From positions 1 through 20,481 of the IMG/VR virus record IMGVR_UViG_3300037485_000230: a stretch of 20,481 bases of DNA. One strand, given 5' to 3'. This document shows, in pieces, positions 1 through 20,481 of the stretch. The notes under the pieces were generated by a model, which was not told where the DNA came from, searched no databases, and worked only from the letters and a program-made list of their open reading frames with translations. Both the position numbers and the translations under genes were made by a program. The stretch comes from a virus. Every line of letters begins with the position of its first letter. Within the stretch, counting starts at the first letter, position 1.

Positions 1-951
1 GCCGGCGCTTGTCGCACAGACTGACAACGCCGACGTCGGAGCAACGGCAGGGAAAGAGGTCACGTTGACTGGCGTGCCGACGCTTGCGTTGTTGACGTAG
101 AGCGTTGCGTCAGGTGTGTCGGCAGCGGCCAGCGTTGACAGAACGCCATCAAACGCTCCGCTTGTGATTGATGATGCAGCGCCGTTGACGGTTGCTGCAG
201 CCGCTCCATCAAGTTGGCTATATTGGACCGAAAATGATGTGTTGATGCGATGTCGAACGCCGACAGTGAATCCACTCCCTGACGTCGTCGCAATTGCAGA
301 GGTCTGCGAAGCAGACGTTGACGTCACGGTGTCAATCGTTGCGCCTGTCCCATCGTGCAGAAATTGCCAATCAGCAGCAGTGGCAGCGACAACACGATCT
401 CCACCATCGCATCGAATGACAGGCTGGCCGCCAACAACTGAAGTCCGATATGTCGGCTGCACACTGCCTGTCGCCTGCGTCATGTTCAACGCCGACGAAC
501 CGAGATTGACCCACGTCCCGACAGCAGCCAGATTCGCTTTGCCAGCATTGTAGGCGCCGTCGTAGCTCTGCGCCAAGAAGCAGCTATGAGCGCCAGCGAC
601 GTAGAATCCAATGTCGACCGTTGCGCTACCGCCACCCGACTGAGACACGGTGATGGTCTCGACGCCCTCGCCAGCGGCGTTGGGCGAGACCGCCACCGGA
701 CATGACCACGACGTGGTACCTGTGCAAGCGCCAGAGGCACCGTCAGGCGATGCGGACCACGTTACCGCGCCTGCGCCTGTCGCTGTGCCTGTCAGAGTCC
801 TGGCGCCGGTACAGGTGACGGTACGGGCGAAGGGCTGGGAGTTGATGACCATTGGCGAAGCGCCACTAGGCGGACGCATGGCAGCGTCACGCATGTCGCC
901 ACCAGAGCGAATGGCTGTTGCCGCAAGAATCAATGCAATCGTGATGCTCAT
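1..951 (-). CDS. LamG-like virion or surface protein, partial (3' end outside window)
   Basis: The frame stays open from an ATG at 951 to the left edge, giving 317 residues with no stop, so the C-terminus lies outside. The ATG overlaps the stop of the upstream exported-protein gene (ATGA), implying translational coupling. Residues 4-14 are hydrophobic and could be a weak export signal or membrane anchor, but there is no basic n-region. Residues about 35-118 look like an Ig-like beta domain with Cys47, Cys76 and Cys84. Residues about 120-315 carry a LamG/concanavalin-type jelly-roll pattern: GTWVNLGSSALNMTQ (145-159), then QPTYR and GGQPVIRCDGGDRV (174-187), as seen in many phage fibre and surface proteins that bind carbohydrate or host surface. 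Family assignment is from motif memory; the binding target is unknown. It may be a second receptor-binding or decoration protein. Confidence 0.8.
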   Translation of the reverse strand, partial: MSITIALILAATAIRSGGDMRDAAMRPPSGASPMVINSQPFARTVTCTGARTLTGTATGAGAVTWSASPDGASGACTGTTSWSCPVAVSPNAAGEGVETITVSQSGGGSATVDIGFYVAGAHSCFLAQSYDGAYNAGKANLAAVGTWVNLGSSALNMTQATGSVQPTYRTSVVGGQPVIRCDGGDRVVAATAADWQFLHDGTGATIDTVTSTSASQTSAIATTSGSGFTVGVRHRINTSFSVQYSQLDGAAAATVNGAASSITSGAFDGVLSTLAAADTPDATLYVNNASVGTPVNVTSFPAVAPTSALSVCATSAG

Positions 952-1325
952 TTTCCGCTATACCCCGTGCCGGCCAAAACGCGAACGGGTGACGTTGCAG
1001 CAGCTACGACACACCAGCCCGTTTGCGCATCAAAGCAAAATTCAGTGGGCAAAGCAGTGGAACCCGCCGGCAAAATGAATCCATTGGCCGTGGTGACAGT
1101 GGAGCCACCGACGTAAACGTCAACAGCGGCCTGGTTCTGGATGCAGATGGATCGGGCTGGCAACGCCGTCGGCAACGCTACTTTGGTGGCAGTGGTTCCA
1201 CACGAAACAGCGGCGATGCTTTCCAGCGTCGACATGGCTGGAGACAAAGCGCGTGCGGCAGGAGGACCGCCGATGACGAGCACAAGAGCAAGGGTGAACA
1301 GTGCAAACGCGATACGGTCTTTCAT
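948..1325 (-). CDS. Small exported beta-rich protein with Sec signal peptide
   Basis: This 125-residue protein begins with a textbook signal peptide: basic MKDR, a hydrophobic core IAFALFTLALVLVIGG (5-20), a PPAARA c-region and a likely signal peptidase I site after Ala26. There is no lipobox Cys. The mature part (about 99 residues) is Thr/Ala/Val-rich with a segment resembling small phage head or fibre domains (RSICIQNQAAVDVYVGGS, then TANGFILPAGS). It has four Cys (VSCG, SICIQ, EFCF, GWCVV), which fits disulfide formation in the periplasm. GAGG lies just upstream of the ATG and overlaps the tailspike stop; its own stop overlaps the next start. A cleavable signal is odd for a virion part, since phage particles assemble in the cytoplasm. 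It could be a periplasmic or surface protein acting on the host, for example in superinfection exclusion, but no sequence feature decides that. Confidence 0.82.
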   Translation of the reverse strand: MKDRIAFALFTLALVLVIGGPPAARALSPAMSTLESIAAVSCGTTATKVALPTALPARSICIQNQAAVDVYVGGSTVTTANGFILPAGSTALPTEFCFDAQTGWCVVAAATSPVRVLAGTGYSGK

Positions 1326-1333
1326 GATGCCTC

Positions 1334-2332
1334 TCAGGTGATGGGGTCAGCGACGCCGGGGTTGCCAAAGACAAGAAGCTGGAATGCGGCGTCAGCATTT
1401 GCGCCAGTGCCGTCATTATGCGTGAGAACAAGGGCTGTACTTGCACCGCAAGAAACTTGGGCAGTGTGCCCACCATCGCGAGTTGTGGCGACAGCAACCT
1501 TGACTCCAGTGCCAAGGTTTTGCGTGAAGTTTACTTGATATTGGCCAGTGTCAACGTAGGTGATGCTGGAAACGTTTTTCAGTTCTTCGAGCGTTGCCGC
1601 CGCGCCGGCATTCGTCTGATTACAAGCAGCTAGCATGCAATCAAGTTGGGTTCGCTTGACGAGGTCAGCCGCAGAGGTCGGTTGAGTCGTAGAATAGAAC
1701 TCAGCGTCTTTGGCTTGAATGCGTCGTGAAAACAGGTTCGCGAACGGCAAAGACAAAGACCCTAGCGTCGGCACGCCGGCCACCGATGGCAGGATCGACA
1801 CTGTGACAACGACGTTGCGCACGAACGCATCCCACAAGCTAGTCAGGGCACCAAGAAGTGACCCAGACGCGGCAGACGGCACGAGGTTGCCCGTGATTCG
1901 AGTTGGCGCGGCAACGATGACCGCCACGCCAGCGCCTGTTGAATCGCCAAGGTTCAGCGTGCTGCCAGACCGCAGATCGACGGTTGAGCCAGAAGACGCC
2001 GTCAGCTTCTCGCCCGACGCCAGCGTGATGTCACCGCCAGCCAGGACAGCCGACGCCAACGTGTAGACCAGCAGGTTATTTCTGTCCTTGACCGTGATGC
2101 TGTAGTTGCCGGCGACGTAGAGGTTGACCGGAGACCCGTTGACGACAGGCACGCCAGACAGCGTGCGGATTGGTTGTGCCACGGTGACAGTCAACGCCGC
2201 GTCACTGTAGACAGTGACAGGAACCGTGACGGGGTCGGTATTGGCCGTGCCGATATAGATATAGCCGTTGACGAGTGGAGCACCGTTGGAATCGGTGAAC
2301 AAAGAAAACGGGGGATTGGCTCTGACGCTCAT
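1334..2332 (-). CDS. Tailspike/short tail fibre with P22 gp9-type head-binding domain
   Basis: Residues about 8-95 match the N-terminal head-binding domain of P22 tailspike: FTDSNGAPLVNGYIYIGT with TDPVT, then a VYSDAALT strand, QPIRT, GVPVVNG and a YSITVKD ending. In P22 the corresponding stretch reads GKIYIGQIDTDPVN and attaches the spike to the gp4/gp10 tail hub, both of which are encoded upstream here. The remaining 230 residues are short Ser/Thr/Gly-rich strands (AASGEKLT-like, SGSTVDLRSGSTLNL) and a C-terminal VSSITYVDTGQYQVNFTQ domain of the sort that ends many fibres. P22 tailspike has 666 residues with a beta-helix endorhamnosidase; at 332 residues no such enzyme is present, so this is likely an adaptor or non-enzymatic fibre. 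The start overlaps the stop of the upstream gene (ATGA) and has AAGGGTG 6 bases upstream. Confidence 0.85.
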   Translation of the reverse strand: MSVRANPPFSLFTDSNGAPLVNGYIYIGTANTDPVTVPVTVYSDAALTVTVAQPIRTLSGVPVVNGSPVNLYVAGNYSITVKDRNNLLVYTLASAVLAGGDITLASGEKLTASSGSTVDLRSGSTLNLGDSTGAGVAVIVAAPTRITGNLVPSAASGSLLGALTSLWDAFVRNVVVTVSILPSVAGVPTLGSLSLPFANLFSRRIQAKDAEFYSTTQPTSAADLVKRTQLDCMLAACNQTNAGAAATLEELKNVSSITYVDTGQYQVNFTQNLGTGVKVAVATTRDGGHTAQVSCGASTALVLTHNDGTGANADAAFQLLVFGNPGVADPIT

Positions 2333-4686
2333 TGTTCACCCTTGGTCTGGCGTGCTGCTTGAAGTGCAGCGGTCAGCCACTTTTCAGCCGCTTTTGGTTC
2401 GCGTGGCACATTGGCAGCTTTGGCGAAATCGCGCCACCGTTGCGAGTTGACGACACGCCGAACCGTCTCTTTTTTTACGGTCGGATTGGTGGCGCGTTCA
2501 ATGGCCAGCGCGCTGAACTCTGGACTGATAAGCATCTTCCCGACCTTGGCAACAACGTCTTTGTCGCCCTTGGCGATCAACGTAAACAACGCATTGGCGC
2601 CAACAGCGCCAAGCCCGCCGCCACCAGCGCCACCGATGCCGACGGCTGCAGCCTTGCCCATGGCGCTGCCAGCGATGCGTTGCACGAACGATTCAGCTTC
2701 AAGCGCTTGCATGAATGGCTGATTGGCTTTGCCAGTCTGCTTGACGTTGGCCCGTGCAGACGTGATGCGCTTGGAGATTTCGAAAAGGTCTCGCAACGCT
2801 GCAGACCGCTCTGGCCCAAGTGATTTCGACAGTTGAGCGAAGATCGGCTCATTACCCTTGGCACGGAGACCAGCGTAGGTTTTCGCGAATTCAGAGAAAC
2901 CAAAGCCAGCTTCTGCAACGCCTTGCTTTGCGCGAGTCGCCGACGACAGCGCCGTCATCAGCACTTCACCGTGGAGGTCTTGAGGCACAGCCTTCAGCAA
3001 CTTGGTCAGCCGTGCGCTGTTGCCTTTGCTGGCGTCAGCGATGGCGCCTTGCATGAGTGCTGCAACGCTGCCTTCTTTGTCGCGGCCAAAGGCGCCGATC
3101 ATCCGGTCTTCAAGCCCCTTCTGTTTGGCGGTCATCTGATGCGCCAGACGGACCTTGTCACGGATGACTGCACCACCAAGGCGCTCAGCGTTGGCGAGTT
3201 CGTCTGCCTTGATTGCCTGTTCAAGGATTTTCAAGCGCCGTTGGTCGTTGCTCATGAATGGACCGTCGCCCATGCGGACAGCGCGCTGCAGGTCAGCCTT
3301 GACGCGTTTGAGCGCTTCATGTGTGGCGCGTCCCGCCTGAGCAGGCATGTCGGGATTGACTCGCCCACGTTCGGCAAGGCGCATCATCATTCGTTCGCCT
3401 TCGGAGAGTGCGGAAACGTCTCCGTCAAGGTCTTTGAGCGATTGCCTAATAACCTCGTCGACGTTGTCCAGTGTGACCGGAGCCGATGGCTTGATGACCT
3501 CGTCAACGCTGTTGTAAAGCGTCTTCGCTTCGGTCTTGAGCGCATCTCGTGACGCTTGAAGTCTCGCCAGCACCTTGTCGGAGACAGCGCCAGGGGACGG
3601 TGCACCGTCGAATGCCTGCACCACCTCGTCTGCTTTGTCGGATGCCTCCTTGACGGTGCGCTGCCAAGCCGCTTCAGCTTCGCTGCCGATCTTGCCTCGC
3701 ACGCCACCGAGTGCCGACCGAATCTGCTCACTTTCGGAGAAGACGTCAGCAGGCAAATCGATCCCAAGTCGCTTGGCTGATTCAACAGCAGCGGGATCGA
3801 CGGCGACAGCTTCAGCAAGTTGGCGAGTCGCCGCTGTGTTCCCTTCGCTTGCACGTCTGGCAAGGTCAGCCAGTTTCACGTCGTCGATGGGTGCGCCCTT
3901 GGCGACGACAGGAGCCGCCACATCGGCAACGACAGGAGCCGCCGCAGCTTCGGCTGCTTGGCGCGTAGTGCTGCCTGGAATGGCGTCTAGCGCGATGTTG
4001 GCTGCACGGCTGACACCGCGCCTGACGGCTTGACCAGCGGCTTGCGCGACAGGGATAGCGCCAGCGGTCAGGCCTGCTGCTGCTATGTCGGTCGGGTTGA
4101 ACTCTCCGCCCGACGCTGCTTGAGCGACTTCAACGCCGCCCTGCAGAAGTGCTTCACGCCCCATTATGGTCGCAATACCGCCAGACGCTGCACCAGCGGC
4201 GTACAACGGCAGCACTGCCCCAGCCCTTACCACGTCGCCAAAATCAAGGCCCGGTTTGACGGCAAATTCTTTGCCGGCTTTCGGACTGAAGGCGAAGAGG
4301 TTTCCCTTTTCGTCCTTGCGGACTTTCATGCCCGGTGAATTCGCCGTCAAAATCTGCAGGGCTTCTTCAGGGCTTGCCGCAAGCGCTGCCACATTCTTGA
4401 GCGTGCCAAGGTCGGTCCACTCTGGAATCTGCGACCAGTCAGGGGCCGCCTCTGTCTCTGGCGTTCGACGCTTTGAGCCTGTGACCATCTCGCCAAGGCG
4501 ATCCATCAAACCCGGTTCTGGCGTGGCTGGTGGGGCAGGTTGTGCAGATGCAGGAGCCATGGACACGCCTTCAGGCATGACCATTTCACCCGACGCCAGA
4601 TATTTATCAAGCGCGGCGCGGCGCTCTGGATCTAGAGTGCCGTCTTGATACGCCTTCAAGGTCTTGGGTCCAACAACGCTGGCCAT
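2329..4686 (-). CDS. Ejection (DNA transfer) protein, P22 gp16-like by position
   Basis: A 785-residue protein, mostly predicted helix and Ala-rich. It is the third of three consecutive proteins in the slot of P22 gp7-gp20-gp16, which are packed in the capsid and pushed into the host envelope with the DNA. Two Gly/Ala hydrophobic stretches could insert into membrane: about residues 150-175 (AGAVLPLYAAGAASGGIA) and about 670-695 (KAAAVGIGGAGGGGLGAVGA). Long charged helical stretches (for example around TVKEASDKADEVVQAF and LKRVKADLQRAVRMGD) lie between them. No transglycosylase catalytic motif was found, unlike T7 gp16. It is longer than P22 gp16 (609). GGAG lies 7 bases before the ATG, four bases after the preceding stop. 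Function is assigned from synteny, size and composition, not from clear sequence identity. Confidence 0.7.
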   Translation of the reverse strand: MASVVGPKTLKAYQDGTLDPERRAALDKYLASGEMVMPEGVSMAPASAQPAPPATPEPGLMDRLGEMVTGSKRRTPETEAAPDWSQIPEWTDLGTLKNVAALAASPEEALQILTANSPGMKVRKDEKGNLFAFSPKAGKEFAVKPGLDFGDVVRAGAVLPLYAAGAASGGIATIMGREALLQGGVEVAQAASGGEFNPTDIAAAGLTAGAIPVAQAAGQAVRRGVSRAANIALDAIPGSTTRQAAEAAAAPVVADVAAPVVAKGAPIDDVKLADLARRASEGNTAATRQLAEAVAVDPAAVESAKRLGIDLPADVFSESEQIRSALGGVRGKIGSEAEAAWQRTVKEASDKADEVVQAFDGAPSPGAVSDKVLARLQASRDALKTEAKTLYNSVDEVIKPSAPVTLDNVDEVIRQSLKDLDGDVSALSEGERMMMRLAERGRVNPDMPAQAGRATHEALKRVKADLQRAVRMGDGPFMSNDQRRLKILEQAIKADELANAERLGGAVIRDKVRLAHQMTAKQKGLEDRMIGAFGRDKEGSVAALMQGAIADASKGNSARLTKLLKAVPQDLHGEVLMTALSSATRAKQGVAEAGFGFSEFAKTYAGLRAKGNEPIFAQLSKSLGPERSAALRDLFEISKRITSARANVKQTGKANQPFMQALEAESFVQRIAGSAMGKAAAVGIGGAGGGGLGAVGANALFTLIAKGDKDVVAKVGKMLISPEFSALAIERATNPTVKKETVRRVVNSQRWRDFAKAANVPREPKAAEKWLTAALQAARQTKGEQ

Positions 4687-4690
4687 TACT

Positions 4691-6118
4691 TCACTCCGTC
4701 AGCGATTGTGTGGACGTTGCGAACACCCGGCGCATTACATCCGTCTCAGTCTCGCCGGCTTGTACCGGAAGCCCTGCGACTGTGAAACCACCACGCGCCA
4801 CACCGGCTCCCTTGTTGCGAGCCAAAAACTCAGCACGGGCGCCCTTGACCTTGGCGTCAGCGCGACCGACACGCTCCATGGCACGCGAGAAATCGGCCAG
4901 CAGCTTTGGGTCGTCGGTACCCTCAGGAAAACCGCCCTTGACAAGAGCAATATCCGCGTCAGATGCCGCACCCGCTGGCAGGTTCGAAACAACACCCTTG
5001 GCCACCATTCCATCATAGCGCTTGCGAAGAACGCTCACGGCGTCCTGTCTGCCAAGCACGCTATTGATCAATTCGTTGGCCTTGCCCTGCGTTCCGGTCG
5101 GCACGGTATCACCAATGCCCAGCCCACCCTTGAACTTGTCGAATTCAGACGCCAGCTTGCCCCAATCGTTAGCCTGCAAATCAGCCGCAACACTCTCGTC
5201 GCTCATTTTCAGGACAGGCGCCACGAGATTGGTTGGCAGGTCGGTAGCCTTGAATTCCATTTCCTTGAGGCGAGCGGCAGACTCGTCGGCGAATTTTCGT
5301 TCGTCGAGGTCAAGGCGCTTGGAATCAATGCGCATGTCATTGTAATACTTCGCCGCTTGAGCCGTTTCCAGCTTGAGTGCGCTTGCAATCTGTTTGCGGC
5401 GCATCTCTGCGTTGGTGTTGGCGATATCGGCTTCGGCTTCGCTTTTTCTGATCGTAGGCTCGAGGGTCATCGACTTTTCGACGTTCTCTGTGAACTTCTC
5501 AGGGTCTTCCATGGCCACGACAGCGCCAAGCATATTAGCGGCAGCAATGGGGTTTTGTTCAATGCGCTGCGCCAGCGCTCGCAATGCGTCGCCCTTCTCC
5601 TTGGAGCCGCTTGATTGATCGTAGGCGCTAGCGCGTTCGTTCAGAAACGCCAGCGCCGCTTCTTTGTTGCCACCAAGCAACGCGGCGCGGACTTGCCCCG
5701 CCTCGCCCACACGTTGGCGTCGCTCTTCCGTCGACAACCGCGCCATGGTGGTTTCAAGGTTTTTGGCCTCTTCGGGATACTGGATCGAGAATTTGGTCAG
5801 CGCCTCCGTCGACAAGGGCTGCGTCATCAAAGCCTGTTTGGCTTCTTGCTTTTGTGCCGCCGCAATCGCCGCGCTTTGCGCCATGGCCTGTTCCATCGAA
5901 CGCTTCACGTTGGCATCAGCTTCAGCAGCCAGACCCTGACGGAGCCCAAGTTGTGCAGCCTGCAACTCCATAGGGCGCATCTGTGCAGCCTGCTGGCGCT
6001 GCAAGCCCTGTTCGCGAGAATCAAGCAAGCCCTGGCCAACTTGCATTCCTTGCATGATCTGCTGCGCTGGATTCAGCGGCGCAAGATTGATCCCGTATTG
6101 GACTGGAGCGATAGCCAT
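4691..6118 (-). CDS. Ejection (DNA transfer) protein, P22 gp20-like by position
   Basis: 475 residues, close to the 471 of P22 gp20, and in the middle of the ejection trio. The N-terminus (NLAPLNPAQQIMQGMQVGQG) followed by Gln/Ala-rich helix up to about residue 100 is typical of internal virion proteins that start with an amphipathic Q-rich coil. A central helical region (SKRLDLDERKFADESAARLK) probably forms coiled coil. There is no membrane segment or enzymatic motif. The start codon overlaps the upstream stop by one base (TGATG) and GGGAG lies 7 bases upstream, so it is both coupled and well initiated. The likely role is forming part of the conduit that carries phage DNA across the host envelope; that role is inferred from P22 synteny. 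Confidence 0.72.
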   Translation of the reverse strand: MAIAPVQYGINLAPLNPAQQIMQGMQVGQGLLDSREQGLQRQQAAQMRPMELQAAQLGLRQGLAAEADANVKRSMEQAMAQSAAIAAAQKQEAKQALMTQPLSTEALTKFSIQYPEEAKNLETTMARLSTEERRQRVGEAGQVRAALLGGNKEAALAFLNERASAYDQSSGSKEKGDALRALAQRIEQNPIAAANMLGAVVAMEDPEKFTENVEKSMTLEPTIRKSEAEADIANTNAEMRRKQIASALKLETAQAAKYYNDMRIDSKRLDLDERKFADESAARLKEMEFKATDLPTNLVAPVLKMSDESVAADLQANDWGKLASEFDKFKGGLGIGDTVPTGTQGKANELINSVLGRQDAVSVLRKRYDGMVAKGVVSNLPAGAASDADIALVKGGFPEGTDDPKLLADFSRAMERVGRADAKVKGARAEFLARNKGAGVARGGFTVAGLPVQAGETETDVMRRVFATSTQSLTE

Positions 6119-6849
6119 CAGAAACTCCCTGTAGCGAGTTTGGCGCCAGTGCCGGCAACTTGGAGACCCATATCCATAGCCTCACGGCGTCCAGCCAGCC
6201 TGGCTTGCGTTTCGCCAAGAATGCCACCAGCCCTGTAGGCGCCGATGTCCTGCTGAAGTTGTCCGGTCATGCCGGCGCCTTGCATGCCAAGCTGGGCACC
6301 TTGCAAACCGAATTGACCCTGTTGTCCAGCTGCACCAGCGCCTTGCTGTGACAGGCCCGCAAGTTGACCGTACTGCTGCTGAATCAGCTGCTGGAGGATT
6401 TCTGGACCAAGTTGGCCCAACGCCGCTTGCGTGTTGCCACCACGGAGACCGCCTGTAGCGCTTGCGTTTTGCAGGATGCCCCCTGAGGCGGCTTCCATCA
6501 TTTGCGCGTAAGCAGGGCCACCACGGAGCGCTTCATAGGCCTTCGCCTGTGCCTCTGGTCCGAGTGAACCAGCAAGGGCTTGCTGCATTGCAAGTGAATT
6601 GGTTCCGGCTTGGGCGTATGGGTCAAGACCAGCCTGTGCCTGCTGTGCAGCAGCGGCTGCAGCGGCGTTGGCCTCTTCCTGCCCAACCAGTGCACCTTCA
6701 CCTGCTTTGACTTGCTCTTTTGAAGCTCCGCCAACCGCTTTTGCTTGGTCTTCACCAAAGCCGCCCGTGGAACCGTAAATTCCAGCACCAATGCCGCCAA
6801 CCACAAGGGCTTGTGCCGCTAGACTGAGACCGATCCCAATTGCGCTCAT
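6118..6849 (-). CDS. Ejection protein, P22 gp7-like / DNA transfer protein
   Basis: The chosen ATG at 6849 gives 243 residues (P22 gp7 has 229). It overlaps the SET-gene stop (ATGA) and has a strong GGAGG 6 bases upstream; a 24-residue upstream extension is rejected. Residues 4-26 form a Gly/Ala hydrophobic, glycine-zipper-like segment (IGIGLSLAAQALVVGGIGAG). Residues 70-145 match a widespread phage internal-protein family: LDPYAQAGTNSL, then a GPAYAQMMEAASGGILQNAS stretch and GGLRGGNTQAAL. Residues about 150-200 are a Gln/Gly-rich heptad-like repeat (LSQQGAG, GQQGQFG, LQGAQLG, MQGAGMT). This suits a protein that is packaged and then inserted into the outer membrane during ejection. Family recognition is good; the exact role is inferred. 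Confidence 0.78.
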   Translation of the reverse strand: MSAIGIGLSLAAQALVVGGIGAGIYGSTGGFGEDQAKAVGGASKEQVKAGEGALVGQEEANAAAAAAAQQAQAGLDPYAQAGTNSLAMQQALAGSLGPEAQAKAYEALRGGPAYAQMMEAASGGILQNASATGGLRGGNTQAALGQLGPEILQQLIQQQYGQLAGLSQQGAGAAGQQGQFGLQGAQLGMQGAGMTGQLQQDIGAYRAGGILGETQARLAGRREAMDMGLQVAGTGAKLATGSF

Positions 6850-7652
6850 GACTGCCCTCCGACGATGACCGCTTGGCGATAGTCCACGGTGATTTCTTCG
6901 CCAGAGTCGCCGCCATGGCACCCGGCAATGTCGCGCAACGCTACCACGTCGATTGCACCTGCGCCACCCGCCACCATGGCAGCGTTCGGTGCTCTGCTGT
7001 GATTGACAAACCGCCCTGCTGGCGTGCGCTGTCCGTTGATGCGTGCTGGAGCGACAACGGCGCCAGCCTTGATGTGTGACGACGTGAAAAGCCCTTTTCC
7101 TTCAATGGGGCTGTCTAGCACCTGAAGGGTTGAGGACCACGGTTCAGGCATTGGCACCACGTCATCGGTGCGCTCTGACAGCGCCCGCACCTCGTCGACA
7201 GTCCACGGCGACGCTGCCACAAACGCGGCAAAATCATCGCGGTCTGGCTGGGCACGATTGCCGGCGAAACGCATGACAGCGTCACGCCATTCAACCATGT
7301 AGGCGCTGTCGTCAAAAAGCGTGGTCTCCAGCACACCCAAGTCGGTCTCTGTCGTCGCCCACACGTTCACCCATACGGTCGGCTCATGCACGATAGCCAG
7401 CTTGCGCCCTGGCTGGCCGGTGAACGTCTGTGGCGCCCGTAGCGTCTGCCAACCGTTAGGCGTCAACAACGACAAGCACCCTGCAATCATGATGTTCTGG
7501 CAAGGTTCGCGATGTGCTCGCCCAAGGTAAAAACCGACAGGTAGCACAGCCTCACGCATGTAGAGGCCGGGGCCAAAGTGATGCACAACGCGCACTTCCA
7601 CGTTTGGCAACATCAAGCCCACGGCTTCCATCTTGTCGAGGTCCAACGTCAT
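6846..7652 (-). CDS. Cupin-like domain fused to SET domain (predicted protein-lysine methyltransferase)
   Basis: The ATG at 7652 overlaps the upstream stop (ATGA) with no good Shine-Dalgarno, so expression depends on coupling; the protein has 268 residues. Residues about 15-112 match the small cupin-like phage domain: HHFGPGLYMREAVLPVG, HREPCQNIMIAGCLSLLTP, a TVWVNVWATTETDL end. Residues about 110-175 are a linker. Residues about 176-260 are a compact SET domain: EGKGLF (184-189, AdoMet-binding G-x-G), RFVNHSRAPNA (214-224, the N-H-S pseudoknot strand) and GEEITVDY (251-258, with the catalytic-type Tyr258). SET proteins transfer methyl from AdoMet to lysine. Only about 25 residues separate the first two motifs, so the SET-I insert is very short and there is no post-SET Cys cluster. 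It sits just before the gp7-like gene, in the position of P22 gp14. Substrate unknown; virion, ejection or host protein are all possible. Confidence 0.86.
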   Translation of the reverse strand: MTLDLDKMEAVGLMLPNVEVRVVHHFGPGLYMREAVLPVGFYLGRAHREPCQNIMIAGCLSLLTPNGWQTLRAPQTFTGQPGRKLAIVHEPTVWVNVWATTETDLGVLETTLFDDSAYMVEWRDAVMRFAGNRAQPDRDDFAAFVAASPWTVDEVRALSERTDDVVPMPEPWSSTLQVLDSPIEGKGLFTSSHIKAGAVVAPARINGQRTPAGRFVNHSRAPNAAMVAGGAGAIDVVALRDIAGCHGGDSGEEITVDYRQAVIVGGQS

Positions 7653-9130
7653 TCGTAGTACCCAATCGGCGTCACTGAACCACGCAGCGTGCCTGTCGCA
7701 GCGTTGCCGATGAACGACACGATGACGTGCAGATACGACCCCGGCGGCACTACCTGTGGCGCGTCGCCAAAGTCGACGAAGAAGCCGGGCGCCACGGTGC
7801 CTGCTGGTGCCAGCGCCAGAAACGACTGAGACCCAAGATGAATGCGCTTGGGGCTGACCGTCGTAGGAGGTCCGACGCCGTCCACAGTGGCCAGCGTTGC
7901 GGCCGACGAACCGAACCCCGCCAGCCATTCAATATGCGTATAGGTGGCGCCAAGGACAGTTGAAACCACGGTTTCGTTGACGCGGATGCCACGAATCACG
8001 AGGTCTTTTCCAGGGATGGCGACGGTGCTAGCGGGATTCAAATACGAGAACAGCGGATAATGGACATCGGCAATGCCTGCAAGTCCAGACGTACCAACGG
8101 TCATCGGTGACGTAGTGATCCATTTGCCGCCAAGCGCCGGGTTTGCTGGAGCGGTGTTGGCGGTGAACGTCGGTGCAGCCAGCAACGTGATCAGGCTGTT
8201 GGATGTCTGCGCAACAGCCGTTCCCTGCTGCGTCTGGATCGATGAACCACCGTTGGCATTGATCGTTGCTGGCCATGACCGCGTCGTGATGGCGTCGCCA
8301 AGTGTGACGTTGACGAATCCTATTTCGATTCGACGTGCAGCCGACGCAGCGCCAGAGTTGAGGACGCGGAATTGCAACGGCAGTGCAGCCGATTGCGTCG
8401 GTGCTCCTTGGTTTGACGGGGTTGGAATGACCCCGCAAAGAGTATCGTTGATCCAATATTCAACGTCGTTGTTGCTGATTACCATCACGTATTTGTTTAC
8501 GTCGGTGGCGCTGTAGAGGCCAATCCCGCTACGGGCTTGCACCGCTGTCGTCGTGATGTTGACGTTGTTTTCAACGCCAGCGAAGTTGACGACGCCCTGC
8601 AACTGGCCACCAGCCAGACGACGCCAAAACACGCCATCAAGCGGCGTTGCCACGCCGGTCATCAGGCCAAGACCCCACTCGCTGCTTGAGTTGGTCGACG
8701 TCGGGTTTGCCTCACGGATCTGCGTTTCCACGATTTTTGAAAACGTACCAAAAAGAGGGAACGTCTTTTTGGTCGACAGGTTGATCGTGTTGTTCAACGC
8801 CACGGCATTGCCGCTATTGAGCACGCCAAAGCCAGCGGCTTGAGCATAGGTCATCGCCGTTGCGACTTGCACAAAAGCAGCGTCTAGGACGGTGCCTGAA
8901 AACGATTTATTGAGCCAGAGCGTGTCGACGCCAACGCGCAAACGGTAATCGTCGGATACCTCAAGCGCACGCTGCAGACGGTTGCCAGTGATGTCGCCAG
9001 CGTCAACCTCTGACGACATCGCAACGAATCCCGCAGTGCCTTCGTCGACTGGCGTGTTGACGTTGAGATTGAATGTTGCGTCGACGTTGGCTTTGCCAGC
9101 GACGCTGCCACCAGTGGAGATTTGAGCCAT
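7649..9130 (-). CDS. Probable virion structural (tail/fibre) protein, 493 residues
   Basis: A 493-residue Ser/Thr/Val/Ala-rich protein with alternating strand-like segments and almost no long helices. The N-terminal 60 residues look like an attachment segment, then RLRVGVDTLWLNKSF followed by a SGTVLDAAFVQVATAMT stretch starts a jelly-roll-like domain of a type I associate with hypothetical phage virion proteins; WRRLAGGQLQGVVNFAG and VMISNNDVEYWIND-like strands fit a concanavalin-like fold. The C-terminus ends in a second beta domain (SYLHVIVSFIGNAATG). It lies between the tail-needle slot and the cupin-SET gene, with starts and stops almost touching (2-base gap upstream, ATGA overlap downstream). 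No enzyme motif is visible. It has no counterpart in the P22 order, so it is probably a lineage-specific fibre or decoration protein. Confidence 0.72.
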   Translation of the reverse strand: MAQISTGGSVAGKANVDATFNLNVNTPVDEGTAGFVAMSSEVDAGDITGNRLQRALEVSDDYRLRVGVDTLWLNKSFSGTVLDAAFVQVATAMTYAQAAGFGVLNSGNAVALNNTINLSTKKTFPLFGTFSKIVETQIREANPTSTNSSSEWGLGLMTGVATPLDGVFWRRLAGGQLQGVVNFAGVENNVNITTTAVQARSGIGLYSATDVNKYVMVISNNDVEYWINDTLCGVIPTPSNQGAPTQSAALPLQFRVLNSGAASAARRIEIGFVNVTLGDAITTRSWPATINANGGSSIQTQQGTAVAQTSNSLITLLAAPTFTANTAPANPALGGKWITTSPMTVGTSGLAGIADVHYPLFSYLNPASTVAIPGKDLVIRGIRVNETVVSTVLGATYTHIEWLAGFGSSAATLATVDGVGPPTTVSPKRIHLGSQSFLALAPAGTVAPGFFVDFGDAPQVVPPGSYLHVIVSFIGNAATGTLRGSVTPIGYYE

Positions 9131-9132
9131 GA

Positions 9133-9831
9133 TTAATCCCGCGTGTAGTTGATGAGATAGGCGCCGTCAGCGTCGCCGTCGAGTGATACCACAAGGAGCG
9201 TGAACCCGACACCAGCCGAGATGCTGGCGACAGACACCACGATAGGTGCCATCTCCATCTCGTCGGCATCTCTGCCCGCGGCTGTGCCGACGCTGGCCAC
9301 GATGTTGCTGCCAACAGTCACGCCAGCGTCAACGACGGTGATGGTGACAGCATCTGCACCACCGCTGAACGTCGCTGTGGCTTGGCCAAAGGTGCCACCG
9401 CCACCCGATGGCGTTTGCCATGTCGCCGTCGTCGCAGACGTTGCGGTCAGCACTTGCCCAAGCACAGGAGGACCAGAAAGACCGACATCGACGTCTGCGC
9501 CAGTGGTCGCCAGCGCTTCAGCCGCTGGAATGGTCCCGCTTGATGCCGATGTGATGCGCCCGTCAATGTCGACGGTCAGGCTGGTGAGTGTGTAGGAACC
9601 CGCCGTCACTGACGTTGGCGCAAGCTCGTCAGGTCCAATGACGTTGAGCCCGATGGTCGGGTCTGGATAGGTGCCAGACAAATCACCACCTGCAGGCCCG
9701 GTCGGTCCTCCACCACCAACAGCCAACGAATCGACAAACGCGAACAGCTTTTCAAACTGGCGAATGGCCTCGGCGTTGTTGTGGCAGACAACGGCAAGCT
9801 GGTCTCTTGACAGTCCAAGTGATCGCGCCAT
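9133..9831 (-). CDS. Tail protein in the P22 gp26 (tail needle) position, collagen-like linker
   Basis: 232 residues (P22 gp26 has 233) directly after the gp10-like gene, sharing one base with its stop (TAATG). Residues 1-36 are helical ([20 protein letters not shown]) and probably anchor to the tail hub; a short Gly-rich linker with [19 protein letters not shown] (42-60) is a motif common in phage fibres. The rest is Ala/Thr/Gly/Val-rich, ending in a beta domain with [33 protein letters not shown] and [13 protein letters not shown]. The long trimeric coiled coil of gp26 is absent. By position it may plug the tail or be a fibre; by sequence it is simply a tail-associated protein. Its start has only a weak Shine-Dalgarno, so it is probably translated by ribosomes finishing gp10. 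Confidence 0.72.
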
Positions 9832-11264
9832 TAGACAGCCAGCCCTTCGGCTTCGATCTCCAGCCGCATGATGCCCAGGTGCGCGTCTGACGTGCCCTGG
9901 AACCGCTGCCCACGGAAGTTACGCATGAAGCCGTTTCGACGCCACACGAGGCGCTGCGTTCGCTCACCAATGGTACCAACGCTGATGCTTTTGCTCTGCG
10001 ACCATTGGACGCCATCGACACTGTAGGATGTGCTGATCGTGGGGTCATCGCCAAGCGCAACGCGTCCAGACAGCGCCACCAATTCAAGGCTATGAATAAT
10101 AGCGCCTTTGCTGGCGTTGTAGGCGAAGACCGTCTGAAACTCCCATCCCACCGTCTCGCCCCAATGAGTGCCGATGGTCTGGTCCGTGTAGCCGATGCGT
10201 GCGCTGTTCGGGTCTCCGACGTTCCAGCGGTCGTAGCACCACACGAAGAAGCGGGCGCGATAGAGCCCAAAGCCCGTCAGCGACGTCGACAGCGTGAACC
10301 ACACGGCAGCCTTGACGGCTTGCGTGGCCGCCATGTCGTAGACCAGCGTTCGGTCTGGCAGGTGAACATACAAGTGGCTGTGGCCATTGTCGTTGCGTGG
10401 CTCGAGGACCGACAAGGAAAGTTCCTGTTCGGTGAAGCCAGCCAGAACGCGGTCAATTTCAACGGTGCTGATCTTGTTGCTGGACCCGTTGCCGGCGATG
10501 TAGATGCCTGGCTGTTCGTTGCGACCGCTGCCGATGAAGGCCACGGCCTCTTCGTAAATGCAGCAGGCTTTTGCGCCAACGCACCCACGCATTATCTGCG
10601 CGCCTTCAATGCGCTGGAACGGAAAGCCAGCGCCACCGACGTTGTCGAACATTTCAATGGTGTAGCGGTTGAGTGCGACAGGTTCGTTGCGAACCTTGAG
10701 CAATGCAATAACCGGGTCTGGGTCAGCTTCGCTGGAACCGTACTTCAAAGGTTCAACAGCAGTCGGGTCGGTCAGTTCTGTGACGACGAGAAATTCGCCA
10801 TCTGTCGTCATGAAGTAGCCATCGACCCAGATAACGTCAGCAACAAAACCAAGGTCAGGATCGGTGACCTGAACAACGGAGGCGCCGTCAAAAAGAAACA
10901 AGCCGCCGCCACTGGCGATGGCAAGAATTCCCATCGGATATGCCGGCGACGACGGACCATAGGCCATTGAAACAGGAGGACCGTTGCCCACGTTTCCAAG
11001 GTCCGAATACACGCCAGCGGCTGACAGGCTGTAAAGCCGTGAACCAATGACGCGATACAGAATACCCATCCAGTTGATGCCGCCACGAGTCACGCCAGTG
11101 ACGGCGCCAACGGTGCCCACCTGCACGATGCCGTCCCCTGGCCTCAGATACCCTTCGCTGATGCCGGACGGCACTGGCGTCGGCACAAGGTTTTTCGGGT
11201 AGCTGATGCGGACGTCGGGAGCGCCAGCGCTGGAGTAGACACCGGAGATGACAGGGACTTGCAT
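9831..11264 (-). CDS. P22 gp10-like packaged DNA stabilisation / tail hub protein
   Basis: 477 residues, against 472 for P22 gp10. Matching landmarks in the same order: [12 protein letters not shown] near the N-terminus (P22 GYLRSFPGI), [12 protein letters not shown] (P22 VSMAHGRTSQ), [21 protein letters not shown] (read around residues 260-280; P22 SVYIIGSGQASPIATASIEKI), [10 protein letters not shown] (P22 HLPRHVLVYD) and [16 protein letters not shown] near the C-terminus (P22 KRVLWKRVGRIRRLIG). gp10 binds below gp4 and closes the portal channel so packaged DNA does not leak. The ATG overlaps the preceding stop by one base (TGATG). The gp4-like gene is nearby but separated by one additional gene, unlike P22 where 4 and 10 are adjacent. 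Confidence 0.92.
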
Positions 11265-12277
11265 CAGCCGATCCGCCAGTTCGTCCCATCGCTGTAGACA
11301 GGAACGCAGTTGGCACCGCCACCAGCGACGACAGCACCGATACCAGCGGTCAGCGCTTGCGTTGCGTCAACAACGACAGAGCGGTAGCCCTTGCTGGTGG
11401 CAGCAGGGTAGGCAATCGCCAACAGTGCGACCGTCGAGGTGGCAACACCGCCAGTCTTGATGGCGTCGGTGATGGGTCCGGTCAGCGTTTTGCTGGTGAG
11501 AGTCTGCGAAGCGGTTTCCGTGACAATAACATCGCCATTGATCGCGGCAGTGCCACTGGTAGTGACAAGAAGGTTTCCAGTGCCAGTGGAAAGAGCAATG
11601 TTTCCACCGCCTTTTGATGAGATTGTGAGGCTCACATTCGTATCTGCACCTCTTGCCAAGATGCTTGGGCTATTCCCTGTTGGCTTTGATGTCAAAAGCA
11701 AATAATTTACAGCGCTTACGCTTTCTGCCGCTAATTCAAGCAACGTGTTGCCAAATTGGTCTTTGATAGAAGCAGGAATGTCGGTCAGCGTAATGTTGTC
11801 GAACGATGTCCCAAGCGCACCCAACGATTGAGACACGCAGTACCACGACGACAGCAGCTTGTTGAAGCGCAGCGCAAAGAATCCATCGATCCCCAGTGCT
11901 GCTGGAGCACCGTTTACCGTCGCACCGTTGCCGGCCACCGTCAGGGCCGTGATGGATTCAGTTGAGGTCACCAGCACCTGCTGGCCATCGAAACAGTCGG
12001 CGACAGGAGGCAACGTAACCGTGCCTGTGGCGAGCGTTCCAGCGGGTGTGAGGATGAGCCAGATTGACGTAGCAGACGTCGCCAAAACCTGATTGAACCC
12101 GGCGATGGGTGACGAGATGGTGACTGCCACATCGGGCGATGCGAACGCACTCCGGAAGTAGGCTACGAACTGAGAAACCGACGCCTTGCGAGCGGTTCCG
12201 GCGTCGCTGTCGTAGACAGGGACTTGGTCACCGCCACCAAGGGCGTCAATCTGCGAAAGGCTGTTGATCGTCGTCAT
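11264..12277 (-). CDS. Hypothetical phage structural protein inserted between gp4 and gp10 homologues
   Basis: The ATG at 12277 is preferred over an upstream start because TGAGGT lies 5 bases before it, overlapping the gp4-like stop; this gives 337 residues. The N-terminus (INSLSQIDALGGGDQVPVYD then GTARKASVSQFVAYF) is a motif I associate with podovirus tail proteins that begin with an INxLxxLD segment. The middle is beta-rich with no enzyme motif (TSSKGGGNIALSTGTGNLLV-like strands, then SQTLTSKTLTGPI, a phrase common in phage fibres). The last 40 residues (GYRSVVVDATQAL ... CVPVYSDGTNWRIG) form a recognisable C-terminal beta cap seen in virion proteins. P22 has nothing between genes 4 and 10, so this is an inserted cistron; it probably decorates the tail or carries fibres. 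Confidence 0.72.
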   Translation of the reverse strand: MTTINSLSQIDALGGGDQVPVYDSDAGTARKASVSQFVAYFRSAFASPDVAVTISSPIAGFNQVLATSATSIWLILTPAGTLATGTVTLPPVADCFDGQQVLVTSTESITALTVAGNGATVNGAPAALGIDGFFALRFNKLLSSWYCVSQSLGALGTSFDNITLTDIPASIKDQFGNTLLELAAESVSAVNYLLLTSKPTGNSPSILARGADTNVSLTISSKGGGNIALSTGTGNLLVTTSGTAAINGDVIVTETASQTLTSKTLTGPITDAIKTGGVATSTVALLAIAYPAATSKGYRSVVVDATQALTAGIGAVVAGGGANCVPVYSDGTNWRIG

Positions 12278-12284
12278 GCGAACC

Positions 12285-12770
12285 TCAGTCGAAATCAATT
12301 TCGCTATCAGGTCCCGCAAGAAGCGGGTCAGATGGCGAAGGGAAGAATGGGTCTTCGTATCCACCGCGCCACGACTTGGCACCAGCACCACGCGGAAGAG
12401 TGCTTGGGAATTGCATTTCAGGAATGCGGGCGGTGAACGTCGTAAGGTCGGCGATTGCCTTGCGCGCCGTGGCCATTGTCTCCTGTGAAAGAGACTTGCC
12501 GTAGGAGGGCGCCAGCAACTTTGCCAAGTTGGTGATGATAGCCGTGTTGGCTGCCTCAGGGACGCTGGTCACGGCGTCGATGTCGCTCCCCGATGGCGTC
12601 GACGACGACGGATAAGAAACGCGAATGCCTCGCACCTCCCACTGCGCCATCATGCTGTCGAGGCGACGCAACGCGGACTGGAGTTCAGCCGGCGAAAGGT
12701 CAAAGACGTAGTCAGCCAGACCAAGTTCGGTCAGCGCGTCGTTGATGTATTGCCGCTTAGTCCAGCCCAT
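12285..12770 (-). CDS. P22 gp4-like head completion / portal accessory protein
   Basis: 161 residues (P22 gp4 has 166). The family pattern is clear: an N-terminal helix with ALTELGLADYVFDLSP, LDSMMAQWEVRGI (P22 LEAMMAEWYQDGI), NLAKLLAPSYGKSLS (P22 NLACRIAPDYALE), and the FPSTLPRGAG loop (P22 YPSRMPTGSG) followed by a flexible acidic tail. In P22 twelve copies bind the portal ring after packaging and form the platform for gp10 and the tailspikes; a peptidoglycan-cleaving activity has also been reported for P22 gp4. AAGG lies upstream and the gene follows the HeH gene after 3 bases. Strong anchor for the P22-type tail assignment. Confidence 0.92.
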   Translation of the reverse strand: MGWTKRQYINDALTELGLADYVFDLSPAELQSALRRLDSMMAQWEVRGIRVSYPSSSTPSGSDIDAVTSVPEAANTAIITNLAKLLAPSYGKSLSQETMATARKAIADLTTFTARIPEMQFPSTLPRGAGAKSWRGGYEDPFFPSPSDPLLAGPDSEIDFD

Positions 12771-12773
12771 GGG

Positions 12774-13070
12774 TCAGCCCTTGCTTTCAGATGCCGCGTG
12801 GGCTTCTAGGATTCGTTCTGCCAGCCGTTCGTTGCTGTTGCGGCTGTCCAGCTTGACCCCCAGCCGCCTGGCCTCTGCTTCAAGCTCAGCGCGTGTGATG
12901 GGTGCTTCCTCGGCGACATCGTCAAGCCCGGCAAAATCAGCCAACGCCTCGGAGCCTGTGGAGAACCACCCGCGCTTGAGCGCCATGGAGTAGTCCGCAT
13001 GCGTTGGACAAAGCAGGCTGCTTAGATGGCGCTTGCTTGTGGCCTTGAAGACGTCACGAGGGAAAATCAC
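12774..13070 (-). CDS. Small protein with C-terminal HeH/LEM-like domain
   Basis: 98 residues from a GTG start that overlaps the stop of the DUF6496-like gene (GTGA), implying coupling. Residues 1-30 ([19 protein letters not shown]) are basic and amphipathic. Residues 57-90 ([19 protein letters not shown] then [10 protein letters not shown]) fit the helix-extension-helix (HeH) pattern, LGVKxDxRxSxxxLxxRI, often found in small phage head-region proteins and in nucleic-acid-binding SAP-like folds. It lies between the Lys-rich peptide genes and gp4. It may assist head completion or bind DNA; neither is shown by the sequence. Confidence 0.78.
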
Positions 13071-13207
13071 TTCTTTGCCTTTTTCTTCGCCTTGCCAGCC
13101 TTTGACAACGCAATGGCGACGGCTTGGTCTTGTGGCTTGCCGGAAGCAATTTCAGACTTGATGTTCTTTGAAATGGTCTTCTTGGAAGATCCTGGCTTGA
13201 GTGGCAT
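13067..13207 (-). CDS. 46-residue Lys-rich DUF6496-like protein
   Basis: The ATG at 13207 begins on the base directly after the TGA of the preceding gene. The peptide starts [20 protein letters not shown], continues [20 protein letters not shown] and ends in KKKAKK. The SKKTISxNI ... [17 protein letters not shown] pattern matches small proteins I know as DUF6496, frequent in phages and some bacteria. About 14 of 46 residues are Lys, so it is strongly basic and probably nucleic-acid-binding, perhaps packaged or acting in head morphogenesis. It is too short for usual length cut-offs, but start, coupling at both ends and family pattern support it. Confidence 0.83.
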
Positions 13208-13333
13208 TCAACAGCCGCCTTTCTTGCCGTGCATCTTGCCGTGCATTTCGCCCATTTCCATCCCCTTGCCCTTGCCCTTGCTCATTGGCTTGGCGGGTGA
13301 CTTCTTCTTTGCGGGAGACTTCTTCGATGCCAT
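13208..13333 (-). CDS. 41-residue Lys/Gly/Met-rich peptide with SPAK repeats
   Basis: The ATG at 13333 has TTGGAG 7 bases upstream, which decides the start over a longer frame that would run through the terminator at 13350-13384. The product opens with ASKKSPAKKKSPAKP, two copies of a KSPAK motif like the SPKK/SPAK repeats of histone H1 tails. It continues with a KGKGKG run, then EMGEMHGKMHGKKGGC, a Met/His-rich stretch ending in Cys. Net charge is strongly positive. Nothing suggests an enzyme; DNA binding inside the head or condensation of packaged DNA is plausible, and the Met/His/Cys end could bind metal. It is first of three abutting small genes between the 203-residue protein and gp4. 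Confidence 0.75.
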   Translation of the reverse strand: MASKKSPAKKKSPAKPMSKGKGKGMEMGEMHGKMHGKKGGC

Positions 13334-13349
13334 GTGTGCACTCCAAGTG

Positions 13350-13384
13350 AAAGCCCCCGCCAGCGTAACACCAGCGGGGGCTTT
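13350..13384 (-). terminator. Intrinsic terminator after the 203-residue virion gene (possibly bidirectional)
   Basis: Perfect 11-base arms AAAGCCCCCGC and GCGGGGGCTTT with a 13-base loop. On the minus strand the stem is followed by TTTC; on the plus strand by TTTTG. It lies between the stop at 13398 and the start at 13333. No convincing promoter lies between it and the downstream gene, so termination is probably partial. Confidence 0.75.
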
Positions 13385-13397
13385 TGTCGACGCAAGC

Positions 13398-14009
13398 TCA
13401 GCCAATGCGCGTGGTCGCGAACGAATCAGCGGCAAGCTTCACCGTGCGGAACATGCCGGCAGTGGTGGTCGCGACGGTGCCAAGGCCAGTCAACGTGTGA
13501 CCAGACGCGGCAGCGGCGACGGTCAACAGGGATGGACCCGTGTTGATAACGCCCCAGTCGAAACCCTCGCCAACATCCCATTCGGTGGCAAGGTCAGAGA
13601 CGACGCCGGTTTCGAGGGTCGCGATAACAGCAGCAGCACTGGTGCTGCTGATGCTGCCAGACAGAATCATCGCCGTGGTGATGGTTCCGGTGACGTTCAA
13701 CGCGATGGCAGGTCCGCACTTGCCAGTGTCGCGACGGAAATCCTTGGACAGCGGGTTGACGCCGACTTCGACATAGCACTCAAACGGACCCATGTTGTTG
13801 ATGATGGCGCTGCCACCAAGGGTCACGGCGGCGGTGACTTCTTCTTCGTTTTCGACGCTGACAGTGGCAACGGGGTTGGCGCTGTCCAACACCTTGTCTT
13901 GCGCCGACTGCAGGGAGTAGTTGGCGCGGCCACGAGTGGCGATGGCGATTTTCTCGCCAGCGGGGACGGTTACCTTGAGTGAACCGTTTGGAGCGATGAT
14001 CTGTGACAT
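13398..14009 (-). CDS. Probable head-associated virion protein (decoration-like), 203 residues
   Basis: A strong AGGAG lies 5 bases before the ATG. The N-terminus (PNGSLKVTVPAGEKIAIATR) matches a short beta module often found in phage proteins encoded next to the coat gene. The C-terminal 55 residues (FDWGVINTGPSLLTVAAAAS, HTLTGLGTVAT, GMFRTVKLAADSFATTRIG) fit a conserved phage domain ending in the pattern F-R-T-x-K-x-A-A-D-x-F. It is predicted to be all beta with no catalytic residues. It is bounded by terminators on both sides, so its dose is probably set separately from coat and tail genes. Decoration or cement protein is the best guess from position next to coat; it has no counterpart in P22 itself. 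Confidence 0.75.
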   Translation of the reverse strand: MSQIIAPNGSLKVTVPAGEKIAIATRGRANYSLQSAQDKVLDSANPVATVSVENEEEVTAAVTLGGSAIINNMGPFECYVEVGVNPLSKDFRRDTGKCGPAIALNVTGTITTAMILSGSISSTSAAAVIATLETGVVSDLATEWDVGEGFDWGVINTGPSLLTVAAAASGHTLTGLGTVATTTAGMFRTVKLAADSFATTRIG

Positions 14010-14040
14010 GAGAACTCCTGAAATGAAGCAGAGAAAAGAG

Positions 14041-14072
14041 ATGGAAAAGCGGGGGCTCAGGTGAGCCCCCGC
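14041..14072 (-). terminator. Intrinsic terminator after the coat gene
   Basis: Perfect 11-bp stem GCGGGGGCTCA / TGAGCCCCCGC with a 2-base loop (read on the minus strand), followed by TTTTCC. It begins only 7 bases after the coat stop. It probably raises the ratio of coat to downstream gene products through partial read-through and may protect the coat mRNA 3' end. Confidence 0.85.
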
Positions 14073-14078
14073 TACAGG

Positions 14079-15362
14079 TCAGGGAACCTGATTAAACGCG
14101 ATGCTGCCGACCATCTCAGGCGCCAGCACGGTGACGCCCCAACGGGCGGTCAGGCGGTACTGCACCTTCGCTGGACCGATAGCGGCCTGCTTGAGCGCGA
14201 CGACAACAATCCCGTTCTTCAGGGTCGCGGTCATTTTCGACATGCCGGCGTCTTCGGGCATCATGATCTGCGACGGCGTCAAACAGATAGCTTCCTTGTG
14301 GAAGAAGTAGTTCTGTGGGGCAGCGTCGACGTTCAGGAACACCAACGCGGTGTTGGCGGCGGGGCTACCGTCGGCGACGTTCTGGTACTGCTTGCCACCT
14401 TCACCAGGCGACAGGGCGCTGATAAACGGGGGCGAGATAACCACGTCAGTGATGCTGCCGGCCACGAGCTCAACGACCACAAAGGTCTTGAGTTCGCCGG
14501 TCGATTCCTTCGTGATCGGGTAGACGTTGAAGCAGTCGGCCAGGGTGAATCGGTCACCAACGGCGACGCCAGTGTTGCTGGACAATGCAACCTGCTGACG
14601 GCGGCTGTCGACGTTCTGGATGCCGTCGCCGCTGTCGAGGGTAGCGATGGGCGTCCACACGTTGCCACCGGCAAACAGCGTCGACATGGTCAAGCCAGCG
14701 CCACCAGCGGCAGCGGCCTGGTTCTTCGTGTACTGCTGGCGAAAGGTCTCCATGCCGGCGAGTTCGCCAACGTAGGACTGGCGCAGCGCTTTGGTGCTGA
14801 TGTCACCAATGAGCGAGCGGCTGGCCTTCGACAAGTCGCTAGCCATGTCACGATAATCGCGTGGGTTGAGAACCAGCTGACGGTCGCTGGCCTTCACGCC
14901 GTTTTGGTCAAGCAACGTCGCAATGTCGGCAACGTCGTCAAAGCCAGAGGCGGCGCCGGTTTTGGCGATGAACAGCGAACCCCAACGGTTGATCGTGTTG
15001 ATCACGCTCAGGTTGATATCGCTGGCCAGCTTCTCGAGGCCAGCCTTGAAAAGCCGCTTCTCCTGCAGGGCGTCACGAAGCTCCAAGCCGTCGAGTTCCG
15101 ACAGCGCAGACTTCATGTTGTTGACGCGGACAGGGACAGACAACTGAACCTTGCCGGCGAAGTTGGTGGACTGGTCCAGGCCGTCGTAACTGGTCTGGAT
15201 GTAGGGGCGAGGAATCCAGAAGGAATCGCCACCACGCTGCTGGTCCGTGAGGTCCATTCGCTTGGTATCGACGAGACCAGCCATGGACAGAGCGTCCTCG
15301 GCTTCAACGACCTGTTCGGCGAAGAGGACTTTTTCCTCTTTGGTGAATGCATTTGAACCCAT
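14079..15362 (-). CDS. Major coat protein, P22 gp5-like (HK97 fold)
   Basis: 427 residues (P22 coat has 430). Conserved landmarks in order: FWIPRPYIQTSYDGLDQ in the N-terminal arm region, LSVPVRVNN (P22 LNVAVNMGE), LELRDALQEKRLFKAGLEKL (P22 [20 protein letters not shown]), LNPRDYRDMASDLSK (P22 FNPQDYKKAGYDLTK), and NVDSRRQQVALSSNTG (P22 NVDNRFATVTLSATTG), the latter in the region of the inserted beta-barrel (I-domain). It forms the icosahedral shell with the scaffold encoded immediately upstream (3-base gap). The Shine-Dalgarno is A-rich and weak, so translation is probably coupled to scaffold. A strong terminator follows. Confidence 0.95.
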   Translation of the reverse strand: MGSNAFTKEEKVLFAEQVVEAEDALSMAGLVDTKRMDLTDQQRGGDSFWIPRPYIQTSYDGLDQSTNFAGKVQLSVPVRVNNMKSALSELDGLELRDALQEKRLFKAGLEKLASDINLSVINTINRWGSLFIAKTGAASGFDDVADIATLLDQNGVKASDRQLVLNPRDYRDMASDLSKASRSLIGDISTKALRQSYVGELAGMETFRQQYTKNQAAAAGGAGLTMSTLFAGGNVWTPIATLDSGDGIQNVDSRRQQVALSSNTGVAVGDRFTLADCFNVYPITKESTGELKTFVVVELVAGSITDVVISPPFISALSPGEGGKQYQNVADGSPAANTALVFLNVDAAPQNYFFHKEAICLTPSQIMMPEDAGMSKMTATLKNGIVVVALKQAAIGPAKVQYRLTARWGVTVLAPEMVGSIAFNQVP

Positions 15363-15365
15363 AGA

Positions 15366-16196
15366 TCACTTTTCTTTCTTTGAACGAATCGAGTTGACCA
15401 AGGCGGTAACGTCGTCGCTCTTTTCGGCGTCCTTTAAGAGGCGCTCACGTGTGGTCCCGGACGTCGCGGCAGTGCCGTTGATCGTGCGGGCTGGCTTGGG
15501 AGGGGATTTCTTTGCAGTGGTCACTGTGAGTGTCGTTTCCAGTTTTCCGACTCGCATAGCGAATTTGGCGTAGTCCTTGACGGAGGCCAGTTCGGCCAGT
15601 TTGCCTTCGTCGTTGCCAAGCGCGATAACAAGCGCAGCGGGGTTGTCGGCGTCAAGAAGGATCTCCTGTTGGTACACGTCGAGGATCGACGTCACCACGC
15701 TTTCGGCTTCCTTGAAAGCTGGCTCTTTGAATGAGCCCTGTCCCTCTCGATAGCGGATCAGCTTTTTGGAACGCTCTTCGGCTTGCCGTGTCTGCGCTTG
15801 CCGTTCCTCTTGCTCGCCTGCTTCGGCTTGCGCCTTCTGCTTCAGCCACCGTTCCAGGGCGTCAGCATACTTGTCGGCGTCATAGTCGATCCCGTCGTCA
15901 TCTTGCTTTGGCTTTGGCCCCAAAGCCTTCTTCGGTGGCGCCTTCAGCTGGGCAAGCTCAGCCTCCAGTGCACGTGCCTTGCGCTCTTGTTCGCGCAACT
16001 TGGCGCGCACTTCACGGAAGACAGAAGATTCTTTCTCAGCCTCTGGCTTTGGCTCGCCAAAAGAAGCAACGGTCTCAGCGGGTGCGTCGTCGGTTTCGCC
16101 TTCGCCTTCTGGCTGGGCTTCGACCTCAGGGGTTTCCGCTGGCTGCTCTTCGACGTCGTCAACGGCCTCGTCGCCGTTCTCTGGATTGACACTCAT
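15366..16196 (-). CDS. Scaffolding protein
   Basis: 276 residues (P22 gp8 has 303), immediately before coat. The N-terminal 55 residues are highly acidic (Glu/Asp/Pro-rich), residues 58-85 (FREVRAKLREQERKARALEA) and about 108-145 form long charged helices likely to coil, and the C-terminus is basic (KKSPPKPARTI at 229-239, then SIRSKKEK at the end), as expected for a coat-binding scaffold tail. Scaffolds guide procapsid assembly and leave before or during packaging. GAGAGG sits 6 bases before the ATG. The gene is preceded by the only long regulatory gap inside the operon, with a terminator, promoter-like boxes and a hairpin on the ribosome binding site. P22 gp8 is known to control its own synthesis, so this leader may serve a similar purpose. 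Confidence 0.88.
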   Translation of the reverse strand: MSVNPENGDEAVDDVEEQPAETPEVEAQPEGEGETDDAPAETVASFGEPKPEAEKESSVFREVRAKLREQERKARALEAELAQLKAPPKKALGPKPKQDDDGIDYDADKYADALERWLKQKAQAEAGEQEERQAQTRQAEERSKKLIRYREGQGSFKEPAFKEAESVVTSILDVYQQEILLDADNPAALVIALGNDEGKLAELASVKDYAKFAMRVGKLETTLTVTTAKKSPPKPARTINGTAATSGTTRERLLKDAEKSDDVTALVNSIRSKKEK

Positions 16197-16202
16197 GCAT
16201 GA

Positions 16203-16223
16203 CCTCTCACCGTGTAGGCGGTG
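16203..16223 (-). promoter_or_regulatory. Ribosome binding site of scaffold gene abutted by a hairpin
   Basis: On the minus strand CACCG (16223-16219), a 6-base loop and CGGTG (16212-16208) form a short hairpin whose last base is the first base of the GAGAGG Shine-Dalgarno (16208-16203). Occupation or stabilisation of this hairpin could block scaffold translation. A second GGTGAGA copy lies upstream at about 16234-16240, next to a CCCC-AAC-GGGG mini-stem. Confidence 0.45.
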
Positions 16224-16262
16224 GACCTTTGAATCTCACCCCGTTGGGGGCGGTAGAGGCAG

Positions 16263-16304
16263 CGTATAACTTGCTGCATTCTAGTGCAAGTGCACAAGAG
16301 TCAA
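16263..16304 (-). promoter_or_regulatory. Candidate sigma70 promoter(s) for scaffold-coat
   Basis: On the minus strand TTGACT (16304-16299) is followed after 15 bases by TAGAAT (16283-16278), each one or two mismatches from consensus but with a short spacer. A second overlapping pair, TTGCAC (16289-16284) and TATACG (16268-16263), also with 15 bases between, is possible. Position just after the portal terminator makes a promoter here sensible, since scaffold and coat are needed in large amounts. Confidence 0.4.
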
Positions 16305-16320
16305 GCGCAAAAGAATGCAG
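16274..16320. repeat. Nested inverted repeats upstream of scaffold (operator-like)
   Basis: CTGCATTCT at 16274-16282 and its exact inverse AGAATGCAG at 16312-16320 enclose 29 bases. Inside lies GTGCA-AG-TGCAC (16284-16295), a perfect palindrome with a 2-base centre. The left outer arm overlaps the candidate -10 and the inner palindrome fills its spacer, which is a typical place for an operator. As RNA from read-through, the arms could also pair. Confidence 0.5.
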
Positions 16321-16329
16321 TGGACAGGC

Positions 16330-16359
16330 AAAAAAGAACCCACCGTGTGAAGGTGGGTC
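16330..16359 (-). terminator. Intrinsic terminator after the portal gene
   Basis: On the minus strand ACCCACC (16358-16352), a 7-base loop and GGTGGGT (16344-16338) are followed by TCTTTTTTG. It is about 95 bases past the portal stop and separates the packaging genes from scaffold-coat. Confidence 0.82.
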
Positions 16360-16452
16360 TTCTTGATGTTGTGGGGTTCGATTGGACCCGCATCCCACGT
16401 CGTCGCTGCGCCTTGAACGATACCACTCATAAAGGCGCATCAAGACCCTACA

Positions 16453-18459
16453 TCACTTCATTTGGCCCTGTCCACCACGCAAGCCGTGGACAATTTCCAC
16501 GGTTTGCGCTTCAACCTTGGCGGTCTCGGCAACGCTCTTGCGCGTGTCTGCAGCGGCCTTCTGGGCAAGCGCAAGGCTCTTCTGTGACTCGGCTTCGAGG
16601 AAAGCGGCCTGAGGGTCAGGCTTGGCGTTCTGTGCAGCCTGGGCCATCTCCTGCTGTTCGGCTTCGGTTGGCGTCTGCACACCCATCTGCACGAGGCGCT
16701 TGCGGTAGTACTTGCGCACGTCGCCAACGCCTTCGCCATCCATATTCATGAGCGCTACCGACAGGAGGATTTTCAGGTCTTCAGGGTCTTGCGTCATTTG
16801 CATCATGCTGCTGACAGCGCGAACGGTCGCTTGCCGTGCGCTCTGGCTGTTTGGGCCGACGTCGGCATAGACGTCAAACTTGGCGCGTTCAAAGGTCAGG
16901 CCTTCAAGCAACTCGCCATTGGCGCCTTGCTTTGGCGCGTTGATCTTCTTGAAATCGGCTTCGCCGTCTTCGCTCATGACGCGGACGTTTCGGCCTTCTT
17001 CGACGTATACGTCAGCAGCCATCGACAGCCACACCCTCGCCGTGTGGCGTTTGGCCTTTGCGTAGTTGGTCAAGTAGATCGCGCTCATGCCGTCAACACG
17101 CTGCTGCACGAGGCTGACAGCCTCACCGGATACGCCAGACAACAGCTTCTCTGCTTGCTCTGGCGAACCGAGAATCTCGCGGATCTCGGTCTCGGTCTGG
17201 CCAATGAGTGCAGCCAGGGCAGGAGGGATCGTCGGGGGTTTGGTGTAGTTCTGTGGGCCAATCGGCAGCGGCTGTCCGTTCTCGTCGACGCCATTGATCG
17301 TCAGGTACGGATAGTCCCTGAGGTTGTCTTGTGCCCACGCGATCTCGTGGCCGGCGATTTGCTCAGCCGTGAAGATTGGTTTCTCCCTCGAGGAAAGCGC
17401 CGCGATTTCCGCCAGCTTTGACAGCTGCATGTTCTTCAATCGCTGGCTGTCCTTCACGTAGCGGACGGCGCCAGCGTATCGTTCAATGTTGTCGACGAAC
17501 CAGCGCTTGCCGACGACAGGGATAACAGGGATATATTTGCCGGCGATGACGCCGCAATCTTCGATGATGCCGCCGCCGTCAAGAATCCATTTGTGGACCT
17601 CACGGAACTCACGCTTCTTCTTAGCCTTCAAGCGCCAACCAAGCGCAAACATGCGTTCCAGTTCAGCGGCGAAGTCTTCGTCTTCGTCGTAGTCCTCGGC
17701 TGACAGTTCACGCTCTTCGCCCGTCGGGCCGTTCCAGACTTGCACAGCCTGCTTGCGCTTTTCGATGCGGTAATATTCGCAGACATAGACGATATCTGGC
17801 GTGCTCCAATCAAACGTCGTCGAGGTCACATCCTTGGGCCATGACGACGGGTCGCGGTCGAACTCAGCCTTATAGGCCGTCGGCGTCATGCTCTTGATTA
17901 CCCAACAGCGCCTGGCGTCGCTCTTGTCTTGTTCCTTGGCGCCAAGGTCAAAGTACACCGACGAATCGGCGTCGTAGATCGGTTCAAAGCAGATGCGTTG
18001 GCGTTCGTCGGCTTCGTCGTCAGGGTCGATGAGGTCGGCACGCAATTGCCAAGCGCCAAAGCCGCCCGTGATGGCTTCTTCGCTGCCATTGCCGTAGGCC
18101 TCGTCGGCACTGCTGTCATACTCGTCAGCGCGCAACTTGCCGGCACAAAGGTCAGCAAGATCGTCGTCGAGTTCTGCTTCAGGGTCACGCGGTGAAAACC
18201 GGATGCCGATGTTGGCGTTGCGCATTTCGTTGATGATGCGTACGCATGCGCTCTGAACCTTGTTGAACTCCATTTGCGGACGGCCCTTGAGTTGATCCGA
18301 CAACGGACCCTCCCATTGTGCGCCGGCGATGGAGGCGAAGCGCCGGTCTTCGACACACTGACGGCGCTCGTCGGCTTGCGCCTCTTGCACCTCGTCGAAT
18401 TCGGTCATGGCTTCGGCGTGAATGCGCTGTTCTCGTGTCGTCTGTGATTCTCTGGCCAT
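16453..18459 (-). CDS. Portal protein, P22 gp1-like
   Basis: 668 residues (P22 portal has 725). The N-terminal pattern of P22-type portals is present: DERRQCVEDRRFASIAGAQW, then LKGRPQMEFNKVQSACVRII and MRNANIGIRFSPRDPEAE, followed by the wing domain with FEPIYDADSSVYFDLGAK and ARRCWVIKSMTPTAYKAEFD. A central segment ERYAGAVRYVKDSQRLKNMQ is the stem/clip-side helix region. The C-terminal 80 residues (AAFLEAESQKSLALAQKAAA onwards) are an uninterrupted Ala/Gln/Lys helix, corresponding to the helical barrel that extends into the head in P22. The protein forms the dodecameric DNA entry ring and docks terminase and gp4. It starts 3 bases after the terL stop; AGGTGGTGA precedes the ATG. A terminator follows. 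Confidence 0.95.
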   Translation of the reverse strand: MARESQTTREQRIHAEAMTEFDEVQEAQADERRQCVEDRRFASIAGAQWEGPLSDQLKGRPQMEFNKVQSACVRIINEMRNANIGIRFSPRDPEAELDDDLADLCAGKLRADEYDSSADEAYGNGSEEAITGGFGAWQLRADLIDPDDEADERQRICFEPIYDADSSVYFDLGAKEQDKSDARRCWVIKSMTPTAYKAEFDRDPSSWPKDVTSTTFDWSTPDIVYVCEYYRIEKRKQAVQVWNGPTGEERELSAEDYDEDEDFAAELERMFALGWRLKAKKKREFREVHKWILDGGGIIEDCGVIAGKYIPVIPVVGKRWFVDNIERYAGAVRYVKDSQRLKNMQLSKLAEIAALSSREKPIFTAEQIAGHEIAWAQDNLRDYPYLTINGVDENGQPLPIGPQNYTKPPTIPPALAALIGQTETEIREILGSPEQAEKLLSGVSGEAVSLVQQRVDGMSAIYLTNYAKAKRHTARVWLSMAADVYVEEGRNVRVMSEDGEADFKKINAPKQGANGELLEGLTFERAKFDVYADVGPNSQSARQATVRAVSSMMQMTQDPEDLKILLSVALMNMDGEGVGDVRKYYRKRLVQMGVQTPTEAEQQEMAQAAQNAKPDPQAAFLEAESQKSLALAQKAAADTRKSVAETAKVEAQTVEIVHGLRGGQGQMK

Positions 18460-18462
18460 CGG

Positions 18463-19686
18463 TCACCACCTGGATTCTGAAGGGATAGGGCGAACAGTCG
18501 GGCGCTTGGTCACGGTCACACGTCTGACGCCCTCCAGTGCGTAGCGTAGCGCGTCGATCACATGGTTGTGTCGGTCGCCAAGCACAGGGAGTACGCGCCC
18601 TGTCAGCGGGTCTTGCTTGTAGCTGTAGGTGGTCAGTTCGTCGATCGTGTGCTTGCACCTTGGGTCCACCACAATGTCATAGGACTTCAGGAACTCGACG
18701 CCCTCTTCTACGGACTTGGCGCCTTTGACAGCCGGCATGATCTTGGGGAATCCGTTTTTGCGCATGTGGCTGATCGTCTCGGGCCTGGCGCCATCGGCAA
18801 CGATTGGCCAGCGTTCGGACTCAGGCACAGACAGGAACAGCGATGGCGTATCGACGATATCGCAGCCGACTTGGTACGCCTCGTGGTCAACGTAGAGCGT
18901 TCGCCCGATGAGGTGGCAGCGCACCAGCACCGTTGGGTCAACGCTGAAGCCCCAGTCGGCGCCGAAGCGATGCACAGCGTCAGCGGGTGCGGTCACGTCG
19001 TCGACACGCCAGTTCCTGAACACGCGTAGTTCAGTGGCCTGTGCGTACTTGCCTCGCCACACATGAGCGTACTTGTCGAGGTCTCGTGACCGGTCATACT
19101 CCATCTCTCGACGGAGGACGTCGGGAAACCACGGGTTGTCGTCGTAGTTCACTTCGACAACGATTGCGCCAGGCGGCGCTTGTGGTCCACGCAACAGCGC
19201 ATCCACAGGGTCCGACGCCTGGCTTGGGTTCCATGTGAACCAGAGTTCGCTGTCAGGCTTGCGGATGGTCGGGCGCAAGAGGTCCAGAGACTTCTGCGAC
19301 AGGCTCTGCGCTTCTTCGACCCAGGCGCAATCGTAGCCCTCCAGCGACTTGATGCTGTCAGCAGTGTGATTTTGCATGCCAACGAAGATGATGCGGCCTG
19401 AACCGTTGCGGCTCTTGATGACTGTGTCTTGCACTTCAAACAGATGGCCGACGCCAAGGTCAAGGATCTTCTGTTCGATCAACCGCTTCACGGACTGGTT
19501 CAGGCTCTTCTGCTTCTCGCGAACGCAAACCGTCGACCGGTTGGGATCGGCGACATGACATTCAACCACCATGTCGGCAAAGAGCCAGCTTTTGCCGCTG
19601 CCTCGCCCACCATGAGCGCCTTTGTAGCGTGCCGGCGCTGACAGCGGCTTCGCCCACCGTGGAGTGGGGATCGTGAGATCAGCCAT
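18463..19686 (-). CDS. terL: Terminase large subunit (PBSX/Terminase_3 type)
   Basis: 407 residues from the ATG at 19686, which overlaps the terS stop by 8 bases (ATGGCTGA); a TTG further upstream at 19740 is rejected. ATPase domain: Walker A GGRGSGKS (26-33), Walker B YDCAWVEEA (118-126, catalytic Glu), coupling motif FTWNP (150-154). Nuclease domain (RNase H-like): GADWGF (Asp244), VADGA (Asp298) and DRHNHVIDALRY (Asp378) supply the metal-binding acids. It drives ATP-dependent packaging into the portal and cuts the concatemer. The compact size and motif wording fit the PBSX-type family rather than the 499-residue P22 gp2, so the packaging motor appears to come from a different lineage than the head and tail genes. 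Confidence 0.96.
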   Translation of the reverse strand: MADLTIPTPRWAKPLSAPARYKGAHGGRGSGKSWLFADMVVECHVADPNRSTVCVREKQKSLNQSVKRLIEQKILDLGVGHLFEVQDTVIKSRNGSGRIIFVGMQNHTADSIKSLEGYDCAWVEEAQSLSQKSLDLLRPTIRKPDSELWFTWNPSQASDPVDALLRGPQAPPGAIVVEVNYDDNPWFPDVLRREMEYDRSRDLDKYAHVWRGKYAQATELRVFRNWRVDDVTAPADAVHRFGADWGFSVDPTVLVRCHLIGRTLYVDHEAYQVGCDIVDTPSLFLSVPESERWPIVADGARPETISHMRKNGFPKIMPAVKGAKSVEEGVEFLKSYDIVVDPRCKHTIDELTTYSYKQDPLTGRVLPVLGDRHNHVIDALRYALEGVRRVTVTKRPTVRPIPSESRW

Positions 19687-19978
19687 CTTTGGGATCGACA
19701 ATGGTTCGCACGATGCGGCTGATTGCGATCTCGCCTTCAAGGGTCACAGTCTCTGGCGCCTTGCCGTAGATCCGGTCAACCACGAGGGATGCGGCCTTGA
19801 TGCGGTCCTTGGTCTCTGCTGGCTCTTCGCCAGTAGCGACGTTCAGCAGGTACCGTAGCGCTTCAGGCGCTGCAGACCTGAACCAATCGGGCAACACAGG
19901 ACGGCCACGCGTATTGGCTGTCCCGCCAGGGAGCAACCGGCCGCGCTCATCACGAGCAGGTAGAGTCTTGTTTTCCAC
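19679..19978 (-). CDS. terS: Terminase small subunit (probable)
   Basis: 99 residues from a GTG at 19978, the first possible start after an in-frame TAG; no strong Shine-Dalgarno is visible. The N-terminus contains a disordered basic stretch with GRLLPGGTANTRGRPVLP, then helices PEALRYLLNVAT and DRIKAASLVVDRIYGKAPET, a pattern (GRP ... A.E.L..L... A..D.. R..A...L.DR.YGK) common to small-terminase-like phage proteins encoded just before terL. It recognises the packaging site and regulates terL. The immediate overlap with terL supports the role; direct sequence similarity to a characterised TerS is not claimed. Confidence 0.8.
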   Translation of the reverse strand: MENKTLPARDERGRLLPGGTANTRGRPVLPDWFRSAAPEALRYLLNVATGEEPAETKDRIKAASLVVDRIYGKAPETVTLEGEIAISRIVRTIVDPKDG

Positions 19979-20106
19979 TTGATGCCAAGCCTAACCTTTT
20001 GGCACAGAAAAACAAACCACCACAAAGGCCGAACCCCACCTCTGCGGAATTGCAGGGGCAGGGCTCACGAGCAGTGACTAGGCTGCACAAGGGCAGGCTG
20101 CACCAA

Positions 20107-20142
20107 AGGAAAACCCCCGTCAAGCGGAATGCTTGCCGGGGG
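20107..20142 (-). terminator. Intrinsic terminator upstream of terS
   Basis: On the minus strand CCCCCGGCAAGC, loop ATTCC and GCTTGACGGGGG form a 12-bp stem with one mismatch, followed by TTTTCCTTT. It is the second of two terminators between the right-edge gene and terS, so terS-terL-portal probably have their own promoter, or depend on antitermination; no convincing promoter was found between 20105 and 19979. Confidence 0.75.
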
Positions 20143-20182
20143 CTAGTGCGTCGACACTGGGGGGAGGCTAGCACCGATGGGA

Positions 20183-20211
20183 CAAAAAAGAAGCCCCCGA
20201 TGTGGGGGCTT
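20183..20211 (-). terminator. Intrinsic terminator after the 60-residue orphan gene
   Basis: On the minus strand AAGCCCCC, loop ACATC and GGGGGCTT are followed by CTTTTTTG. It starts 5 bases after the stop of the 60-residue gene. Confidence 0.88.
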
Positions 20212-20215
20212 GCTT

Positions 20216-20398
20216 TCAGGCGGCATCGCAATGCCAAACAAAGTCGCCAGAGGCGTCATGCTGGCCGAGCCAATCCCAGTCAGAGAGACACACAAGCATC
20301 CCGTCATCAGGTGTGGAGTTGAAGGTCTCGACGCTGCCGTCGGGGTTGGTGATGGTGACAAGGACAGAGGCGGCTGGCTGGGTGTCGGTGCTAAGCAT
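20216..20398 (-). CDS. Small acidic hypothetical protein, 60 residues
   Basis: The ATG at 20398 has GGGAGA 6 bases upstream; a frame extending to 20473 would begin inside the -35 box of the likely promoter and is rejected. The product is acidic with Asp and Trp clusters (TITNPDGSVETFNSTPDDGM, then SDWDWLGQHDASGDFVWHCD) and no recognisable domain. It stands alone between a promoter and a terminator, which suggests independent expression of a small regulator or host-interacting protein, but function is unknown. Confidence 0.65.
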   Translation of the reverse strand: MLSTDTQPAASVLVTITNPDGSVETFNSTPDDGMLVCLSDWDWLGQHDASGDFVWHCDAA

Positions 20399-20443
20399 TG
20401 TGTCTCTCCCGTTTGCGAGCCGCTTTGTGCTGCCCACATCCAC

Positions 20444-20473
20444 ACTATGCAGCACAGACACCATGCCTGTCAA
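20444..20473 (-). promoter_or_regulatory. Candidate sigma70 promoter for the 60-residue gene
   Basis: On the minus strand a consensus TTGACA (20473-20468) is followed after 18 bases by CATAGT (20449-20444; 4 of 6 to TATAAT). The start would be near 20437, about 40 bases before the ATG at 20398. Confidence 0.45.
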
Positions 20474-20481
20474 GCACAGTG

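Follow-up and report, generated by a model that had tools for sequence, protein, structure and literature searches.

The window, by which we mean the whole stretch of DNA that was analyzed (the 20,481-base IMG/VR virus record IMGVR_UViG_3300037485_000230), carries a P22-type virion operon on its minus strand. The operon includes portal, coat, gp4-type, and gp10-type genes (recognized with Pfam), a gene that encodes a cupin-like domain fused to a SET domain (cupin-SET), and a gp7-class ejection gene; its further genes are probably tail genes (Table 1). The first-pass annotation had placed the cupin-SET gene in a virion operon, and this holds, as the operon is of the P22 type and the adjoining gene encodes a gp7-class ejection protein. 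The ATGA overlap with the neighbor at each end, which it had also described, is present (7649-7652 and 6846-6849). Late expression of the gene is predicted solely from its membership in the operon.

Table 1. The cupin-SET gene, its parts, and the neighboring genes, in window coordinates.
Feature	Positions	Strand	Basis
Cupin-SET gene, 268 residues	6846..7652	-	Open frame, Pfam, PHROG, structure model
Cupin domain, residues 14-112 (bounds approximate)	7317..7613	-	PHROG 24280 over 4-112, PHROG 12032 over 14-114; fold matches 17-107
Helical linker, residues 113-172	7137..7316	-	Helices in the model; L099 and L102 have linker plus SET with no cupin attached
SET domain without SET-I, residues 173-262	6867..7136	-	Pfam, fold match, profile, alignment
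GxG motif GKGLF, residues 185-189	7086..7100	-	G187 in 92/92, G185 in 91/92
RFVNHSRAPN motif, residues 214-223	6984..7013	-	N217 and H218 in 92/92
GEEITVDY motif with catalytic Tyr, residues 251-258	6879..6902	-	Y258 and E253 in 92/92
Small ejection protein of the P22 gp7 class; proposed as both partner and substrate	6118..6849	-	PHROG 598 (DNA ejection), E 3.4e-16; iterated profile
Ejection-protein codons 1-3, Met-Ser-Ala; covariation is at residue 3	6841..6849	-	N-terminus comparison
Probable second ejection protein (gp20 place)	4691..6118	-	Position only; Pfam and PHROG searches gave no match of weight
Probable third ejection protein (gp16 place)	2329..4686	-	Position; PHROG 6704 (unknown function), E 1.5e-43
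Upstream gene, probably tail	7649..9130	-	No family match of weight (Pfam, PHROG)
P22 gp10-type head closure protein	9831..11264	-	PF11134, E 2.1e-32; PHROG 578

The C-terminal half of the protein is above the curated cut-off of the Pfam SET family (PF00856; 28.9 bits and E = 1.6e-6, versus a cut-off of 22.4). A profile that was built from 18 relatives, with the window left out, gave the window protein 141.9 bits, versus 4.5 bits for the best of 1000 shuffles. All 41 members of our alignment A1 match PF00856 at E ≤ 0.1, which is looser than the curated cut-off; a relative outside A1, from Rhodoferax phage P26218, scored 16.2 bits, which is under it. A structure model made from 41 sequences (mean pLDDT 92.6) matches the SET domain of MLL1 (7u5v; Z of 10.7, rmsd of 1.4 Å over 81 residues, 37% identity), and this match indicates, at the level of the predicted fold, the knot-like C-terminal core that is typical of SET. 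The GxG, NHS, and E-L/I-x-x-D/x-Y motifs are all found in the window protein, including the tyrosine (Y258) that we take to be catalytic from SET enzymology. Across 92 distinct SET sequences, S181, G187, R209, N217, H218, E253, and Y258 are invariant, and residue 219 is serine in 72 and alanine in 20. The proposal that this gene is a cupin-like/SET fusion with SET hallmarks is thus upheld by the Pfam score and by fold matches to a cupin and to the MLL1 SET domain. Binding of AdoMet and methyl transfer to protein are predicted for this domain from its family.

The very short SET-I that had been described is confirmed, and absence of this segment is a trait of the family: 29 or 30 residues lie between the second glycine of GxG and the asparagine of NH in all 92 distinct sequences. 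In the phmmer alignment to MLL1, residues 45-81 of the MLL1 chain are skipped at the SET-I position. As SET-I is variable among SET enzymes, we do not count its absence against membership in the SET superfamily. The median dN/dS was 0.072 for the SET domain and 0.059 for the cupin domain (76 related pairs, which are not independent of each other), so the SET domain is under strong purifying selection. In the main lineage, a CxGG insert loop (residues 245-250, at 6903-6920 in the window) lies ahead of the catalytic strand. Cys245 is present in 63 of the 92 sequences and falls in a gap in 21, and the PH1-like and L101-like SETs that were viewed do not have the loop.

The N-terminal half of the protein matches the phage cupin families PHROG 24280 and PHROG 12032. 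In the model, residues 17-99 superimpose on 7eyp (Z of 10.5, rmsd of 1.9 over 82 residues) and form the double-stranded beta-helix of the cupins; four model helices (105-112, 117-133, 135-147, and 152-159) connect this part to the SET domain. PF07883 matches 15 of the 41 members of A1 at E ≤ 0.1, and the window protein is not among them. The histidine cluster of metal-cupin motif 1 is also absent: the window protein has R45 and C51 at positions that are histidine in 62/72 and 68/72 sequences. Because of Arg45 and Cys51, the metal site has probably been lost from the window's cupin, and judging from their residues, the cupins of its relatives may bind a metal.

Other phages encode the cupin without SET, as a single-domain protein of about 145-200 residues placed before the ejection gene, and these single-cupin proteins look like partners of the ejection protein. 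Some of these genes (L088:3941-4435 and others) are named tail fiber adhesin or short tail fiber protein, names for which we found no support. We considered a role for the cupin as a tail-fiber adhesin and set it aside as unsupported, since the label stems from PHROG names. The main text of an article on a phage with a cupin-only gene does not contain the terms structural protein, mass spectrometry, or tail fiber (PMC9011153).

Our sample of the family began with the best 80 of 135 relatives' loci; with five named-phage records and the window, these gave 72 distinct sequences, and adding bacterial-genome, PH1-like, and L101-like loci gave the 92 distinct SETs. (The loci were collected by similarity from best-match lists, and these counts are not frequencies in nature.) Eight of the 12 bacterial-genome loci encode cupin-SET (one of them, L104, is partly masked), while L106 and L107 encode other SET proteins. 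The search for the same architecture that the first-pass annotation had recommended therefore finds it both in further phages and in several bacterial contigs. Comamonadaceae ALPHA2B has the linker and SET without the cupin (L099:7779-8345), with a gp7-like frame that starts Met-Ser-Leu 281 bases downstream. In Paraburkholderia ferrariae, the cupin and the linker-SET are two genes that overlap by 4 bases (L102:7123-8570); they lie next to frames that look, by eye, like replication genes and an integrase, and no ejection gene was present in the stretch viewed. A role in defense or counter-defense was considered as well, and PADLOC gave no match at E ≤ 1.

The frame that follows cupin-SET was readable in 83 of 85 SET loci. 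Of these frames, 73 match a gp7 profile into which P22 gp7 had also been drawn; as the profile was iterated on the very sequences that it scores, its E-values are inflated. By eye, the remaining 10 resemble them in their hydrophobic starts. In the cupin-only loci, the next frame was readable in 52 of 53, and 41 of the 52 match the same profile.

The window protein thus lies directly before the small ejection protein, and the same slot is occupied by gp14 in P22 and by gp13 in T7. As the window protein has no match to PF11090 or PF11039 at E ≤ 1, it may work similarly to gp13 and gp14, but it is not a member of their families. The Pfam name of T7 gp13 is probable scaffold protein, and by sequence we found no solved relative with a profile search and a best E of 0.39 with the single sequence. 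The structure model of T7 gp13 (pLDDT 93.7) has a GNAT fold: Foldseek matched it to PA4794 (E = 6.5e-5) and to RimI (E = 2.2e-4), and a fold comparison gave a best Z of 12.1, with RimI at 11.2. By eye, gp13 does not have the acetyl-CoA loop. In T7 (L188:3001-3414) and its relatives (L201-L216), the next gene, gp14, starts with Met-Cys-Trp in 16 of 17 loci. We also suspected by eye that P22 gp14 is a GNAT, and a profile comparison with T7 gp13 and with bbp24 of BPP-1 gave nothing; this test is weak because the sequences in the gp14 alignment are 94-98% identical to its first row. Nor did bbp24 match the gp13 profile. Overall, this slot appears to house a protein that partners with the first ejection protein during assembly.

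The start of the ejection protein differs between phages with and without SET. In the loci that we compared at first, the SET phages mostly had Met-Ser-Ala or Met-Ser-Gly and the cupin-only phages had Met-Ser-Trp or Met-Ser-Val; we set this pattern down as a hypothesis and then fetched further loci. In total, residue 3 is alanine or glycine in 106/110 SET loci versus 2/56 cupin-only loci (83/86 versus 2/51 if only unique N-termini are counted; P = 5.9e-31, Fisher exact test, which ignores relatedness). Position 3 shares 0.797 bit of mutual information with SET status, and no other position among 2-24 exceeds 0.206 bit. Serine at residue 2 is common to SET and cupin-only phages.

Among the loci that were fetched after the hypothesis was set down, the rule was kept in 17 of 17 with SET (L262-L271 and L277-L283) and in four of the five cupin-only loci with a readable next gene (the exception is L275), although some of these are close kin of earlier loci (L262 is Pseudoalteromonas phage PH1 again, and Thalassomonas phage BA3 and X14 resemble VvAW1). 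We also examined eight more named phages. One turned out to encode a GNAT next to its cupin. A bulky residue 3 is present in six of the remaining seven, and the exception is the cupin-only phage HSd1, which has glycine. No gene in the HSd1 record is annotated as an acetyltransferase or methyltransferase. HSd1 has a cluster of genes (L297:34974-39969) annotated as ATP-grasp protein, amidoligase, COOH.NH2 ligase, and gamma-glutamyl cyclotransferase.

The exceptions to the rule are L039, L009, L030, and L032 with SET and L250, L275, and HSd1 without it. L099, which has SET without a cupin and was never within the count, is also an exception (Met-Ser-Leu). L102 (no adjoining ejection gene) and L071 and L272 (next gene unreadable) were left out of the count. 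Start codons were picked with a score that favors a small residue 2 and is blind to residue 3. We considered whether the rule could arise from codons that overlap the upstream gene, but it persists in both overlap classes: if the start lies at least 6 bases inside the upstream gene, alanine or glycine is found in 29/29 SET and 0/38 cupin-only loci, and for other start positions, in 77/81 and 2/18.

In Bordetella phage BPP-1 (L217:4501-5831) and in the spring-water phage MW202722 (L294:1013-2321), genes for a GNAT, a cupin, and a gp7-class protein follow one another between the terminase gene and the portal or adaptor genes. The two GNATs are 43% identical and both are over the PF00583 cut-off; the BPP-1 protein has the RxxGxG loop (by eye). 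In both of these divergent phages, the gp7-class protein starts with Met-Ser-Gly. Five BPP-1-like loci, which are close kin and were counted separately as GNAT, all have glycine at residue 3. These data suggest that active modifying enzymes in the slot accompany a small residue 3 of the ejection protein.

Three to five independent SET changes support the rule. Alanine or glycine is found in 12/12 PH1-like, 8/8 L101-like, and 86/90 main-lineage SET loci (cupin lineages were assigned by hand from trees and queries). On a cupin tree with 84 rows, SET status changes five times, and three of these changes are forced by supported branches. Three independent pairs could be drawn on supported branches; over 200 pairings, the mean agreement with the rule was 2.9 of 3, and pairs seldom opposed it. 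With three to five SET events, statistical significance is out of reach. The cupin trees are short on columns, and 38/69 and 42/81 of their inner branches are open. An AU test against a single SET clade gave P = 0.032; the group was named before the tree was made, but it contains a long-branch row. The closest comparison is between L271, which has the SET module and alanine at residue 3, and L273, which has no SET module and valine. Their cupin DNA is 89% identical, and they are 77% identical from the ejection gene onward. As they are alike on either flank of the SET module, this argues against wholesale replacement.

The first-pass annotation had suggested that the SET protein modifies virion proteins, and residue-3 covariation now supplies a concrete candidate, the adjoining small ejection protein: its N-terminus differs with the presence of SET, which points to it as the target of a putative catalytic activity. 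The prediction that the target is a lysine fares less well. Lysine is what the SET family predicts, yet what changes together with SET is the start of the ejection protein, and the best lysine column of that protein is lysine in just 44% of 100 SET sequences. Lysine content is alike with and without SET (means of 2.2% and 2.6%), and no lysine at all is present in 2 of 102 complete ejection proteins from SET loci (L278 and L281, which are close kin) and in 1 of 56 from cupin-only loci. Given the lack of a shared column and the lysine-free members, we disfavor the idea that the common target is one of the ejection protein's lysines.

Instead, we propose that the cupin-SET protein is a dedicated assembly partner, a SET methyltransferase with a cupin dock, that methylates the small ejection protein at its N-terminal end before packaging. 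The cupin part would dock the freshly synthesized ejection protein. The SET part, whose substrate side would be open because SET-I is missing, would take in the N-terminal end (Ser-Ala or Ser-Gly after loss of Met1) and would methylate it at the alpha-amine or nearby, before the ejection protein enters the procapsid. A methionine ahead of serine is normally removed. This would leave a free serine alpha-amine, and a small next residue would ease its entry into a narrow channel. The sequences themselves show the two folds, the conserved catalytic residues, the gene pairing, and the covariation at residue 3; we infer the physical contact, the catalysis, and the modified atom, and we hold the proposal tentatively, as one that could well be right. 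Several observations count against it: the exceptions to the residue-3 rule (L099 included), the small number of SET changes on the cupin tree, and the setting of L102, whose cupin and SET genes lie near replication-like genes. In addition, a host protease of P22 cleaves off the first 20 residues of gp7, and a phage lacking them still yields about 60% of the burst, according to an excerpt of PMC8402733.

A broader version of this idea is that SET, lacking SET-I, has shifted from lysine to N-termini (with the alpha-amine of Ser2 as the target and Ala/Gly then needed), that GNAT plus cupin performs N-terminal acetylation in other phages, and that short-tailed phages have a general N-terminal modification station with interchangeable enzymes. 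This extension is speculative and we think it unlikely to hold.

The main competing explanation is that the protein is an active lysine methyltransferase that acts on another virion or host protein, and that the residue-3 pattern reflects linked inheritance of a cassette. To our knowledge, the SET enzymes described to date act on lysine, our lysine comparison covered the ejection protein, and a lysine elsewhere could be the target. Linked transfer would be easy, as the cupin-SET and ejection genes overlap or adjoin, and SET changes on the cupin tree are few. However, a cassette would not obviously single out position 3 among positions 2-24 while the rest of the N-terminus does not stand out, three lineages converge on Ala/Gly, and L271 and L273 are similar on both flanks of the SET module. 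We regard this explanation as doubtful, but it deserves serious consideration. We think it quite unlikely that the SET part is non-catalytic and serves as a module for binding the ejection protein, as the cupin alone may do by way of a bulky residue 3 in cupin-only phages. In known SET enzymes, SET-I forms the lining of the substrate groove, and it is missing in the entire sample; also, cupin-only phages do without SET, and T7 gp13 retains a GNAT fold despite its apparent lack of the acetyl-CoA loop. Against this, the invariance of N217, H218, and Y258 goes beyond what a binding module needs. Finally, the cupin-SET protein might be packaged in the particle, delivered into the next host, and methylate a host protein there, as was also suggested in the first-pass annotation. 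The location of the gene within a group of ejection-protein genes would fit, but in the T7-type phage phiPsa17, particles contain gp14, gp15, and gp16, and the slot protein gp13 does not appear among the rows examined in the proteome table (PMC4517105). Delivery strikes us as highly improbable.

Ejection proteins form the conduit by which the DNA of short-tailed phages crosses the cell envelope. If an enzyme is tied to the N-terminus of one of them, as we propose, then the modification would be testable by mass spectrometry in named phages. It would also assign a role to PHROG 34170 and to cupins that now carry tail-fiber names, and it might bring to light a SET enzyme whose substrate is of a new type. 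The terms methyl, acetyl, and post-translational are absent from the main text of a review (PMC8954989).

Parts of the family have been annotated before: MW202744 includes a "pbcV-1 histone H3-lys 27 methyltransferase structure", and a 263-residue "SET domain containing protein" from an uncultured phage was matched over 115 columns. Our full-text literature search on phage SET proteins, which we judged by titles and the starts of abstracts and which mostly did not extend to subscription journals, returned no paper on cupin-SET fusions. The genome paper for P26218 does not mention a SET domain or a methyltransferase. SET and cupin are known kinds of domains; the compact SET, its fusion to a cupin, and the link to an ejection protein are new as far as we have seen.

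Among known SET enzymes, the MLL1/KMT2 SET domain is the best profile match in the PDB (E = 3.1e-8) and has the same catalytic motifs as the window's SET. MLL1/KMT2 proteins differ in that 37 of their residues (the SET-I region) have no counterpart in the window and in that they are eukaryotic histone enzymes with no cupin. The comparison to vSET (A612L of PBCV-1), which the first-pass annotation had recommended, revealed a likeness to another small viral SET (Foldseek E = 2.2e-4, profile E = 3.4e-4). However, vSET stands alone (119 residues in its PDB entry) and is, by the name of that entry, an algal-virus histone H3 Lys27 methyltransferase; we know of no cupin and no neighboring ejection protein for vSET.

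Among phage families, the window protein matches PHROG 34170 nearly end to end (14-262, E = 3.7e-56), as do the P26218 and PH1 proteins match it. The function of PHROG 34170 is listed as unknown, and it is the family itself rather than a described system. The cupins of PHROG 24280 and 12032 are homologous to the window's cupin and usually lie in the same place before the ejection gene, but they have no linker and no SET in the 53 cupin-only loci. T7 gp13 and P22 gp14 occupy the same slot, and gp13, with its predicted GNAT fold, has the fold of a modifying enzyme; the two differ from the window protein in fold or family, GNAT for gp13 and DUF2824 for gp14. Finally, BPP-1 (bbp24-bbp23-bbp22) and MW202722 resemble the window in having a modifying enzyme and a cupin before a gp7-class protein with Gly3, but their enzyme is an acetyltransferase encoded by a separate gene, not a fused SET, and the genes lie in the terminase-portal/adaptor region.

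Follow-up and report, generated by a model that had tools for sequence, protein, structure and literature searches.

A covarying pseudoknot family at the scaffold start of P22-like phages as a candidate translational operator

The DNA analyzed here (the window) is a 20.5-kb virus record whose structural genes lie on the minus strand in the order portal, leader, scaffold and coat, and then P22-type adaptor and closure genes. The terL gene occupies 18463-19740 (-), a P22-type portal gene 16453-18459 (-; PHROG 156, E 2e-128), a 276-aa scaffold gene 15366-16196 (-; PHROG 648 head scaffolding protein, E 3e-31) and a 427-aa P22-type coat protein gene 14079-15362 (-; PHROG 283, E 8e-61), with the coat being 40-42% identical to that of the nearest named phages and 42.5% being the upper bound for any named phage. 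Portal and scaffold are separated by 256 nt, and the leader under study sits inside this gap, upstream of a scaffold ATG at 16196 that is confirmed by the relative L003. Other open frames in the structural region (13398-14009, 11264-12391 and 12774-13070, all minus) are without a PHROG match, and a 431-aa open frame antisense to coat (14061-15356, +) is probably a composition effect. Two close relatives were used for comparison, L002, which is 99-100% identical in scaffold and coat, and L003, which has 85% identity in coat and 80% nucleotide identity in the scaffold gene. When used as a DNA query against the phage collection the leader gave no match, and a search of viral contigs for the exact leader pattern returned only L002 and the L003 contig. 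Further relatives therefore had to be fetched with proteins as guides.

The upstream part of the leader contains a predicted intrinsic terminator of the portal transcription unit at 16330-16359 (-), as the initial annotation had proposed, with a GC stem (CCCACC/GGTGGG) followed by the T run CTTTTTTG. This terminator is retained in L002. In L003 its place (L003:2048-2087) is taken by a perfect 16-bp hairpin, AGTGCAAGAGGCCCCG/CGGGGCCTCTTGCACT, without a T run, the 3' arm of which overlaps a -35-like TTGCAC. Two further features to which importance had been attached, a 9-bp outer inverted repeat (16274-16282/16312-16320) and an inner palindrome GTGCA-AG-TGCAC (16283-16294), both exist, and the repeat has a chance of only ~1% in composition-shuffled leaders. 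However, the repeat is broken in the 99%-identical L002, where AGAATGCAG is altered to GCAATGCAG, and is absent from L003, so its importance did not hold up, and the conserved part at the palindrome is limited to TTGCACTnnAATGCA, which is common to the window, L002 and L003. We rejected both as the core element because they are not conserved among these relatives; they are lineage-specific DNA features that perhaps form parts of a promoter or operator.

The conserved TTGCACTnnAATGCA encloses a -35-like TTGCAC at 16284-16289 (-) that is identical in L002 and L003, and a -10-like TACGCT, which is TACAAT in L003, lies at 16261-16266 (-). No site passed a sigma-70 scan, but TTGCAC-N17-TACGCT does align with TTGCAC-N18-TACAAT in L003. 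From this alignment we infer a promoter in the window leader that would start the mRNA near 16254, at the foot of a hairpin (hairpin 1) located at 16237-16252 (-).

Hairpin 1, which is additional to the features first listed, reads CGCCCC-CAAC-GGGGUG followed by AGAUU. A second hairpin (hairpin 2) ends on the scaffold Shine-Dalgarno, as had been claimed from the sequence, with CACCG/CGGUG at 16223-16208, AGAGG at 16207-16203 and the ATG at 16196. We found that hairpin 2 is part of a candidate pseudoknot at 16208-16228 (-). Specifically, S1a (AGG, 16228-16226) is followed by L1 (UC), S2a (CACCG, 16223-16219), S1b (CCU, 16218-16216), L3 (ACA) and S2b (CGGUG, 16212-16208), directly after which comes the Shine-Dalgarno AGAGG (16203-16207, -). 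The element thus reads AGG-UC-CACCG-CCU-ACA-CGGUG-AGA and ends 11 nt before the ATG. In L003 it reads GGG-UC-CACCG-CCC-AUC-CGGUG-AGA, so that S1 has gone from AGG/CCU to GGG/CCC by one compensatory A-U to G-C change. Hairpin 1 in L003 has an unchanged stem and a loop in which 4 of 4 bases are changed. Overall, between hairpin 1 and the start codon, 0 of 22 stem bases differ between the window and L003, compared with 11 of the 34 other bases (Fisher p = 0.004).

Minimum-free-energy folding of the leader alone was uninformative (z of -1.6 for the window and -0.4 for L003). Model R2, when run on both strands of the window, returned hairpins 1 and 2 as the sole matches with E up to 10, at 10.7 and 10.3 bits, respectively, with E of 5-7 that are individually not significant; hairpin 1 of L003 scored 12.9 bits. 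These weak z-scores and model scores are what speaks for a leader with nothing but ordinary features of DNA, namely a terminator, a promoter and operator dyads, and with both hairpins incidental in this phage. We consider that explanation improbable and already disfavored by the sequence comparisons, given that stems are kept while loops change, that S1 shows a compensatory change and that the position exactly matches that of the widespread element described below. A separate fold of the window in which GCCUCU sequesters AGAGG was set aside since it is not kept in L003 and needs bases that are at, or upstream of, the start predicted for the mRNA.

A recurring shape was first read from the regions before scaffold in ~70 relatives. 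Its order is S1a, a short linker with C as its last base, S2a, S1b, a 2-9-nt loop, S2b, and AGU or AGA; since S1 and S2 cross, the fold is an H-type pseudoknot. In the form S1-NNC-S2a-S1b-loop-S2b-AGU/AGA it is present in 92 distinct P22-like leaders that include Sf6, CUS-3, APSE-2, PfAn1 and many metagenomic phages. The helices differ widely in sequence, with S2 variants such as CACCCG/CGGGUG, CAACUG/CAGUUG, CGGAA/UUCCG, CGGCU/AGCCG and CAGCG/CGCUG and S1 variants such as GCGGU/GCCGC, CGCC/GGCG, GGG/CCC, CCG/CGG and AAAGC/GCUUU. The unpaired C before S2 is invariant (92/92) and was not imposed by selection. The distance from the S2b end to the scaffold start codon has a median of 17 nt (quartiles 14-19).

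The scaffold leader carries the element in nearly all lineages. Among the named phages that were fetched it is found in Sf6, APSE-2, CUS-3, phiKp_30 and ZP9, with a close variant in Skarpretter, IME279 and STP9 where CGU replaces AGU, and looser versions in Aeromonas 4_4512, AH02 and two Vibrio phages (199E37-1 among them). In Skarpretter, IME279, 4_4512 and Vibrio 199E37-1 scaffold and portal are set apart by other genes, and it is scaffold that the element accompanies. Programmed frameshifting of portal was rejected as a function, as a considerable distance often separates the portal stop from the element, or other genes intervene between portal and element. P22 itself has only a 4-bp S2-like hairpin, UUC-CGGC-AGUGUA-GCCG-AGA, without a clear S1, as does the Proteus phage Brookers. 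We note that in P22 (L092), ~40 nt upstream of the scaffold start (2170), the loop GUGU could pair with a downstream ACAC, which would form a pseudoknot unlike that of its relatives.

The window shows the same arrangement. UC-CACCG...CGGUG-AGA at 16225-16205 has the basal C-G pair, the C before and the AGA after, with this AGA of the Shine-Dalgarno being the conserved AGU/AGA flank; the upstream strand AGG pairs with the 5' part of the loop, CCU; and the 11 nt to the start fall within the ~10-22 nt seen between the S2b end and scaffold. The element is short and divergent, with an S2 of 5 bp and an S1 of 3 bp where 4-5 bp is usual. Hairpin 1 is preceded by C and followed by AGA, as is typical of S2, but is without an S1, and appears to be a stem-only copy at the predicted mRNA 5' end. 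Judged on sequence features, the Shine-Dalgarno hairpin of the window is a member of an old, widespread and covarying pseudoknot family. The initial annotation had stated that the RNA element of this phage type is not known to be described, and this agrees with our searches. Specifically, Rfam 15 gave no match at gathering score for the window and 16 relatives and nothing credible at E up to 10 for the leader of one relative, and no paper describing this RNA was found in the literature that was searched.

A blind pseudoknot scan of 52 contigs gave its best result for the strand at the scaffold leader in 40 of them. A pseudoknot score of at least 26 was reached by 52% of 133 loci, by 1.4% of sequences with shuffled dinucleotides and by 0.2% of the zones elsewhere. 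As a guard against circularity, hairpins were picked by S2 alone and S1 pairing (score of at least 9) was then counted. S1 pairing was observed for 89 of these 109 hairpins, as compared to a mean of 40 and a maximum of 49 after upstream strands were swapped between phages. A covariance model was seeded from 14 sequences with S2 only, for which a fixed-length subset was used as MAFFT had misaligned S2b when loop lengths were mixed. Searched against 715 kb, this S2-only model matched 57 sites at E up to 0.08, and every one of these was ahead of scaffold or coat. The model alignment has 97.7% of its cells paired versus 82.9% when shuffled, and 76 double-change cells versus 18 in shuffles (0/500), with structures slid along the alignment being 14-57% paired. 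Among 55 non-redundant leaders each variable S1 and S2 pair also beats shuffles, with the exception of a rare seventh S2 pair, but pairs in this set are complete by selection. Thus, the weight rests on the partner-swap test and on the pair counts of the model alignment.

When complete phage records were searched, the significant model matches were located upstream of scaffold or coat; with complete bacterial assemblies, five matches had E up to 0.1, and four of these were on the prophage contig. A search for the element outside P22-like prophages gave three matches in 300 Burkholderiales genomes (E up to 0.003), which is about chance, and a glance at their surroundings revealed nothing scaffold-like. 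Note that the models were built on one branch and miss the Sf6, APSE-2, ZP9 and P22 forms, so that a missing model match does not mean a missing element.

A second copy of the pseudoknot is observed 70-115 nt before coat in L016, L021, L022, L030, L060, L066, L073, L078, L133 and others. This coat-leader copy is found only where scaffold and coat are separated by ~110 nt or more. Tandem copies before coat occur in L021, L040, L060 and L091 at a spacing of 31-35 nt; the spacing of hairpins 1 and 2 in the window is 29 nt. In 39 coat leaders S2b-AGU could base-pair with a stretch directly upstream of the coat Shine-Dalgarno, with a mean score of 17.0 versus 12.6 (maximum 13.7) in a shuffled control, and this stretch is sometimes followed by a T run. 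The alternative pairing is a possible switch or attenuator in coat leaders. That the scaffold element is likewise an RNA switch for transcription or translation, in which the pseudoknot alternates with another hairpin, appears highly improbable, as inspection by eye of the scaffold leaders, including that of the window, revealed no such partner between the element and the start codon.

Across the family, a promoter-like TTG...TAnnnT pair lies just upstream of the element in 12 of the 27 leaders that have a portal gap of at least 40 nt, as compared to 3.9% in shuffles and to 8 of the 71 leaders without such a gap. Thus, in some lineages, and probably in that of the window, scaffold-coat has a separate transcript with its start at, or close to, the RNA element. 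A recurring TTGCnn-N17/18-nAnnnT is seen just 5' of the pseudoknot in L034, L061, L014, L079, L095, L096 and L105, which suggests from its sequence a shared promoter type for scaffold-coat transcripts. The transcriptional control that was initially envisaged for scaffold, by a terminator and a putative new promoter, is plausible for the window lineage, and in most relatives the element follows portal closely or without any gap.

The RNA fold, its conservation, its fixed place before scaffold and the copies before coat are well supported by these comparisons. With the element locked to the ribosome binding site and constrained at both paired and unpaired positions, the simplest reading is that of a translational operator. 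Specifically, we propose, at a probability of about 0.58, that the leader pseudoknot acts in cis as a translational operator for scaffold and that its ligand is most likely free scaffold protein. The translational half of the control suggested for scaffold is thus the best-supported reading, based on a covarying pseudoknot at a fixed distance from the start, from which we infer repression. P22 is a textbook example of how capsids assemble, and it has been established for decades that the scaffold of this phage restricts its own production. This autoregulation of gp8 is post-transcriptional and relieved by assembly, and we know of no RNA target that has been identified for it. Since the P22 scaffold limits its own synthesis, scaffold is the best candidate for the ligand. 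In the proposed mechanism the pseudoknot 3' strand ends at the scaffold Shine-Dalgarno, inside the space that a starting ribosome needs, so abundant free scaffold would bind and stabilize the pseudoknot and block initiation. Scaffold locked in procapsids could not bind, and synthesis would then track the need for assembly. In the window lineage a short-S1 element beside a stem-only copy would head its own transcription unit composed of terminator, promoter and leader. Counting against the operator reading are P22, which has only the 4-bp S2-like hairpin even though autoregulation was shown there, and the divergent window element, which at ~10 bits is not significant alone by the model.

Many phages carry one such element, and some of them a tandem pair, before coat as well, which makes a ligand other than scaffold possible. 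We give a modest chance to an operator whose ligand is coat, some other protein of the phage or an RNA-binding protein of the host, such as a ribosomal protein, with scaffold and coat being co-controlled; the invariant C and the AGU/AGA flank would then constitute one conserved binding surface. However, the element is nearly universal before scaffold and accompanies coat only across the wider scaffold-coat gaps, and known P22 genetics point to scaffold. A somewhat smaller chance goes to a structure that works without any ligand and sets the scaffold:portal ratio as a standby site, a 5' mRNA stabilizer or a fixed damper of translation. Its position at the Shine-Dalgarno would fit such a role and, in leaders that have a promoter of their own, so would its place at or close to the predicted 5' end, but the sequence-specific invariants outside the helices (C, AGU/AGA) exceed what a roadblock needs and most copies are internal to the operon.

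The proposed scaffold operator can be compared with known systems. The pseudoknot in the T4 gene 32 mRNA is an autogenous translational operator that lies further upstream and nucleates cooperative binding. Like it, the element here is an H-type pseudoknot in a phage gene leader, adjoining the start that it would control, with control proposed to be by the gene's own product; unlike it, the gene and sequence are unrelated, the element abuts the Shine-Dalgarno and the ligand is a presumed one. Escherichia coli rpsO (ribosomal protein S15) and similar ribosomal-protein mRNA operators also place a pseudoknot at the ribosome binding site for autogenous repression, as would be the case here. These are cellular genes where the assembly signal is the ribosome rather than the procapsid, and we know of no sequence relation to the element. 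The MS2/R17 coat-replicase operator is similar in that a protein of capsid assembly acts on structured RNA at a translation start, as scaffold would here, but it is a single hairpin of an RNA phage that represses another gene, whereas here a pseudoknot lies before scaffold's own start.

A regulatory role of the P22 scaffold traces to Wyckoff and Casjens (1985), as cited in PMC5744158. The pseudoknot and its wide conservation are not known to have been part of the 1985 work. The link to gp8 drawn in the initial annotation is nonetheless apt, given that the gene and position are the same and that P22 retains an S2-like hairpin with the same flanks. A pseudoknot common to Sf6, CUS-3, APSE-2, PfAn1 and a large environmental radiation is a concrete candidate for the RNA target. 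Somewhat short of an even chance, in our estimate, is the broader proposal that, throughout the P22-like phages, one pseudoknot family is the operator that has long been missing for assembly-coupled autoregulation of scaffold, and that many of them use a second, switchable copy before coat to tie the output of scaffold and coat to procapsid assembly. If true, this would clearly exemplify how a virus can use RNA to tune the production of an assembly catalyst to assembly itself, and the family would make a new Rfam entry.

Finally, in regards to how scaffold might contact the RNA, scaffold C-termini are usually basic, with a median charge of +7 in 60 residues. The scaffolds of Sf6 and APSE-2 are without this tail yet these phages carry the element, so the basic tail is unsupported as a universal RNA binder and the binding site may be elsewhere in the protein. 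The scaffolds of these two phages (L104 and L102) end in ...KLCPGAKIE or ...QLCPGAMIE.
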